Positions 1 through 64,000 of a DNA stretch of 64,000 nucleotides are shown here, in pieces. Below the pieces are notes generated by a model. It worked only from the letters and a program-made list of their open reading frames with translations. It was not told the DNA's origin and did not search any database. Position 1 is the first letter of the stretch; every line of letters starts with the position of its first letter. The DNA comes from Roseovarius pacificus. GTDB taxonomy: Bacteria; Pseudomonadota; Alphaproteobacteria; Rhodobacterales; Rhodobacteraceae. A program made the translations under genes and the position numbers. Location: NCBI RefSeq assembly GCF_900142665.1, contig NZ_FRBR01000005.1, forward strand, positions 1 through 64,000, given 5' to 3'.

Positions 1-78
1 GCGCTCAGGTGCGAGAAAACCGTCAGTTCATTCGAAGCCTTCGTCAACCTCGCATGTACAATGGCATGGATCGCTTAA
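1..78 (+). mobile_element. C-terminal end of an IS5-family-like transposase (partial)
   Basis: Frame 1 is open from the left edge to a TAA at 76-78 and encodes 25 residues. Their pattern, R-x-E-K-T-x-S-S-F-x-A-F-V-x-L-A-C followed by a short hydrophobic end, resembles the C-terminus of IS5-group DDE transposases (R-x-D-K-x-x-x-x-F-x-A-x-x-x-L-A-x-x-x-I-W-L). The rest lies outside the window. The phosphonate operon ends only 28 bases further on, so the element sits directly downstream of it. A CTAG at 92-95 could be part of a target duplication, but no terminal repeat could be confirmed. The match is short, hence moderate confidence. Confidence 0.5.
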
Positions 79-105
79 ATGCAGACGCTGCCTAGGGGCC
101 GTGCC

Positions 106-723
106 TCAGCCGCCGTGGCGTTCAAGGAAGGCCTCGGCGGACAGGGTGCGGAAATCGTCCAGCGCATCGCGCAGGCGGTCGTGGCCCCAATCCCACCACG
201 CCAGAGCGATCAACCGGTCGGCGATCTCGGACGGCTGGCGGCGGCGCAGGGGTTTGGCGGGGGTTCCGGCGACGATGGTGTAGGGCTCCACATCGCGGGT
301 CACGATGGCCCCGGCAGCCACCACGGCGCCGTGGCCCACCGTGACCTCGGGTTTGATCATCGCCGCGTGGCCGATCCATGTGTCATGCCCGATCACCGCG
401 CGCCGTGCCTTGCGCCGTTCGAAGAACACCGGGTCGTCATCGGCATCGTCCCAGTAATCCGCCGAGCGGTACAGGAAATGATGCATGCTGGCGGTGGTCA
501 GCGGGTGGTCGGTGGCCCCGATCCGCACGAAGCTGGCGATGTTGGAGAACCTGCCGATATCGGCATTGGCGATGTCGGCATAACGGTCGCAATAGGAATA
601 ATCGCCGATATCGCTGTGGGCGACCCGGCTGCCCTGGCTGATTTCGGTGAACCGGCCAAGGTGTGTATCGGTGATCTGGCAGCCGTCATGGATGAACGGT
701 GTCTCCGCTGTCAGGCGGGCCAT
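106..723 (-). CDS. Phosphonate-cluster hexapeptide-repeat acetyltransferase
   Basis: Protein of 205 residues made of left-handed beta-helix hexapeptide repeats (for example the stretch G-H-G-A-V-V-A-A-G-A-I-V-T-R-D-V and the V-A-G-T-P-A-K end), typical of the xenobiotic/chloramphenicol acetyltransferase-like family often encoded beside phn genes. Such enzymes use acetyl-CoA to acetylate small substrates. In phosphonate clusters the role is probably modification of an aminophosphonate or an intermediate (inference). The start lies 3 bases after the phnE2 stop, so it is the last gene of the phnCDEE operon. A transposase end follows at once, so any further phn genes may have been separated from it. 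Confidence 0.85.
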   Translation of the reverse strand: MARLTAETPFIHDGCQITDTHLGRFTEISQGSRVAHSDIGDYSYCDRYADIANADIGRFSNIASFVRIGATDHPLTTASMHHFLYRSADYWDDADDDPVFFERRKARRAVIGHDTWIGHAAMIKPEVTVGHGAVVAAGAIVTRDVEPYTIVAGTPAKPLRRRQPSEIADRLIALAWWDWGHDRLRDALDDFRTLSAEAFLERHGG

Positions 724-726
724 GTC

Positions 727-2070
727 TCAGTGCCCCTCGGCGCGTCCGATCAGACGCCCGCGCAGCCAGCCCGACACCGAATCCATGATCATGACCATCA
801 GGATCACCAGCACGATGTAATAGGTGACTTCTTCCCAGTCCTTCTGGGTGATCATCGCCTGTGTCAGCAGCAGGCCGATCCCGCCGCCGGTGATCGCCCC
901 GATGATCGTGGCGCTGCGGGTGTTGGATTCGAGGTAATACAGAAGCTGGCTGAGCAGGACCGGCGTGATCTGCGGGATCACCCCGAAGCGATAGCGTTGC
1001 AGCTGTTTGGCCCCGGTCGATTGCACGCCTTCGATTTGCTTTTCGTCGACGTTTTCCAGCGCCTCCGAGAACAGCTTGCCGAAGGAGCCGGTATCGGTCA
1101 GCAGGATCGCGAGCGCCCCGGTCAGCGGCCCCGGTCCGAAGGCGCGGGCCAGAACGATGGTCCAGATCAGCGCATCCACCCCGCGCACGAAGTCGAACAC
1201 CCGCCGCACCCCGAAACGCACCGCGATCAGCGGCGAGAAGTTGCGCGCCGCCAGAAACGCCAGCGGAAGCGCCACGATGGCCGCGCCGAAGGTGCCGAGA
1301 AACGCCATCAGCACCGTTTCGAACAGTGCCCAGGCCACATCGCCATGACGCCACATCTTGTTGGTCCAGAAATCCGAGGCCATTGCGGCGATATTCGATT
1401 TCTCCGGCACGACGCGGTCGGACGAAAAGGCCAGCGAGACCAGTTCGCCGAAGCTCTTGCCGTGGAACGGGCTGTCGAGCGTGAACCAGAAGAGTTCCCA
1501 GCCGTAATCGTATTTGAACAGTTCCGCCCGCGTGCGCGTGACCGTCAGGCGGCCCTGATCGGTGGTCACGGCCAGCCTGTTTTTCGAGGCGTTGATCCAG
1601 TCGGGCTGGGTGGTGCGGTCGCCTTGCGGAAAGGTCATGTCGACCCCGTTGCGCGAGGGGGTCGCGGTGATCGGCCCATAGTCGGGAATGTCATAGGTGA
1701 CGGTTCCGTCGTCGAATGTCACAACATGTCCGCGCCCCAGATCGCCGCGCACAATGTCCCCGTCGAAGCTGAGCCAGCCGGGGCCGGTGCCCGGTTCATA
1801 GGTGCCCTTGCGCTCGCCCTCGATGGCGACGGTGATCGCGTCGGACCGGGCATCGTATTCGACATGGGTCTTGTAGCTGTAGCTGTCGCCGACAAGCGTG
1901 CGGGCGTTGTCGATGCTGGCGCGTTGGGCGAGGCCGGGTATGTCGAAGGCAAAGAAGATATAGGCCAAATAGGCCAGCATCATCAGCGGAATGGCGAAAT
2001 TGACGATCCGTTTGCCGCGAAACAGCCGGGTGGCTTGCTCGTGCATATCGTGGGTTGCCGCAAAGGTCAT
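727..2070 (-). CDS. phnE: Phosphonate ABC transporter permease PhnE (second copy, long form)
   Basis: Inner-membrane permease of the phosphonate importer. The protein has 447 residues, well above the roughly 270 of a simple PhnE. The extra length is an N-terminal part with one membrane helix (about residues 26-45) and a large hydrophilic, probably periplasmic section up to about residue 220. The C-terminal half carries the binding-protein-dependent transport domain, including the EAA-like loop E-A-L-E-N-V-D-E-K-Q-I-E-G-V-Q-S-T-G-A that contacts the ATPase. The ATG at 2070 overlaps the upstream permease stop by four bases (ATGA) and follows a strong GGGAGGGG ribosome site. It presumably forms a heterodimer with the neighbouring permease. 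Confidence 0.93.
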   Translation of the reverse strand: MTFAATHDMHEQATRLFRGKRIVNFAIPLMMLAYLAYIFFAFDIPGLAQRASIDNARTLVGDSYSYKTHVEYDARSDAITVAIEGERKGTYEPGTGPGWLSFDGDIVRGDLGRGHVVTFDDGTVTYDIPDYGPITATPSRNGVDMTFPQGDRTTQPDWINASKNRLAVTTDQGRLTVTRTRAELFKYDYGWELFWFTLDSPFHGKSFGELVSLAFSSDRVVPEKSNIAAMASDFWTNKMWRHGDVAWALFETVLMAFLGTFGAAIVALPLAFLAARNFSPLIAVRFGVRRVFDFVRGVDALIWTIVLARAFGPGPLTGALAILLTDTGSFGKLFSEALENVDEKQIEGVQSTGAKQLQRYRFGVIPQITPVLLSQLLYYLESNTRSATIIGAITGGGIGLLLTQAMITQKDWEEVTYYIVLVILMVMIMDSVSGWLRGRLIGRAEGH

Positions 2071-2939
2071 GCGCCCCTCCCTTTGATCAGGCGGTCACGG
2101 AAATAGGATGAGAGTTGATCGAACAAGACGATGGTCAGGAACAGGAGGATAAAGATCGCCGCCGCCTCGTCGAATTTGCCCTGGCCCCAGGACATCGCGT
2201 TCTTGAGTTCGTAGCCGATACCGCCAGCCCCTACGAAGCCAAGAATGGCCGAGGCGCGGATATTGATCTCGAAGCGCAGCAACGTGTAGCTGAGGTAATT
2301 GGGGGCGACCTGCGGGATGACCCCCAGCAGCATCCGCTGCGACCAGTTCGCACCCACCGATTGCAGCCCTTCCACGGGTTTCAGCGAGGCGTTTTCGTTC
2401 ACTTCCGAGAACAGCTTGCCCAATGCGCCGACGGTGTGAAAGGCGATGGCGATCATCGCCGGAACCGGGCCGCCGCCCAGAACGAAGATCAGGATCAGCG
2501 CGATCACGATTTCGGGGACCGCGCGCATGATGTCCATGATCCGGCGAAACACCGGAATCAGCCGCGGCCAGCGTGCCAGCCCGCGCGTTGCCAGCAGCGA
2601 CATGACAATCGCCCCGATCGCCCCCAGCAGGGTCGAGGCCGCCGCGATATTCACCGTTTCGATCAGGGCGGGCAGGAAGGTCAGCAGGTGGGCGGGCAGT
2701 TCGGGAGCCTTTTCGATGGCCTCGCTCAGGACCTGTGCCGGGAAATCCAGTATGTTGTGCCAGCCATCCCAGAACCCGCCGGCGTTGCGCGCATCGGCAA
2801 GATCGAACCCCGCCACCATGAGGGCCACGAAAATTGCCAGTATCGCCCCGGAATACAGCCGCTTGCGGCGCGTCATCGCCATATAGTCATGGCGGATATC
2901 GTCCGTGGTGATTGGCGCCTGTGCGCTTATGTCAGCCAT
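2067..2939 (-). CDS. phnE: Phosphonate ABC transporter permease PhnE (first copy)
   Basis: Permease of 290 residues with an N-terminal membrane helix, a short periplasmic stretch and the standard transport domain. The ATPase-contact loop F-S-E-V-N-E-N-A-S-L-K-P-V-E-G-L-Q-S-V-G-A is clear. The frame stays open further upstream to 3104, but that extension would cross the terminator hairpin behind phnD and has no ribosome site. The ATG at 2939 has AGGGG six bases upstream and is preferred. It works with PhnC, PhnD and the second permease in uptake of phosphonates or related phosphorus compounds. Confidence 0.93.
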   Translation of the reverse strand: MADISAQAPITTDDIRHDYMAMTRRKRLYSGAILAIFVALMVAGFDLADARNAGGFWDGWHNILDFPAQVLSEAIEKAPELPAHLLTFLPALIETVNIAAASTLLGAIGAIVMSLLATRGLARWPRLIPVFRRIMDIMRAVPEIVIALILIFVLGGGPVPAMIAIAFHTVGALGKLFSEVNENASLKPVEGLQSVGANWSQRMLLGVIPQVAPNYLSYTLLRFEINIRASAILGFVGAGGIGYELKNAMSWGQGKFDEAAAIFILLFLTIVLFDQLSSYFRDRLIKGRGA

Positions 2940-2961
2940 TCTTTGCCCCTTGGAAGGATAG

Positions 2962-2992
2962 AAAAAAGGGCCCATCGCGGGGATGGGCCCTT
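2962..2992 (-). terminator. Rho-independent terminator / attenuator between phnD and phnE1
   Basis: On the minus strand an 11-bp perfect stem (2982-2992 pairing with 2966-2976, loop of 5 at 2977-2981) is followed by six T residues (complement of 2962-2967). It lies 18 bases after the phnD stop and just before the phnE1 ribosome site. It would let the binding protein be made in excess over the permeases, as is common in ABC importers. Confidence 0.88.
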
Positions 2993-3009
2993 GTCCGGCG
3001 GTTGCCGGA

Positions 3010-3915
3010 TCAGTTCGATTTGGCCTTGCGGGCCTCGATGATCGACAGATACGCGTCGTGGGTGATCGGCATGAAGCCTTTCGCGTCGCCCTGCAGAACG
3101 CCATATGCGCATTCCTCGTCCATCGATTTGAGCGAGGCCATCAGGCCGGTCATCTTCAGTTTCACGTCTTCGGGCAGTGCGCTGCGCAGAACGACGGGGC
3201 CTTCGGGGATCGGCTTGGATTTCCAGATCTCGACAAGGTCGTTCATGTCGACCAGACCGGCATCAACGGCTTTGCGCAGTGCGCCCGAGTTGTAGCCGTC
3301 TTCCCAGTTGCCCAGACCATCAGCCCAGGTCACGCCCCCGTCCACGTCGCCGTTGTTGACCGCAACGATGGTCTGCTCGTGGCCGCCGGTGAACTTGACC
3401 TCACCGAAGTAGTCGCCCGACTGCATGGTAGCGCCGACTTCCGCCGGAATTTCGATCGAGGGGATCAGATAGCCCGAGGTCGAGTTCGGATCGCCGAAGC
3501 CGAAAACCTTGTCTTTCATGTCTTCCAGCGAGGTGATGCCGCTGTCCTTGCGGGCGAAGCCGATCGAGTGATAGCCGTAGCCGCCATCGAGGTTCACCTT
3601 GACCAGAACCGGCTCGACCGCTTCGGGATCTTCCAGATAGGTCTTGGCATAGCCCGAGGCACCCAGCCATGCCATGTCGATGGTGCCGCCCAGCAGGCCC
3701 TGAATCACGCCGTTGTAATCGGCCGGGGCGAACAGCTTGGTTTCGACGCCCAGCAGCTCTTCGGTCTTTTCACGAAGACATTCGTTCGAGGTCATGCGAT
3801 CCTGGGCGTTTTCGCCGCCAAGGATACCGATGCGGAATTCCGAGATGTCCTGCGCCATGGCCGAGGTGGCCAGGGCGGTCGAAGCTGCCAGTGCAAGGGC
3901 GAGGGTGGTTTTCAT
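3010..3915 (-). CDS. phnD: Phosphonate ABC transporter periplasmic binding protein PhnD
   Basis: Substrate-binding protein of 301 residues. It has a Sec signal peptide (K-T-T-L-A-L-A-L-A-A-S, then A-M-A before Q-D-I) and the PhnD/PhoE fold: F-R-I-G-I-L-G-G-E, the D-M-A-W-L-G segment, and the F-G-D-P-N-S-T-S-G-Y-L-I-P ligand loop that binds the phosphonate group. An ATG four codons earlier (3927) also exists, but the sequence GGAGA sits correctly for the ATG at 3915. It lies between phnC and the two permeases in one leftward operon. Confidence 0.95.
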   Translation of the reverse strand: MKTTLALALAASTALATSAMAQDISEFRIGILGGENAQDRMTSNECLREKTEELLGVETKLFAPADYNGVIQGLLGGTIDMAWLGASGYAKTYLEDPEAVEPVLVKVNLDGGYGYHSIGFARKDSGITSLEDMKDKVFGFGDPNSTSGYLIPSIEIPAEVGATMQSGDYFGEVKFTGGHEQTIVAVNNGDVDGGVTWADGLGNWEDGYNSGALRKAVDAGLVDMNDLVEIWKSKPIPEGPVVLRSALPEDVKLKMTGLMASLKSMDEECAYGVLQGDAKGFMPITHDAYLSIIEARKAKSN

Positions 3916-3963
3916 TTGGGTCTCCATTGGTGGAAAGGCCCGCCGTGGCGGGGTGGGAATGGA

Positions 3964-4776
3964 TCAGGCCGGAACGACCGGGGCCGCATTGGGCCTGTCC
4001 AGGGTTTCGATGGCCGTGGATGTCGCGGCCTCGGAAAAGTCAGCGCCCGCACCGTAGATGTCGCGCGCAACGCCGGTAGTCAGTTGTTCGGGTGTGCCAT
4101 CGAACACGATCCGCCCGTCGCGCATGCCGATCACCCGGTCGCAATAGCGGCGCGCGGTATCCAGCGTGTGCAGGTTTGCGATGACCATGCGGCCGTCTTC
4201 CTCGTGGATGCGGCGCAGGGCGTCCATGACGATCTGGGCATTCATCGGGTCGAGGCTGGCGATCGGTTCGTCGGCCAGGATGATCTGCGGGTCCTGCATC
4301 AGGGCGCGGGCAATGGCCACGCGCTGTTGCTGGCCGCCCGACAGGGCCTGCGCCCGTTTGGGGGCCTCGGCAGCGATGCCAAGACGGTCGAGGATGTCGA
4401 TGGCCTTGTGGATGTCCTGTGCCGGGTAGAGGTTGAACATTGTCGCCAGCGTCGAGCGGCGGTTCAGCGTGCCATGCAGCACGTTCGAGACCACGTCCAT
4501 CCGCGGCACGAGGTTGAACTGCTGAAAGATCATCGCGCAGCGCGATTGCCATTCCCGGCGGGCGGCCCCCCTGAGCGTGGTGATCTCGGCGCCTTCGAAG
4601 GTAATGCTGCCTTCGCTCGCGTCGCTCAGGCGGTTCAGCATGCGCAGCAAGGTGGACTTGCCCGCGCCCGAACGCCCTATGATCCCGATCATCGTCGGTT
4701 TACCGACCTCGAAACTCGCATTGTCCACGGCGCGTTTGTCGCCAAAGCGCTTGGTTAAGGACGTGACGTGCAGCAT
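3964..4776 (-). CDS. phnC: Phosphonate ABC transporter ATPase PhnC
   Basis: ATP-binding subunit of 270 residues. Walker [10 protein letters not shown] is at residues 34-42, the ABC signature is L-S-G-G-Q-Q-Q-R, and Walker B is I-I-L-A-D-E-P. These drive import of phosphonate caught by PhnD. It is the first gene of the phn operon, 48 bases before phnD. The ATG at 4776 is preceded by a GGGGG ribosome site. Four 7-base Pho-box repeats lie 42-81 bases upstream, so expression under phosphate starvation through PhoB is likely. Confidence 0.95.
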
Positions 4777-4817
4777 GTATGAACCCCCGGTATTTGTCGC
4801 CGTGCTAGGCGGGGGCT

Positions 4818-4857
4818 GTGTCAGCTGCGTGACAGTTATGTTTCAGGTGGATGACAA
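4818..4857 (-). promoter_or_regulatory. Tandem Pho boxes upstream of phnC
   Basis: On the minus strand four 7-base repeats stand exactly 11 bases apart: TTGTCAT (4851-4857), CTGAAAC (4840-4846), CTGTCAC (4829-4835) and CTGACAC (4818-4824). PhoB sites are pairs of CTGTCAT-like repeats with this spacing, so this looks like two adjacent PhoB dimer sites. A weak -10 (TAGCAC, 4802-4807) follows 10 bases downstream, the usual distance when a Pho box replaces the -35. Confidence 0.82.
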
Positions 4858-4908
4858 GACGTTCAAGGTTTCATGACGCTGGCGCAGGCGCTTATTTGCG
4901 TGGCGGGA

Positions 4909-5775
4909 TCAGAATGCCATGTCCATCGGCTCGGGCTCGGCCCGGAGCGAGTCGCGCAGGCGCTCCAGCCCGCGTTCGCGCAACTGGCGGACCCGCTCGC
5001 GCGAAATGCCGTGGATTTCACCCAGTTGATGCAGGGTCATCGGGGGGTCCTGCACGACGGTGGCGATCACGATATCGCGTTCGCGGTCGGGCAGGTGGCC
5101 GAAATGGCGGCTGACCGTGCGGCGGAACACGTCCATGTCATGACGCGTGGCGACCTGTTCTTCGACATCGCAATCCGGGTCGGGCAGGAGGTTGATGATC
5201 TCGTCCCCTTCCTCGCCTGCGGTCAGGCGGTTGAGCGAACTGTCGCTGCCGCTGAATTGCTGGCGCATCCCGTCCAGTTCCGAGGCCTTGACGCCCAGCT
5301 TGTCGGCAATGCGCTGTTCGCGCTCGGGCGTTGTTTCGCCGGGCACGGCCTCCAGCGTTTCCTCGATCCGGGCGAGGTTGAAGAACGCCTTGCGGGCCTT
5401 GGACGAGCGCCCGCGTTTGACCAGCGACCAGTTGTTCATCCTGTAATCCTGCAACTCGGCGCGCACCCACCAGGCCGCGTAGGTCGAAAACCGGAAGCCG
5501 CGATCCGGATCGAATCCGTCGGCAGCCTTCAGCAGGCCAATCAGGCCATGTTGCAGCAGGTCGGGATCGTCATTGATGTTGCGGTTCTTGGTAAAACGCC
5601 GTGCAATCGACATGACCAGCGGGTGATAGGCGGTGATCAGCCGGTTGCGGGCCTCGACATCGCCATCGTCGCGCCAGGCACGGGCAAGGCGCAGTTCCTC
5701 TTCGGCTGTCAGGAAGCCGGTGCGGTCGTTGTAACCGGGGCGCGACGGGGCGCTGGGGACGTGTGATTTTGGCAT
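4909..5775 (-). CDS. rpoH: RNA polymerase sigma-32 type factor (RpoH)
   Basis: Alternative sigma factor of 288 residues. Region 2 is clear (D-L-L-Q-H-G-L-I-G-L-L-K-A, then F-R-F-S-T-Y-A-A-W-W-V-R-A) and is followed by the RpoH-specific N-W-S-L-V-K and the K-A-F-F-N-L box. Region 4.2 has the helix-turn-helix T-L-H-Q-L-G-E-I-H-G-I-S-R-E-R-V-R-Q. It recruits polymerase to heat-shock or oxidative-stress promoters. Rhodobacteraceae often carry two RpoH proteins, and this could be the RpoHII type linked to singlet oxygen, though the sequence alone does not prove it. There is no clear ribosome site before the ATG. It is divergent from marR, with a near-consensus promoter upstream. Confidence 0.93.
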   Translation of the reverse strand: MPKSHVPSAPSRPGYNDRTGFLTAEEELRLARAWRDDGDVEARNRLITAYHPLVMSIARRFTKNRNINDDPDLLQHGLIGLLKAADGFDPDRGFRFSTYAAWWVRAELQDYRMNNWSLVKRGRSSKARKAFFNLARIEETLEAVPGETTPEREQRIADKLGVKASELDGMRQQFSGSDSSLNRLTAGEEGDEIINLLPDPDCDVEEQVATRHDMDVFRRTVSRHFGHLPDRERDIVIATVVQDPPMTLHQLGEIHGISRERVRQLRERGLERLRDSLRAEPEPMDMAF

Positions 5776-5820
5776 GGCATCGCTGCAGTTGGAAATCTGC
5801 TGAAATAGTTTCGTATCGAA

Positions 5821-5848
5821 ATCATATCTGCATTAACGCGCTTGTCAA
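5821..5848 (-). promoter_or_regulatory. Sigma-70 type promoter of rpoH
   Basis: On the minus strand a perfect -35 TTGACA (5843-5848) and a -10 TATGAT (5821-5826) are separated by 16 bases, 46 bases upstream of the rpoH ATG. The -35 overlaps, base for base but one, the -35 proposed for the divergent marR gene. Confidence 0.72.
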
Positions 5849-5870
5849 ACTGATTTTGAATCGCTACCAA
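5842..5870 (+). promoter_or_regulatory. Putative marR promoter, possibly leaderless
   Basis: TTGTCA (5842-5847), a 17-base spacer and TACCAA (5865-5870) lie so close to the ATG at 5877 that transcription would start at or next to the start codon. No ribosome site is visible. The -10 is weak (3 of 6). Confidence 0.4.
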
Positions 5871-5876
5871 ATATGC

Positions 5877-6512
5877 ATGGGTTCCTCTGATACGACATCT
5901 TGTCAAACATCGGGCTGCACCGAGCAACTGGCCGAGATGCTGGTGCATATCGGCCGTACCGCGCGCGGAGAAGAAACAGGCGCCGGTCTGACCGCTGCCC
6001 AATGGACGGGGCTGCGGTTTTTCGCGCGGGCCAATCGCGCCTCGCGCACGCCGTCGGCCTTTGCCAGTTTTCAGGCCACGACACGGGGTACCGCCTCGCA
6101 GACGATCAAGGCGCTTGAAGGCAAGGGGCTGGTCCAGCGCCAGCGCTCGGAAACCGATGGGCGCAGCGTGCGGTTCGAGTTGACGGCGCAGGGGCGTGAC
6201 ATGCTCGGGCAGGACCCGCTGCGCCACCTGATGGCCGCGCTGGCGGGGTTGGACCCGTGCGACCGTGCCGCGATGGAGCGCCTGTTGCCGGTGATCGCCG
6301 CAGAACTGGCACGGCAACGCGGATGCCGCGCCTTTGGCACATGCGACGATTGCGGCCATTACGAAAAGCGGCCATGCGGCGGATACTGCGCCTGCGCCGC
6401 GCTGGATTTGCCGCCGGGCGAGATCGGGCGGCTTTGCGCCAGCTACGCGCCCAGATGCGGGGCGGATGAAACAGTGCCGCAGACAGCAGGCAACGCAGGC
6501 AGCCGGGAATAA
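5877..6512 (+). CDS. MarR-family regulator with a cysteine-rich C-terminal tail
   Basis: Protein of 211 residues. Residues about 38-115 form a MarR winged helix: T-A-A-Q-W-T-G-L-R-F-F, the recognition helix around T-R-G-T-A-S-Q-T-I-K-A-L, and the wing R-S-E-T-D-G-R-S. After residue 148 comes a tail with eight cysteines (150, 156, 159, 167, 171, 173, 187, 194), and two more lie near the N-terminus (9, 14). Such a set is unusual for MarR proteins and could hold an Fe-S cluster, zinc, or redox disulfides (inference). The next gene begins 4 bases later and encodes an Fe-S cluster carrier, which favours an Fe-S or redox sensing role. The start at 5877 begins the region of family similarity. Longer upstream starts have no support. 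Confidence 0.85.
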   Translation: MGSSDTTSCQTSGCTEQLAEMLVHIGRTARGEETGAGLTAAQWTGLRFFARANRASRTPSAFASFQATTRGTASQTIKALEGKGLVQRQRSETDGRSVRFELTAQGRDMLGQDPLRHLMAALAGLDPCDRAAMERLLPVIAAELARQRGCRAFGTCDDCGHYEKRPCGGYCACAALDLPPGEIGRLCASYAPRCGADETVPQTAGNAGSRE

Positions 6513-6516
6513 AGCA

Positions 6517-7707
6517 ATGACAGCCACAGACCAATCCGCGTCGGCCTCGCCCCTGGCTGGCCTCGGACGCATGATCGCGATCAGCAGCGGCAAGGGCGGT
6601 GTCGGGAAATCGACGCTGACCGCCAACCTTGCACTGGCGCTGGCCGGGCAGGGGCTGCGCGTGGGCGTGGTGGATGCCGATCTCTATGGCCCGTCGATCC
6701 CCGGCATGCTGGGGATTCCCGGCGATCAGCCCCCGACAATGGCCCCCAACAACAAGGTGATCCCGGCACAGGCGCATGGGGTCAGGGTGATCTCGATGGC
6801 GATGCTGTCGGGCGATGACAGGCCCGCCATCCTGCGCGGGCCGATGGTGACGAAATACCTTCAGATGTTCATCACACAGGTCGATTGGGGCACGCTGGAC
6901 GTGCTGCTGCTGGACCTGCCGCCGGGCACGGGCGATATCCAGTTGACGCTGGCGCAGGCCTTTCCGCTCAGCGGCGCGGTGGTGGTCAGCACGCCGCAGG
7001 ATGTCAGCCTCAAGATCGTGCGCCGCGGCCTGCGGATGCTGGAGCAGGTTAATGTGCCGATCCTCGGCGTGGTCGAGAACATGAGCGGCTTTACCTGCCC
7101 CTCTTGTGGCGAGGTCACGCATATTTTCCATCAGGGCGGCGGGCAGAAGATCGCGGACAGCCTGAACGTGCCGTTCCTGGGCAGTATCCCGCTGGACCCG
7201 GCGGTTGTGGATGGTGGCGACACGGGCCGCCCGTTGATACTGGACGCGCCCGACAGCCCCGCCGCACAGGCCTATCACGCCGTGGCCGCCGCGTTGAGCG
7301 GCGGCGCACAGGAGGGTGCCGGGCTGGCACTGCCGTTTGACTGGCAGGTGGCGGAAGGCACCGGAAAACCCGCCGGTGCCGCGCCGGTCGCGGGGGGCGA
7401 CCCGGAACGCCCCGTCGCACTCGATTTCGGGGCTGAGGGGCTGCATATCCAGTGGCAGGACGGGGCCGGTCAGATGATCGACCCGCGCGATCTGCGGCTG
7501 GCCTGCCAATGCGCCGCCTGCCGCGATGAAATGTCGGGTCGGCGGCTGCTGGACCCGGCCAGCGTGCCGCTGGATATTGTGCCGACGCGCATCTGGAGCG
7601 TAGGGAACTATGCCATCGGTGTGGCCTTCAGCGACGGGCACAGTTCGGGCATCTATACCTTCCCGGCGCTGCGCGCGATGCAACAGGTCGAGGCCGAAGA
7701 TGTCTGA
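6517..7707 (+). CDS. Mrp/NBP35-type Fe-S cluster carrier ATPase fused to a DUF971 domain
   Basis: Protein of 396 residues. The N-terminal part is a ParA-like P-loop ATPase with the deviant Walker A S-S-G-K-G-G-V-G-K-S-T (23-33) and the cluster-binding pair Cys194-x-x-Cys197 (C-P-S-C-G), which define ApbC/Mrp/NBP35 carriers that pass Fe-S clusters to apoproteins in the cytoplasm. From about residue 290 a DUF971 domain follows (R-D-L-R-L-A-C-Q-C-A-A-C-R-D-E, later P-x-x-I-W-S-V-G-N-Y-A-I), related to the N-terminal domain of gamma-butyrobetaine hydroxylase and containing three more cysteines. The ATG at 6517 lies 4 bases after the marR stop. The next gene, an Nfu-type scaffold, overlaps its 3' end by 8 bases. 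Confidence 0.9.
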   Translation: MTATDQSASASPLAGLGRMIAISSGKGGVGKSTLTANLALALAGQGLRVGVVDADLYGPSIPGMLGIPGDQPPTMAPNNKVIPAQAHGVRVISMAMLSGDDRPAILRGPMVTKYLQMFITQVDWGTLDVLLLDLPPGTGDIQLTLAQAFPLSGAVVVSTPQDVSLKIVRRGLRMLEQVNVPILGVVENMSGFTCPSCGEVTHIFHQGGGQKIADSLNVPFLGSIPLDPAVVDGGDTGRPLILDAPDSPAAQAYHAVAAALSGGAQEGAGLALPFDWQVAEGTGKPAGAAPVAGGDPERPVALDFGAEGLHIQWQDGAGQMIDPRDLRLACQCAACRDEMSGRRLLDPASVPLDIVPTRIWSVGNYAIGVAFSDGHSSGIYTFPALRAMQQVEAEDV

Positions 7708-8923
7708 GACCGCCCTGCGCCGCCGCATCCGGGCGGTGCCTTCGCTGAATGACCCGGCGACCATGCGGTTCGTGCTGGAAACGCCGGTACAGCCGGGCCG
7801 CTCGGCCAACTGGACCGCGCCGGACAGCGATGCGCCACTTGCGCGCGCCCTGTTCGATGTGCCCGGTGTGCGGGCGGTGCATGTGGCCGAGGCGACCGTT
7901 ACCGTGACCCGTGCGCCCGAGGGTGACTGGGCGCAGCTCAAACCCCGGATCGCGGCGGCGATCCGCGCGACGCTTGAGGACAGCGATGCGCCGCTTGGAG
8001 CGGCTGAGGCGGCGCCGGACGATCCGGACCGACAGTTGCTGGACAAGGTTACCGATCTGCTGGACCGGCAGGCCAACCCGGCGATTGCCGCCCATGGCGG
8101 ACATGTCAGCGCCGAGAAGGTCAGCGATGGCGTTGTTTACCTGCGCATGTCCGGCGGCTGTCAGGGCTGTGCGGCCTCCGCGGCCACGCTGCGCGGCGGG
8201 ATCGAGAACATGCTGCGCGCGGCCATTCCCGAGCTGCGCGATATTGTCGATGTGACCGACCACGAGGCCGGGACCAACCCGTTTTACAGTGAAACACCGG
8301 GGCACAGCCCGGCGCTGCTGCGTCCGGTTCCGCCCGAGGCGCTGGATTGGAGCGATGGGGATCTGCGGATCGACCCGGATTATCTGGCCCGTCGTCTGGG
8401 GCTTGCGCCGCACGTACTGGTGGCGGGGCTGGAAAGCGGGGATATTGGCCGCGACGTGGAAACTCTGGACGGGCCGGGCGGAGAGATCACCCGCCTGACC
8501 ATTCGTAGCCCACAACGGGCCTGGGCTGCCGATATCCGCGCCGACGGTACGGTGGTCGAGGTGCCGCCCGCGCGGCAGGGCAGCAAAAAGCCCGCGCTCA
8601 AGGATCGCGTCCGAGAGCACCTTGCGGCGCTGCCGACCGAGGCCGTGCCGGTGCCCTATGGCAAGTTGGCCCGCGCGTTGGGCCTCTACCTGCCGGGTTC
8701 GGTGGGCCGTGTCACCGCCGCGCTTGAGGATACCATGCGCGAAGATGTTGCCGCCGGGATTCCGATGATCGCCGCGCTGGCCCGTGGGCGGGGGGCGGAT
8801 CTGCCGGGCAAGGGGTTCTTCGATCTGGCTGAGACGCTTGGTGCGCCGGTTGCGTCCGATCCGGCGGGGTTTGCGGCCTACCGGGCGCAGGTGATTGCCG
8901 CACATCTCGAACAAGGCGGTTAA
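7700..8923 (+). CDS. Nfu-type Fe-S scaffold with two extra C-terminal domains
   Basis: Protein of 407 residues with four apparent parts. Residues 11-92 match the Nfu N-terminal domain (T-M-R-F-V-L-E and V-P-G-V-R-A-V-H-V). Residues 110-190 match the NifU-like domain with Cys154-x-x-Cys157 (G-G-C-Q-G-C-A-A-S) and the preceding A-H-G-G. Residues 212-288 resemble the small DUF6522 family (from memory). Residues 296-385 hold a winged-helix-like segment with Y-G-K-L-A-R-A-L-G-L and the conserved-looking L-P-G-K-G-F-F-D-L-A. The first half would assemble and deliver [4Fe-4S] clusters. The function of the tail is unknown. It overlaps the upstream Mrp gene by 8 bases, so the two are translationally coupled. 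Confidence 0.88.
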   Translation: MSETALRRRIRAVPSLNDPATMRFVLETPVQPGRSANWTAPDSDAPLARALFDVPGVRAVHVAEATVTVTRAPEGDWAQLKPRIAAAIRATLEDSDAPLGAAEAAPDDPDRQLLDKVTDLLDRQANPAIAAHGGHVSAEKVSDGVVYLRMSGGCQGCAASAATLRGGIENMLRAAIPELRDIVDVTDHEAGTNPFYSETPGHSPALLRPVPPEALDWSDGDLRIDPDYLARRLGLAPHVLVAGLESGDIGRDVETLDGPGGEITRLTIRSPQRAWAADIRADGTVVEVPPARQGSKKPALKDRVREHLAALPTEAVPVPYGKLARALGLYLPGSVGRVTAALEDTMREDVAAGIPMIAALARGRGADLPGKGFFDLAETLGAPVASDPAGFAAYRAQVIAAHLEQGG

Positions 8924-9018
8924 TGCAGGCAGAAGAGTAAGGAACGGGGCATCCTGCTTGACCTTGCCCGCGCCTTGCCCGAACGTGGCGCCGAAATTTC
9001 AAATGCCACGAGGTCCCC

Positions 9019-10266
9019 ATGACATCCCAGCCCTTCGACATCCAGTCCCTTGATCGTCTGGCCGATGTGGCCGTGCATGTCGGCCTGAACCTGCAAGAGG
9101 GGCAGGACCTTGTGCTGACCGCGCCGGTATCGGCTCTGCCGCTGGTGCGCCCCATCGTGGCGGCAGCCTATCGGGCGGGGGCGGGGCTGGTGACGCCGAT
9201 CCTGGGGGACGAGCAGTTGCAACTGGCGCGCTATCGCAATGCCAGCGACGACAGTTTCGATCGTGCGCCCGACTGGCTGTATCAGGGGATGGCGCAGGCC
9301 TTCGAAGGTGGCGCGGCCCGGATGGCCATCGTGGGCGACGATCCGATGCTACTGTCCGACGAAGACCCCGATAAGGTCGCGCGCGCGGGCAAGGCGAATT
9401 CGATGGCCTACAAGCCGGCGCTGGATCACATCGCGAATTTCCATATCAACTGGTCGATCGTCAGCTATCCCAGCCTGTCATGGGCGCGGCGCATGTTCCC
9501 CGATCTGGACGACGACGCGGCGGTGGCGAAGCTGGCCGGGGCGATCTTTGCCGCCTCGCGCGTCACCGGCGACGATCCGGTGGCCGAATGGAAAGCCCAT
9601 AACGCTGCCCTGCGCACCCGCACCGAATGGCTGAACGCCCAACGTTTCGCCGCGCTGCATTTCACCGGGCCGGGGGCGGATCTGACCGTTGGGCTGGCCG
9701 ACGGGCACGAATGGCAGGGCGGGGCTTCGGTGGCCGGGAATGGGGTGGTCTGCAATCCCAACATCCCCACTGAAGAGGTTTTTACCACGCCTCATGCCCA
9801 CAAGGTCGAGGGCCATGTGCGCGCCACCAAGCCGCTGTCGCATCAGGGCAGCCTGATCGAGGATATCGAAGTGCGCTTCGAGGCTGGCCGCATCGTCGAG
9901 GCCCGCGCCAGCAAGGGCGAGGCCGTGTTGCACAAGCTGCTCGATACGGACGAGGGCGCGCGCCGTCTGGGCGAGGTGGCGCTGGTGCCGCATTCCTCGC
10001 CGATTTCGCAATCGGGACTGCTGTTCTACAACACGCTTTACGATGAAAACGCCGCCTGCCACATCGCGTTGGGCCAGTGTTACTCCAAATGCTTCGTCGA
10101 TGGCGGGTCGCTGACACCCAAAGAGGTGGCCAAGCGCGGCGGCAATGCCAGCATGATCCATGTGGACTGGATGATCGGCGGGCCGCAGACCGATATCGAC
10201 GGCATCACCGACAGCGGCGCGCGTGTGCCTGTCTTCCGTCAGGGGGAATGGGCCAGCCATGCTTGA
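9019..10266 (+). CDS. Aminopeptidase of peptidase family M29
   Basis: Protein of 415 residues resembling AmpS/aminopeptidase T, cytoplasmic metallo-aminopeptidases that use two metal ions. Recognisable segments are P-N-I-P-T-E-E-V-F-T-T-P-H, a metal-site region with E-V-F-T-T-P, the later E-V-A-L-V-P-H-S-S-P-I-S, L-F-Y-N-T-L-Y-D-E-N-A-A-C-H-I-A-L-G, and N-x-S-x-I-H-V-D-W-M-I-G near the end. The length matches the family (about 410). The ATG has GAGG five bases upstream. The ZIP transporter gene overlaps its 3' end by 8 bases, so the two are coupled and the transporter may supply metal. Confidence 0.93.
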   Translation: MTSQPFDIQSLDRLADVAVHVGLNLQEGQDLVLTAPVSALPLVRPIVAAAYRAGAGLVTPILGDEQLQLARYRNASDDSFDRAPDWLYQGMAQAFEGGAARMAIVGDDPMLLSDEDPDKVARAGKANSMAYKPALDHIANFHINWSIVSYPSLSWARRMFPDLDDDAAVAKLAGAIFAASRVTGDDPVAEWKAHNAALRTRTEWLNAQRFAALHFTGPGADLTVGLADGHEWQGGASVAGNGVVCNPNIPTEEVFTTPHAHKVEGHVRATKPLSHQGSLIEDIEVRFEAGRIVEARASKGEAVLHKLLDTDEGARRLGEVALVPHSSPISQSGLLFYNTLYDENAACHIALGQCYSKCFVDGGSLTPKEVAKRGGNASMIHVDWMIGGPQTDIDGITDSGARVPVFRQGEWASHA

Positions 10267-11044
10267 GGGCCTGTCGCCCACCGCACTGGGTTTTTTCGGG
10301 AGTCTGATCGCGGGGCTGATGACGGCGGTGGGGGCCTTGCCCGTGCTTGCGGGGCGCATTCCGGGCCGGGCCACGCGCGACATGGCGCTGGGATTCGCCG
10401 CCGGTGTGATGCTGGCGGCATCGTTCTTTTCGCTGATCATTCCCGCGCTGGATGCCGCCGAAATCAGCTATGGTGCGGGGGCGATCCCGGCGGCCATCAC
10501 CTGTGTGTCGATCCTGATCGGCATGGCCGCGGTGCATGGCATGAACGAAACCCTGCCGCACGAGCATTTCAAGCTGGGTCGCGAAGGCCCCGAGGCGGCC
10601 TCGTTGCGCCGGGTGTGGCTGTTCATCATCGCGATCACGATCCACAATTTCCCCGAAGGCTTGGCCGTGGGCGTGGGTTTTGGCGCGCATGGGCTGGAGG
10701 GGGGGATGCCGCTGGCCATCGGGATCGGTTTGCAAAACGCGCCCGAGGGGCTGGCGGTAGCCGTGGCCCTGCTGGGCGAAGGATACGGCAAGCGCCGGGC
10801 GTGGGGGATCGCCGCGCTCACCGGGATGGTCGAACCCATCGGCGGGCTGATCGGGGCCGGGGTGATCGTGCTGGCACAACCGCTGCTGCCTTGGGGGCTG
10901 GCCTTTGCTGCCGGTGCGATGCTCTATGTCATCAGCCACGAGATCATCCCCGAAACCCACCGCAGCGGGCATCAGAACAAGGCCACGCTGGGCCTTGCCG
11001 TGGGGCTGGTGGTGATGCTGTTCCTCGATGTCTGGCTGGCGTGA
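10259..11044 (+). CDS. ZIP-family metal transporter
   Basis: Integral membrane protein of 261 residues with about eight helices. The two signature metal-binding helices are plain: A-I-T-I-H-N-F-P-E-G-L-A-V-G and G-L-Q-N-A-P-E-G-L-A-V-A (H-N-x-P-E-G and N-x-P-E-G motifs). A loop before them carries H-G-M-N-E-T-L-P-H-E-H. It probably imports or exports zinc or a related divalent cation across the inner membrane. The ATG at 10259 overlaps the aminopeptidase stop by 8 bases, and there is no independent ribosome site. Confidence 0.93.
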   Translation: MLEGLSPTALGFFGSLIAGLMTAVGALPVLAGRIPGRATRDMALGFAAGVMLAASFFSLIIPALDAAEISYGAGAIPAAITCVSILIGMAAVHGMNETLPHEHFKLGREGPEAASLRRVWLFIIAITIHNFPEGLAVGVGFGAHGLEGGMPLAIGIGLQNAPEGLAVAVALLGEGYGKRRAWGIAALTGMVEPIGGLIGAGVIVLAQPLLPWGLAFAAGAMLYVISHEIIPETHRSGHQNKATLGLAVGLVVMLFLDVWLA

Positions 11045-11082
11045 TCGGTGGGGCAATCCTCGCGTCAATGTGATAAGGTCCG

Positions 11083-11105
11083 CCTTGCGCCTGCATGGCG
11101 CAAGG
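11083..11105 (+). terminator. Perfect stem-loop after the ZIP gene
   Basis: A 9-bp perfect stem (11083-11091 with 11097-11105) and a 5-base loop, 38 bases after the ZIP stop. No T-run follows, so it may be a weak terminator or a 3' end stabiliser. Confidence 0.5.
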
Positions 11106-11142
11106 TTAGGCTGTGGCGAGCCAATAAAAGGGATATCTGACC

Positions 11143-11622
11143 ATGTCCAAGCATGACCTGACCCGCCGGGGATTTTTCGCAAGCGCCGCCGCACTGGGCC
11201 TGAGCGCCGCGTTGCCGGGTGTCGCCCGCGCGGCGCAAACCGATATTCACGTCATGAAAGACCCCAATTGCGGGTGCTGTTCGGCCTGGATCGACATTCT
11301 TCAGGACGAAGGGTTCTCGGTAACCACCGAACGCAGCTTCGGAACCGCGCTGACCCGCTACAAGATGGAGAACGGCATTCCCGCCGAGATGATGTCGTGC
11401 CACACCGCGCGCATTGACGGCTATATGCTGGAGGGGCACGTCCCCGTCGCCGATATCCGCCGCCTGCTGAGCGAACGCCCCGATGCCGTGGGGCTGGCCG
11501 TTCCGGGCATGCCTTATGGATCGCCCGGCATGGGCCCCGAAGACCAGCGCGAGGCCTATGACGTGCACCTGATCCGCCGCGATGGCACGACCGAAGTGTT
11601 CACGCATTACACGGCGGCCTGA
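11143..11622 (+). CDS. Exported DUF411 metal-binding protein
   Basis: Protein of 159 residues with a twin-arginine signal (T-R-R-G-F-F-A followed by a hydrophobic stretch and A-R-A-A), so it is exported folded to the periplasm. The mature part begins with a thioredoxin-like DUF411 domain: V-M-K-D-P-N-C-G-C-C, then M-M-S-C-H-T-A and the late P-G-M-P-Y-G-S-P-G-M. DUF411 proteins are linked to copper handling. The C-x-C-C cysteines and the methionines are the likely metal ligands. It has its own ribosome site (AAGGG) and is convergent with modA. Confidence 0.9.
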   Translation: MSKHDLTRRGFFASAAALGLSAALPGVARAAQTDIHVMKDPNCGCCSAWIDILQDEGFSVTTERSFGTALTRYKMENGIPAEMMSCHTARIDGYMLEGHVPVADIRRLLSERPDAVGLAVPGMPYGSPGMGPEDQREAYDVHLIRRDGTTEVFTHYTAA

Positions 11623-11628
11623 GCGAAA

Positions 11629-11660
11629 CCCGCATTCGGCCATGCCGGTCCGAACGCGGG
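11629..11660. terminator. Hairpin between convergent DUF411 and modA genes
   Basis: An 11-bp stem with one mismatch (11629-11639 with 11650-11660) fills the 48-base gap between two convergent genes. No long T-run is present in either direction. Confidence 0.5.
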
Positions 11661-11670
11661 CCTGCATGGC

Positions 11671-12492
11671 TCAGTCGGTTTCGGGCAGCGCCCCCACGGC
11701 AAAGCCATAGTCGCCCAGAACGGCCTGTCCGGCGGGCGACAGGATGTATAACGCCAGTTTCCATGCTTCGGGCGGCGCGTCGTTCAGCACCATCAGCCCG
11801 TAATCGGCCCCCACGGCCAGGGCCTCGGGGATCTGGACGATTTGCAGATCGGACACTTCGCGCTGCGCCAGAACGGCGTTGGTGCAATAGGTCAGGAACA
11901 GGTCGGCGCGGTCGTTTTCCATGACCCAGCCATAGGTATTGCGCCCCTCGGGCGCCTTGTCGCTGTCCGGTCCGCCCGTCAGTTGCAGTGCCTTGCCGCG
12001 CAGGGTGTCGGTTGCGCCATCGCGCAGTTCGTCGGCCTTGCCGAACAATTCCCATGCATAATCGCCCGAGGGGTCGGCCTTTGGGGTCGAGGTGCCGACG
12101 CGCGTGCTGTCTTTCAGCATGACGTCGAGCAGGGTTTCGGATGTCACCTCGACGCCCGGTTGCGCCAGCGCGCACAGGCGGTTGCGCGCGAACAGTGCCA
12201 CCGGCCCGCCGCGCCCCGCATCCTCCAGCGTGCGGGGGTGGCGCATGTTGGCCGAGGCAAAGACATGCGCCCGCGCGCCGTCTTCGATGTTTTGGCGCAT
12301 CAGGCCCGAGGGCCCGAAGGTGGTGTCCACTGCCGTGCCATGCGCGGCGCTGTAATTCGCGGTGACATCCGACAGCGCGGCCTTCAGGCTGCCGGCCGCG
12401 ATCAGCGCGACGCTGTCCTCCTGTGCCGCCAGCGGGGCGGCGCTCAGGCCCAGGGCAAGGGCAAGCGATGCCATGGCTCTGCGATGTGACAT
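11671..12492 (-). CDS. modA: Molybdate ABC transporter binding protein (ModA-like)
   Basis: Periplasmic binding protein of 273 residues with a signal peptide ending near P-L-A-A-Q-E. Typical segments are L-I-A-A-G-S-L-K-A-A-L, T-T-F-G-P-S-G-L-M-R-Q-N-I-E-D-G-A, V-F-A-S-A-N and the later G-D-Y-A-W-E-L-F. These are the oxyanion-binding loops of the ModA/WtpA fold for molybdate or tungstate. No modB or modC lies next to it, so the partner permease and ATPase must be elsewhere, or the ligand may differ. It starts 39 bases after the trmO stop on the same strand. Confidence 0.82.
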   Translation of the reverse strand: MSHRRAMASLALALGLSAAPLAAQEDSVALIAAGSLKAALSDVTANYSAAHGTAVDTTFGPSGLMRQNIEDGARAHVFASANMRHPRTLEDAGRGGPVALFARNRLCALAQPGVEVTSETLLDVMLKDSTRVGTSTPKADPSGDYAWELFGKADELRDGATDTLRGKALQLTGGPDSDKAPEGRNTYGWVMENDRADLFLTYCTNAVLAQREVSDLQIVQIPEALAVGADYGLMVLNDAPPEAWKLALYILSPAGQAVLGDYGFAVGALPETD

Positions 12493-12531
12493 GATGGGTC
12501 CTCCAGTAATAACAGTCCGATATGCAATGCG

Positions 12532-13011
12532 TTATTCCGATCCCGGCTTGTCCGGGGCTTTCGGCGTGAATTCACAGCGGTCGGGTTTGATGTCGATCAG
12601 CGGGGTGCCATTCAGGCAATCCAGCCCCCGCACCACCAGAACATTGCCCTCGACCCGCTCCAGCCGGACCAGCGCGGTGCCGATGGGGTTGGGCCGCTGG
12701 GGCGAGCGCAGGGCGAAGGTGCCGAAAAATCGCGTGCCGTCGCCCTTGGGGTTCTGGCGGATCAGGTCGCGGCGCGAACGATCCAGCCAATAGAGGATTT
12801 CCAGTCGTCCATAGGTTTCGATCCCCTCAAGCGCGCGATCCCAGGGCGGGAATACCTCGATCCGGCATTCCGGGCCGTCTTGTTTGCCTTGCCGGGGACA
12901 GAATTCGCGGCTGTCCCACGGGGTATGAATGCGCCCGATGAAATGCAGGGCGGCATCGCGCGGCTCGGCTGTGTCGGTGGTTTCCTCTCCGGGGCGCAGG
13001 CGGCTTTGCAT
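12532..13011 (-). CDS. trmO: tRNA (N6-threonylcarbamoyladenosine37-N6)-methyltransferase TrmO (TsaA)
   Basis: Protein of 159 residues of the UPF0066/TrmO family. It shows I-G-R-I-H-T-P-W at the N-terminus, the hallmark F-A-L-R-S-P-Q-R-P-N-P-I-G (TRSPxRPNPIG in relatives), and L-D-C-L-N-G-T-P-L-I-D-I-K-P. TrmO uses SAM to methylate t6A37 in tRNAs reading ACY codons. The ribosome site before the ATG at 13011 is weak. It is followed by modA on the same strand, with no clear functional link. Confidence 0.9.
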   Translation of the reverse strand: MQSRLRPGEETTDTAEPRDAALHFIGRIHTPWDSREFCPRQGKQDGPECRIEVFPPWDRALEGIETYGRLEILYWLDRSRRDLIRQNPKGDGTRFFGTFALRSPQRPNPIGTALVRLERVEGNVLVVRGLDCLNGTPLIDIKPDRCEFTPKAPDKPGSE

Positions 13012-13089
13012 GATTCTGCATATCCCTGTTCATCTTCCGATGCGCCAAGCCTATGGCGAAATCGCAAGATGTCCAGAGCCGCAGGGGGA

Positions 13090-14493
13090 TCACGCCCCGT
13101 TGGCGCGGGCCGCTTCGGTCCGCAGGACGCCCAGATCGTAGAGTGGAAAGGGCATCACCCGCTCGCCGATCTGCATGACCGCCGGGGTGAGATAGCGCAG
13201 CCCCGCAGGACCGGCGGCCAGATCCGGCCCGGTGATCACCCCGGCGCCATCCGGTGTCAGCGACAGCCAGCCCCGGTGCAGCAGTTCCGTGCTCAGATCG
13301 TCCAGTGCAAGCCGCGTGCCGGGGCCGGAGCAGTTGATCACCAGCGGCGCGGTCAGGCTGTTCTGCCCGGCCACGCGCACCGTTGCGCCATCCGTCGCCG
13401 GGGCGACCGCCTCGGCGCGGCCCATTGTCTCGGTGACCTGCCCGGCAATCCGCAAGCGGCGGTAATCGGCGATGCTGTCATGGCTGCCCCGGCGAAACCG
13501 CCGCTCCAGAAGAGGCGGAACCGCCTGACGTTCGGCAAGGTCGGGCAGAAGGGCGGCCAGCGTTTCATGGGTCATCCATGCCTTGAAGCCGGGCCTGAGC
13601 TGCGCCATGTCCGCGCCTTTGGTGCGAAACCTTGCGATTTCCGCGTCAACTGCGGCCATCAGATCGGCGCAGGTGTCGAAGGACCCGGCAATTTCCGGCT
13701 CCACCGCCGGTTTGCGGGGGCGTTGCCATATCAGGGGCTCGGGCCGCAGGGTGCTGGCGGACAGTACCGACAGGCGAATATCGCCCTCGTCCAGAACCGA
13801 TTGCAGAAACCGCAGCACATCGAGCATCGCGGCATTCGCGCCAAGGCACAGGATAGTCCGGCCCGGCCGCACCTGCGCGGCGATCTCGTCTTCATGACCG
13901 TAGAGCATGGGAAAGGCACAGGGCCCCGCATCGCTGCCCAGCCCGTCCAGCGCCGGGGTACCGGGGGCCAGATCGACGCGGTCGGCCCGAATGCGTTGGC
14001 CATTGTCCAGACCAATGACGAATTCCGCCCCGTCCCGATCCAGTGTCGCCGCCCGGCCCATGATCAACTCTACCGCAACGCCGCTTGCCCGGTGCCGGTC
14101 CAACGCCGCCTGCACCAGCCCGGTCAGGTAATCGCCGAATATGGCGCGGGGTGCGAAAAGCGCGGCATGATCCGCTGCGGCGATGTGATCCGCCCCGAAG
14201 CTCAGCCAATCGGGCCGCCGTCCGCGCATCCGCTCGGTCACCTCATCCCACCGGGCGGCCATCCAGTCGGCGAACTCCGGCAACACCGCCGCCGAAGGCG
14301 AGTTCAGCAGGTAGGCATCGGCCCAGGGCCGGTCTGCGGGCACCTCGCCATAGGCCAGGCCGCGGCCCAACTGTCCGATATCGGGGCCGATCACGCTCAG
14401 CCGGTCACCGGCCTCTGACGGCGCGGTTTCGGCAAAGGCGGCGGCGGTGGCCCCGTCGCCGATGATGACATGATGCCGGCCTGTATCGCGCAT
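13090..14493 (-). CDS. FAD/NAD(P)-binding oxidoreductase, function unknown
   Basis: Protein of 467 residues of the NAD_binding_9 type. It opens with a modified dinucleotide-binding loop (H-V-I-I-G-D-G-A-T-A-A-A-F-A), followed by G-R-G-L-A-Y-G and L-N-S-P-S near residues 43-67, which recur in this family. A second nucleotide-binding section reads T-I-L-C-L-G-A-N-A-A-M-L-D. The late N-C-S-G-P-G motif marks the closing FAD contact. Related proteins are annotated as hydroxylases or plain FAD-binding proteins, and the substrate cannot be told here. The start has a good ribosome site (GGGGGA). It is divergent from the epimerase gene. Confidence 0.8.
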   Translation of the reverse strand: MRDTGRHHVIIGDGATAAAFAETAPSEAGDRLSVIGPDIGQLGRGLAYGEVPADRPWADAYLLNSPSAAVLPEFADWMAARWDEVTERMRGRRPDWLSFGADHIAAADHAALFAPRAIFGDYLTGLVQAALDRHRASGVAVELIMGRAATLDRDGAEFVIGLDNGQRIRADRVDLAPGTPALDGLGSDAGPCAFPMLYGHEDEIAAQVRPGRTILCLGANAAMLDVLRFLQSVLDEGDIRLSVLSASTLRPEPLIWQRPRKPAVEPEIAGSFDTCADLMAAVDAEIARFRTKGADMAQLRPGFKAWMTHETLAALLPDLAERQAVPPLLERRFRRGSHDSIADYRRLRIAGQVTETMGRAEAVAPATDGATVRVAGQNSLTAPLVINCSGPGTRLALDDLSTELLHRGWLSLTPDGAGVITGPDLAAGPAGLRYLTPAVMQIGERVMPFPLYDLGVLRTEAARANGA

Positions 14494-14623
14494 GGATGAT
14501 CCCCCGTTGTTTTGGCGCAGTTTGCGTCACTCTGCCCGGCTTGGCCAGAGGTCCGGGCCTTGTGCCAGTTGTCGCCAGCGGCTATCGCTCGGTCCGGGTG
14601 CGTAACAGTAGAGGGCAGGCGGC

Positions 14624-15637
14624 ATGACACGGGTTTTCATCACCGGCACGGCGGGGTTCATCGGCTATCACCTGGCCGATCTCTTGCTGGAGGAAGGGTT
14701 TCTCGTCCACGGGCTGGACGGGATGACCGATTACTACGACGTCGCCCTGAAACAGCGCCGCCACCAGATGCTGTTGCAAAAGCCCGGTTTCACCGCGACC
14801 GAGGCGATGCTGGAAGACGCCGATACGCTGGATCGTGTCGCGGACGACTTTCAGCCAGATATCGTCGTTCACCTCGCCGCTCAGGCCGGGGTGCGCTACA
14901 GCCTTGAAAACCCGCGTGCCTATATCGACGCCAACGTGGTCGGCACGTTCAACGTCATGGAGGTTGCCCGCCGTCATGCGGTGCGGCATTTGCTGATGGC
15001 CTCGACCAGTTCGGTCTATGGGGCGAATACCGACATGCCCTATGCCGAAACCATGAAGGCCGACACGCAGATGACCATCTATGCGGCCACCAAGAAGGCG
15101 ACCGAGGCGATGGGCCATTCCTATGCCCATCTGTGGAACCTGCCCACGACCATGTTCCGGTTCTTCACCGTCTATGGCCCGTGGGGGCGGCCCGACATGG
15201 CGCTGTTCAGGTTCGTCTCGGCGATCCTGGAGGGGCGGCCCATCGACATCTACAACCACGGCGAGATGTATCGCGATTTCACCTATATCGGCGATCTGGT
15301 GCGCGGTATCCGCCTGTTGATGGATGCCGTGCCCGAACGCCCGGCAACCCCCGACGACATCGCCGAGGGCGACAGCCTGTCGCCGGTCGCACCTTGGCGT
15401 GTGGTCAATATCGGGAATTCCAATAGCGTGCGGTTGCTGGATTTCGTCGATGCGATCGAGGATGTCCTGGGCATTCCCGCGCAGCGTAACATGATGGAAA
15501 TGCAAAAGGGCGACGTGCCCGCCACATGGGCCAATGCCAGCCTGTTACATGATCTGACAGGGTACAGGCCGCACACCGATGTGCGTGACGGGATTGCGCA
15601 ATTCGTGAACTGGTATCGCGACTATTATCGCGTCTGA
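14624..15637 (+). CDS. NAD-dependent nucleotide-sugar epimerase (UDP-glucuronate 4-epimerase-like)
   Basis: Extended short-chain dehydrogenase of 337 residues. The NAD-binding motif is G-T-A-G-F-I-G (residues 8-14), followed by V-H-L-A-A-Q-A-G-V-R-Y-S. The catalytic set is Ser in M-A-S-T-S-S-V-Y-G and Y-A-A-T-K. F-F-T-V-Y-G-P-W-G-R-P-D-M-A matches UDP-glucuronate 4-epimerases and close relatives that make precursors for capsule or lipopolysaccharide. It has a usable ribosome site (AGGCGG) and stands alone, with no other sugar genes beside it. Confidence 0.88.
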   Translation: MTRVFITGTAGFIGYHLADLLLEEGFLVHGLDGMTDYYDVALKQRRHQMLLQKPGFTATEAMLEDADTLDRVADDFQPDIVVHLAAQAGVRYSLENPRAYIDANVVGTFNVMEVARRHAVRHLLMASTSSVYGANTDMPYAETMKADTQMTIYAATKKATEAMGHSYAHLWNLPTTMFRFFTVYGPWGRPDMALFRFVSAILEGRPIDIYNHGEMYRDFTYIGDLVRGIRLLMDAVPERPATPDDIAEGDSLSPVAPWRVVNIGNSNSVRLLDFVDAIEDVLGIPAQRNMMEMQKGDVPATWANASLLHDLTGYRPHTDVRDGIAQFVNWYRDYYRV

Positions 15638-15668
15638 CGGCCCTGTCGCCGGGGCCGTCAGGGTTCCC

Positions 15669-15800
15669 TCATGCGCCGCGGTTGCCGTGGCGCGCTTCCG
15701 AGAAAAAGCGGTAAACGCGGGACGGGATCCAGGGCAGATGCGCGCGGTTCCAGTCCATCCGTTCCTGCACGAGCATCGGTTTAGCCGTCAAAAGTGTCAT
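15669..15800 (-). CDS. Small protein of 43 residues, unknown function
   Basis: Short reading frame from ATG 15800, which has a clear ribosome site (AAAGGAAT). The product is basic and aromatic near its end (R-M-D-W-N-R-A-H-L-P-W-I-P-S-R-V-Y-R-F-F), with no membrane helix. It is divergent from a ribbon-helix-helix-like gene, and a palindrome lies between the two. No family was recognised. It is kept because of the ribosome site and arrangement. Confidence 0.5.
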   Translation of the reverse strand: MTLLTAKPMLVQERMDWNRAHLPWIPSRVYRFFSEARHGNRGA

Positions 15801-15848
15801 TTTAATATTCCTTTCGCGTGACTGCATCGTTATCTTGTCTTTAACAGT

Positions 15849-15878
15849 ATATGCAATGTATATACATTTGATATGCAA
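15849..15878. promoter_or_regulatory. Operator-like palindrome flanked by direct repeats
   Basis: A perfect 14-bp palindrome AATGTATATACATT (15855-15868) lies between two copies of ATATGCAA (15849-15856 and 15871-15878) spaced 22 bases apart, two helical turns. It is in the AT-rich divergent gap between the 43-residue ORF and the RHH-like gene. Confidence 0.6.
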
Positions 15879-15907
15879 AAGTCAAGACCGAACCGGAAAG
15901 CCCGCAC

Positions 15908-16102
15908 GTGAACAAGAAAGACGACAAAGACGATGCCAGGGCCAAAAAGAAGGCCGGCAAGAAAAACAGCCAGTTGATCCTGCGTCTGGACAAGGACGAC
16001 CGCGACGCGTTCGTCGCGCTCTGCAAGGAAATGGACACCAGCGCCGCCCGTGAAATTCGCGGCTTCATCCGGTCTTATGTGAAAAAGCACGGCAAGCGCT
16101 GA
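15908..16102 (+). CDS. Small ribbon-helix-helix-like protein
   Basis: Protein of 64 residues: a very basic, lysine-rich N-terminus (about 19 residues), then a pattern like an Arc/MetJ fold, with one strand (S-Q-L-I-L-R-L) and two helices (R-D-A-F-V-A-L-C-K-E-M and A-R-E-I-R-G-F-I-R-S-Y-V). Proteins of this kind dimerise and bind palindromic operators. One lies directly upstream, so autoregulation is likely (inference). The start is GTG at 15908 with GGAAAG seven bases upstream. A nearby ATG at 15873 is out of frame. Confidence 0.7.
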   Translation: MNKKDDKDDARAKKKAGKKNSQLILRLDKDDRDAFVALCKEMDTSAAREIRGFIRSYVKKHGKR

Positions 16103-16129
16103 ACCGGCGCGCGGGCAGGGTGGCCGCCC

Positions 16130-16669
16130 TCAGGCGCCCTCGTATTCGCACAGCACATGTACGTCCATGCCCATGGCTTCCAGCTTTTGTCGCCCGCCTA
16201 GTTCCGGCAGGTCCACGATAAAGGCGCAGCCCATGATCTCGCCGCCCAGCCGTTCGATCAGCCTGATGCCCGCCTGCGCGGTGCCCCCGGTGGCCAGCAG
16301 GTCGTCGACCAGCAGGATTTTCTCGCCGGGCTGGATCGCGTCATCGTGGATTTCCACAATCGCCTCGCCATACTCCAACTGGTAATCTTCGGAAATCACC
16401 GCGCCGGGCAGTTTGCCCTTCTTGCGGATGGGAACGAAGCCCAGCGACAACTGATGGGCAATCGCTCCGCCCAGAATGAAACCGCGCGCCTCCAGCCCGA
16501 CGACCTTGTCGATCTGTTCCCCGGCATAGGGGTGCAGCATCTGGTCGATGGCCATGCGAAACCCGCGCGGATCGGCAAACAATGTGGTCACGTCACGAAA
16601 CAGGATACCCTCGTGCGGGAAATCGACGATCGTGCGGATATAATCCTTGACGGTGCGGAGTACGGGCAT
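16130..16669 (-). CDS. apt: Adenine phosphoribosyltransferase
   Basis: Protein of 179 residues, the normal length for Apt. It converts adenine and PRPP to AMP. The PRPP-binding motif is [14 protein letters not shown], the family start [10 protein letters not shown] is present, and the flexible loop R-K-K-G-K-L-P-G follows. Ribosome site GGAAAGG precedes the ATG. MtnP, which releases adenine from methylthioadenosine, is encoded on the same strand further upstream, separated by an oppositely oriented acyltransferase gene. Confidence 0.96.
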
Positions 16670-16840
16670 GGCGCGGCCTTTCCAAACGGGGTCCGGGCAA
16701 CTGTCTGGCCCATGCCGCCCCTCTGTGCAAGGGTGCGAAGCGCCGCGTCCTGTGTTTGCCGATGGTGTATAGCCTATTTACTCTAAACTGCCCGATCAGT
16801 ATGTGAGGCCTCGCATTACATATCCCGCGCGGAGACACCA

Positions 16841-18715
16841 TTGAAGTATCGTGCTGAAATCGACGGCTTGCGCGCGGTCGCGGTCGTGCCGGTCATCCTG
16901 TTTCACGCCGGGTTCGACCTGTTCGGCGGTGGCTATGTGGGCGTGGACGTATTTTTCGTGATCTCGGGCTATCTGATCACCACGATCATCCTCAACGAGA
17001 TGAACGAAGGCCGGTTCAGCCTTGCCAATTTCTACGAACGCCGCGCCCGGCGCATCCTGCCGGCGCTCAGCTTCGTGGTGTTGTGCAGCCTGCCGGTGGC
17101 ATGGCTCACCCTGTTTCCCACCGACCTCAAGGATTTCGCGCAAAGCCTGATCGCGGTGGCGACCTTTTCGTCGAACTTCCTGTTCTGGAACGAAAGTGGC
17201 TATTTCGACGTCACGGCCGAGATCAAGCCGCTTTTGCACACCTGGAGCCTGGCGGTCGAAGAGCAGTATTACATCATCTTCCCGTTGTTCCTGATGCTGG
17301 CGTGGCGCTGGGGCAAACGGCGGATCGTCCAGATCCTGATCGGGGTTTTCGTCTTCAGCCTGCTGCTGGCCCACTGGGCCGCCTACGAAGAACCCGAGGC
17401 CGGGTTCTACTTGCTGCCCGCCCGCGCGTGGGAGCTGCTGGCCGGGGCCTTCATCGCCTTCTATGTTGATCGCCGCCCCATCGAGGTGCCCACCGCCATC
17501 GCCAATGTGCTGTCCGGGCTGGGGCTGGCCTGTATCACCTTCGCGATCTTCGCCTATGACAGCGGCACCCCCTTTCCCAGCCTCTATGCGGTGGTGCCTA
17601 TCGCCGGCGTGGTGGCGGTGATCGCCTTTGCCGTGCCCGGCACCATCGCCCATCGTCTGCTGTCGCTCAAGCCGATGGTGTCCATCGGCCTCGTCTCCTA
17701 CAGCGCCTATCTGTGGCACCAGCCGATCCTTGCGTTCTATGCCCATGCCATGGGCCACGATGCGCCCCTGTGGCATGTTGCGCTGATGCTGCTTGCAACC
17801 GCCGTTCTGTCGGTCTTTACCTATCGTTTCATCGAAATCCCGACCCGGCGCAGGCGCGTCTTCGCCACACGGCCCAAGGTCGCGGCCTTTGCGGTGACGG
17901 CCTCGGCAGCGATGATCGTGCTGGGCCTCATGGGCACGCTCAGCAACGGCAACGCCTACCGTTATCCGCAGGCCATCGTCGATCTGTTCGACCGTAACGA
18001 CGAATTCAGCCGTATCGTCTGGCTGGCCAAGGACGCCACACGCCTGAAAGACTTCGACGATGATGCCGAAATCAGGCTGCTGATCGTCGGTGACAGCAAT
18101 TCGGCCGATCTGCAAAACGCCCTCAACGCGGTAATCGGCAAGGATGTCTCGGTGGTCAGCGCGCAGGTCGGGGCGACATGCGGCAATCTGTTCGTCCCGC
18201 AAGAGAAATTCATCGCATTTGCCGACGACAAGCGGTTCAACATGTGCAGCCCCCGGCACAACGACCTGACCAATGCCAAAACCTTCGAGTTGATAGACCG
18301 GGCCGATGTGGTGATCTTCGCCACCGCCTGGACCGACTGGGAGGCCGACCTGATGCAGGAGAGTCTGGACAATCTTGTTCGGGACTATGGCGACAAGTTC
18401 TGGGTTTTCGGCACCAAAAGCGTCAAGTTCGACCAGCAGGAAATTCTGGATACCTGCATCACGGGCTGCATGAACTGGCAGACCGAACCCACCTCCTACG
18501 CGACCGAGGTCAATGCCAAACTGGCCGGGGTTCTGGGGGTTCGTTTTATCGACCCGCTCAAACTGATTTGCCCAGACGGGTCCTGCACGGCCTTCCTCGA
18601 CCCCGAAACCATCGTCATGTATGACGGGTTCCACCTGACACCCGAGGGCTCGGTCTGGCTGGGGGAACAAATGAAAGCCGATGGCGTGATCGACCGTATG
18701 GGGCTGGGGGGCTGA
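16841..18715 (+). CDS. Membrane acyltransferase with C-terminal SGNH domain (OafA-like)
   Basis: Protein of 624 residues. The N-terminal half is an acyltransferase-3 domain with about ten membrane helices. It opens E-I-D-G-L-R-A-V-A-V and contains the catalytic H-A-G and the G-G-G-Y-V-G-V-D-V-F-F-V-I-S-G-Y pattern. The C-terminal third (about 400-624) is a periplasmic SGNH hydrolase-like domain with G-D-S-N (Asp418, Ser419) and the catalytic pair Asp595-x-x-His598 (D-G-F-H). Such enzymes O-acetylate lipopolysaccharide, capsule or other surface glycans. The start is TTG at 16841 with GGAGAC upstream. No ATG fits. Confidence 0.92.
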   Translation: MKYRAEIDGLRAVAVVPVILFHAGFDLFGGGYVGVDVFFVISGYLITTIILNEMNEGRFSLANFYERRARRILPALSFVVLCSLPVAWLTLFPTDLKDFAQSLIAVATFSSNFLFWNESGYFDVTAEIKPLLHTWSLAVEEQYYIIFPLFLMLAWRWGKRRIVQILIGVFVFSLLLAHWAAYEEPEAGFYLLPARAWELLAGAFIAFYVDRRPIEVPTAIANVLSGLGLACITFAIFAYDSGTPFPSLYAVVPIAGVVAVIAFAVPGTIAHRLLSLKPMVSIGLVSYSAYLWHQPILAFYAHAMGHDAPLWHVALMLLATAVLSVFTYRFIEIPTRRRRVFATRPKVAAFAVTASAAMIVLGLMGTLSNGNAYRYPQAIVDLFDRNDEFSRIVWLAKDATRLKDFDDDAEIRLLIVGDSNSADLQNALNAVIGKDVSVVSAQVGATCGNLFVPQEKFIAFADDKRFNMCSPRHNDLTNAKTFELIDRADVVIFATAWTDWEADLMQESLDNLVRDYGDKFWVFGTKSVKFDQQEILDTCITGCMNWQTEPTSYATEVNAKLAGVLGVRFIDPLKLICPDGSCTAFLDPETIVMYDGFHLTPEGSVWLGEQMKADGVIDRMGLGG

Positions 18716-18748
18716 GGCGTTTCAGGGGCCGCCTCAGCGGGCTCCGCG

Positions 18749-19624
18749 CTATCCCAATACCCGGCCCGCCACCGCGTCCAGCCTTGCCACCAGCGCCGCA
18801 TCGCGCGCCTCGGGAGCGGTCAGAACGGCATTGTCCAGCGCCCGGTCGCAGCCATGCGGGCAGGGTGCGCGTTCGGCTCCCAGCAAGGCGGGCAGGCGGC
18901 GCACCATCTCTCGGGCCTTGTCGGCATTGCCCATCAGGGTGGCGATGATCTGGCTCACGTCCACCTCGCCGTGATGCGGGTGCCAACTGTCGTAATCGGT
19001 GATCATCGCCACCGAGGCATAACAAAGCTCGGCCTCGCGGGCCAGTTTGGCCTCGGGCATGTTGGTCATCCCGATCACGTCCGCACCCCAGACCTCGCGG
19101 TACATCTTCGATTCCGCCAGCGTGCTGAATTGCGGGCCTTCCATCGCCAGATAGGTTCCGCCGTCATGCACGGTGATCCCCGCCACGCCGGCGGCTTGGG
19201 CACAGGCCGCGCCCAGACGGGGGCAGGTCGGGTGCGCAACGCTCACATGCGCCACGCAGCCGGTGCCGAAAAAGCTTTTCTCGCGCGCGAAAGTCCGGTC
19301 GATGAACTGATCGACGATCACGAAATCCCCCGGCGCCATGTCTTCGCGGAAACTGCCGCAGGCGCTGACACTGATCACGTCGGTAACGCCCAGCCGTTTC
19401 AGCGCGTCGATATTGGCGCGGTAGGGCACGGTGCTGGGCGAATGCACATGGCCGCGCCCGTGACGGGGCAGAAAGGCCATTTTCACGCCATCCAGCGTGC
19501 CGGTCAGGATCTGGTCGCTGGGATTGCCCCAGGGGCTGTCCACACGGGTCCACTCGGCCCCGTCCAGCCCTTCGATCTGATACAGTCCCGATCCGCCGAT
19601 CACCCCGATCATCGTGTCCGCCAT
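18749..19624 (-). CDS. mtnP: S-methyl-5'-thioadenosine phosphorylase
   Basis: Protein of 291 residues that cleaves methylthioadenosine to adenine and methylthioribose-1-phosphate in methionine salvage. Family marks are I-G-V-I-G-G-S-G-L-Y at the N-terminus, the phosphate-binding R-H-G-R-G-H, and S-V-S-A-C-G-S-F. The substrate loop reads Y-L-A-M-E-G-P-Q-F-S-T-x-A-E-S. The ATG at 19624 is favoured over one 12 codons earlier because GGAGA precedes it. The adenine product is the substrate of apt, encoded on the same strand 2.1 kb downstream. Confidence 0.94.
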   Translation of the reverse strand: MADTMIGVIGGSGLYQIEGLDGAEWTRVDSPWGNPSDQILTGTLDGVKMAFLPRHGRGHVHSPSTVPYRANIDALKRLGVTDVISVSACGSFREDMAPGDFVIVDQFIDRTFAREKSFFGTGCVAHVSVAHPTCPRLGAACAQAAGVAGITVHDGGTYLAMEGPQFSTLAESKMYREVWGADVIGMTNMPEAKLAREAELCYASVAMITDYDSWHPHHGEVDVSQIIATLMGNADKAREMVRRLPALLGAERAPCPHGCDRALDNAVLTAPEARDAALVARLDAVAGRVLG

Positions 19625-19714
19625 GCCTGTCTCCGTCACTGTTTTGCCGTTCTCAGGCATAGTGTTACGCGCCGCCGGGCAACTTGAAAACGCAAAACCC
19701 CGTGCGCCGTCCGC

Positions 19715-20743
19715 TCAGCCACCGCAAATCCCTTGCAGGCGCAGCCAGTCACCGTCGCTCAGCAGAGGTTCGGGGGGCTGCACGGCCCAAGGATCGGCCT
19801 CGATCAGTCCAAGGGTGGTCTCGCCCGAAATGTCCTGCGCATAGGCATAAGGGGCCGAGCGTACACCGCGTGCCTCGAACGCCTGCAACAGCACCTCGTC
19901 GGGCAGGGCGGGGCGCGGGGCGGTCAGAAGGTGCTGGGCATAGCGGTGCAGGCTGTCCTCGTCCATCCCGCCGGTGGTCATGAGCCGCAGCGTGGCCCAT
20001 AGCCCGGCCTGTTTCAGCAGGTCGTCCAGCGGGTCTGTCCGTTCGAGTCGCACACGTTCAGCCACGATATAACCGGCCACCACATCCGGTTCCTCGTGAT
20101 CCTCCACAAGGCTCTTGTCGATCAGGATCGTGCGCCCCGGCAGGTGGATCGTGCTGTCCACCCCGTCGCGCACCACGGCCACCGGCCCGGCATCGGCCGG
20201 TGTCGGGGCAAGACGTTGCGACAAACGCGCCAGCGCCGCCCGCCCGCCGGGATCGCGGCAGGCCGGGCCGGTGACCCGCTCCAGTTGCTCGCGCAGCGCC
20301 GCGCCGATCTCGGCGCGCTTGACCTGCGGCACCACCCTGACCGCGTGCTGGCGCGCGGCGTTCGGGAACCAGAACACCGCCAGTGCCGCCACCGCCAGAA
20401 AGGACAGGCCCAGCATCACCAGCCGCAAGCGCCCCGGATGGGGCCGCCGCCGTTCGACCGCGGCGCGCAGGCGCTCGATGGCGGCGATCATCTCGGTCTC
20501 GTTTTCGGGCAGTTCCAGCGTCTCGCCGGGGTCGCCATCGGGGTGGTAAATGGCCGGCCGCCGCCCCGGATTGGCGCGCTGGATCGCCGCCAGCGACCAA
20601 TGCGCCAGGGGCCGTTCGCGCATGTCGGTGATGATCAGGGTGGCGTCGCCGATGGAAACGATCACGTCGCTGCGCTGTTCGTTGGGCGTGGCGCGCCACA
20701 GGCCCGACGCCTCAAGCCGCTGGTATTCGCTCAGTGCTGTCAT
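19715..20743 (-). CDS. Single-pass membrane protein, unknown function
   Basis: Protein of 342 residues. A hydrophilic N-terminal part of about 105 residues with several short strands precedes one membrane helix at about 107-127 (L-R-L-V-M-L-G-L-S-F-L-A-V-A-A-L-A-V-F-W-F). A C-terminal, probably periplasmic domain follows with two widely spaced cysteines. It includes H-E-E-P-D-V-V-A-G-Y-I-V-A-E, which faintly recalls a degenerate metallopeptidase helix but lacks H-E-x-x-H. No family was recognised. The ATG at 20743 is the first methionine inside the well-conserved-looking region. Upstream codons look non-coding. Confidence 0.75.
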   Translation of the reverse strand: MTALSEYQRLEASGLWRATPNEQRSDVIVSIGDATLIITDMRERPLAHWSLAAIQRANPGRRPAIYHPDGDPGETLELPENETEMIAAIERLRAAVERRRPHPGRLRLVMLGLSFLAVAALAVFWFPNAARQHAVRVVPQVKRAEIGAALREQLERVTGPACRDPGGRAALARLSQRLAPTPADAGPVAVVRDGVDSTIHLPGRTILIDKSLVEDHEEPDVVAGYIVAERVRLERTDPLDDLLKQAGLWATLRLMTTGGMDEDSLHRYAQHLLTAPRPALPDEVLLQAFEARGVRSAPYAYAQDISGETTLGLIEADPWAVQPPEPLLSDGDWLRLQGICGG

Positions 20744-20870
20744 CCGTGATGCGGGCCTGCTCTGCCTCGTTCGCGTGACGATAGCACGCCCGCGCCGACC
20801 CCGGCAATCCACATGCCGCCCTCTTGCGCCTGCGCTGCTGCCCGGGCGGCTTCAGGCATGAACGATCAGA

Positions 20871-22499
20871 TCACAATTCGCGCGCCTGTCTGCGCAGTTC
20901 GAATTTCTGGATCTTCCCGGTCGAGGTCTTGGGCAGTTCCTGAAACACCACTTTCTTGGGCGATTTGAACCCGGCCAGCCGTTCGCGCGCAAAGGCGATC
21001 ATGTCCTCCTCGCCGGTATCGGCCCCGTCCTTGAGCTCGACGAAGGCGCAGGGCACCTCGCCCCATTTTTCGTGCGGCATGGCCACCACCGCGCACAGGA
21101 GCACGGCAGGGTGCATCATCATCACGCCTTCCACCTCGACCGAACTGATATTCTCGCCGCCCGAGATGATGATGTCCTTGGCCCGGTCCGCGATCTGCAA
21201 ATACCCGTCGGGGTGCTGCACCGCGATATCGCCGGAATGGAAATACCCGCCCTGAAACGCCTTTTCGGTGGCCTTGGGATTCTTCAGATAACCCTTCATC
21301 ACCGAATTGCCGCGGATCATGATCTCGCCCTGCGCGGTGCCGTCCATCGGAATTTGTTGCATGCTGTCCGGGTCCATGGCGGTGATGTCCTCCATCATCG
21401 GCATCAGCACCCCGGTGCGCGCCTTGATGGCGTACCGCGCCTCGTCGTCCAGCCCGTCCCAATGGGTCTGCCAGACGCATTCGGTCACATGGCCATAGGT
21501 TTCGGTCAGCCCGTAGACCTGCGTGACCTTGAAGCCCAGCGGCTCGATCGCGCGCAGGGTGGCGGCGGGCGGCGGGGCCCCGGCGGTGAACACGTCCACG
21601 ACATGATCGAACTCGCGCCGGTCCTCGTCCCTGGCGTTGACGATGGTGTTCAGCACGATGGGGGCCGCGCCGAAATGGGTCACGCCATCGTCGGCAATGG
21701 CGTCATAGATCGCCCTGGCGGTGATGTCGCGGCAGCACACCACCGTGCCGCCCAGCATCGGCATCATCCAGGTGTGGTTCCAGTTGTTGCAGTGAAACAG
21801 CGGTACGATGGTCAGATACCGGGCATGGCGCGGCATCGGCCAGCAGACGGCGGTGCCCATGGTCATCAGGTATGCCCCGCGATGGTGACACACCACGCCC
21901 TTGGGCCGCCCCGTGGTGCCCGAGGTATAGTTCAGCGCAAGGCTTTCCCATTCGTCCTGCGGCATGATCCACTCAAAGCCGGGATCGCCCGAGGCCAGCA
22001 ACTCCTCGTATTCCATGTAATGCCCGTGCGCATGGACCCCGGCGGCATCGTCGGCCACCTCGATCACGATGGGCGCGGGGCCTTCCATTTCCTCGAACGC
22101 CTCGGCGGCAACGGGCAGGAATTGCGGATCGACCAGCAGCACCTTGGCCCCGCCGTGATCGAGGATATAGGCGATGGTTCCGGCTTCGAGCCGGGTGTTG
22201 ATCGTGTTCAGGACCGCGCCGCAGGCGGGCACGCCGAAATGCGCCTCGGCATGGGCGGGCAGGTTGGGCAGCAGTGTGGCCACCACATCACCGGACTCCA
22301 CCCCCAGCCCGGCCAGCGCCGACGCCAGCCGCGTGCAGCGTTCGTGATACTCGCGGTAACTGCGGCGTGTTCCGCGATACACCACCGCTTCGTGATCGGG
22401 AAACAGATGCGCGGCCCGGCGCAGATGCGATAGCGGCGTCAGCGGCACGAAATTGGCGGCGTTGCGCCCCAACCCGGTTTCGTCTGCCATCCAGCCCAT
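20871..22499 (-). CDS. Acyl-CoA synthetase (AMP-forming)
   Basis: Protein of 542 residues of the ANL superfamily. The phosphate loop is Y-T-S-G-T-T-G-R-P-K-G (191-201). The adenylate motifs are Q-V-Y-G-L-T-E-T-Y-G and G-Y-F-H-S-G-D-I-A, followed by the hinge D-R-A-K-D-I-I-I-S-G-G-E-N-I and the catalytic lysine in P-K-T-S-T-G-K-I. It activates a fatty or other carboxylic acid with ATP and CoA. Size and motif spelling fit the medium-chain or DmdB-like group, but the substrate is open. The ATG at 22499 has GGGAGGAG upstream. A frame extension to 22661 has no support. Confidence 0.9.
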   Translation of the reverse strand: MGWMADETGLGRNAANFVPLTPLSHLRRAAHLFPDHEAVVYRGTRRSYREYHERCTRLASALAGLGVESGDVVATLLPNLPAHAEAHFGVPACGAVLNTINTRLEAGTIAYILDHGGAKVLLVDPQFLPVAAEAFEEMEGPAPIVIEVADDAAGVHAHGHYMEYEELLASGDPGFEWIMPQDEWESLALNYTSGTTGRPKGVVCHHRGAYLMTMGTAVCWPMPRHARYLTIVPLFHCNNWNHTWMMPMLGGTVVCCRDITARAIYDAIADDGVTHFGAAPIVLNTIVNARDEDRREFDHVVDVFTAGAPPPAATLRAIEPLGFKVTQVYGLTETYGHVTECVWQTHWDGLDDEARYAIKARTGVLMPMMEDITAMDPDSMQQIPMDGTAQGEIMIRGNSVMKGYLKNPKATEKAFQGGYFHSGDIAVQHPDGYLQIADRAKDIIISGGENISSVEVEGVMMMHPAVLLCAVVAMPHEKWGEVPCAFVELKDGADTGEEDMIAFARERLAGFKSPKKVVFQELPKTSTGKIQKFELRRQAREL

Positions 22500-22638
22500 G
22501 ATGCTCCTCCCATGATTCATGACACGCGGCGGTCCATCGACCATATTGGGATTTTTCCCGCAATCAATTTCAATGTCCCGCATTTTCGCACCTTTAGCGC
22601 GCTTGTGTCGGTCCCGCGGGCGGCCTAGCGTGGCGGTC

Positions 22639-23289
22639 ATGATCGTTTCGGGCGGGCGCAACTACATCTTCGTGCATATCCCCAAGACCGGCGGCACCTC
22701 GATGGCGCTGGCGCTGGAGGGGCGCGCGATGAAGGATGACATCCTGATTGGCGACACCCCCAAGGCACGCAAACGCCGTCGGCGGCTGAACGGTGCACAG
22801 GCGGCGGGGCGGATATGGAAACACTCCACGCTGGCCGATATCCACGGTCTGATCCCCGACGAACAGATCGCAGGGGCCTTTACCTTTACCCTCGTGCGCA
22901 ACCCGTGGGACCGGCTGGTCAGCTATTACCACTGGCTGCAAGAGCAGGGGTTCGACCACCCGGCGGTCCATCTGGCCAAGGCGCGCGATTTCAGCGGCTT
23001 CCTGAACGCGCCACAGACACAGGCCACCCTTCGCAGCGCGCCCTATGGCAGCTACATGCGCATGGCCGACGGGGCCGAGCATTGCCGCGCCTTCATACGG
23101 ATCGAACATCTGGAGCAGGACGCCACACCGCTTTGGGATCATCTGGGATTTCGTCTGGATCTGCCGCACGAAAATCAATCGCGGCGGCCCCGCGACTACC
23201 GGGAGTTTTACCGGGAATCTGACGTAAATATGGTGAAAACCCTGTGTTCAGAGGATATCGACCGCTTCGGATACAGTTTCGAGGCATGA
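22639..23289 (+). CDS. Sulfotransferase family 2 protein
   Basis: Protein of 216 residues. The PAPS 5'-phosphosulfate loop is at 13-21 (H-I-P-K-T-G-G-T-S), and the 3'-phosphate binding segment is L-V-R-N-P-W-D-R-L-V-S-Y-Y. This marks cytosolic transfer of sulfate from PAPS, usually to a glycan or lipid hydroxyl. In Roseobacter-group bacteria such small proteins may modify surface polysaccharide. The ATG at 22639 has only a weak ribosome site, but the family fold starts there. It diverges from the acyl-CoA synthetase. Confidence 0.88.
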   Translation: MIVSGGRNYIFVHIPKTGGTSMALALEGRAMKDDILIGDTPKARKRRRRLNGAQAAGRIWKHSTLADIHGLIPDEQIAGAFTFTLVRNPWDRLVSYYHWLQEQGFDHPAVHLAKARDFSGFLNAPQTQATLRSAPYGSYMRMADGAEHCRAFIRIEHLEQDATPLWDHLGFRLDLPHENQSRRPRDYREFYRESDVNMVKTLCSEDIDRFGYSFEA

Positions 23290-23461
23290 AATTGTGCCGC
23301 CTTCCGTGCCAATCGAAATAAGGGCGCTTCATTGGCGAAAGTTTGTCAACAATGCCTCAATCCGGCCATGTTTTCGGCAAGGGTGCGGCACGAGAATCAC
23401 GTTTTGTTAACCAACCGGAACACAAGGCCGGCGGCCACCGGTTGAGCGAGGGGATGACAAG

Positions 23462-24154
23462 ATGTTTGGGTGGATGTCGGCATTGCAGCCCAAAGGGACC
23501 AAACGAATGACAGATACGACCGGCGCCTACGACGGTGGCGCAACGGGCGTGATGTCAGGGCTGATCGAAGGCACAGGGGTTGCCACGGCCGTTGGGTGGA
23601 GGCCGGTCGAGGCGATCGCGGTCGGTGACAAGGTGTTGACATTCGATGCTGGCATGCAGCCCGTCACACGGGTGGAACGCCGCGCTTTGTGGTCCGGTGA
23701 AACCAGCTGCCCGCCCCGCTTCTGGCCGCTCGAAGTGCCGGTCGGGGCGGTCGGCAATCGCGAGGCGATGCGCCTTCTGCCCAATCAGGGCGTGATGCTG
23801 GAAAGCGACGCCGCCGAACTGGTCTATGACGACCCCTTCGCACTGCTCCCCGCGCTGGCGCTGGAGGGGGTCGATGGCGTGCATCGCGTGCCGCCCCGGC
23901 ACGGGATCGAGGCGGTTGTCCTGTATTTCGAAAGCGATCAGGTGATTTTCGCCGACAGCGGCATGTTGTTCTTTTCCCCGTCCTCGCGCGACCTTATGGA
24001 TCACGCGGACAAGGACGGCGATATGCCGCTCTATTCGCTTCTGCCGCTGGACGAGGCCGTGATCCTTGCCGAAGCCGTGGCAATCCAAGCGGGCACGGCA
24101 GGCATGGGGGCCCCGGCGATGCCGCGACCCCCGGTGGCTTCGGCGGCGGCCTGA
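23462..24154 (+). CDS. Hint-domain protein lacking the catalytic cysteine
   Basis: Protein of 230 residues with a Hedgehog/intein (Hint_2) fold. The first block reads G-L-I-E-G-T-G-V-A-T-A-V-G-W-R-P-V-E-A-I-A-V-G-D-K-V-L-T, where relatives have C-F-x-x-G-T. The nucleophilic cysteine is replaced by glycine or its neighbour, so self-cleavage is unlikely. Later blocks (L-P-N-Q-G-V-M-L and V-L-Y-F-E-S-D-Q-V-I-F-A-D) are intact. Hint proteins of this type are abundant in Rhodobacteraceae, often attached to secreted RTX proteins. This one is free-standing without a signal peptide. Good ribosome site (AGGGG). Confidence 0.82.
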   Translation: MFGWMSALQPKGTKRMTDTTGAYDGGATGVMSGLIEGTGVATAVGWRPVEAIAVGDKVLTFDAGMQPVTRVERRALWSGETSCPPRFWPLEVPVGAVGNREAMRLLPNQGVMLESDAAELVYDDPFALLPALALEGVDGVHRVPPRHGIEAVVLYFESDQVIFADSGMLFFSPSSRDLMDHADKDGDMPLYSLLPLDEAVILAEAVAIQAGTAGMGAPAMPRPPVASAAA

Positions 24155-24171
24155 TCCTGCTCCACAGCTGC

Positions 24172-24219
24172 AAAAAAAAACAACCGCGCGCCCCGAACCG
24201 GGACGCGCGGTTTTGTCTT
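24172..24219. terminator. Bidirectional terminator between the Hint gene and fadJ
   Basis: A long hairpin: AACCGCGCG (24182-24190) pairs with CGCGCGGTT (24204-24212), and the inner CCCG pairs with CGGG. T-residues follow on the plus strand, and nine A residues precede it (24172-24180), giving a T-run on the minus strand. It serves both convergent genes. Confidence 0.9.
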
Positions 24220-24234
24220 GTCTGACCGGAAAGA

Positions 24235-26430
24235 TCAGGCGGCCTGAGCGTCGCTGCCGAACCGTCCGTAGAAACTCTGGGCTTTTCCGGCCATTTCGCG
24301 CAGCAGGGCAGGGCAGGCGAAACGCGCACCATGCGCTTCCTCCAGCTGGTCGCAGCGTTCGGCGGCATAGGGCGTGCCGATGATGTCCAGCCAGCTGAAC
24401 GGCCCGCCCGACCACGGCGCAAAGCCCCAGCCGAGGATTGCGCCGACATCGCCCTCGCGGATGTCTTCCAGCACGCCTTCCTCCAGCGCGCGCACGGCCT
24501 CCAGAACCTGGACGAACATCAGGCGGTGCTCCACGTCGATCAGGTCGGGCTGGTTTTCCGCATGCGGATATTGCTCGGCCAGCCCGTCCCAATAGCCAAG
24601 GCGCTTGCCCTTTTCGTCATAGTCGAAAAAGCCCGCTTTCGCCTTGCGCCCCAGACGGCCCTGGCCTTCCATCCAGAAAATCACCTCGTCCACGGCGGCA
24701 TCGGGATAGTCATCCCCCATCGCCGCCCTGGTGGCGCGGGCGATCTTGGCGCCAAGGTCGATCGAGGTCTCGTCAACCAGTTGCAGCGGCCCCACCGGGA
24801 AGCCCAACTGCCGCGCCGCATTGTCGATCAGCGCAGGCGTCACGCCCTCGGCCACCATGCGGATGCCCTCGTTGATATAGGGGATAATGCAGCGGTTGGC
24901 GTAGAAGAACCGCGCGTCGTTCACCACGATGGGCGTCTTGCGGATTTGGCGGACGTAATCCAGCGCCTTGGCCACCGCGCGTTCGCCGGTTTCCTTGCCC
25001 TTGATGATCTCGACCAGCATCATCTTTTCCACCGGGCTGAAGAAGTGGATGCCGATGAACTGCGCGGGTTTGTCGCTGGCCCCGGCCAGGTCCGAGATCG
25101 GCAGGGTCGAGGTGTTGGTGGCAAAGATGCAATCGTCACCGACGACCTCCAGCACCTTCCTGGTGACCCCGGCCTTGATGGCGGGATCTTCGAACACCGC
25201 TTCGATCACCAGATCGCAGCCCTTCAGCGCGGCGTAATCCGTGGTGGCGGTGATGCGCTCCAGCACCTGCGCCTTCTTCTCCTCGGTCGCCTTGCCGCGC
25301 TTGATGCCCTTGTCCATGTAATCGGCGCTATAGGATTTGCCCTTGTCGGCGGCCTCCTGTTTCTGGTCGATCAGCACGACCTCCATACCCGCCTGCGCCG
25401 AGACCAGCGCAATGCCGGCCCCCATCATGCCTGCGCCCATCACGCCGACCTTCTTCACCGTCTGATCGGGCACATCGGGGCGGTTCGCGCCTTTTTCCAA
25501 CGCTTCCTTGTTGATGAAGAGCGACCGGATCATCGCGCCCGAGCTCGGGTTCATCAGCACATTGGTGAACCAGCGCGCCTCGATTCTGATCGCGGTGTCG
25601 AACGGCACCAGCGCGCCTTCGTAAACCGCGCTCAGCAGCGCCTTGGCGGCGGGGAACGCGCCTTGCGTCTTGCCGTTGACCATCGCGCTTGCACCCACGA
25701 AGGTCATGAAGCCCGCCGGATGATAAGGCGCGCCGCCGGGCATCTTGTAGCCCTTTTCGTCCCACGGCTTGACGATGCCGGGATCGGACAGAACCCATTC
25801 TTTCGCCTTCTCCAGCAATTCACCCGGAGGCACGACCTCATCGACCACACCGGCGGATTTCGCCTTTTTCGGATCGTTCAGCTTGCCCTCCAGAAGCAGG
25901 GGCGCGGCGGCCATCGCGCCCAGCTTGCGCACCAGCCGCGTGGTGCCGCCCATGCCGGGAAAGATGCCGACCATGATCTCGGGCAGGCCGATCTTGGCCT
26001 TGGGGTTGTCGGCGGCAAAGATGCGATGACAGGCCAGCGGGATTTCCAGCCCGATGCCAAGCGCGGTGCCGGGCAGGGCGGCGGCGATGGGCTTGCCGCC
26101 CTTGTTCTTGTCGTCCATGCCCGCACGCTCGATCTTGCGCAGGATGGCATGGGTCTGCATCAGCCCGTCCATCAGGCCCTTCGCCGGGTTGTCCCCGGCG
26201 CTTTCCTTCATCTTCGCGATGATGTTCAGATCCATCCCGCCGGCAAAGCTGCCGTCCTTGCCGCTGGTGATGACGATGCCCTTGACGGCGTCGTCGGCCA
26301 GGGCGTCGTCGATCAGCGCATCGAGGTCGATGAACCCCTGCTGGTTCATCACGTTCATCGACTTGCCAACCGTGTCCCAGGTGATCACGGCAACGCCATC
26401 GGCACCTTTTTCCATCGTGAAATCGGTCAT
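24235..26430 (-). CDS. Bifunctional enoyl-CoA hydratase / 3-hydroxyacyl-CoA dehydrogenase (FadJ/FadB-like)
   Basis: Protein of 731 residues catalysing two steps of fatty-acid beta-oxidation. Residues 1-200 form the crotonase domain ([20 protein letters not shown] with Glu151). The NAD-binding motif G-A-G-M-M-G-A-G is at 332-339 of the dehydrogenase domain, followed by T-S-T-L-P-I-S-D and the catalytic His in I-G-I-H-F-F-S-P-V. The ATG at 26430 has GGAGA upstream. A longer frame to 26505 is not supported. It lies 26 bases after the thiolase, forming the usual multienzyme pair. Confidence 0.95.
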
Positions 26431-26456
26431 TTCAATCTCTCCTGTCACTCGGTCGC

Positions 26457-27668
26457 TCAGACGCGTTCGATGATCGTGGCCGCACCCATGCCGGATGCGA
26501 TGCACAGCGTGGCCAGACCGACCTCCTTGTCGGTGCGCTCCAGCTCGTCCAGCAACGTGCCGATGATGATCGCGCCCGTGGCCCCCAGCGGGTGGCCCAT
26601 CGCGATCGAGCCGCCATTGACGTTGACCAGCGCGGGGTCGACATCGAACGCCTGCTGGAACCGCAGGACGACACTGGCAAAGGCCTCGTTCACCTCGAAC
26701 AGGTCAATGTCGCTGATTGTCATGCCGCTGTCGGCCAGCGCCTTCTCGGTGGCGGGCACCGGGCCGGTCAGCATGATCGTCGGATCGGTGCCGATCTTGG
26801 TGGTCTGGCGGATGCGTGCGCGCGGCGTCAGGCCCCATTTCTCGCCAAAGGCCTTCGAGCCGACCAGCACTGCCGCCGCCCCGTCCACGATGCCCGAACT
26901 GTTGCCGGCATGGTGGATATGGTTGATCCGCTCCAGATGCGGGTATTTCAGCCTGGCCACCGCATCGAACCCCGGCATCACCTCGCCCATCTGCTGGAAA
27001 CTGGCGTTGAGCGCGCCAAGCGTCTGCATGTCGGTGCCGGGGCGCATGTATTCGTCGCGGTCCAGAATGGTCAGCCCGTTCTGATCCTTCACCTCGATGA
27101 TCGAGCGGGCGAAACGGTTGTCCTCCCACGCCGCGGCGGCGCGTTTCTGGCTTTCGACCGCCAGCGCGTCGGCCTGATCACGGGTGAACCCGAACTCGGT
27201 GGCGATGATGTCGGCACTGATCCCCTGCGGGACGAAATAGGTGTCCATCGCCACGCTCGGGTCCACGGCAATCGCCGCGCCGTCGCTGCCCATGGCCACG
27301 CGGCCCATCATCTCGACGCCACCGGCGATATAACCGTCACCGGCGCCGCCCCTCACCTGATTGGCGGCCAGGTTCACGGCCTCCATGCCGCTGGCACAGA
27401 AACGGTTGATCGCAAGGCCGGGGATCGACTCGTCCAGGTCCGAGGCCAGAACGGCGGTGCGCGCCAGGCACCCGCCCTGTTCCTTGACCTGCGTGACATT
27501 GCCCCAGATCACGTCCTCGACGGCATGACCCTCCAGGTTGTTGCGCTCCTTCACCGCGTTCAGCACCTGCGCACTCAGGCGCACGCTGGTCACCTCGTGC
27601 AGGGCGCCATCCTTGCGGCCCTTGCCGCGCGGCGTGCGCACGGCGTCGTAGATATAGGCGTCAGACAT
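26457..27668 (-). CDS. Acetyl-CoA acyltransferase (thiolase, FadA-like)
   Basis: Protein of 403 residues performing the last, thiolytic step of beta-oxidation. The acyl-carrying cysteine is Cys91 (N-R-F-C-A-S-G-M-E). The catalytic His lies in [17 protein letters not shown], and the second cysteine is in L-C-I-A-S-G-M-G near the C-terminus. The middle of the operon order GST - thiolase - FadJ suggests one transcript. A strong GAGGAG ribosome site precedes the ATG. Confidence 0.95.
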
Positions 27669-27682
27669 CGTCGTCTCCTCTG

Positions 27683-28318
27683 TCAGGCCCGGTCGGCTGG
27701 CGAGCCGGGCATCAGGTCATAAGGGTGCTTCCATCCGCTCAGGCCTTCGATGTTCGAAAGCCAGCGGTCGATCTCGGGCCAGTCCGCGCGGGTAAACCCG
27801 AACGGCTCGGGGTAGAACAGGTAGCCGCAGCAACTCAGATCGGCATTCGTGGGGCCATCGCCCACGATCCAGTCACGCCCCGCAAGATGCGCGTTCAGCG
27901 TGGCATAGGCCGCCTTGAGCCGCCCCTGCATGAAGGGGATCACCCCCTCCGGGCGCTTGGCTTCGGGCAGGAAGCTCATCAGGAACCGGGTCATCCCGGC
28001 CTGCGAGGACATCTTGTGATTGTCCCAGAACATCCAGCGCAGCACCTCACGCGCGTCCTGCGGTGTGCTGCCGCCGAACTTGCCGGTCTTTTCCGTCACA
28101 TACATCTGCATGACGCCCGATTGCGTCAGGGTCACGTCGCCATCCACCAGAACAGGCACCTCGCCCATCGGGTTGATCTTGCGAAACGCCTCGCCGCGGG
28201 TCTCGCCGTTGAAGAAATCCACATAGACGGGCGCCCAGTCGAGCCCGGACAATTCCAGCGCCAGCGCCGCCTTGTAGGCATTGCCCGACTCGCCAAAGCA
28301 ATAGAGTTGAATGGTCAT
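27683..28318 (-). CDS. Glutathione S-transferase family protein
   Basis: Protein of 211 residues. The N-terminal thioredoxin-like domain begins I-Q-L-Y-C-F-G-E-S-G-N-A-Y-K-A, with a serine suited to activate glutathione, and includes I-N-P-M-G-E-V-P-V-L with the cis-proline and S-G-V-M-Q. The C-terminal helical domain contains I-V-G-D-G-P-T-N-A-D-L-S. The substrate is unknown. Its position as first gene before thiolase and FadJ (15-base gap) ties it to fatty-acid degradation, perhaps handling reactive enoyl intermediates (inference). Confidence 0.92.
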   Translation of the reverse strand: MTIQLYCFGESGNAYKAALALELSGLDWAPVYVDFFNGETRGEAFRKINPMGEVPVLVDGDVTLTQSGVMQMYVTEKTGKFGGSTPQDAREVLRWMFWDNHKMSSQAGMTRFLMSFLPEAKRPEGVIPFMQGRLKAAYATLNAHLAGRDWIVGDGPTNADLSCCGYLFYPEPFGFTRADWPEIDRWLSNIEGLSGWKHPYDLMPGSPADRA

Positions 28319-28347
28319 GCGGTTCTCCTGTCAGTTGCCGTTGCCGT

Positions 28348-28397
28348 GGGGGTTTTGCACCCCCACACCCCCGCAGAGTATTTCGGGAAAGATGAAG
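28348..28397 (+). repeat. REP-like unit, copy 1
   Basis: About 50 bases. Layout: GGGGGTTTTGCACCCCC, a second C-rich run, then GAGTATTTCGGGAAAGATGA. A near copy lies inverted at 28544-28594. The GAGTATTT...AAGATGAA core recurs between genes in many Rhodobacteraceae genomes, as remembered, not searched. Confidence 0.7.
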
Positions 28398-28543
28398 CCG
28401 AGTGGCTTTTACCTGCGATTAACCTGTTTGCATCAGTATCCGTACTGCGCCACAGGCTGGAGAGCCGATGGGCGTGAAAGGTGAAGCCCTGTCCCGCCCC
28501 TGATGCCAGTCGGCCCGCGGTCGGGGCGGGGTGGACCTGTCCC

Positions 28544-28594
28544 GTTTCATCTTTCGGGAAATACTCCACGGGGGTCCGGGGGTGTGAAACCCCC
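28544..28594 (-). repeat. REP-like unit, copy 2 (inverted)
   Basis: Read on the minus strand it gives GGGGGTTTCACACCCCC, GGACCCCCGTG, GAGTATTTCCCGAAAGATGA, matching copy 1 at most positions. The two copies face each other around a GC-rich hairpin. Confidence 0.7.
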
Positions 28595-28631
28595 GGTCCG
28601 GCCTTGTCGTTCAGGGCGGACGCCGGTCGCA

Positions 28632-29771
28632 TCAGAACGCCCTCGCGATCAGTTCTTTCATGATCTCGTTGGTGCCGCCGTAGATGCGCTGCACGCGGGC
28701 ATCGGCCCACATTTCGGCGATGTCGTACTCGGCCATGTAGCCATAGCCGCCATGCAGTTGCAGGCACTCGTCCAGCACCTCGCCCTGGGTGTCGGTCAGC
28801 CAGTATTTCGCCATCGCGGCCTTTTCCACGGTCAACTCGCCCCGGATGTGTTCGGCGATGCATTCGTCCAGAAAGGCGCGCGCGACCCTGGTTTTCGTCT
28901 GGCATTCGGCCAGCTTGAAGCGGGTGTTCTGAAACTGCGTCAGCGGCCCGCCAAAGGCCTGCCGTTCCCTGGCATAGGCAATCGTGCGCTCCACCGCGCC
29001 TTCCATCGCGCCCTGCGCGCCGCAGGCGATGATCAGCCGTTCCTGCGGCAGTTGCGCCATCATCTGGTAAAAGCCCTTGCCTTCTTCGCCGCCAAGGATG
29101 TTTTCAGGCGGGATTTCCACCTCGTCGAAGAACAACTCCGAGGTATCCGCGGCGTGACAGCCGATTTTCTCGAGGTTGCGCCCGCGTGAAAACCCCTCGG
29201 CGCCCTCGGTCTCGACCACCGCCAGGGAAATGCCCTTTGCCCCTTCGTTCGGGTCGGTCTTGGCGGCCACCACGATCAGGTCGGCATGCTGGCCGTTGGT
29301 GATGAAGGTCTTCTGCCCGGACAGGCGATAGGCATTGCCGTCACGGATCGCGCGGGTTTTCATCCCCTGAAGGTCCGAGCCCGCCGCCGGTTCCGTCATC
29401 GCCAGCGCGCCCACCGTCTCGCCCGAGACCATCCCCGGCAGCCAGCGTTTTTTCTGCTCTTCGCTGCCATAGGCCAGAATGTAATGCGCCACGATGCCGG
29501 AATGGATCGGGTTGCCCCAACTGGCCAGGTTGGCGCGCGACTGTTCGATGCACACCACCGCCTCATGCCCGAAATCGCCGCCCGCGCCGCCGTATTCCTC
29601 GGGGATCGAGGGGCACAGCAGGCCCAGCTCCCCGGCCTGTTGCCAGATGTCGCGATCCATCTCGCCGGCCTTGCGCCAGCGTTCGAAATGCGGCGCCCAT
29701 TCCTCGGCGATGAACTTCGCGGTCATCTCGGTGAGCATCCGATGCTCGTCCGTCATCCAGATAGACATCAT
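28632..29771 (-). CDS. Acyl-CoA dehydrogenase (379 residues)
   Basis: FAD-dependent dehydrogenase of normal family length that introduces the alpha-beta double bond in acyl-CoA. It shows [13 protein letters not shown] and G-Q-K-T-F-I-T-N-G (flavin contacts) and a C-terminal [11 protein letters not shown]. The site that carries the catalytic glutamate in medium-chain enzymes is glycine here (Y-G-G-T). Glu244 in P-Q-E-R-L-I-I-A is placed like the base of isovaleryl- and long-chain-type enzymes. Two ATGs in tandem start the gene. The first has GGAG at correct spacing. Confidence 0.93.
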
Positions 29772-29795
29772 TGGAAAGCTCCATTCATTTCAGGC

Positions 29796-30332
29796 TTAAT
29801 TCAGCACCTTCCTGCTGCTTGCAGGAAAAACCAGATCACTCAAATCGGGATATACCTCTTTCAGCACCATGATCTGTTCGGCGCTATCGATGCGCATCAG
29901 AAACCAGAGTTCGCCTTCCTTAATGCCCAGCGTGGTGTTTTGCGTTCGGATACGTGCACCGTTGGCGACAATTGTCGTCGAGGTGGGGATCATGGTGTAA
30001 AGCCGTCCTGTGCCAGACTGCCCTGCCGTGGCGCTGTCGAGGTCAATAGTAAAGTTCTCGAGCGTAATCTGCCTGCCAATCTTTGACATCTCACCACCCG
30101 CTTTCCACCTCATCTCGTCTGTCGTGATGCCTTCTTTGGCAGCCATATGGTCAAGAACAGCGTGAGGAATAAAGCTGGTCAAAGCCCCAAAACTCCCTGC
30201 CTCGACCATGTCCGTGTACAGATCGACAATAAACCCCAAAATCTTCTGATCCTCCTTGGACAGATCAAGGGCCAATACGGGCGACGACATCATGACGGCG
30301 GCGGCAATAAAAGAGTAAATATTTGATTTCAT
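29796..30332 (-). CDS. Secreted protein of unknown function
   Basis: Protein of 178 residues with a clear Sec signal (I-Y-S-F-I-A-A-A-V-M-M-S-S-P-V-L-A-L-D). The mature part is hydrophilic, with helices first (D-L-S-K-E-D-Q-K-I-L-G-F-I-V-D-L) and mostly strands later, and has no cysteine. Base composition is visibly less GC-rich than both flanking dehydrogenase genes, which may indicate later arrival. The ATG at 30332 has GAGG eight bases upstream. No family was recognised. Confidence 0.75.
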   Translation of the reverse strand: MKSNIYSFIAAAVMMSSPVLALDLSKEDQKILGFIVDLYTDMVEAGSFGALTSFIPHAVLDHMAAKEGITTDEMRWKAGGEMSKIGRQITLENFTIDLDSATAGQSGTGRLYTMIPTSTTIVANGARIRTQNTTLGIKEGELWFLMRIDSAEQIMVLKEVYPDLSDLVFPASSRKVLN

Positions 30333-30449
30333 GACATTAGCCTCATAGATGCGCCCTTGGGTGCGTACCGCCTTTTTGTGATGTTCATGCTCTGTATGAG
30401 CTTGCAACTTGCGCGAGGAGGCCTTCGTGCCCTTTCGACGTTTCCTTAT

Positions 30450-30662
30450 TCATTTCTTTCGCGCCTCAAGCTCCGAATTGAAGATGCGCAGGCGGTGCGC
30501 GAATGTGTCCTCGTTGATCACACTGTCGAAGTTCTCGAAGAGAAAGGACAGCGCCTCGCCCTCGTCCAGCCCCGCCTCGGCGGCGAATTTCCTGAGCCGG
30601 CGATAGCCGTCTTCGGTCATGGCCGCATTGAACCGTCGGGTCAGTCGAAAGCGTTTGGGCAT
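30450..30662 (-). CDS. Small RHH-like protein next to acyl-CoA dehydrogenase
   Basis: Protein of 70 residues. The start K-R-F-R-L-T-R-R-F-N-A-A-M-T could be a DNA-contacting strand, followed by helices Y-R-R-L-R-K-F-A-A-E-A-G-L-D-E-G-E-A-L-S-F-L-F-E, in the manner of ribbon-helix-helix proteins. It starts 42 bases after the stop of the 592-residue dehydrogenase, with a good AAAGGA site, and is likely on the same transcript. DNA binding is inferred only from the predicted fold. Confidence 0.65.
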   Translation of the reverse strand: MPKRFRLTRRFNAAMTEDGYRRLRKFAAEAGLDEGEALSFLFENFDSVINEDTFAHRLRIFNSELEARKK

Positions 30663-30704
30663 GTCTGTCCTTTCTCGTGTCGTCGTGATGCTCCGTTGCC
30701 GAGT

Positions 30705-32483
30705 TTAGAACTGCTCGGCGGGCAACGCCATCACCGGATCGGCGCCGCTTTCGATGCGGGCCAGGTGCATGGCGGTGGCGGGCAGGCGGCGCTGCATGTA
30801 GTAGCGCCCGGTGGCCAGCTTGGTTTCGTAGAACGCCGTGTCCGAGGCACCGCCCTCCAGCGCGGCCTGCGCGGCCTTGGCCATCTGCGCCCACATCAGG
30901 CCCAGGCAGACATGGCCAAACAGGTGCATGAAGTCATACGATCCCGCCAGCGCCTCGTTGGGGTTTTTCATGCCGTTCTGCATAAAGAACATCCCCGCCG
31001 CCTGAAGGTGCTTCGAGGCCTCTTTCAGCGGGTCGAGGAAATCTTTCTTCAGCGCCTCGTCGCCCTCGTTCTCCTTGATGAACCCCTTGACCATGTCGAA
31101 GAAGGCCATGACCGGCTTGCCGCCGTTCTGCGGCAGTTTGCGGCCCACGAGGTCCAGCGCCTGAACGCCGTTCGCGCCTTCGTAGATCATGGCGATCCGG
31201 GCATCGCGGGCGAACTGCGACATGCCCCATTCCTCGATATAGCCATGCCCGCCATAGACCTGCTGGGCAAGGATCGTCATGTCGAAGCCTTCGTCGGTCA
31301 GGAAACCCTTGATCACCGGGGTCAGCAGGCTGACCATGCCCTCGGCGTCATCGTCCCCGCCGCGATGGGACTGGTCGATCATCTTGGCCCCCCACAGAAG
31401 GAACGCGCGCGCCCCTTCGATAAAGGATTTCTGATCCATCAGCGACCGGCGGATGTCGGGATGCACGATCAGCGGATCGGCGGGCCCGTCGGGGTTTTCG
31501 GTGCCGGTCACGGCGCGGCCCTGCAGGCGGTCTTTGGCATAGTCCACCGCGTTCTGATAGGCGACCTCGGCCTGCGCCAGCCCCTGCATGCCAACGCCGA
31601 TACGGGCCTCGTTCATCATGGTGAACATGGCGCGCATGCCCTTGTGTTCCTCGCCCAGCAAGTAGCCCGTCGCGCCGTCATAGTTCATCACGCAGGTCGA
31701 GTTGCCGTGAATGCCCATCTTTTCCTCGATCTTGCCACAGCTCACGCCGTTGCGCTCGCCAAGGCTGCCGTCCTCGTTCACCATGAACTTGGGCACGATG
31801 AACAGGCTGACGCCCTTGATGCCCTCGGGTCCGCCGGGAATCTTGGCCAGAACCAGGTGGATGATGTTCTCGGCCATGTCGTGTTCGCCCGCCGAGATGA
31901 AAATCTTCTGCCCCGTCACCTTGTAGCTACCGTCGCCCTGCGGTTCGGCCCTGGTGCGCATCAGGCCCAGGTCGGTGCCGCAATGCGGTTCGGTCAGGTT
32001 CATGGTGCCGGTCCACTGGCAGGACGCCATGTTGGGCAGGTAGGTGGCCTTCTGTTCGTCGCTGCCATGCACCAGAATGGCCGAGGCCGCCCCGTGGGTC
32101 AGGCCCTGATACATGGTGAACGCCTGGTTGGCGCCCGAGAACATCTCGCCCACGGCGGTGCCCAGCACATAGGGCATGTTCTGCCCGCCGAATTCCTCGG
32201 GCAGGTCCAGCGCGGTCCAGCCGCCCTCTTTCATCTGCTCGAAAGCGTCCCTGAACCCCGTGGGCGTGCGCACCACGCCGTTTTCCAGAACGCAGCCCTC
32301 GCTGTCGCCCACCGTGTTCAGCGGCGACAGGACCTCCGAGGCCAGCTTGCCGGCCTCTTCCAGAACGGCGGCGGTAAAATCGGCCTCGAGCTCGCTATAG
32401 CCGGGGGTGTCGGCGGTCGAGACATTCAGCAACTCGTGCAGCACGAACTGCATGTCCTTGGTGGGCGCGGTATAGGTCGGCAT
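30705..32483 (-). CDS. Acyl-CoA dehydrogenase, large form (DmdC-like size)
   Basis: Protein of 592 residues, about 200 longer than standard dehydrogenases because of a C-terminal extension domain. Flavin and substrate motifs are [13 protein letters not shown] and [11 protein letters not shown]. The catalytic glutamate is in [10 protein letters not shown]. This architecture is shared by DmdC (methylmercaptopropionyl-CoA dehydrogenase of DMSP degradation) and by long-chain paralogues. Which it is cannot be told from sequence alone. The MerR gene 32-33 bases upstream on the same strand probably regulates it. Confidence 0.92.
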
Positions 32484-32514
32484 GGCTCTCTCTCCCTTGA
32501 TGTGCGGTGCCGGA

Positions 32515-32916
32515 TTACTCGGCGGCTTTCTTCGATTGACGGATCGAGGCGATCATCTTTTCGCCCCACTTCATCTGGTCGCGCAGGTCGGTGATGGCGG
32601 TGGTCAGCTCGTCGCGCTGACGCTCCAGCTCCACCAGCCGCTCTCCGGCAATGTCATAGGCGCGGCTCAACTGCGTCAGTTGCTGGTCGCCCTTGTCATA
32701 GAGGTCCAGCAACTGGCGGATTTCCTCCAGCCGGAATCCGAACCGCTTGCCGCGCAGGATCAGCTTCAGCCGCGCGCGGTCGCGTCTGGTGAACAGGCGC
32801 TTCTGGCCTTCGCGGCGCGGAAACAGAAGTTCCTTCGATTCATAGAAACGCAGGGTGCGCGGCGTCACCTCGAAGGCGTCGCACATCTGGCGGATTGTCA
32901 TCGTGTCTTCGGTCAT
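32515..32916 (-). CDS. MerR-family regulator next to acyl-CoA dehydrogenase
   Basis: Protein of 133 residues. The N-terminal winged helix reads [21 protein letters not shown], followed by the [18 protein letters not shown] wing and a long coiled-coil dimerisation helix (about 75-120). There is no cysteine pair for metal sensing. Regulators of this type (LiuR-like) respond to acyl-CoA metabolism. Its own upstream gap contains a 19-bp dyad TGACGT-N7-ACGTCA. The ATG at 32916 matches the family start. A longer frame exists to 32970. Confidence 0.88.
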
Positions 32917-32991
32917 CGTTTCATATGCCCAATCTGTCCGTTTCCGGCACAACTGGTTTATTCGCCCCATCGTTACAACAGCGCATCACGT

Positions 32992-33030
32992 TGACGTAAG
33001 AGATACGTCACGTCACTTTAAAGTTTACGT
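32992..33030. promoter_or_regulatory. MerR operator candidate
   Basis: TGACGT (32992-32997) and ACGTCA (33005-33010) form a 19-bp dyad with a 7-base spacer. ACTTTAAAGT (33015-33024), a perfect palindrome, and TTTACGTAAG (from 33024) follow. ACGT-centred dyads of this size match known LiuR-type MerR sites. It lies 76-114 bases upstream of the MerR ATG. Confidence 0.6.
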
Positions 33031-33103
33031 AAGATCAGGAAAGGTCAATGCCCGCCATGCGCAATTTTCCGCCCCCGCGCCTCCCGGCACAAGGCGCGCC
33101 GTT

Positions 33104-33535
33104 TCAGCCGGCACCCCCCGGCGCGGCGCCGGGTGCCATGCCCCCGGCATGGACGAAGCACAGCTTGTTGCCTTCCGGGTCGCGGCAATAGCCCGCATAG
33201 AAATCCTCGGCATAGCGCGGCCTCGGGCCCGGCGGTCCCTCGTCGGTTCCGCCCTGGCGCAGCGCGGCGCGCCAGCAGGCGTCCACGGTCTTGCGGTCAC
33301 CCGCGGCAAAGCTGACCTGAACGCCGTTCCCGGCGCTTGCCGGGCGCCCGTCAAGCGGTGCGCGGATCGCGAATTGCGGCCAGCGCCGCCCCGGCAGGTA
33401 CCATATCACCCCGCCCGGTCCGACCTCGTCGGGGTCTTCGCGCCGGGCAAGACCAAGCGGTGAAAGGACATGGTCGTAGAATGCTGTCATCCTGCGCAGA
33501 TCGTGCGCGCCCAGCATGACATGGCTGAACATCAT
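33104..33535 (-). CDS. VOC-family (glyoxalase-like) protein
   Basis: Protein of 143 residues with a vicinal oxygen chelate fold: H-V-M-L-G-A-H-D-L-R-R-M-T-A-F-Y-D at the start and C-R-D-P-E-G-N-K-L-C-F-V-H at the end. The two histidines and an acidic residue would bind a metal. The reaction is unknown. It starts with ATG ATG at 33535, overlapping the MerR stop by four bases, so it is translated with that regulator. Confidence 0.88.
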   Translation of the reverse strand: MMFSHVMLGAHDLRRMTAFYDHVLSPLGLARREDPDEVGPGGVIWYLPGRRWPQFAIRAPLDGRPASAGNGVQVSFAAGDRKTVDACWRAALRQGGTDEGPPGPRPRYAEDFYAGYCRDPEGNKLCFVHAGGMAPGAAPGGAG

Positions 33536-33900
33536 CCAACGCTCGACCGCGTTTCGTCGCGCAGGGCCTTCAGCTCGTCGATCGTCTCTTCGATCTGCGA
33601 TTTCTGCTCGGCCAGTTCGACCAGTTGCCGGTCGGCCAGTTCGATCCAGGCGCGCATCTGCGCCTCGGTGCCTTCGTGTTCGTAGATCAGCAGCCATTGC
33701 CGGATTTCCTCCAGCGCAAAGCCGAACTTGCGCCCCCGCAGGATCAGCGTCATCCGCGCGATCTCCTTCGGGCCGTAAAACCGCGACCGTCCCTCGCGCT
33801 CTGGGGTCAGAAGCTCGATATACTCGTAATACCGCAGGGTGCGCGGGGTCACGTCGAACCTGGCGCACATTTCCTTGAATGACAGGCGGGTTTCGGACAT
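33532..33900 (-). CDS. Second MerR-family regulator
   Basis: Protein of 122 residues, similar over its length to the MerR at 32515-32916 (shared pattern F-x-V-T-P-R-T-L-R-x-Y-E and L-I-L-R-G-R-K-F-G-F-A-L-E-E-I-R-Q), so the two are paralogues. It ends in a coiled coil. The ATG at 33900 has GGAG nine bases upstream. A TTG two codons earlier is too close to that site. The gene overlaps the VOC gene. Confidence 0.88.
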   Translation of the reverse strand: MSETRLSFKEMCARFDVTPRTLRYYEYIELLTPEREGRSRFYGPKEIARMTLILRGRKFGFALEEIRQWLLIYEHEGTEAQMRAWIELADRQLVELAEQKSQIEETIDELKALRDETRSSVG

Positions 33901-34023
33901 CGGCAATCGCTCCTCGGGCCAAACCTAGACCCGCACCCGGCCAAGAGCAACCGCCACACTTGCAGCCGCATCGCTTTCGGGCCCATAAAGGGCGCGCAAC
34001 ACATCGGAGGGCCGGAAAACCGC

Positions 34024-34446
34024 ATGAGTGTCGACAAGACCAGGATCGCAGAACAGTTCATCGGCGCCATTCCCCATTCGCAGGCACTGGGAATGGAACT
34101 GACCGACATCGGGGACGGTACCGCCGAAATCTCCATGGCCTATGACGAACGCTTCATCGGCGATCCCGACACCGGGGTGATTCACGGCGGTGCGGTTTCG
34201 GCGCTGATGGATACCTGCTGCGGGGCGGCGGCCATGAGCCACCCGAGCAATCCCGGCGCGACCGCGACCATAGATTTGCGGATCGACTACATGCGCCCCG
34301 CCACCCCCGGCCAGCGCATCCGCGCCCATGCCGAATGCTATCACATCACCCGCACCGTCGCCTTCGTGCGTGCCCGCGCCATGGATGACGACGACGACCG
34401 CCCCGTCGCCACCGCCACCGGCACCTTTACCGTGGAGTCCAAGTGA
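34024..34446 (+). CDS. PaaI-family thioesterase (hotdog fold), first of two
   Basis: Protein of 140 residues. The catalytic helix region reads D-P-D-T-G-V-I-H-G-G-A-V-S-A-L-M-D (H-G-G plus a downstream acidic residue), and the end is A-T-A-T-G-T-F. It hydrolyses an acyl- or aryl-CoA thioester in the cytoplasm. The stop codon overlaps the next thioesterase start by one base (TGATG). Confidence 0.92.
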   Translation: MSVDKTRIAEQFIGAIPHSQALGMELTDIGDGTAEISMAYDERFIGDPDTGVIHGGAVSALMDTCCGAAAMSHPSNPGATATIDLRIDYMRPATPGQRIRAHAECYHITRTVAFVRARAMDDDDDRPVATATGTFTVESK

Positions 34447-34955
34447 TGGCGCGCCCCCGTCCCGAACCCGTTCAGGTGGTCAAGCAACGCCGCGACGCGG
34501 CGCTGAACGCGCTTGTCCACGGCGTGCCCTATATCCGGTTCCTCGGCATCGAATTCGATCGTCGCGGCGATGAGCTGACCTCGGTCATGCCTTTCGCCGA
34601 CAGGCTGATCGGCAATCCCATCCTGCCCGCCCTGCATGGCGGCGCGACGGCGGCGTTTCTCGAAGTCACGGCGATCATCGGCCTCAGCTGGTCGATGCTG
34701 TGGGACCAGATCGAAAGCGGTGCGCTCAATCCCGACGATCTGGCGCAGGGCAAGCTGCCCCGCCTGCCCAAGACCATCGACTTCACCGTGGATTACCTGC
34801 GCTCAGGCCTGCCGCGCGATGCCTATGCCCGTGCCCATGTGGCGCGTTCGGGGCGGCGCTATGCCAGCGTCCATGTCGAGGCCTGGCAGGACAACCGCGC
34901 GCGCCCCTTCGCGCAGGCGTCGGGCCATTTCCTGATGCCGCGCCGCGATGGCTGA
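34446..34955 (+). CDS. PaaI-family thioesterase, second of two
   Basis: Protein of 169 residues with the same hotdog layout: N-P-I-L-P-A-L-H-G-G-A-T-A-A-F-L-E, then I-D-F-T-V-D-Y-L-R-S-G. The helix motif and an extra N-terminal helix distinguish it from its neighbour, so the two could form a heteromer (inference). The ATG at 34446 is coupled to the upstream gene. The next gene overlaps by 8 bases. Confidence 0.9.
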   Translation: MARPRPEPVQVVKQRRDAALNALVHGVPYIRFLGIEFDRRGDELTSVMPFADRLIGNPILPALHGGATAAFLEVTAIIGLSWSMLWDQIESGALNPDDLAQGKLPRLPKTIDFTVDYLRSGLPRDAYARAHVARSGRRYASVHVEAWQDNRARPFAQASGHFLMPRRDG

Positions 34956-36285
34956 GGCAGCGGCGGGCGCGATCACCCATGCCCGCGTCCTGAAAATCGC
35001 CGTTCCGATCGTGCTGGCCAATATCACCGTTCCGATCCTCGGAGCGGTGGATACCGGCGTTGTCGGGCAACTCGGACAGGCCGCGCCCATCGGCGCCGTG
35101 GGCATCGGGGCGGTGATCCTGTCGGCGCTCTACTGGGTGTTCGGCTTCTTGCGCATGGGCACCACCGGCCTGACCAGTCAGGCCCACGGGGCCGGGCGGC
35201 AGGGCGAGGTGGCGGCGCTCCTGACGCGCGCCCTGATGATCGCGCTGGCCGGGGGGCTTCTGGTGATCGCTCTGCAACTCCCGCTGTTTTCCGGGGCGTT
35301 CCTGCTGACCCCCGCCAGCGCCGAAGTCGAAAGCCTTGCGCGCGACTACATGGCCATCCGGGTCTGGAGCGCCCCGGCCATCATCGCGCTCTATGGTATC
35401 ACGGGCTGGCTCATCGCGCTCGAGCGCACCCGCGCGGTGCTCCTCGTGCAATTGGGGATGAACAGCGTCAACATCGTGCTCGACCTGTGGTTCGTTCTCG
35501 GCCTCGGCTGGGGCGTCGAAGGCGTGGCGCTGGCCACCTTCGTGGCGGAATGGGGCGGGCTGGCGCTTGGGCTGTGGCTGTGCCGCGATGCCTTTGCCGT
35601 GCCCGCGTGGCGCGACTGGCCACGCGTTTTCGATGCGCCCGCGCTCAAACGCATGGCGCAGGTCAATGTCGATATCTTCCTGCGCTCGCTCATGTTGCAG
35701 GCGATTTTCGTCTCCTTCCTGATTCTGGGGGCGGATTTCGGGGATGTCACGCTGGCGGCCAATCAGGTGCTCCTGCAATTCCTGCAAATCACCTCTTACG
35801 CGCTGGATGGCTTCGCCTTCGCCGCCGAGGTGCTGGTCGGCTACGCCATGGGCCGCCATGCGCCGGGCCAGCTGCGCCGCGCGGCGCTGGTCAGCAGCCA
35901 ATGGGGCCTGATCAGCGTGATCGCCCTTGCCTTCGGTTTCGCCACGCTCGGGCCGTGGATCATAGACACCATGGCCAGGGTGCCCGCCGTACAGGCCGCC
36001 GCGCGCAGCTACCTGCCATGGCTGGTGGCCGCGCCGATCCTCGGGCTCGGCTCCTACATGCTCGACGGGGTGTTCATCGGCGCGACCCGCACCCGCGACA
36101 TGCGCAACATGATGGCGCTCAGCCTTGCGGTATATGCCGCCGCCGTGGCCCTGCTGGTGCCGGCCTTTGGCAATCACGGTCTCTGGCTGGCCCTGCTCAT
36201 CAGCTTTGTCGCCCGCGCCGCCACGCTGGCCGCGCGCTACCCGGCACTTGAGCGCGCGGTACGCCTTCCTTCGCAGAGTGCATGA
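34948..36285 (+). CDS. MATE-family efflux transporter (DinF-like)
   Basis: Membrane protein of 445 residues with twelve predicted helices in two repeats: P-I-V-L-A-N-I-T-V-P-I-L-G-A-V-D-T near the N-terminus and L-D-G-F-A-F-A-A-E-V-L-V-G in the second half, typical of the DinF branch. It exports organic compounds using a Na+ or H+ gradient. It is translationally coupled to two thioesterases, so it may export an acid released by them (inference). Confidence 0.92.
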   Translation: MAEAAAGAITHARVLKIAVPIVLANITVPILGAVDTGVVGQLGQAAPIGAVGIGAVILSALYWVFGFLRMGTTGLTSQAHGAGRQGEVAALLTRALMIALAGGLLVIALQLPLFSGAFLLTPASAEVESLARDYMAIRVWSAPAIIALYGITGWLIALERTRAVLLVQLGMNSVNIVLDLWFVLGLGWGVEGVALATFVAEWGGLALGLWLCRDAFAVPAWRDWPRVFDAPALKRMAQVNVDIFLRSLMLQAIFVSFLILGADFGDVTLAANQVLLQFLQITSYALDGFAFAAEVLVGYAMGRHAPGQLRRAALVSSQWGLISVIALAFGFATLGPWIIDTMARVPAVQAAARSYLPWLVAAPILGLGSYMLDGVFIGATRTRDMRNMMALSLAVYAAAVALLVPAFGNHGLWLALLISFVARAATLAARYPALERAVRLPSQSA

Positions 36286-36316
36286 TGTGCCGCGCAGGCG
36301 CCTCTTTTGACCAGGC

Positions 36317-37972
36317 TCAGTCCTTGGTGCGCAGGCGCGAATGCTGCACCAGCCAGATCACCAGCAGAGGCACCCCGACGGTGATCGCCGTGACCACGAT
36401 CAGCAGAATGCCCAGTTGCGAATAATCCGCCGGAATCGACACCGCCCCGGTTGCAGGGTCGGTGACCTCGCGGGTGACGATGAAGATCTGGTTCAGGTAT
36501 TTGGTTGTCAGGCTCGACGCCGACAGCGCCAGGTTGGTGAACGAGGCCATGACCGCGAAAAACGTCGCCTTCAGGCTTTCCGGCGCATTGCGCGCGATCC
36601 AGGCCAGCATCGGGATCATCGCCACCTGCCCAAGCGGCGATTCCACCGCCGTATCCAGAATGGCGATGAATCGCGCGTCCACCACGTCGCCGGTCAGCGG
36701 GGCGGTGACATTCTGAATCCCGTAGTACAGCCCGATATTGGGCAGGGTCATGACTCCCCCCGCGATAGCCAGCATCGCCACGATCCACACGATCGGGCGG
36801 CTGGCCATCATCGGGCGCAGCACCACCATCCCCACCAGCGTCAGAACCGAGGTGATCAGTGACAGCACCGACAGGAATTGCTGGTCGAACCCCAGCACGT
36901 CGATATTGAACCATATGATCCCGTCGCCGGGCCGGGGCACCGCGCGGAACATGAAGATGATCGTCGCCGTCCCGATCAGAGCGCGCGCCTGTGCGGGCGT
37001 CAGCACCGCGATCAACTGGCGCATCAGCAGCAGGACGATAGCCATAGACCCGGCAAAGACGATCTCCTGCCCATAGGGCACCTGTCCCAGCCCCACGGCC
37101 ATCGTCAGCGCCACGAAGGCCCCGCCGCCGATGAAATACCACGGGTTGGGTTTCGTGTCCTCGTCGGGGCGCTCGAACAGGGCGTCGGTCTCGGCTTCGC
37201 TCAGCCCCTTGCGCAGCATGTCGTGCCGGGCGCGGTATTTCTGGACACCGGCCAGAACCACGCCGCTGACCGACACCAGGGGGATCGACAGCGCCAGCAG
37301 ATAGATCGTCGCATAGGTCTCGGCCTTGGCGCTCGCGTCCATCGCCTCGATGCCGCGGAACATCCAGATATTCATCGCCGCCACCGCCACCGTGCCGGAG
37401 ATCAGGGCAAACCGGCCCAGCGTCTGCATGGTGACATGCAGGGCGCGCGATTGCTCTTCGGGGAGCGGCTCGCCCGCCGCGTCCACCCGCGGCACCGCCT
37501 CGACCGACATCGCATCGGCCACCGCATCCTGAATGACCAGCCCGCAAGGGCTCAGCAGGAACGAGGTGATGTACCACGCGCTGACCGGCATGATGGCTTC
37601 CATCATCGCGGTCTGCGTGATCACCAGGTACATGATGATCATGCTCAGCCCGATCAGCCCCGCGCCCAGATAGACCAGCAGCCATTTCCAGCGCCACATG
37701 ATGTCCACCAGATGCCCCAGCGGCATTTTCAGCGCCCAGGGCAGCCCGGCCCAGAACGCCAGACCGGCCAGATAGGCCGCCGACAGATCCAGATATTCCT
37801 TGACGAAGAACGTGCCGACGATCCCGGTCAGCCCGGAAAACCCTGCGGCGAAATAGACCATCAGCGGTGGCAGGAAGGTCCAGCGCATCTGCCGCGCCAG
37901 ATCGAACACCACCGCGTCGATCCAGCCCCTTATGCCGCGCGGCCTGCGCGCACTTGCCCCGCTGCCTGTCAT
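36317..37972 (-). CDS. BT1/MFS-like membrane transporter
   Basis: Protein of 551 residues with about twelve helices and a soluble loop near 175-200 and 260-285. The segment S-P-C-G-L-V-I-Q-D-A-V-A-D-A-M-S-V-E resembles the A-D-A-x-V-x-E block of folate-biopterin (BT1) transporters, and the start W-A-G-L-P-W-A-L-K-M-P-L-G fits MFS-type folds. The substrate is not known. No co-transcribed gene is evident. Confidence 0.8.
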   Translation of the reverse strand: MTGSGASARRPRGIRGWIDAVVFDLARQMRWTFLPPLMVYFAAGFSGLTGIVGTFFVKEYLDLSAAYLAGLAFWAGLPWALKMPLGHLVDIMWRWKWLLVYLGAGLIGLSMIIMYLVITQTAMMEAIMPVSAWYITSFLLSPCGLVIQDAVADAMSVEAVPRVDAAGEPLPEEQSRALHVTMQTLGRFALISGTVAVAAMNIWMFRGIEAMDASAKAETYATIYLLALSIPLVSVSGVVLAGVQKYRARHDMLRKGLSEAETDALFERPDEDTKPNPWYFIGGGAFVALTMAVGLGQVPYGQEIVFAGSMAIVLLLMRQLIAVLTPAQARALIGTATIIFMFRAVPRPGDGIIWFNIDVLGFDQQFLSVLSLITSVLTLVGMVVLRPMMASRPIVWIVAMLAIAGGVMTLPNIGLYYGIQNVTAPLTGDVVDARFIAILDTAVESPLGQVAMIPMLAWIARNAPESLKATFFAVMASFTNLALSASSLTTKYLNQIFIVTREVTDPATGAVSIPADYSQLGILLIVVTAITVGVPLLVIWLVQHSRLRTKD

Positions 37973-38279
37973 CCGCCCTCCGGTGTCGTCATGCGTTTGG
38001 GGATTTAGTCATCCAAATCCGAAACGCGCAATATCCGGGCACTCGTTTCCCGGATCGCCTGCGATCCGGTTCGCGCCCGACCCCGCCCCCCAGGGCGGGC
38101 GCGAATTGCTCCACCGTTTCAAAGAAATCCGGCGTTGCAGCTTTGAAACGACCGCGGTGCGGATGTCACTGCGCCCACCCTCGGGATCGGGCGCGACCCT
38201 GCCGTTGTTCCCCCCATTGGACATTGGAGCGAGCATCACTCCCACGGCATAAGGCCCGTTCCTGTCGCCTGAAAAGCCG
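37973..38279. other. Intergenic region of 307 bases with three consecutive dyads
   Basis: No gene is supported. Three inverted repeats follow each other: CGGATCGC/GCGATCCG (38051-38068, 8 bp, 2-base loop), TTCGCGCCCG/CGGGCGCGAA (38070-38105, 10 bp) and CGTTTCAAAG/CTTTGAAACG (38115-38150, 10 bp). It lies between the arsC 3' end and the MFS gene 5' end on the same strand. Confidence 0.65.
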
Positions 38280-38621
38280 TCACAGGATGTCCAGCACCCG
38301 CTCGGGCGGCCGCCCGATCACCGCGCGGCCACGGGCAAAGACGATGGGCCGTTCGATCAGCTTCGGATTGGCGGCCATCGCCTCGATCAGCACCTCGTCG
38401 TCATCGGTTTTCGACAGGCCCAGGTCCCTGAACACCGCCTCGCCGGTGCGCATCATCTCGATCGTGCGCAGCCCCAGCGTGTCGCGCGTTGCCCGCAAGG
38501 CATCGGCATCCGGCGCATCGTCCAGATAGCGGCGCACCGTCACCTCTTCGCCGCGCTCTTCCAGCAGGGCCAGCGCCTGCCGGGACTTGCTGCATCTCGG
38601 ATTGTGCCAGATCGTGATCAT
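38280..38621 (-). CDS. arsC: ArsC-family glutaredoxin-dependent reductase
   Basis: Protein of 113 residues with the H-x3-C-x3-R signature (H-N-P-R-C-S-K-S-R, Cys10) of plasmid-type arsenate reductases. The later [15 protein letters not shown] closes the oxyanion site. It would reduce arsenate with glutathione and glutaredoxin, though no ars genes are close. The ATG at 38621 overlaps the pyrD stop by four bases (ATGA), so it is coupled to pyrD. Confidence 0.9.
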
Positions 38622-39676
38622 ATCCACGCGTCCCGTCCCGTGCCGACCGCATCGGCCACATTTGCAAACCCGTCACGCTCCAGCAGGCCGTCCAGCCCCC
38701 GCGCGATGCGTTCGACCAGCGAAAGCCCCTCATAGACCAGCGCCGAATACAATTGCACCGCACTGGCCCCGGCGCGGATCTTTTCATAGGCCTGCTCGGG
38801 GCTGGCCACGCCGCCCACGCCGATCAGCGGCATCTCCCCCGCCGTCAACTGCGACAGCCGCGCCAATACGCGCGTCGATTTCCCGAACAGCGGCGCGCCC
38901 GACAGCCCGCCCTTTTCCTGCGCGTGCGGCCCGTGCAGCCCGTCACGGTCCAGCGTGGTGTTGGTGGCGATGATGCCCGACAGGCCCGAGGCCCGCGCCA
39001 CATCCGCGATTTCCGACAATTCGCCGTCGCTCAGGTCCGGCGCGATCTTCAGGAATACCGGGATCGGACGGGGCAGCCCGCCGCGCGCCTCCATCACCCC
39101 GCGCAACAGTTGCGCCAGCGCCTCGGCGCCTTGCAGGTCGCGCAGCTTTTCGGTGTTGGGGCTGGACACGTTGACCGTCGCGAAATCCAGATGCCGCCCG
39201 CAATGGGCCAGCACGCGGGCGAAATCCTCGGCCCGGTCGGCGCTGTCCTTGTTCGCCCCGAGGTTCAGCCCGATCACCGCGTTGCGCGGGCGATTGGCCA
39301 GCCGCTGTGCCACGGTCTCCATGCCCTCATTGTTGAACCCGAACCGGTTGATCACCGCCCGGTCCTCGGCCAGCCGGAACAGGCGCGGACGTGGATTGCC
39401 GGGCTGCGGGCGCGGCGTGACGGCCCCGACCTCGATAAATCCGAATCCGGCGCGCGACAGCGGGCTCAGCGCCTGCGCGTTCTTGTCGAACCCGGCGGCC
39501 AGCCCCACGGGGTTGGCCATGCTCAGCCCCGCCACCGTGCAGCGCAGCCGCTCCGAGGTGACAAGGCCGGGCAGGGGCGTCAGCCCCGCGCGCAACGCCA
39601 TCAACGCCGCCTTGTGGGCGGTCTCGGGCTCCAGCCGATGCAGGGCCGTCAGCCCCAGCCGCTCCAGCGCGGTCAC
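38618..39676 (-). CDS. pyrD: Dihydroorotate dehydrogenase (quinone), class 2
   Basis: Protein of 352 residues, the membrane-associated class-2 enzyme of pyrimidine synthesis that passes electrons to quinone via FMN. Motifs: [11 protein letters not shown], the catalytic base Ser in N-V-S-S-P-N-T, and G-V-G-G-V and [10 protein letters not shown] for phosphate. The start is GTG at 39676, whose GTGA overlaps the DUF952 stop. Starts further upstream would run through DUF952. Confidence 0.95.
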
Positions 39677-40011
39677 GACAGCCCCGCCGGGAACCGATGC
39701 GCACCGTTGTCCAGCGGCAGCGGTTGCGCCCAATGCACGTCCTCCAGCTGCAACTCGCGATAAAGATGCGGAAACAGCGCGCCACCGCGCGAGGGCTCCC
39801 ATTTCAGCGCATCGCCCAGCCTGTCGGTCTCGACCGCCAGCAGCATCAGCCCGTCCTCGCCCGCGAAATGTTTGGCCGCCGTTTCCGGGGCCTGTTCGGC
39901 GGTCGAAAAATGGATATAGCCATCGCTCAGATCGACCGGCGCGCCGGTGCTGGTGCCCGCCTCGCGCAGCGCCTGCCATTCATCGGCACGGAATATCTTG
40001 TAGATCAGCAT
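39673..40011 (-). CDS. DUF952 protein
   Basis: Protein of 112 residues. Family marks: [10 protein letters not shown] at the start, [10 protein letters not shown] in the middle and F-P-H-L-Y at the end. DUF952 has unknown function, with a fold close to glutathione S-transferase C-terminal or ADP-ribosyl-like folds by some proposals. Its stop overlaps the GTG of pyrD by four bases. Confidence 0.88.
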
Positions 40012-40214
40012 GGGCAGGTGATGCCCTGCCGCCGCGGATCGGTCAAGCGTCAAACCGCCCCTGCGGGGGCGGGGGGGCGGAAACGCCCGGAATAAAGGCG
40101 CGCTTTGCCCGCCGTCGGGCATCACCCATCCTTCCAACCACAGCTTTCCGCCTTTGCATCCGCCGCCAAACGGGGCATGGTCGCGCCTGTCACGAACCAG
40201 AGCCAGACCCGCCG

Positions 40215-41414
40215 ATGACCACCGTCAAGGATCAGTACGAAGCCTACCCTTACCCCGAACGCGACCCTGCGGACGAGGCCAGACGCCTGATCACCGGCTC
40301 GCCCTCGCACCCGCTGGAAATCGACCATTTCCTGTTTCAGGGGCAACGCGACTGGTCGCGCCCCCTGCGTGTTCTGGTGGCGGGCGGGGGCACGGGGGAC
40401 GGGCTGATCCAACTGGCCACTCTGATGAAACAGGCCCGCCGCCCGGCGCAGATCACCTATGTCGACCTGTCCACCGCCTCGCGCAAAGTGGCCGAGGCCC
40501 GCGCCCGTGCGCGCAACCTCGACAATATCACCTTCATCACCGGCAGCCTGCTGGACGCGCCCGATCTGGGGCAGTTCGATTACATCGACTGCTGCGGCGT
40601 GCTGCATCACCTCCCCGATCCGGCGGCGGGGTTTTCGGCCCTGCGCGCCGCGCTCGCACCGGGGGGCGGCATGGGTTTCATGGTCTACGCCCCCTATGGC
40701 CGATCCGGCGTCTACCCGTTGCAGGCGGCGTTCGGCGCGCTCTATGACGGACTGCCACCCAAGGACCGGCTGGCGCAGGCGCGCAAGCTGATCGAACACC
40801 TGCCCCAGGGCCACCCGTTCCGCACCAATCCCAATCTCGGCGACCACAAGGACAGCGATGCAGGGTTTTACGACCTGCTCCTGCACAGCCAGGACCGCGC
40901 CTTCAGCGTCACCGAACTGGCCGACACGATGCAGACCACCGGCTGGGCGCTGTCGGGCTTCACCATGCCCGCGCTCTACGACCTGTCGCGCCTGACCGAC
41001 CGGCCCGGCCACCTGAGCGATATTCAGGCCATGGCCGTGGCCGAACAACTGAACGGCACGATCAAGACCCATGTGGGCTATGCGGTGGCGGCGGATCAGC
41101 CCCGCAGCCCCGCCACAGGCCGCAACCGTGCCCTCATCCCGCATCTCAAGGGGGTGGACCCGCGCGCCCTGGCACAGGCCGTGGCGCAGGGCCAGCAGCC
41201 GAAAATGAGCTTCGCCACCACCACCGTGCGCCTTGCCCTGCCCAAACAGGCCGCTCCTCTGATCGCCGCCATCAACGGTCAGCGCAGCCTGAGCGAGATC
41301 GCCCGGCACACCGGCACCGACCCCATCGGCATGGGCGCGCTCTGGTCCAGGATCGAACAGGCCACAGCGCCCTGGGGGCTGCTGCTCTATTCCTCGATCC
41401 TCAAGGCCGGGTAG
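40215..41414 (+). CDS. SAM-dependent methyltransferase with regulatory C-terminal domain
   Basis: Protein of 399 residues. The N-terminal Q-Y-E-A-Y-P-Y-P-E-R is typical of a roseobacter methyltransferase family. The SAM motif is V-A-G-G-G-T-G-D-G (about 57-65), with V-D-L-S in the acidic loop and C-C-G-V-L-H-H-L-P-D as motif post I. The C-terminal 150 residues form a separate helical domain ending in I-G-M-G-A-L-W. The substrate is unknown. The ribosome site is weak. Confidence 0.88.
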   Translation: MTTVKDQYEAYPYPERDPADEARRLITGSPSHPLEIDHFLFQGQRDWSRPLRVLVAGGGTGDGLIQLATLMKQARRPAQITYVDLSTASRKVAEARARARNLDNITFITGSLLDAPDLGQFDYIDCCGVLHHLPDPAAGFSALRAALAPGGGMGFMVYAPYGRSGVYPLQAAFGALYDGLPPKDRLAQARKLIEHLPQGHPFRTNPNLGDHKDSDAGFYDLLLHSQDRAFSVTELADTMQTTGWALSGFTMPALYDLSRLTDRPGHLSDIQAMAVAEQLNGTIKTHVGYAVAADQPRSPATGRNRALIPHLKGVDPRALAQAVAQGQQPKMSFATTTVRLALPKQAAPLIAAINGQRSLSEIARHTGTDPIGMGALWSRIEQATAPWGLLLYSSILKAG

Positions 41415-41537
41415 GGGGCATGCGCGGGCCCCGCGTCATTCGCCAGCCCGTTGGCGGTTAATGCCGCTTTCGCGGTTGGCATTCCCGCTCTCCCGCGTCA
41501 GGGTGGCGCCACGTCAGATCAGCCGGAGGCCCGCCCC

Positions 41538-42539
41538 ATGCAATCCCGTCCCATCCGCGTCGCCCTCAACGGGTTCGGCCGCATCGGCCGGACACTCCTG
41601 CGTATCCTGTTGCGCGACGCACCGGATATCGAACTGGTCCTGATCAACGAGATCGAGCCGCTCGCGACCTGCGCCTACCTCTTCCAGTACGACAGCGTCT
41701 TTGGCCCCTGGCCCGGCACTGTCACGGCACAGGACGGTGCGCTGAATGTCGATGGCCGCGCGATCCCCTTCCACTCGGAATACGACCTGCGCAAGCTGGA
41801 CCTGTCGGGCGTGGACGTGGTGCTGGAATGCACCGGCATGGGCGGTGCGCGCGCCATGGCCGAACGCGGGCTCGAGGCGGGTGCCGCCGCCGTGCTGGTC
41901 TCGGGGCCCTCCGCCGAGGCCGACATCACGCTGGTGCTCGGCGCGAACGAGGACGATCTGGAGGACGAGCGCATCATCTCCAACGCCTCCTGCACCACCA
42001 ACGCGCTCGCGCCTCTGGTGCGCCTGCTGGACGATGCGTTCGGCGTGATCAGCGGCCAGATGACCACCGTGCATTGCTATACCGGCAGTCAGCCGACCGT
42101 GGACAAACCCCGCGGCGCCCCCGAACGCAGCCGCGCCGCGGCGCTCTCGATGGTGCCCACCACCACCAGCGCGCAACACCAGACGGGCCTTGTCCTGCCG
42201 CACATGAAAGGCCGGATCGAGGCCCGCGCGATCCGCGTGCCCACCGCCAGCGTGTCCTGTATCGACCTGACGGTGCAAACCCGTGAGAACGTCAGCGAAG
42301 ACGCGGTCAACGCCGTGCTCAGGGCCGCCGCCGACCGCTCGCCCGTCTTCGGCTGGACCGATCAGCCGCTGGTCAGTTCCGACCTGCGCGGGCGGTCCGA
42401 GTCGGTGATCCTCAGCGGCCCGGAAACCTCCGTATCCACTGGCGGGCTGCTGCGGGTGTTCGGCTGGTACGACAACGAATGGGGCTTTTCCTGCCGCATG
42501 CTCGACATGACCCGCCTGATCGGCGCACGCTCAGGCTAG
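41538..42539 (+). CDS. Glyceraldehyde-3-phosphate / erythrose-4-phosphate dehydrogenase family enzyme
   Basis: Protein of 333 residues. It has the NAD motif N-G-F-G-R-I-G-R, the catalytic cysteine in S-N-A-S-C-T-T-N, the histidine in T-T-V-H-C-Y-T, and the end W-Y-D-N-E-W-G-F-S. The substrate loop differs from ordinary GAPDH: P-T-T-T-S-A-Q-H-Q where GAPDH usually has T-S-T-G-A-A, and I-E-A-R-A-I-R-V-P-T, which resembles E4P dehydrogenase. It oxidises an aldose phosphate. Which one is uncertain. Good ribosome site GGAGG. Confidence 0.88.
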   Translation: MQSRPIRVALNGFGRIGRTLLRILLRDAPDIELVLINEIEPLATCAYLFQYDSVFGPWPGTVTAQDGALNVDGRAIPFHSEYDLRKLDLSGVDVVLECTGMGGARAMAERGLEAGAAAVLVSGPSAEADITLVLGANEDDLEDERIISNASCTTNALAPLVRLLDDAFGVISGQMTTVHCYTGSQPTVDKPRGAPERSRAAALSMVPTTTSAQHQTGLVLPHMKGRIEARAIRVPTASVSCIDLTVQTRENVSEDAVNAVLRAAADRSPVFGWTDQPLVSSDLRGRSESVILSGPETSVSTGGLLRVFGWYDNEWGFSCRMLDMTRLIGARSG

Positions 42540-42565
42540 AAAAACGATTTCTTCAAAAGAAATCG
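42540..42565 (-). terminator. Terminator of the leftward helical-repeat gene
   Basis: CGATTTCTT (42545-42553) pairs with AAGAAATCG (42557-42565). On the minus strand five T residues follow (42540-42544). It lies 54 bases after the stop of the leftward gene. Confidence 0.85.
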
Positions 42566-42567
42566 GC

Positions 42568-42590
42568 CCGGAACCTTTTCAAGGTTCCGG
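42568..42590. repeat. Strong 10-bp hairpin beside the terminator
   Basis: CCGGAACCTT (42568-42577) pairs perfectly with AAGGTTCCGG (42581-42590) around a 3-base loop. No T-run follows on either strand. Together with the adjacent terminator it separates two convergent genes. Confidence 0.75.
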
Positions 42591-42619
42591 GGCAGGGCGG
42601 GAGATCGGGGGGGAATGTC

Positions 42620-44479
42620 TTACGGATGCATGGCGTTGATCATGGCGGGCATTTGCTCGCCGATCGTGCCATCAAGTGCCTTGTCGAGAATCACGCGCTT
42701 GGCTTCTGTGGCTTCCTGAGTATTCGCGGTCCGCGCAAATGCGTTTGCGATCGCCAGTTGAGCGCGCCAGGGGTAAGGTTCATTGTCAGAAATCTCGGCA
42801 AATGCGTCTGCCGCCTCGGCCAAACGATCATGTTCTGCCAGTGCCGCCACCATATCTGCACGTAGGCTATTCACCGTGTTGCGGGCCATTTCCCTTGGTG
42901 TGGGGTTGGGACGGTCCTTTGGCCAATAAGCGGGTGGTTCATCTTTGGTATCAGAAATCAGGGGCAACAGGTCTTCCAGTTGTCCGAAGATAATGTCTTT
43001 GTTTCCGAACCGCCCTGCATTCGCCTGTCCACGCAAGGACCACGCCAGGACATCCAGTTTGTGTCCGGGATCATCTGACGCCTCGGACCACATGGTCACG
43101 CGATCCTCATCGCCTGCCGCGGCAAGCGCAGCGACGAGCGCCCTATCAACTCGCCGATGGCGGTTTTTGTGATCAGCGATCCAAAGGCGCAAAACCACAT
43201 CGGCAAGCTGCCCACCGCGCTCCACATCACCCGCCTCCAGCACCCCCTGCGCTGTCAGGCTGATTTCGTACTGCCCCAGGCTCGGGACTTCCGGAATGAG
43301 TGATGGCATCTCCGAAAAATACAGATCGGCGGCGGTTGCAGCGTCTTTTCGTTCGTCTGCATGATATAACATCAACTGGAATACCAGAACAGAGCGCTGT
43401 CTTGGGTCCGTTACCCTGTCCAGCAATGTGTCGATTCCCTCGTCATGTCTTTCTGTGAGTATGTGACGGGCAAGATTCTGCAAAAAAACCGCTTTCAAAG
43501 CCGGGCTTTCAATCGCTGTTAACATTGCTTCATAGCGGCGCAAGGTGTCGTCTGAAATCCTAGGGAAATAATCGCTCTCTGTCTCCAAAAATAGCATCGA
43601 CGTATCCTGAAATAATAACGACGACATATTTTGAATTGCAGTGTCAAAACTTAGCCCGTATTCACGGGCCCTCCCTATTGCGTCCTCCACCCTGCCGGCT
43701 TCGGCCAGAGCTGTGACATGAGAGCTTTGCACCAGCTTTCGTGCCTTGGGTGCGGCCAAATCCAGAAACTCGGATATGTCGTTTTCGGCTTTCCGGTGCA
43801 GCTTGTCATATTCGGCCAGGACGGACACGGATGTCAGGTGTGTCAGCAGAAGACCATATTGCTGGCTGTCCTGAGGCACGGATTTTGCGGTCTGGTACAG
43901 AGTTTCCAGGATAGGGTGAGCATCTTCCGGCCAGCCGTAAAGCGCCATCAATCGAGCAAGGCGCAGCCCTTTCGACAGGGTTATGTGCCTGCCGCGTTCC
44001 TTTGGCAGATGTGGTGCAACCGCGCCATGAATGCGCCGGGCCAAATCCATGTCACCGATTTCAGCGGCGTCTTCTGCCATCGGCAGCATGTCCAGAGCTT
44101 TGTACCGTGAAGTCGGGGGGGCTTCAGCGAGTGTTTCGGTTGCCGCCCAGATAAGTTTGCCTGCGGGCTCTGTTTGACCCGCTGCCGCAAATGCATCGGC
44201 CATACGCCGCAAAGATCGCCAATCCGCATTCGCGGTGTAGGTTTCAATCAGGCGGGTGGCATGGTCAGGCGCCTTTGGTAGCAACATGGCAGCATAGCGC
44301 AGCGCCAGTTCCCGGCGTGCCGTGGGATCGGCTTCGGCGTTGATGATGTGATCGGCGACGGCGGACAGGCAGGATGCATCAATATCTGCCGGGCAGAACT
44401 CCACCGCACTTTGCGCCTGAGCCGGCGCACCCAAACCCAAAGTCGCCAACGCCAGTAAACACAACTTGCGGAACGTCAT
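42620..44479 (-). CDS. Exported helical-repeat protein, unknown function
   Basis: Protein of 619 residues with a Sec signal (K-L-C-L-L-A-L-A-T-L-G-L-G-A-P-A-Q-A-Q). The mature part is almost entirely short helices with A-rich positions, like Sel1/TPR-type repeats (for example A-D-A-F-A-A-A-G-Q-T-E-P-A and A-L-A-E-A-G-R-V-E-D-A-I-G-R-A), with two cysteines near the N-terminus. It is probably a periplasmic scaffold. Base use is less GC-rich than in its neighbours. The ATG at 44479 has AAGGG upstream and is preferred over one five codons earlier. Confidence 0.8.
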   Translation of the reverse strand: MTFRKLCLLALATLGLGAPAQAQSAVEFCPADIDASCLSAVADHIINAEADPTARRELALRYAAMLLPKAPDHATRLIETYTANADWRSLRRMADAFAAAGQTEPAGKLIWAATETLAEAPPTSRYKALDMLPMAEDAAEIGDMDLARRIHGAVAPHLPKERGRHITLSKGLRLARLMALYGWPEDAHPILETLYQTAKSVPQDSQQYGLLLTHLTSVSVLAEYDKLHRKAENDISEFLDLAAPKARKLVQSSHVTALAEAGRVEDAIGRAREYGLSFDTAIQNMSSLLFQDTSMLFLETESDYFPRISDDTLRRYEAMLTAIESPALKAVFLQNLARHILTERHDEGIDTLLDRVTDPRQRSVLVFQLMLYHADERKDAATAADLYFSEMPSLIPEVPSLGQYEISLTAQGVLEAGDVERGGQLADVVLRLWIADHKNRHRRVDRALVAALAAAGDEDRVTMWSEASDDPGHKLDVLAWSLRGQANAGRFGNKDIIFGQLEDLLPLISDTKDEPPAYWPKDRPNPTPREMARNTVNSLRADMVAALAEHDRLAEAADAFAEISDNEPYPWRAQLAIANAFARTANTQEATEAKRVILDKALDGTIGEQMPAMINAMHP

Positions 44480-44749
44480 GGCGAAACCCTTCATCGACCT
44501 GGTAACATGTAGTGGTTTACCCCTGCACGTTCATGTACGCCTTTGCAAGTCGTGACGGCGCTGCCGTGAAATCCGGCGTCAGGCCCGTAATTCTCCTGAC
44601 TGTCGTCATGCCGCCCTGAGGAACAGCCATCACATGGACGGCCCTCGTGTGAAGTCCGGGTTTCGGTCATTGGCGTCACACGGCTCAATTGCCGCGCATG
44701 CCTCTGTGCGGTGGCGTGCACCCTCCTAGGTTCGCAGGCACCACTACCC

Positions 44750-45028
44750 TCACCGCCGTATCTCGAACCCCTCGAATCCTTCCGGCGCGGCCTCGGAGCT
44801 GTCCACCCGATCCACCCGCGCCACGGAAGGCCCCTCATGCAGCGTGGCCAGCATGCCCTGCACCATATCGCGCGGCCCCTCGATCCAGGCGCGCACCGTC
44901 CCGTCCGGCTCGTTTCGCACCCAGCCGGTCAGCCCGCGCGCCTGTGCCTGCCGTTGCGTCCACACCCGGAACGACACCCCCTGCACCCGCCCGGTGATCC
45001 GGGCCTCGATGGCGGTTGCTTCGCTCAT
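44750..45028 (-). CDS. Acylphosphatase
   Basis: Protein of 92 residues that hydrolyses acyl phosphates. The signature is G-R-V-Q-G-V-S-F-R-V-W (Arg for phosphate), followed by G-W-V-R-N-E-P-D-G-T-V with the catalytic Asn. A textbook AAAGGAGG ribosome site precedes the ATG at 45028. The 255-base gap on its other side (44495-44749) contains nothing recognisable. Confidence 0.94.
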   Translation of the reverse strand: MSEATAIEARITGRVQGVSFRVWTQRQAQARGLTGWVRNEPDGTVRAWIEGPRDMVQGMLATLHEGPSVARVDRVDSSEAAPEGFEGFEIRR

Positions 45029-45118
45029 GTCGGGCCTCCTTTCGCTGTTTTCGCCGGACCGCGGCAAGAACCGCGTTCGGCCAGATGCACAAAGGCCGCG
45101 GCCCCCTCACGCAGCCCA

Positions 45119-45147
45119 TTGACCCCCACGCAAATACACCGCATATC
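45119..45147 (+). promoter_or_regulatory. Putative lepA promoter placing the start at the ATG
   Basis: TTGACC (45119-45124), a 17-base spacer and CATATC (45142-45147) end only 8 bases before the lepA ATG. No ribosome site is present, so the transcript could be leaderless. Confidence 0.45.
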
Positions 45148-45155
45148 CCCCTACC

Positions 45156-46955
45156 ATGACACCGCTCTCGCATATCCGCAATTTCTCGATCGTGGCGCAT
45201 ATCGACCACGGGAAATCCACGCTCGCCGACCGTCTGATCCAGATGACCGACACCGTGGCCGAACGCGACATGAAGGAACAGCTTCTGGACGCGATGGATA
45301 TCGAACGCGAGCGCGGAATCACCATCAAGGCCAACACCGTCCGCATCGACTATACCGCCGAAAACGGCGAGCAATACGTGCTCAACCTCATCGACACGCC
45401 CGGCCACGTGGATTTCGCCTACGAGGTCTCCCGCTCCATGCGCGCGGTCGAGGGCTCGCTTCTGGTGGTCGACTCCACCCAGGGGGTCGAGGCGCAGACG
45501 CTGGCCAATGTCTATCAGGCGATCGAGGCCGACCACGAACTGATCCCCGTGCTGAACAAGATCGACCTGCCCGCCAGCGACCTCGACCGCGTCGCCGAAC
45601 AGATCGAGGACGTGATCGGCATCGACGCCTCGGGTGCGATTCCGGTGTCGGCCAAGACCGGGCAGGGTATCCGCGAAACGCTCGAGGCCATCGTTCACCA
45701 CCTGCCCGCCCCCACGGGCGACGCCAGCGCGCCGCTCAAGGCCATGCTGGTGGACAGCAAATACGATCCCTACCTTGGCGTCGTCGTGCTGGTGCGGATC
45801 ATGGACGGGGTGATGAAGAAGGGCGACAAGATCCGCATGATGCAGACCGGCGCCACCTATGGCATCGACCGCATCGGCGTGTTTCGCCCCGAAATGACCG
45901 TCGTCGATGAGCTGGGGCCGGGCGAGATCGGCTTTATCACCGCCTCGATCAAGCAGGTCCGCGACACCAGGGTGGGCGATACGATCACCCATGAAAAACG
46001 CCCCTGCGAAACGCCCCTGCCGGGCTTCAAACCCTCGGTCCCGGTGGTGTTCTGCGGCCTTTTCCCCGTCGACTCCGCCGAATTCGAAAGCCTGCGCGAC
46101 GCGATCGAGAAACTGGCGCTGAACGACGCCTCCTTCTCCTTCGAAATGGAAAGCTCCGCCGCACTCGGATTCGGCTTCCGCTGCGGCTTCCTGGGCCTGC
46201 TGCACCTCGAGGTGATCCGCGACCGGATCGAACGCGAATACGATATCGACCTGATCACCACCGCGCCGTCGGTGGTCTATCATGTCTACATGAAAGACGG
46301 CTCCATGCAGGAGCTGCACAACCCCGCCGACATGCCCGACCTGACCTATGTGGATCACGTCGAAGAGCCGCGCATCAAGGCGACGATCCTCGTGCCCGAC
46401 GAATATCTCGGCGACGTTCTGAAACTCTGCCAGGACCGGCGCGGCATCCAGATGGACCTGACCTATGCGGGCGCCCGCGCGATGGTGGTCTATGACCTGC
46501 CCCTGAACGAGGTGGTGTTCGATTTCTACGACCGCCTGAAATCGGTGACCAAGGGCTATGCGTCGTTCGATTACGAGATCACCGGCTACCGGCAGGACAA
46601 TCTCGTGAAAATGCAGGTGCTGGTCAACGACGAACCCGTCGACGCCCTGTCGATGATGGTACACCGCGACCGGGCCGAAATGCGCGGCCGCGCCATGTGC
46701 GAAAAGCTCAAGGAACTGATCCCGCGCCATATGTTCAAGATCCCGATCCAGGCCGCCATCGGCGGCAAGGTCATCGCCCGCGAAACCCTTTCGGCCATGC
46801 GCAAGGACGTGACCGCCAAATGCTACGGCGGCGACGTGACCCGTAAAAAGAAACTGCTGGAAAAGCAGAAGGCGGGGAAAAAGAAGATGCGCCAGTTCGG
46901 CAAGGTGGAAATCCCGCAACAGGCGTTTATCTCCGCGCTCAAGATGGATGAGTGA
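45156..46955 (+). CDS. lepA: Elongation factor 4 (LepA)
   Basis: GTPase of 599 residues that acts on the ribosome during translation or assembly. G1 loop A-H-I-D-H-G-K-S-T (14-22), G3 I-D-T-P-G-H-V-D, G4 N-K-I-D, and the LepA-specific C-terminal domain ending [14 protein letters not shown]. It has the normal length. It is usually followed by lepB; here the next gene is an AT-rich HEPN-like gene. No ribosome site precedes the ATG. Confidence 0.97.
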
Positions 46956-46996
46956 TCCATTTGAGGCGTGACAGGCTCCCCCCGTCTGAACCGTAG

Positions 46997-47017
46997 GGTG
47001 CGCATTCACTGCGCACC
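46997..47017. repeat. REP-like hairpin after lepA
   Basis: GGTGCGCA (46997-47004) pairs with TGCGCACC (47010-47017), an 8-bp stem with a 5-base loop, inside GTAGGGTGCGCA...TGCGCACCGCC. Similar elements are common between genes in this group (memory, not searched). Confidence 0.5.
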
Positions 47018-47137
47018 GCCACGCCACATTCGCCCGCTATCCCCGGCGCGGCTTCTTGAAAAACGCGAATTGCAATGCGTGAGAAGATACAATCATGCAA
47101 TCATGCAATTTTTGAGAAGAGTTTTAAGATTATGTTC

Positions 47138-47164
47138 GCGCTTGGTTTTTACTTGCGCTTGGTT
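47138..47164 (+). repeat. Direct repeats before the HEPN-like gene
   Basis: GCGCTTGGTT occurs at 47138-47147 and 47155-47164, 17 bases apart, in the AT-rich leader of the HEPN-like gene. A further tandem repeat AATCATGC lies at 47091-47106. They may be regulatory or a trace of insertion. Confidence 0.5.
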
Positions 47165-47199
47165 CATTTCAATTTGGAAGGTTTTTGGGGGGAACTGAT

Positions 47200-47886
47200 A
47201 TGGGAGGCGCCAAAGAGTACTATGACCTTTTGCTGCATGAGCTCTACACAGCGCGGATAGAGTGGCGACTTTACCGATCACTATTTGGCACAAATAAAGA
47301 AACGGTTGATTTGCTGAATGAAATTTCAGGACTGACAGCACAAACTCTTGAAAGAGTTCTGTTTGAACGCACTCTTTTAAACCTGCGAAAATTGACCGAC
47401 CCTTATGAGAAACAGCGCGGTAAGCATCTCTCAGTAACCACGAAAGGGCTTTCTCGCTATTTTGATTGTTCGGATAACACATTGAGGAAACTAGTTAACC
47501 AAGCGGAAAGAGCAGCGAGTTTCGCGCGGGATTGGTCGAACAAGAGGATTGCTCATAGTGATCTAGACTACAAAGCACGCAAAGCGAAACTCGAAAAGGC
47601 CAGTAGAGCAGCAGTTGAAGATGCGCTTACGTCAATTGCCGATGTACTAAAGTGGGTCGCCCATGAACACTTTGACACTACACTTGTCACTCATCCCATA
47701 CCGCCACTCGACGACGAGCGGCGTTTTCTAAAGGCGCTCTACCTTGGAAAATCGGAAATGGAGCGTGTGTCTGGAAAGAAGCAATTGCTCTTGGAGCAAA
47801 GACGTTATGCCGAACTTGATGAATTTCGCGCAGTAAGTGAAATTCCAGATTGGCTAGTAAGAAAGAACCCACCAATTGATGTCTAG
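47200..47886 (+). CDS. HEPN/AbiU2-like protein in an AT-rich insertion
   Basis: Protein of 228 residues, nearly all helical. The centre (residues 108-122) reads F-A-R-D-W-S-N-K-R-I-A-H-S-D-L, matching the R-N-K-x-x-A-H core of HEPN proteins of the AbiU2 type. The usual first Arg is Ser113 here, leaving Arg110 and Arg116 as candidates beside His119. HEPN proteins of this kind act as RNases in phage abortive infection or as toxins, but activity here is not certain. The gene is strikingly AT-rich compared with lepA and its other neighbours, with different codon use, so it was probably acquired. ATG 47200 follows GGGGGGAA. No partner antitoxin is adjacent. Confidence 0.72.
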   Translation: MGGAKEYYDLLLHELYTARIEWRLYRSLFGTNKETVDLLNEISGLTAQTLERVLFERTLLNLRKLTDPYEKQRGKHLSVTTKGLSRYFDCSDNTLRKLVNQAERAASFARDWSNKRIAHSDLDYKARKAKLEKASRAAVEDALTSIADVLKWVAHEHFDTTLVTHPIPPLDDERRFLKALYLGKSEMERVSGKKQLLLEQRRYAELDEFRAVSEIPDWLVRKNPPIDV

Positions 47887-48120
47887 TTAACGCTGGGATC
47901 TTAAAGAAATCTACGTGTATTCTCCGAGAACGCCGACGTTCGGGCGCGCGCCGGCTTTGCCCCGGCTGGTCGATCCGAATGCATCGTATCGTCCGGCGCC
48001 CACCCTCCGGCCAACTGGCGCACCACCCATCGCCCTCGGCACCATCCCGCCGATCCGTTCGTCTCCCCCCTCCGCCGTCCTATCTCCCTAAATACCAACC
48101 AAAACGGGAGGACCAACCAA

Positions 48121-48359
48121 TGAAACATCTTGCATTCACCGCCATCCTTGCCCTGATCGCGGCTCCGGCCGTGGCCAGCCAGTGCCCGATGGACATGTCC
48201 AGGATCGACGCGGCGCTGGAAACCGCGCAGCTTTCGGACGAGCAACTGGCCGAGGTCGAGGCCCTGCGCGCCGAGGGCGAAGAACTGCACGCCGCGGGCG
48301 ATCACGCGGCCTCGGTCGAAACGCTGGGGCAGGCCAAGGATATCCTCGGGATCGAATAA
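48121..48359 (+). CDS. Small exported protein of 79 residues
   Basis: A Sec signal (K-H-L-A-F-T-A-I-L-A-L-I-A-A-P-A-V-A-S-Q) precedes about 60 mature residues of acidic helices (D-A-A-L-E-T-A-Q-L-S-D-E-Q-L-A-E-V-E). One mature cysteine lies close to the cleavage site. It probably sits in the periplasm as a helical hairpin. Function unknown. GGGAGGA ribosome site. The 234 bases before it (47887-48120) show nothing recognisable. Confidence 0.75.
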
Positions 48360-48465
48360 CAGCGCAGGGGTGGCGGGCACATTCCCTCACGTCTGCTTGA
48401 GATTCGTGGCATCGCCGCCCCGCAGCCCCCATATCTAAAGGATTGAGACGAAAGGAGGTCCTCAA

Positions 48466-48714
48466 ATGGACAGACTGAGCCTTGTTCTCATCCTTGCCGT
48501 GGGCCCCACCCTGACCGGCAGCTTCCTGACCGTCGTTCTGGGTCTGGGCTACTACAGCTGGCCTGCCATCGCCGGGGCGATCCTGCTCGGGCTCGTGCTG
48601 ACATGGCCTGTGTCCTATGTGGTGTCGCGCTGGATTAAACGGGACGATCCCTATTTCGATCACACACGGCGCAAGGGCAGCCTGATGCCCGACCCCGACG
48701 CGCGCGAAGTCTGA
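48466..48714 (+). CDS. Small two-helix membrane protein A
   Basis: Protein of 82 residues with two membrane helices (about 5-27 and 33-53) and a charged C-terminal tail (R-D-D-P-Y-F-D-H-T-R-R). It shares the pattern L-x-L-x-x-x-x-G-x-T-L-x-G-x with the two small proteins at 49534 and 49800. Perfect ribosome site AAAGGAGG. Function unknown. The 216 bases after it (48715-48930) hold no gene. Confidence 0.75.
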   Translation: MDRLSLVLILAVGPTLTGSFLTVVLGLGYYSWPAIAGAILLGLVLTWPVSYVVSRWIKRDDPYFDHTRRKGSLMPDPDAREV

Positions 48715-48930
48715 CGCGCCCCGGGTCTGAGCCACGCGGCATCCGATACCGCCCCCGCGCAGGTCGCGCGGGGCAGGACGGGTTTGCACGCATGCGGCCG
48801 ATATAATGCCTTCCCGTAGCAGGCAGGCCGCCATCCTTGCCCTTCTGCGCCCCACGGGGTTGTTTTCCCTGTTATTCCCCCGTTCGCATCGCCTATACCG
48901 CAGGTATCTCAACTATCCCGGATATCTGCC

Positions 48931-49443
48931 ATGCCCTGCGCCCTGTGCTCCTCTGATGCCCCGCTGATCGCTTATCCCGTGCCCGGCGGGCCGGAAGAGG
49001 CCACCGCCCACATTTGCGCCACCTGCGCCGAGCAGATCGACGGCACGCCCGATCCGGATCACTGGCGCTGCCTTGCGTCCTCCATGTGGTCCGAAGACCC
49101 GGCCACGCAGGTGCTGGCCGCCCGGATGCTGGCCCGCCTCTCGCCCGAGCACGGCTGGGCACAGGATCTGGCCGATCAGCTCTGGCTCGAGGACGACATC
49201 CGCGCATGGGCCGACAACGTCCCGCAGGACAGCGGCCACCGCGACAGCAACGGCGCGCCACTGATGCAGGGCGATACCGTGGTTCTGATCAAGGACCTGC
49301 CGGTCAAGGGCGCGGGCTTTACCGCCAAGCGTGGCACGGCGGTGCGCAACATCTCCCTCGTCCCCGACAACCCCGCCCATATCGAGGGCCGCGTCGAAGG
49401 GCAGCGCATCGTCATCCTGACCGAGTTCGTCAAGAAGCGCTGA
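48931..49443 (+). CDS. PhnA-family zinc-ribbon protein
   Basis: Protein of 170 residues. The N-terminal zinc ribbon has C-A-L-C and C-A-T-C pairs (C-x-x-C ... C-x-x-C). The C-terminal PhnA domain contains D-S-N-G-A-P-L-M-Q-G-D-T-V-V-L-I-K-D-L-P-V-K-G and ends I-V-L-T-E-F-V-K-K. PhnA-family proteins are named for phosphonate operons, but most are not part of C-P lyase, and the role is unknown. It is unrelated in position to the phn operon at 0.1-4.8 kb. Confidence 0.9.
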   Translation: MPCALCSSDAPLIAYPVPGGPEEATAHICATCAEQIDGTPDPDHWRCLASSMWSEDPATQVLAARMLARLSPEHGWAQDLADQLWLEDDIRAWADNVPQDSGHRDSNGAPLMQGDTVVLIKDLPVKGAGFTAKRGTAVRNISLVPDNPAHIEGRVEGQRIVILTEFVKKR

Positions 49444-49533
49444 CCGCGCGCAGTCCGGGGCCGCGCCATGCAGATCGTCTGCTGCACCCGTCGCGGCCCC
49501 TGGCGTGCATGCAAAACAAAACGAGAGAGGCTC

Positions 49534-49722
49534 ATGCTCTGGCTGACGATCATCCTGCACCTGTTCATCGGCGCCACCCTTGCCGGGGTCGGCATCGTCG
49601 TGTTGCTGGTCATCGGGCAGGGCGGCGCATGGGCCCTGGCGGGCGCGGTGCTGGCCGGATTCCTGCTGGCCTTTCCGGTGGCGTGGCTGGTGGCGCGCGC
49701 GATGCATGGCGACGGAACCTGA
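49534..49722 (+). CDS. Small two-helix membrane protein B
   Basis: Protein of 62 residues with two helices. The start W-L-T-I-I-L-H-L-F-I-G-A-T-L-A-G and end A-F-P-V-A-W-L-V-A-R align closely with the protein at 49800, so ATG 49534 (behind GAGAGG) is chosen over one at 49468. A paralogue pair with unknown function. Confidence 0.72.
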   Translation: MLWLTIILHLFIGATLAGVGIVVLLVIGQGGAWALAGAVLAGFLLAFPVAWLVARAMHGDGT

Positions 49723-49799
49723 CCCAGATCAAGGTGCGCCACATTGCGTTTCGATAACATGACTCCACGCGCGAGCTTTACCAGCCAAGAGGGCACGAC

Positions 49800-49985
49800 A
49801 TGCTGCGTTTGGGATTCATTCTTTACCTTTTCATCGGCACCACCTTTGCCGGGTCGGCGATGATTGCCGCGCTGGTCGCCGGGTACGATACCACGATGCC
49901 TGTGATCTATTCCTCCATCGCCGGATTCGTTGCGGCGATTCCGGTGGCCTGGCTGGTCGCGCGGGAACTCTATTCAGGCGACTGA
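49800..49985 (+). CDS. Small two-helix membrane protein C
   Basis: Protein of 61 residues, a close relative of the protein at 49534: L-G-F-I-L-Y-L-F-I-G-T-T-F-A-G at the start and A-I-P-V-A-W-L-V-A-R at the end, with no other domain. GAGGG ribosome site six bases upstream. These small proteins may regulate or stabilise a membrane partner, but none is evident here. Confidence 0.72.
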   Translation: MLRLGFILYLFIGTTFAGSAMIAALVAGYDTTMPVIYSSIAGFVAAIPVAWLVARELYSGD

Positions 49986-50078
49986 GCGGGCCATTGCGTC
50001 CATGTTGGGCGCATCTGTCCGCTGGAGTGGCGATTTTCGTACGAAAGGCGCGTACACTTCGTACGTTTCGTACGAAAC

Positions 50079-50837
50079 TCAGCCCAGCCAGGTACGGATC
50101 GCGGCCTCGAATTCGCGGGGTTTCTCGGCATGCAGCCAATGCCCCGCACCGGGGATTTTCGCGAACTGCGCCTTGGGGAATAGCGATTTGATTTCATTGT
50201 GATATTCCCGCTTCACGTACTCCGAGTCCGCCCCCGAAAGGAACAGGGCAGGGCCGCCATAGTGTTTGCCGGTCATATCGGGAAACGACAGGATATTCGG
50301 CATCTCGGCGGCCAGAACATCCAAATTCAGACGCCATTTTTTCTCTTTTATATCAAGGGATTGCGTGAAAAAACTGATCAGGGTCGGATCGTCGACAAGC
50401 CCCTCCAACTGCTCCGCCACGTCCGAACGCTTTTCAACATCCGACAAATCGACCGCTTTCATCGCGTCGATATACTGTATCTGGGTGTGGGTATAGGTCA
50501 CAGGCGCAATATCTGCCACGATCAGCCGGTTCACCAGTTCGGGCCGTGTCAGCGCCAACACCATCGACGCCTTCCCCCCCATCGAGTGCCCCAGCACATC
50601 GAACGGCCCGTCAAGATCTTGTAAAACCCCGGCCAGATCGTCGGCAAGGTCCGGGTAGGAATGTGTATCATACCAAGGACTTAGCCCGTGGTTTCGCATG
50701 TCCACGGCGATCACCTGCCGTGCGTCGGACAGCCGTTTCGCGATCACGCCCCAGTTTCGCGCCGAGCCGTAAAGCCCGTGAACGATCAACAATCCGGGCC
50801 GGTCGGTCTTTGTGCCATGTTGAATAAGGTTCAGCAT
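50079..50837 (-). CDS. Alpha/beta-hydrolase (YbfF-like esterase)
   Basis: Protein of 252 residues. The nucleophile elbow is G-H-S-M-G-G, the oxyanion region is L-I-V-H-G-L-Y-G-S-A-R-N-W near the start, and the catalytic His is in G-A-G-H-W-L-H-A-E-K-P. The family hydrolyses small carboxylic or thio-esters. The ATG at 50837 starts the fold. An upstream extension to 50924 overlaps the other gene's leader and is not used. Confidence 0.92.
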   Translation of the reverse strand: MLNLIQHGTKTDRPGLLIVHGLYGSARNWGVIAKRLSDARQVIAVDMRNHGLSPWYDTHSYPDLADDLAGVLQDLDGPFDVLGHSMGGKASMVLALTRPELVNRLIVADIAPVTYTHTQIQYIDAMKAVDLSDVEKRSDVAEQLEGLVDDPTLISFFTQSLDIKEKKWRLNLDVLAAEMPNILSFPDMTGKHYGGPALFLSGADSEYVKREYHNEIKSLFPKAQFAKIPGAGHWLHAEKPREFEAAIRTWLG

Positions 50838-50926
50838 AAGCCGTTGATAACCGGGGCAAAGCCCGTGCGCCAGCCCTGTTGAGTGTGCTGCGTCCGCGGG
50901 GTATGCTGCATCTTCCGGAGGCATTG

Positions 50927-51301
50927 ATGATCGACCCGCACAGACTATCCGACCCTGTCACCGAGCTGGAGCAGCTCTTGCGCGACCGTCTCGGTACGCG
51001 CGGTCGTGACTTCGGGGTGAAACTGCGCCGGGCCGGGCGGCGCTTGCCGCGCTATGCGCGCAATGCGGGCCGCCGGATCACATCCGCCCAGACCAAACTG
51101 GCGCATCCCAAACTGGCGAGGCTGGTCGATCAGGCCGCACTTGACCGGGACATGACCGTGCTGCGCGATACGCTCAAGGACATCGACCCGAAGGAACGGC
51201 GCAAGGATGCGGTCCTGTCGGTGCTGGGCAGCGTCGTGCTGAACCTGATCCTGCTGGGCGCCGTGATCCTGGCCTTTCTGTGGTGGCGCGGTGCGATCTG
51301 A
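50927..51301 (+). CDS. Membrane-anchored protein of 124 residues, unknown function
   Basis: A basic helical N-terminal part of about 95 residues precedes one C-terminal membrane helix (V-V-L-N-L-I-L-L-G-A-V-I-L-A-F-L-W-W). This tail-anchored layout suggests a cytoplasmic protein at the inner membrane. GGAGG lies five bases before ATG 50927. Not recognised. Confidence 0.72.
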   Translation: MIDPHRLSDPVTELEQLLRDRLGTRGRDFGVKLRRAGRRLPRYARNAGRRITSAQTKLAHPKLARLVDQAALDRDMTVLRDTLKDIDPKERRKDAVLSVLGSVVLNLILLGAVILAFLWWRGAI

Positions 51302-51360
51302 TTGCAGCCAATCTGGAGGCAACAGGTTAACATCACCTTACCGTCCCGTGCGCTGCCATG

Positions 51361-51392
51361 AAAAAGCCCCGCGCAAATAAACCGCGCGGGGC
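51361..51392 (-). terminator. glyA terminator
   Basis: On the minus strand a 9-bp perfect stem (51384-51392 with 51366-51374) is followed by five T residues (51361-51365), 26 bases after the glyA stop. Confidence 0.9.
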
Positions 51393-51417
51393 ATTAATTC
51401 ACTTCGGAAACAGTGGC

Positions 51418-52725
51418 TTAAAGGTTCGGGTACAGCGGGAAGCGCTTGCACAGTTCCGCGACTTCACCTTTGACTTTTTCCTCGACCGCGCTGTTGCCCT
51501 CTTCGCCATTCGCGGCCAGCCCGTCGACCACTTCGACGATCCAGTCGGCGATCTGGCGGAACTCGGCCTCACCGAATCCGCGCGTCGTTCCTGCGGGCGA
51601 ACCCAGACGGATACCGCTGGTGACAGTCGGCTTTTCGGGATCGAACGGCACGCCGTTCTTGTTGCAGGTGATATGCGCCCGGCCAAGTGCTTTCTCGGTG
51701 GCGTTACCCTTGACGCCCTTGGGCCGCAGGTCGACCAGCAGCACATGGGTATCGGTGCCGTGGGTCACGGTATCCAGCCCGCCCTTGATCAACTGATCGC
51801 TCAGCGCCTGCGCGTTCTTCACAACCTGTTGAATATACGACTTGAATTCGGGGCGCAGGGCCTCGCCAAAGGCCACGGCCTTGCCGGCGATCACATGCAT
51901 CAGCGGGCCGCCCTGAATGCCGGGGAAGATGGCCGAGTTGATCTTTTTGGCAATCGCCTCGTCATTGGTCAGGATCATGCCGCCACGCGGGCCGCGCAGG
52001 GTCTTGTGCGTGGTCGTCGTGGCCACATGCGCATGCGGGAAGGGCGAGGGATGTTCGCCCGCAGCGACCAGACCGGCAAAATGCGCCATGTCCACATGCA
52101 GATAAGCCCCGACCATGTCGGCGATCTCGCGCATGCGGGCAAAGTCGATCTGGCGCGGGATGGCCGAACCGCCCGCAATGATCAGCTTGGGGTTATGTTC
52201 CTTGGCCAGCGCTTCGACCTGATCGTAGTCGATCAGGTTGTCCTGCTTGCGCACACCGTATTGCACGGCATTGAACCACTTGCCCGACTGATTGGGCGCA
52301 GCGCCGTGCGTCAGGTGACCACCGGCATCGAGGCTCATGCCCAGGATGGTATCGCCGGGTTTGATCAGCGCGGTGAACACGCCCTGATTGGCCTGGCTGC
52401 CCGAGTTGGGCTGTACGTTGGCGAATGCGCAGTCGAACAGCTTGCAGGCGCGTTCGATGGCAAGATTTTCTGCAATATCAACAAATTGGCAGCCGCCATA
52501 ATACCGCCGGCCGGGATAGCCCTCGGCGTATTTGTTGGTCATTACGCTGCCTTGGGCTTCCATCACGGCGGCCGAGACGATGTTTTCGCTGGCGATCAGT
52601 TCGATCTCGTCGCGTTGGCGGCCAAGTTCCAGGCCGATGGCCTCGGCGATCTCGGGATCGCGTGTGGCAAGGGATTCGGTAAAGAACCCTTCGGAGACAA
52701 AGGGCTGGTTTCCATCATGAGGCAT
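51418..52725 (-). CDS. glyA: Serine hydroxymethyltransferase
   Basis: PLP enzyme of 435 residues converting serine and tetrahydrofolate to glycine and methylene-tetrahydrofolate. The pyridoxal lysine is Lys241 in [15 protein letters not shown]. Other marks are I-E-L-I-A-S-E-N and [14 protein letters not shown]. The ATG at 52725 has GGAG eight bases upstream. The frame continues upstream without support. Confidence 0.96.
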
Positions 52726-52896
52726 TGCGGCAACTCCGTCCGTGTGACTTTGATGATTTCCTATCGGAAACTCTGCGGGCTTGGAAGGTTTTAAAGCGAC
52801 AAATGAGCTTGTCGTACCGGCATTACTGGTACAACAGGTGGAAATGTGGTTCGATCCGATCCACAAGACGCGCTTTGGAAACAGGACGGTGCGCTG

Positions 52897-53658
52897 ATGG
52901 ACAGAAAAATCGCCTTTGTCGCCAGCGATGCGCCTTCGGCCCAGACGGCCAGGGCGGCGTTGATCGGGCGCTATGGCAATGTGCCCGAGGACGAGGCCGA
53001 CGTGATCGTGGCGCTTGGCGGGGACGGGTTCATGCTGCAAACTCTGCACGGCACGCAAAATCTGACCGCACCTGTCTACGGCATGAACCGGGGCACTGTC
53101 GGGTTTTTGATGAACGAATATTCCGAAACCGACCTGCGCGAACGGCTGTCCGCCGCCGAGGAAGAGGTGATCAACCCCTTGGCGATGAAGGCGCAAGGCG
53201 CGGATGGCACCATGCACGAGGCCCTGGCGATCAACGAGGTCTCGTTGCTGCGCGCGGGGCCGCAGGCGGCCAAGCTGCGAATTACGATCGACGGGCGTTT
53301 GCGGCTTGAAGAGCTGATTTGCGACGGCGCGCTCGTGTCCACGCCCGCCGGATCGACGGCTTACAACTATTCCGCCCACGGCCCGATCCTGCCCATCGGA
53401 TCGGATGTGCTGGCCCTGACGGCCGTTGCGGCATTCCGCCCGCGCCGCTGGCGCGGGGCGCTGTTGCCGAAAAAGGCTCATGTGCGCTTTGACGTAATCA
53501 ATCCCGAGAAGCGCCCGGTCATGGCCGATGCCGACAGTATCTGGGTGGAAAATGTCCTGTGGGTCGAAATCCGTTCGGAATCCGAAGTGGAGCATCGCAT
53601 CCTGTTCGATCCCGGCCACGGCCTGGAAGAACGCCTGCTGCGCGAACAGTTCGTGTAA
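52897..53658 (+). CDS. nadK: NAD kinase
   Basis: Protein of 253 residues, the short alphaproteobacterial form. The catalytic G-G-D-G lies in [12 protein letters not shown] (39-50), and the NAD-binding [11 protein letters not shown] follows. It phosphorylates NAD with ATP or polyphosphate, supplying NADP. ATG 52897. An in-frame extension to 52846 has no ribosome site. Divergent from glyA. Confidence 0.94.
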
Positions 53659-53664
53659 GGGTAT

Positions 53665-53708
53665 CCATGTCCGGGGCATGCCAGCGGTATCGCGCGCCCC
53701 GGACATGG
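53665..53708. terminator. Long hairpin between convergent nadK and prpE
   Basis: CCATGTCCGGGG (53665-53676) pairs perfectly over 12 bp with CCCCGGACATGG (53697-53708), loop of 20 bases. It fills the gap between two convergent genes. No T-run. Confidence 0.7.
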
Positions 53709-53715
53709 GTGTGTA

Positions 53716-55608
53716 TCAGGCCTTGGCGTAGCCGATGGTTTGCAACGCGTCCTTGATTTCATCAAGAATCACGGGATCGTCGATGGTGGCGGGCATCTTG
53801 AATTCGGTCCCGTCCGCGATCTTGACCATGATTGCGCGCAGGATCTTGCCCGAACGCGTTTTCGGCAGGCGGTCTACCACGACGGCCAGTTTGAAGGCCG
53901 CCACCGGGCCGATCTGGTCGCGCACCATGGCGACGCATTCCTTGACGATTTCCGCATGGTCGCGGTTCACACCCTTGGTCAGGCACAGGAAGCCAACCGG
54001 TAACTGCCCTTTCAATTCGTCCGATACACCGATCACGGCGCATTCGGCCACGTCGGGATGGGCTGCCAGAACTTCTTCCATGCCGCCGGTGGACAGGCGA
54101 TGGCCTGCGACATTGATCACGTCATCGGTGCGCGCCATGATCCACAGATAGCCGTCTTCGTCCTTCATCCCTGCATCGCCGGTTTCATAATAGCCGGGGA
54201 AGGTGTCCAGATAGGATTTGCGGAACCGGTCCTCGGCGTTCCAGAGCGTCGGCAGGGTGCCGGGGGGCAGGGGGAGTTTCACGGCAATCGCCCCAAGTTC
54301 CCCCGCGGGCATTTCATGACCGGCCTCGTCAAGGATTTGCACGTCATAGCCCGGCATCGCCACGGTCGGTGAACCGGTCTTGACCGGCAGTGCCTCGATC
54401 CCCGCGGGGTTTCCCGCGATGGTCCAGCCGGTTTCGGTTTGCCACCAGTGGTCATAGACAGGGACGCCCATGATATCGCGCGCCCACTCGATGGTGTCGG
54501 GGTCGGCGCGCTCGCCCGCCAGATACAGCGCGCGCAGGCATGAAATGTCGTAATTCTTGATTAGCTCGCCCTTGGGATCGTCGCGCTTGATCGCGCGGAA
54601 CGCCGTGGGAGCGGTGAAAAAGCTGCGCACGTTGTGCTCGGAAATCACGCGCCAGAACGTGCCCGCGTCGGGCGTGCCCACCGGTTTGCCCTCGAACACG
54701 ATGGTGGTGTTGCCGTGGATCAGCGGCGCATAGCAGATGTAGGAATGCCCCACGACCCACCCCACATCCGATGCGGCCCAGAACACGTCGCCCGGATCGA
54801 CATTGTAGATGTTCTTCATCGTCCAGTTCAGGGCCACCAGATGCCCGCCCGTGTGGCGAACGACGCCCTTGGGCGCGCCGGTGGTGCCGGACGTGTACAG
54901 AATATAGGCCGGATGGTTGCCTTCGACGGGAACGCAATCCGCCATCTCGACACCGTATTGGAAGGCGTGCCAGTCCACGTCGCGGCCTTCTTCCAGGTGG
55001 GCGACTTCCTCTTCCCTTTGGAAGATTACGCAGAAATCGGGTTTGTGTGTGGCCTGGTCGATTGCGCCGTCCAGCAGCGGTTTGTAATGTACCACGCGGC
55101 CCGGTTCCAATCCGCAAGAGGCGGCGATGATCGCCTTGGGCTTGGCGTCGTCGATGCGCACGGCCAGTTCGTGCGCAGCGAACCCGCCAAAGACCACCGA
55201 GTGGATCGCCCCGAGCCGTGAGCAGGCCAGCATCGCCTCAAGCGCTTCGGGAACCATCGGCATGTAGATGATGACCCTGTCGCCCTTTTCGATCCCCTTG
55301 GCCCGCAAGGCCCCGGCCAGACGTGCCACGCGCGAGCGCAGTTGGGCGTAACTGATCTTTTGCTTGATGCCGGTGATCGGGCTGTCATGGATGATCGCCG
55401 TGCGCGCGCCATGTCCGGCCTCGACGTGGCGGTCCACGGCGTTATAGCAGGTATTGACCATGCCGTCGGAGAACCACTCGTAAAGATTGTCGCCCTTGTC
55501 GAACAGCGCTTTGCCGGGGGCGGTGTCCCAATCGATTGCCCGGGCCTGTTCCATCCAGAAGCTTTCGGGGTCCTGCTTCCAGCCTTCGTAGATGTCCTCG
55601 TATGCCAT
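53716..55608 (-). CDS. prpE: Propionyl-CoA synthetase
   Basis: AMP-forming ligase of 630 residues, closest in layout to PrpE/Acs. It carries Y-I-L-Y-T-S-G-T-T-G-A-P-K-G-V-V and W-W-Q-T-E-T-G-W in the middle, G-Y-Y-E-T-G-D-A-G and the catalytic lysine region P-K-T-R-S-G-K-I-L. It activates propionate to propionyl-CoA. Candidate short-chain acyl-CoA regulator sites (TTTGCAAA pairs) lie upstream. Strong GGAGGAGG ribosome site. Confidence 0.94.
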   Translation of the reverse strand: MAYEDIYEGWKQDPESFWMEQARAIDWDTAPGKALFDKGDNLYEWFSDGMVNTCYNAVDRHVEAGHGARTAIIHDSPITGIKQKISYAQLRSRVARLAGALRAKGIEKGDRVIIYMPMVPEALEAMLACSRLGAIHSVVFGGFAAHELAVRIDDAKPKAIIAASCGLEPGRVVHYKPLLDGAIDQATHKPDFCVIFQREEEVAHLEEGRDVDWHAFQYGVEMADCVPVEGNHPAYILYTSGTTGAPKGVVRHTGGHLVALNWTMKNIYNVDPGDVFWAASDVGWVVGHSYICYAPLIHGNTTIVFEGKPVGTPDAGTFWRVISEHNVRSFFTAPTAFRAIKRDDPKGELIKNYDISCLRALYLAGERADPDTIEWARDIMGVPVYDHWWQTETGWTIAGNPAGIEALPVKTGSPTVAMPGYDVQILDEAGHEMPAGELGAIAVKLPLPPGTLPTLWNAEDRFRKSYLDTFPGYYETGDAGMKDEDGYLWIMARTDDVINVAGHRLSTGGMEEVLAAHPDVAECAVIGVSDELKGQLPVGFLCLTKGVNRDHAEIVKECVAMVRDQIGPVAAFKLAVVVDRLPKTRSGKILRAIMVKIADGTEFKMPATIDDPVILDEIKDALQTIGYAKA

Positions 55609-55726
55609 GGTATCCTCCTCCGGTCTTGTGCCGTTGTGTTACGGAGGGGATCGGGCTGCGGCAAGAGAGTTGGCGCATTGCAGGACAGATTACCGCAGGA
55701 GATTTGCAGGAAATGGCGAAATTGGC

Positions 55727-55743
55727 TTGCAAATTTTTGCAAA
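55727..55743. promoter_or_regulatory. ScfR/PccR-type operator, site A
   Basis: TTGCAAATTTTTGCAAA: two TTTGCAAA-like boxes (the first one short of consensus by a base) in tandem, 119 bases upstream of prpE. PccR of Rhodobacter sphaeroides, a short-chain acyl-CoA regulator, binds TTTGCAAA motifs upstream of propionyl-CoA genes. Confidence 0.72.
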
Positions 55744-55783
55744 CCCCTAGGTGTGAGGGGCTTTTTTGGAAAAGTGAGCGAGT

Positions 55784-55799
55784 TTTGCAAATCTGCAAA
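55784..55799. promoter_or_regulatory. ScfR/PccR-type operator, site B
   Basis: TTTGCAAATCTGCAAA: one perfect and one 7-of-8 box directly joined, 176 bases upstream of prpE and 60 bases after the maeB stop. Same motif as site A. Confidence 0.68.
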
Positions 55800-55858
55800 T
55801 CGCCTCGCTGCAAAGTCACGTTATTGCGCCCGAACCAGATTCGCCATGTTTTGTCGAC

Positions 55859-58138
55859 TCACCCGTAATGGGCAACAGGAGTTCCCGCGATGGCTGCCAT
55901 GTTCAGCAAGCCGCGTGCGGTGATGCCCTGATTGACCACATGGGCGCGGTTGCCCATTCCCATCAGGATCGGACCCACTTCCAGCCCGCCGGCCTTCATC
56001 TTGAGGATGTTCCGCACGCCCGAGGCCGCATCGGCATGGGCAAAGATCAGGATATTGGCCGCCCCCTGCATGCGGTTGTCGGGCAAAAGCCGCGCGCGCA
56101 AATCGGGGTCGAGCGCCGTATCGACATTCATTTCTCCTTCGTAGGCAAAATCGCGCGCTTTGCTATCGAGGATTTCCAAGGCGGCCCGAAGCCGTTTCCC
56201 CGATCCTTCGGCCTGATTGCCGAATTGCGATTGCGAACAGAAAGCGACGTTGGGTTCGATCCCGAACCGGCGCACGTGACGGGCCGCGCCGATGGCGACC
56301 TCGGCCAGCTGTTCGGGCGTGGGCAGAGAATGCACATGTGTATCTGCAATGAACAGGGGCCCATCTTCGAGGATCATCAAGGACAGCGCGCCATGCGGAC
56401 GGTATTCGTGATTGCCCAGAACCTGCGTGACATAGTTCAGGTGCCAGCGGTATTCGCCGAATGTCCCGCAGATCAGGCTGTCGGCCTCGTCTCGATGCAC
56501 CATCACTGCGCCAATCGCGGTACTGTTGGTGCGCATGATAGCCTTGGCCAGATCAGGCGTGACCCCGCGGCGCTTCATCAGGTCGTGATAGCTGCCCCAG
56601 TAATCGCGATAACGCGGGTCGTCCTCGGGGTTCACCACGTTGAAATCGCGACCGGGCCGGATTTCCAGCCCCAGGCGTTCGCAGCGGCGGTCGATCACCG
56701 AAGGTCGTCCGATCAGGATAGGGTGTTCGGTGGTTTCCTCCAGAATGGCCTGCGCGGCGCGCAGTACGCGCTCGTCTTCGCCTTCGGCAAAGACGATCCG
56801 GCGCGAGGCTGTCGCGGCGGCCTCGAACACCGGGCGCATCAGCAGGGCGGATTTGAAAACGCTGGCGTCCAGGTTGCCCTTGTAGGCATGCAGGTCTTTT
56901 ATCGGGCGCGTGGCAACGCCCGACTCCATAGCGGCACGGGCAACGGCGGTCGAGACGATGCCCGACAGGCGCGGATCGAACGGTTTGGGGATCAGGTAAT
57001 CGGCCCCGAAATTCAACTGTTCGCCCTGATAGGCCGCAGCAGCCTCGGCGCTGGTGGTGGCGCGCGCCAGCTCGGCGATGCCGTCCACACAGGCGATCTG
57101 CATGGCGTCGTTGATTTCCGTCGCTCCCACATCCAGCGCGCCCCGAAAGATGAAGGGAAAGCACAACACGTTGTTCACCTGATTGGGAAAATCGCTGCGC
57201 CCGGTGGCAATGATGGCGTTGGGGGCGGCGTTGCGCGCCTCGTCGGGCATGATCTCTGGGGTGGGATTCGCCAGGGCGAAAACGATGGGCCGGTCGGTCA
57301 TCTTTTTCACATGCCCCGGCTTCAGAACATTGGGGCCTGACAGGCCAAGGAACATGTCCGCGCCTTCGATCACATCGTCGAGTGTGCGCAGGGTCGTGTC
57401 CTGTGCGAATGCCTCTTTCTGCGGGTTCATGTCCTCGGTGCGGCCCTTGTAGACCAGCCCGTGAATGTCGCACAGCCAGATGTTTTTGCGTTTGACGCCC
57501 AGTTTTAACAGCAGGTTCAGGCAGGCAATACCCGCCGCCCCGCCGCCTGTGCTGACGATCTTGATATCCTCGAATTTCTTCCCTGCCACATGCAGCGCAT
57601 TGGTGGCGGCCGCACCCACCACGATGGCCGTGCCGTGCTGATCGTCGTGAAAGACGGGAATATCCATGCGTTCACGGCAAAGTTTTTCGACGATGAAGCA
57701 GTCGGGGGCCTTGATGTCTTCCAGATTGATCGCGCCAAAGGTCGGTCCGAGGGCGCAGACGATATCGGCCAGCTTCTCGGGGTCTTTTTCGTCCACTTCC
57801 AGATCGAAACAGTCGATATCGGCGAATTTCTTGAACAGAACCGCCTTGCCTTCCATCACCGGTTTGGAGGCCAGCGCGCCGATATTTCCCAGCCCGAGCA
57901 CCGCCGATCCGTTGGTGACCACGGCCACAAGATTGCTGCGCGCGGTATAGCGGCTGGCGTTTGCGGCGTCGTCCTTGATTTCGAGGCAGGCCTCGGCCAC
58001 GCCGGGGGAATAGGCCCGCGCCAGATCGCGACCGTTGGCCAGCGGCTTGGTGGCGCGGATTTCCAGTTTGCCAGGTTTGGGATACTCATGGTAGGTCAGT
58101 GCCGCCTGACGCAGGCTGTCCTTGTGGCTGTCGGTCAT
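55859..58138 (-). CDS. maeB: NADP-dependent malic enzyme with C-terminal phosphotransacetylase-like domain
   Basis: Protein of 759 residues. The N-terminal malic enzyme (about 1-430) has [22 protein letters not shown] and D-D-Q-H-G-T-A-I-V, and an NADP-binding [10 protein letters not shown]. From about residue 440 comes a phosphotransacetylase-like domain, which in this family regulates rather than catalyses. It decarboxylates malate to pyruvate, yielding NADPH. The ATG at 58138 has GGGAGGA. An 18-bp dyad lies 23 bases upstream. Confidence 0.95.
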
Positions 58139-58160
58139 GGAAATCCTCCCTCGCAGCATT

Positions 58161-58178
58161 TAGTTTAGTGTTAAACTA
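58161..58178. promoter_or_regulatory. Operator-like dyad upstream of maeB
   Basis: TAGTTTAGTGTTAAACTA is a 7-bp inverted repeat with a 4-base centre. It overlaps a weak -10 candidate (AACACT on the minus strand) behind TTGCGC, which is where a repressor would block transcription. Confidence 0.6.
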
Positions 58179-58299
58179 TTTTTTGGCGTGCGCAATCCCG
58201 CCTGCGTAGTGATACATGGACAACTTGCATCCTGCGATCGTCAGACGCAATGTTAAACCCGGTTTGCGGTCTCGCCGCGGATGAAGCAGGGAACAGCCA

Positions 58300-58692
58300 A
58301 TGACATTGATCGAGCATGCCCGCGCTGTGCGTGACAATGCCCATGCCCCGTATTCGGGGTTCAAGGTTGGGGCGGCGGTGCGTGCTGCCTCGGGGGAAAT
58401 CTATGTCGGGTGCAATGTCGAAAACGCATCCTATCCCGAGGGCACCTGTGCCGAGGCGGGAGCCGTTGCCGCCATGGTTGCCGCGGGAGAAACGGTGCTG
58501 ACCGAAGTGGCAATCATTGCGGACAGCCCCGAACCCGTCCGGCCTTGCGGTGGCTGCCGCCAGCGACTGGCGGAATTCGGAAATCCGGATTTACCGGTGA
58601 TCATGGCAGCGGTGAACGGTCGGCAGATTACCGCGACGCTGGAAGAGCTGCTGCCCGGCGCCTTCGCCTCGACCAGCTTGCCGCGGGGCTGA
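58300..58692 (+). CDS. cdd: Cytidine deaminase
   Basis: Protein of 130 residues. The zinc site is C-A-E-A (from G-T-C-A-E-A-G-A-V-A) together with P-C-G-G-C-R-Q. The start A-P-Y-S-G-F-K-V-G-A-A-V is typical. It turns cytidine or deoxycytidine into uridine forms. It is first in the salvage operon cdd-deoA-deoB-upp. AGGGA ribosome site. Confidence 0.95.
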   Translation: MTLIEHARAVRDNAHAPYSGFKVGAAVRAASGEIYVGCNVENASYPEGTCAEAGAVAAMVAAGETVLTEVAIIADSPEPVRPCGGCRQRLAEFGNPDLPVIMAAVNGRQITATLEELLPGAFASTSLPRG

Positions 58693-58695
58693 GAG

Positions 58696-60000
58696 ATGGA
58701 CGCGCGCACGATCATCGCCAGGGTCCGTGATCGCCATACACCTGCGCCGGACGAATTGACATGGTTCGCTCGGGGATTGGCCGATGGTCATGTCAGCGAT
58801 GCACAGGCCGGGGCCTTTGCCATGGCGGTTTTGCTGAACGGTTTGGGAGAAGAGGGGCGTGTCGCGCTGACACTGGCCATGCGCGACAGCGGAACGGTTC
58901 TGCACTGGGAGTGCGACGGCCCGGTGATCGACAAGCATTCGACGGGCGGAGTGGGCGATTGCGTCAGTTTGGTGCTGGCTCCCGCCCTTGCCGCCTGCGG
59001 GGCTTTCGTGCCGATGATCTCGGGCCGGGGGTTAGGGCATACCGGCGGTACGCTCGACAAGATGGAAGCAATTCCAGGGATCACGGTCGATCTGGACGAG
59101 GCGCGTTTTCGGCATGTGGTTTCGCAGGCGGGCTGCGCGATTGTCAGCGCCAGTGCCCATATGGCCCCGGCGGACCGGCGGCTTTACGCGGTGCGCGATG
59201 TGACGGCGACGGTGGAAAGCCTTGATCTGATCACCGCTTCGATCCTGTCCAAGAAACTGGCGGCAGGGCTGCAAGGGCTTGTTCTGGATGTCAAAACAGG
59301 CTCGGGCGCGTTCATGAAGCACACGCAGGATGCGCGGGCATTGGCCGCGGCGCTGGTGGATGTGGCCAATGCCGCCGGATGCAGGACAAGCGCCATGATC
59401 ACCGATATGAACCAACCATTGGCCCCGGCGCTTGGCAATGCGCTTGAGGTGTCCGAGGCGATGCGCGTGTTGACGGGGCAGGCGGCTGGCCCGCTCGCCG
59501 ATCTCAGCATCGAACTTGGCGGTCAGGCGTTGTTTCTGGGCGAGGCGGTTGCAACGGAGGAGGAGGGGAGGGCCCGGATTGCTTCGGTTCTTTCCGACGG
59601 TCGCGCTGCTGAACGTTTTGGCCGGATGGTGGCGGCCATGGATGGGCCCACGCGCTTTGTCGAAGACTGGGCACGCTTGTTGCCCGAGGCCACGGTGATC
59701 CGCGATCTGCCCGCCCCGCGTGCCGGGTATGTCGCTGCGATGGATGGAGAAGCTATGGGGCTGGCGGTGATCGGTCTCGGTGGCGGACGGCAGGTTGAAA
59801 GTGACCGTGTCGATCCTGCTGTCGGGTTGGACAAGGTCGTGCCGCTCGGAACGCAGGTTGCCGGGGGCGAGCCGTTGCTGCGCATCCATGCCGCCCGCCC
59901 CGAGCAGGCCGACAGGGTCGCTGAGCGCTTGATGGCGGCGATTACGATCACCGATGAAAAACCCGAAACGCGATCACTGATCCACGAAAGGCTGGGCTGA
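58696..60000 (+). CDS. deoA: Thymidine phosphorylase
   Basis: Protein of 434 residues cleaving thymidine or deoxyuridine with phosphate. Motifs: D-K-H-S-T-G-G-V-G-D (phosphate) and G-H-T-G-G-T-L-D-K-M-E-A-I-P-G (the family signature). It is encoded 3 bases after cdd and overlaps deoB by one base (TGATG), so it is in one operon. Confidence 0.95.
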   Translation: MDARTIIARVRDRHTPAPDELTWFARGLADGHVSDAQAGAFAMAVLLNGLGEEGRVALTLAMRDSGTVLHWECDGPVIDKHSTGGVGDCVSLVLAPALAACGAFVPMISGRGLGHTGGTLDKMEAIPGITVDLDEARFRHVVSQAGCAIVSASAHMAPADRRLYAVRDVTATVESLDLITASILSKKLAAGLQGLVLDVKTGSGAFMKHTQDARALAAALVDVANAAGCRTSAMITDMNQPLAPALGNALEVSEAMRVLTGQAAGPLADLSIELGGQALFLGEAVATEEEGRARIASVLSDGRAAERFGRMVAAMDGPTRFVEDWARLLPEATVIRDLPAPRAGYVAAMDGEAMGLAVIGLGGGRQVESDRVDPAVGLDKVVPLGTQVAGGEPLLRIHAARPEQADRVAERLMAAITITDEKPETRSLIHERLG

Positions 60001-61193
60001 TGCCTCGCGCGTTTCTGGTTGTGATGGATTCAGTTGGCATCGGCGGGGCGCCGGATGCCGGGGAGTTTTTCAATAGCGAAAAACCCGATACCGGCGCGAA
60101 TACCGTGGGTCATATCGCACAATCCTGTCCGCATGGGTTGCATATGCCGGTTTTGGACGGGCTGGGGCTGGGGGCGGCAATCAGGTTGGCCTCGGGGCTC
60201 GATGCGCCGGGGCTTGGGAGCATACCGCAGGGCTTGTGGGGATGTGCCACCGAGGTCTCGCAGGGCAAGGACACGCCCTCGGGGCATTGGGAACTGGCGG
60301 GGGTGCCCGTGCCTTGGGAGTGGCATTATTTTCCCGATACGATACCGGCCTTTCCCGACGATCTGGTCAGGGCAGTCATGCAGGCCGCCGGTGTGGCGGG
60401 TATCCTTGGCAATTGCCATGCCTCGGGCACCGAGATCATCGCACGGCTTGGCCCCGAGCATCTGCGCAGCGGCTGGCCGATCTGCTATACCTCGGCTGAC
60501 AGCGTGTTCCAGATCGCGGCGCATGAACAGGTTTTCGGGCTGGAGCGTCTTCTGCACCTCTGTCGCACGGTTGCGCCGGTTCTGCACCGGATGCGGGTGG
60601 GCCGCGTGATTGCCCGGCCCTTTACCGGAGACGCCGAAAGCGGTTTTGTCCGCACCGCCAACCGCCGGGATTTCGCCGTCCCTCCGCCCGTCCCGACCTT
60701 GTGCGACTGGGTGCAGGATGCCGGGCGCAGGGTGCATGCCATTGGAAAGATTGGCGATATTTTCTCGATGCAGGGAATTGACGATGTTGCAAAGGGCTCG
60801 GATGCCGAGCTTATGGAGCATCTGTTCAGGGCGGTGGACCATGCCGAGGAGGGCAGCCTGACCTTCGCCAATTTTGTCGAGTTCGACAGCCTTTATGGCC
60901 ATCGCCGGGATGTCGAAGGCTATGCAAAGGCTCTGGAGTGGTTCGATCGCCAGATCGGTGCGCTCTTGCCGCGTTTGAGGAAAGACGACCTGTTGCTGCT
61001 GACGGCCGATCACGGCAACGATCCCACATGGCCGGGTACGGATCACACGCGCGAACGCGTTCCGGTTCTGGTGGCCGGATATGGTGCGGGCGAGATCGGA
61101 AAGGTGCGCTTTGCCGATGTCGGGGCCAGTGTTGCGGCGCATCTGGGGGTGCCCGCACAAGGGCCAGGACGCAGTTTCCTGCCGGTGCGGTAA
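60000..61193 (+). CDS. deoB: Phosphopentomutase
   Basis: Protein of 397 residues that moves phosphate between C1 and C5 of (deoxy)ribose. Alkaline-phosphatase-like metal sites: V-V-M-D-S-V-G-I-G with Asp near the N-terminus and T-A-D-H-G-N-D-P-T-W near the C-terminus. The T-P-S-G-H-W-E phosphorylation loop (Thr) is intact. Coupled to deoA by a one-base overlap. Confidence 0.96.
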   Translation: MPRAFLVVMDSVGIGGAPDAGEFFNSEKPDTGANTVGHIAQSCPHGLHMPVLDGLGLGAAIRLASGLDAPGLGSIPQGLWGCATEVSQGKDTPSGHWELAGVPVPWEWHYFPDTIPAFPDDLVRAVMQAAGVAGILGNCHASGTEIIARLGPEHLRSGWPICYTSADSVFQIAAHEQVFGLERLLHLCRTVAPVLHRMRVGRVIARPFTGDAESGFVRTANRRDFAVPPPVPTLCDWVQDAGRRVHAIGKIGDIFSMQGIDDVAKGSDAELMEHLFRAVDHAEEGSLTFANFVEFDSLYGHRRDVEGYAKALEWFDRQIGALLPRLRKDDLLLLTADHGNDPTWPGTDHTRERVPVLVAGYGAGEIGKVRFADVGASVAAHLGVPAQGPGRSFLPVR

Positions 61194-61273
61194 GGCGTAT
61201 GACCGTTGCCCTTGCGCCCGCTTTCTGAGATGACAGGACAGGAACGCAGCACGCGCCAGAAAGGTACCCGCCG

Positions 61274-61906
61274 ATGAAACAGCATCTGACCGTCGTCACC
61301 CATCCGCTTGTGCAGCACAAGCTGACCATCATGCGAGAAAAGGCGACGTCGACGGCGGTGTTTCGTCAGCTTCTGCGCGAGATCAGTCAGTTGCTCGCAT
61401 ATGAGGTCACCTACGAGCTGGAAATGACCACGCGCCGCATCGACACCCCGTTGCAGGAAATGGATGCGCCTGTTCTGGCCGGGCGCAAACTGGCGCTGAT
61501 CTCGATCCTGCGGGCGGGGAACGGGCTGTTGGACGGCATGCTGGAACTGATCCCCTCGGCGCGGGTCGGGTTTGTGGGACTTTATCGGGATGAGAAAACG
61601 CTCAAACCCGTGCAATATTACTACAAGGTGCCGGAGCATCTGGACGAGCGCATGGTGATTGTCGTCGATCCGATGCTGGCCACGGGCAATTCTTCGGCCG
61701 CGGCGATCGATCTGCTCAAGCAATCGGGGGCGAAACATATCCGCTTTCTGTGTCTTCTGGCCGCGCCCGAAGGAGTTGCGCGGATGAAGGAGGCGCATCC
61801 CGATGTCCCCATTGTCACGGCCGCCCTGGATGAGCGTCTGAACGAGCATGGATATATCGTGCCGGGACTAGGGGATGCGGGTGATCGCATGTATGGCACT
61901 AAATAA
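61274..61906 (+). CDS. upp: Uracil phosphoribosyltransferase
   Basis: Protein of 210 residues converting uracil and PRPP to UMP. It has [11 protein letters not shown] at the start, the PRPP site [11 protein letters not shown], and the C-terminal [12 protein letters not shown] that binds uracil. Last gene of the salvage operon, 80 bases after deoB. Confidence 0.97.
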
Positions 61907-61945
61907 GCGATAAACTGTTTACTCGCTGGCACAAATCAGGCACTC

Positions 61946-61969
61946 TGCCCCCGACTGTCTCAGGGGGCA
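61946..61969 (+). promoter_or_regulatory. Hairpin covering the ribosome site of the SPOR gene
   Basis: TGCCCCC (61946-61952) pairs with GGGGGCA (61963-61969). The 3' arm is the AGGGGG ribosome site of the gene starting at 61973, so folding would hide it. It could also be a T-less terminator of the upp operon. Confidence 0.6.
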
Positions 61970-61972
61970 AGT

Positions 61973-63373
61973 ATGAGAGTGAAAAGAGTTCTGGCGATTG
62001 CGGTGATCGCGGCCTCTTACGGTATCGGGTTCGGTCAGACCCAGGCCTTGGCCGATCAACAGGTTCCTGCTGAATTTCCGCCGGCATCGTACACTGGTCG
62101 GCAATATGTCGACAGCAACGGATGCGTGTTCATCCGGGCGGGGATCGACGGAAACGTATCATGGGTGCCCCGGATGTCACGGGGACGCAAGGTGCTTTGC
62201 GGCTTCCAGCCGACGCTGGCCCCTGCCAAGACGGCCAAAACCGTTGCGCCGACCGCCGAGACCGTTCGCAAGAAACCTGTCGCGCAGGCGCAATCGACAC
62301 CCAAGCCGACGACGCCCAAAACCGTGCGAAATACCAAGGTGCAAACGGCTCCGGCACGCAAGGTTCGGGTCGTGAAACCGGCGCCGACGGTGGCGGCATC
62401 CACCAAAACCGTGAAAACGCCAGCACGGACCGTTCGGGTCGTTCCTGCCGAAACGACAGGGGCCTCTGCCTGTCAGGGTGGGTCCGCAGTGTCCAGCCGA
62501 TATATGGGAAGCGGGGATGTGCGTTGTGGGCCGCAGACCGCGCCGCATGTGACATATGTTCAGGGTGGCGGCGGTTCCGGTGTCAGCACCCGTCCTGTCC
62601 GCGTGATCCGTCAGAGTGCGGCCACCTCTGCGACGCCGGTATATACGGCACCGCATTATACCTCACCGCGCAGCTATGCCACGGTGCCGCGCTCGGCTTC
62701 GATGGCGCAGCAACGGGTTCGGATCGCCCCGCGCCATGTCTATGAGGAACAGCAAAAGGCCCGAGGCACCTATATTCCTCAAGGCTACACGAAAGTATGG
62801 GACGATGACCGCCTGAATCCCTATCGCGCGCATCAGACGCTGGAAGGCAAGGCGCAGATGGAGGTTGCCTGGTCCAGTACGGTGCCACGGTATCTGATCA
62901 ACAAAACGACCGGGCGCGATATAACGTATAAATATCCCGGTTTGCGCTACCCTTACACCAGTTTCGAAGAACAGCGCGCGGCAGGGGTCACCATCTCGAC
63001 CCGAGGACAGGTGGTGTCCGATCCGGTGCGTGTCGTTCGTTCTGAACGCCGCGTGAAGGCCCAGCCGGTCAAGCGCAAGGCCGTCCCGGCACAAGCGGTT
63101 GTCTCGACCCGCTCGGCGGCTTCGGCAACCGTGCCGCAGGCGGCCAGCCACCGCTATGTGCATGTCGGCGCCTTTGCCGATCCCACGCATGCCCACCGCG
63201 CGGCGGAACGGATCGCGAACCGTGGATTGCCTGCGCGTTTGTCCAAAGTCACCCGCGATGGCACGACCTACACAGTGATCCGCACCGGGCCGTTCCGCAC
63301 CCAATCGGATCTGCAAACGGCCTTGCGCCGGGTGCGAAGTGCGGGGTTTTCCGGGGCAGTTCCGCGCAAGTGA
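61973..63373 (+). CDS. Exported SPOR-domain protein
   Basis: Protein of 466 residues with a signal peptide (V-L-A-I-A-V-I-A-A-S-Y-G-I-G-F-G). A short domain with one cysteine pair (about 45-75) is followed by a long low-complexity linker rich in K, T, P, A and V. A C-terminal SPOR domain begins near residue 390 (R-Y-V-H-V-G-A-F-A-D-P-T-H-A, ending in R-T-G-P-F-R). SPOR domains bind denuded septal peptidoglycan, so a role at the division site is likely. Confidence 0.9.
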   Translation: MRVKRVLAIAVIAASYGIGFGQTQALADQQVPAEFPPASYTGRQYVDSNGCVFIRAGIDGNVSWVPRMSRGRKVLCGFQPTLAPAKTAKTVAPTAETVRKKPVAQAQSTPKPTTPKTVRNTKVQTAPARKVRVVKPAPTVAASTKTVKTPARTVRVVPAETTGASACQGGSAVSSRYMGSGDVRCGPQTAPHVTYVQGGGGSGVSTRPVRVIRQSAATSATPVYTAPHYTSPRSYATVPRSASMAQQRVRIAPRHVYEEQQKARGTYIPQGYTKVWDDDRLNPYRAHQTLEGKAQMEVAWSSTVPRYLINKTTGRDITYKYPGLRYPYTSFEEQRAAGVTISTRGQVVSDPVRVVRSERRVKAQPVKRKAVPAQAVVSTRSAASATVPQAASHRYVHVGAFADPTHAHRAAERIANRGLPARLSKVTRDGTTYTVIRTGPFRTQSDLQTALRRVRSAGFSGAVPRK

Positions 63374-63409
63374 ACATTGTTTCTATTAAAATATTATGAA
63401 GCGGTCGGT

Positions 63410-64000
63410 TTATTCGTCCGGCCGCTTCAGGCTGAAGGCTTCTCGCACGACGGTGTAATCCCGATATCCCATCCGTGACAGCGGGTTGAAGGACAACACG
63501 TCGAACCTGCCGTCCTTCAGGCAATCGTCGCGCATATGGACGCCTGTGACTTCGCCGAAAACCGTGAAATTCGCCTCACCGGGCAGTTGCACGATCTGCG
63601 TCAGTTTGCATTCCAGGTTGGCCGGGGCAGCGGCGACGCGGGCGCAGGCGATGGTTTCGCATTCGGCCCTGGTCAGCCCGGCCTTTACGAATTCATCTGT
63701 CTCCTTGTCCCATGGGCCCGAGCTTTGGTTCATGGCGTCGCACATCGCGTATTCCACGATGTTGACGCAGAACACGCCGGTTTCGCGGATATTGGCAACG
63801 CTGTCCTTGGTGTCGCCGCGATCTTCTTTCGCTCCGGTCGAGGCGAACATGACCTGAGGCGGCACATAGGCGACGGCGTTGAAAAACGAATAGGGCGCCA
63901 GATTGTCCCGACCATCAGCGCCACGAGTCGAGATCCAGCCGATGGGGCGTGGCGTGACGATTGCGTTGAATGGGTTATGCGGTAATCCGTGACCGTCCTG
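63410..64000 (-). CDS. Flavin reductase family protein (partial, right edge)
   Basis: The reading frame runs open from the stop at 63410 through the right edge. The visible 196 residues hold the split-barrel FMN-binding pattern: P-R-P-I-G-W-I-S-T-R, then N-L-A-P-Y-S-F-F-N-A-V and V-N-I-V-E-Y. An internal ATG at 63865 is not the true start. Such proteins reduce FMN for a partner oxygenase or act as oxidoreductases. The N-terminus and start lie outside. Confidence 0.88.
   Translation of the reverse strand, partial: QDGHGLPHNPFNAIVTPRPIGWISTRGADGRDNLAPYSFFNAVAYVPPQVMFASTGAKEDRGDTKDSVANIRETGVFCVNIVEYAMCDAMNQSSGPWDKETDEFVKAGLTRAECETIACARVAAAPANLECKLTQIVQLPGEANFTVFGEVTGVHMRDDCLKDGRFDVLSFNPLSRMGYRDYTVVREAFSLKRPDE

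Follow-up and report, generated by a model that had tools for sequence, protein, structure and literature searches.

Behind lepA in Roseovarius pacificus lies an isolated, AT-rich gene for a HEPN-like protein with an altered active-site motif. Can such a gene act as a defence system on its own, and what brought it to this position? The initial annotation, made from the letters alone, had suggested a single-gene abortive-infection system. We examined this proposal in the 64,000-nt stretch of DNA that surrounds the gene (hereafter, the window) and in related genomes.

An AT-rich insertion behind lepA

The features of the locus are collected in Table 1. The open reading frame starts with the ATG at 47200, just ahead of which a GGGGGG run can be read directly, and its stop codon ends at 47886. 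GC content is 0.460 in the gene and 0.375 in the leader (47056-47199), compared to 0.632 in the whole window, 0.67 at 46956-47055, and 0.62 at 47887-48120. Gene and leader are the most AT-rich stretch of the window: among 687-nt stretches sampled every 50 nt across it (a 500-nt profile was also computed), those with the lowest GC start at 47001-47251. The claim that gene and leader are much more AT-rich than everything around them therefore stands, except for positions 47000-47055, which had been included in the claimed interval. These are GC-rich, partly consist of a dispersed palindromic repeat, and lie outside the AT-rich unit.

Table 1. Features of the HEPN_AbiU2-like locus (window coordinates)
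Feature	Position	Strand	Remarks
lepA, left neighbour of the insertion	45156..46955	+	Pfam LepA_C
Dispersed palindromic (REP-like) repeat	46993..47017	+	between lepA and the HEPN gene
AT-rich leader	47056..47199	+	GC 0.375; RNA fold z -0.22; not conserved in the four closest relatives
8-nt tandem repeat CAATCATG, 2.5 copies	47090..47109	+	sequence CAATCATGCAAT, period 8
Direct repeat GCGCTTGGTT, two copies 17 nt apart	47138..47164	+	copies at 47138 and 47155
HEPN_AbiU2-like gene	47200..47886	+	228 aa, stop included; ORF, profile, and AF2 model
Motif RDWSNKRIAH	47527..47556	+	codons 110-119: Arg110, Ser113 (usual place of Arg), Arg116, His119
C-terminal motif P-x-W-L (PDWL)	47845..47856	+	codons 216-219; shared with the nearest relatives (alignments A1, A2)
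79-aa gene, right neighbour	48120..48359	+	272 nt after lepA in G464, 1164 nt in the window

Among the genus members searched, G464 has the most similar lepA (95%). It has no HEPN gene after lepA, aligns with the window as far as 46953 and then from 48037 onwards, and has the 79-aa gene correspondingly closer to lepA (Table 1). This 79-aa ORF has no Pfam match and is conserved after lepA in G464. By Pfam, the window neighbours are LepA, an acylphosphatase, a PhnA-domain protein, and two small ORFs without a match. Neither a partner-like gene nor an adjoining integrase was recognised among them, and a Sigma-70 promoter scan of 46900-48150 found no promoter (1.2 expected by chance), which carries no information. 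Insertion guided by a tRNA was rejected, as no tRNA was found in the window. The description of an isolated gene without an antitoxin fits the wider picture as well: besides parE and ordinary chromosomal genes, nothing recurs beside the carriers of relatives, whose neighbours, where flanks were listed, were mostly judged by ORF reading rather than by profile.

Elsewhere in the window, a 624-aa minus-strand ORF at 42620-44494 has a GC content of 0.53-0.60, below that of its surroundings; its sole Pfam hit, to TPR, falls under the threshold. The other low-GC stretch (500-nt GC 0.52) holds a 203-aa minus-strand ORF at 29796-30407, which has no Pfam match and, by eye, a signal-like start.

Family membership and predicted fold

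A profile search against AbiU2 and other HEPN families, suggested with the initial annotation, makes the protein a clear member of HEPN_AbiU2 (PF18734; 98.7 bits, E 4e-28, cut-off 26.8, residues 4-172). The profile exceeded its cut-off in nine of ten proteins scanned, L132 remaining below it at 25.4 bits vs 26.8, and the closest relatives of the window protein (L070-L073) scored 60.4-73.0 bits. The RX4-6H motif given for AbiU2 in PMC3710099, as far as the consulted part of that paper describes it, is incomplete here: His119 is present and Arg is replaced by Ser. Judged by sequence comparison, the protein is thus an AbiU2 member by profile and non-canonical by motif.

Other resources added little. 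PADLOC-DB 2.0.0 contains no model for the window protein, only HamA appearing at 12.6 bits (E 0.017); NCBIfam and PHROGs gave no match, and the PDB no credible sequence relative (best E 0.13). The AlphaFold (AF2) model is of good confidence and mainly helical, with a mean pLDDT of 87.9 and a pTM of 0.81. A fold search of the PDB returned no match at E <= 0.001, in a set where a missing family would not show, and the HEPN chains 3jrt (Z 8.2) and HepT 6m6u (Z 7.5) scored no differently from many unrelated helix bundles. The former is an integron-cassette HEPN (PMC3710099).

The window genome has no second HEPN_AbiU2 match. When used alone as query against the genome contigs, the window protein found no relative, while a four-row alignment found 26 loci. 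Distant relatives (25-34% identical) were detected by tblastn in four plasmid records (Xanthomonas, Agrobacterium) and one phage record, and a scan of viral contigs gave one relative, L096, with Arg in its motif. More distant relatives are also present in other families and phyla.

A clade with serine in place of the motif arginine

Profile and motif alignment agree on a HEPN-like protein with Ser at the usual place of Arg, and the residue numbers given earlier (Arg110, Arg116, and His119, with Ser at 113) are correct. What had been taken for a peculiarity of this gene is instead the trait of a clade, as all five intact members found have Ser. In the 21 rows of alignment A2, His119 is invariant and the position six residues ahead of it (His-6) is Arg in 14, Ser in five, Val in one (L132), and Ala in one (L130). 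The Ser rows are the window protein and L070-L073, its four closest intact relatives, which come from two Tateyamaria, a Sulfitobacter, and a Rhodobacteraceae metagenome bin of the window's genus (G439). In the tree, a branch with support 95/98 sets these five apart, and L132 and L130 join them weakly (56/89). They are 46-57% identical, with frames open throughout and many invariant residues; dS is saturated among their genes, which precludes dN/dS analysis. Across 394 genomes of the family, 19 proteins match PF18734, and 17 of these carry Arg (15 at His-6, two with a four-residue spacer), one Ser (the window protein), and one Ala (G246). The motif of G456 keeps Arg (RHKSIAH), and L078 (68% over 75 residues) has lost its frame ahead of the motif.

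Other basic residues of the same region are well conserved. Arg110, nine residues before His, is found in 19/21 rows, with Lys in L073 and Phe in L132, and each of the five Ser rows has Lys115. The model places residues 107-119 in a single helix, where Arg110 lies one turn from position 113; from this geometry we infer that Arg110 could take over from the missing Arg. For the HEPN-T family PaREP1/8, other basic residues have been proposed to replace Arg, and non-catalytic RNA binding has been proposed for HEPN families without the motif (PMC3710099). The same paper states that Arg is required in the KEN domain and PrrC, and changes at Arg or at His abolish the toxicity of AbiF of C. difficile (PMC12373285). 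Since AbiF, the KEN domain, and PrrC all depend on their Arg, the Ser clade may, by analogy, be no RNase. Whether it cuts RNA at all is the main doubt about this system. No paper on an Arg-less AbiU2 was recognised among the literature matches listed, which is a weak negative.

Leader and repeats

Two sets of direct repeats had been reported ahead of the gene, and both are present in the leader (Table 1). In 2000 resamplings of the 140-nt leader with a first-order Markov model, one such repeat (at least 10 nt within 40 nt) arose in 101 and two arose in 15, so the repeats, which were chosen post hoc, are mildly unusual. A general repeat search at default settings did not list them. The four closest relatives do not share them, and the predicted folding of the leader does not surpass that of shuffled sequence; thus, nothing supports the repeats as part of the system. 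Rfam gave no match in 46500-48500.

The palindromic repeat between lepA and the HEPN gene occurs once in the window (at most three mismatches). The rest of the genome yielded nine more partial matches (ten candidates scored). One copy (L129:2705-2730) lies 66 nt past the last codon of parE in the same genome, just after the empty site described below.

Distribution and sites of insertion

Within the genus, the subfamily was found in 3/84 genomes (that of the window, G439, and G456), and a protein search of the family found it in 6/394, including the window genome. Of the near-subfamily carriers inspected, 8/14 have the HEPN gene ending within 9 nt of the parE stop, one has it near parE, and two have it after lepA. 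In the carriers with parE contact (L070-L074, G044, G142, and G456) the HEPN gene and parE converge. Their stop codons share 2 nt in L070, L071, L073, and G456, and are separated by 1 nt in L074, 6 nt in L072 and G044, and 9 nt in G142. The gene of G013 lies 1.2 kb from parE. The lepA-following carriers are the window genome (G000) and G246, whose ORF is codirectional with lepA, has its likely ATG ~190 nt after it, and runs to the contig end. In the remaining three of 14 (L076, L077, and L078) the gene lies elsewhere or has no assigned site, and parE was not seen beside it in the sequence stretch examined. A distant HEPN_AbiU2 protein of G373 (L135:3498-4202, 96.4 bits) is encoded 20 nt after parE and codirectional with it.

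The parE gene was called by its gyrase-B domains in Pfam (L073 copy). We take it to encode a topoisomerase IV subunit and not a gyrase subunit, a reading that fits the presence of a second parE-like copy, 43% identical, in the window genome. The parE site of the window genome itself is empty (L129:2638-2960), and the next conserved gene follows after ~330 nt. The four other Ser-clade members are all located at parE, so that a move of the HEPN gene from there to lepA, in the lineage of the window, would be the simplest reading. In G037 (L155), parE and lepA are arranged 3' end to 3' end, ~1.5 kb apart, with a 175-aa AT-rich ORF between them; one slot can therefore border both genes. Such a shared slot, or recombination between repeat copies, may be a route for the move.

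The 3' flanks of parE and lepA as hot spots

Hot-spot ORFs were called mechanically by a minimum length of 120 aa, a GC lower than that of the core gene by 0.08 or more, and a start within 250 nt of the core-gene stop; the genomes sampled per gene overlap partly and lean to those nearest the query. A lone AT-rich ORF occupies the 3' flank of parE in 30/56 sampled Rhodobacteraceae genomes, and an AT-rich ORF occupies that of lepA in 16/54 (8/26 in the genus, 8/28 in the family). The 3' controls gave 0/29 for an acetyl-CoA-synthetase-like gene (acs) and 1/29 for the serine hydroxymethyltransferase gene (glyA). Fisher tests against these pooled controls, which are only two genes and lie close together in the window, gave 5e-11 for parE and 3e-5 for lepA. 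On the 5' sides, the counts were 0/26 for parE, 3/29 and 0/29 for lepA, 3/29 for acs, and 0/29 for glyA.

Two of the parE flanks with cargo (L136 from G140 and L139 from G007) had been chosen out of sequence, since their genomes have HEPN_AbiU2 elsewhere, and without them the count is 28/54. L115 and L111 (HEPN carriers) and L109 (a duplicate) are left out of the parE count, and L017 and L130 out of the lepA count; with loci chosen for their HEPN gene included, lepA gives 9/31 and 9/27. Four parE loci were dropped for want of a parE end or of a flank of 700 nt, as were three genus and one family lepA loci. Examples of parE flanks with cargo are L099, L107, L116, L123, L136, L138, L142, and L150, which represent many unrelated families. 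No paper on parE or lepA slots was recognised among the literature matches listed, again a weak negative.

Cargo of the slots

Pfam was used to scan 40/46 cargo ORFs (all 30 of parE and 10/16 of lepA; two HEPN genes are not counted). The matches comprise AbiTii, FRG (2), MrcB_N, SocA_Panacea, DUF2971 (2), DUF4238, RNase_T, P63C, HARE-HTH, Trypsin_2, HTH_25, VasI, and BRCT, with HEPN_RiboL-PSP just below the cut-off, and 24/40 proteins had no match. PADLOC was applied to 42/46 ORFs (L102, L175, L176, and L193 excluded). Among the matches listed (25 of 29 families), PDC-S31 has three members, PDC-S15 and PDC-S48 two each, and PDC-S45, PDC-M19B, AbiTii, and DEDDh one each; PDC presumably denotes a phage-defence candidate. 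A control set of neighbour ORFs (A4; 42/56, selected on codon-position GC) gave matches to cyclase models (up to three members), SspA (2), DndA (2), and a TIR effector (1).

The link of the cargo to defence is guilt by association, some of it being defence-like, most of no recognised family, and some not defence-like. Given the 24 scanned proteins without a Pfam match, the VasI protein, which points to secretion, and the PADLOC matches in the controls, the hot spots as such may not be defence sites. Two related parE cargo genes from different genera (L119:955-1488 and L161:2625-3128) have no Pfam match and encode N-R-N-L-x-A-H-G, which by eye recalls HEPN-like motifs.

Interpretation

We consider a horizontally exchanged one-gene defence locus the best explanation, with a probability of roughly 0.58. 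The HEPN active site of this locus has most likely been rebuilt or disabled, and its anti-phage function is putative. A single-gene defence role becomes likelier because the family prefers the parE site, which holds lone AT-rich genes, some of them known or candidate defence genes. The protein would dimerise as HEPN proteins do and stay inactive until a phage infects the cell, whereupon it would cut or bind RNA and stop growth. The clade could stay functional via conserved basic residues of the same helix, namely Arg110 one turn earlier and Lys115. The cassette would be exchanged through recombination within the conserved genes on either side, and not by an enzyme that it encodes. Such an infection-triggered single-gene effector would resemble Tha in outline and AbiU2 in family. 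A bolder generalisation, which we hold only tentatively and rather doubt, is that Rhodobacteraceae keep integrase-free slots for single-gene defence where parE and lepA end, that AT-rich one-gene cassettes are exchanged there via the conserved flanks, that the HEPN gene moved between two such slots, and that the antiviral RNase site of its clade works without the Arg needed by the cited HEPN RNases.

The strongest competitor is a protein that no longer cuts, in which RNase activity was lost and which binds RNA or pairs with another HEPN protein as a regulator, decoy, or dominant negative. This is possible but not probable. No known member of the clade retains the motif Arg, nor do L132 (Val) and L130 (Ala); AbiF (PMC12373285), PrrC, and the KEN domain require it, and non-catalytic RNA binding is on record as a proposal for motif-less HEPN families (PMC3710099). 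However, a dead site would need neither the invariant His119 nor Arg110 in 19/21 rows nor Lys115 in 5/5 Ser rows, and the window genome offers no second HEPN_AbiU2 as a partner. Improbable in our view is a neutral or decaying passenger at a permissive site, functionless here. Rarity and patchiness (6/394 family and 3/84 genus genomes, the window genome included in each) would suit it, as would the broken relatives, since the frame of L078 ends early and L076 and L093 are split between frames; by contrast, the five open Ser-clade genes, still sharing many invariant residues at 46-57% identity, suggest selection there.

We give very little credence to a toxin restrained by an RNA antitoxin from the repeat-bearing leader, in the manner of type III systems. 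The idea draws on AbiF, another Abi HEPN protein, which an RNA encoded upstream and containing two repeats keeps in check (PMC12373285), and on the two short repeats of the leader. However, these measure 8 and 10 nt, compared to 33-50 nt for such systems in the part of PMC12373285 consulted. No conserved, structured repeat RNA was found upstream of the gene, and an RNA antitoxin in the leader was rejected on fold (z -0.22), conservation in the four closest relatives, and Rfam (46500-48500).

That the protein matches the AbiU2 profile is unremarkable; among the literature matches listed, neither the Arg-to-Ser clade nor the parE and lepA slots could be recognised, a weak negative. A natural Arg-less HEPN clade beside Arg-bearing relatives at the same site is a test of the necessity of the motif Arg in HEPN defence. 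The slots would offer a cheap route to single-gene defence candidates, considering that more than half of the scanned cargo has no Pfam family.

Comparison with known systems

The window protein resembles HEPN_AbiU2 (PF18734, named after AbiU2 of Lactococcus lactis) in its profile match over residues 4-172, the conserved His, and the flanking basic residues, and differs from it in Ser for the motif Arg and an extra conserved tail that ends in P-x-W-L. AbiU2 as given in Table 1 of PMC3710099 has a conserved Rx4-6H and operons with Sel1-repeat or R-M genes, whereas the gene described here stands alone. No Sel1-repeat or R-M genes of the kind listed there were found among the window neighbours, and relatives were judged from ORF lists. 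PaREP1/8 has likewise kept His, lost Arg, and conserved other basic residues, but is an archaeal HEPN-T family and not AbiU2 (PMC3710099).

AbiF is likewise an Abi HEPN protein without a protein antitoxin; it differs in its intact RNQCAH motif and in a conserved upstream repeat RNA, as described in the consulted part of PMC12373285, and no such RNA was found here. Tha, a HEPN RNase of S. aureus prophages that is triggered by a phage tail protein, is also a single HEPN effector and, likened by description, a model for infection-triggered destruction of RNA (PMC11087260). Unlike the window protein, Tha has 301 aa, a C-terminal HEPN domain, an intact R-N-S-I-M-H motif, and a noncontiguous operon with an inhibitor, according to the part of PMC11087260 consulted.
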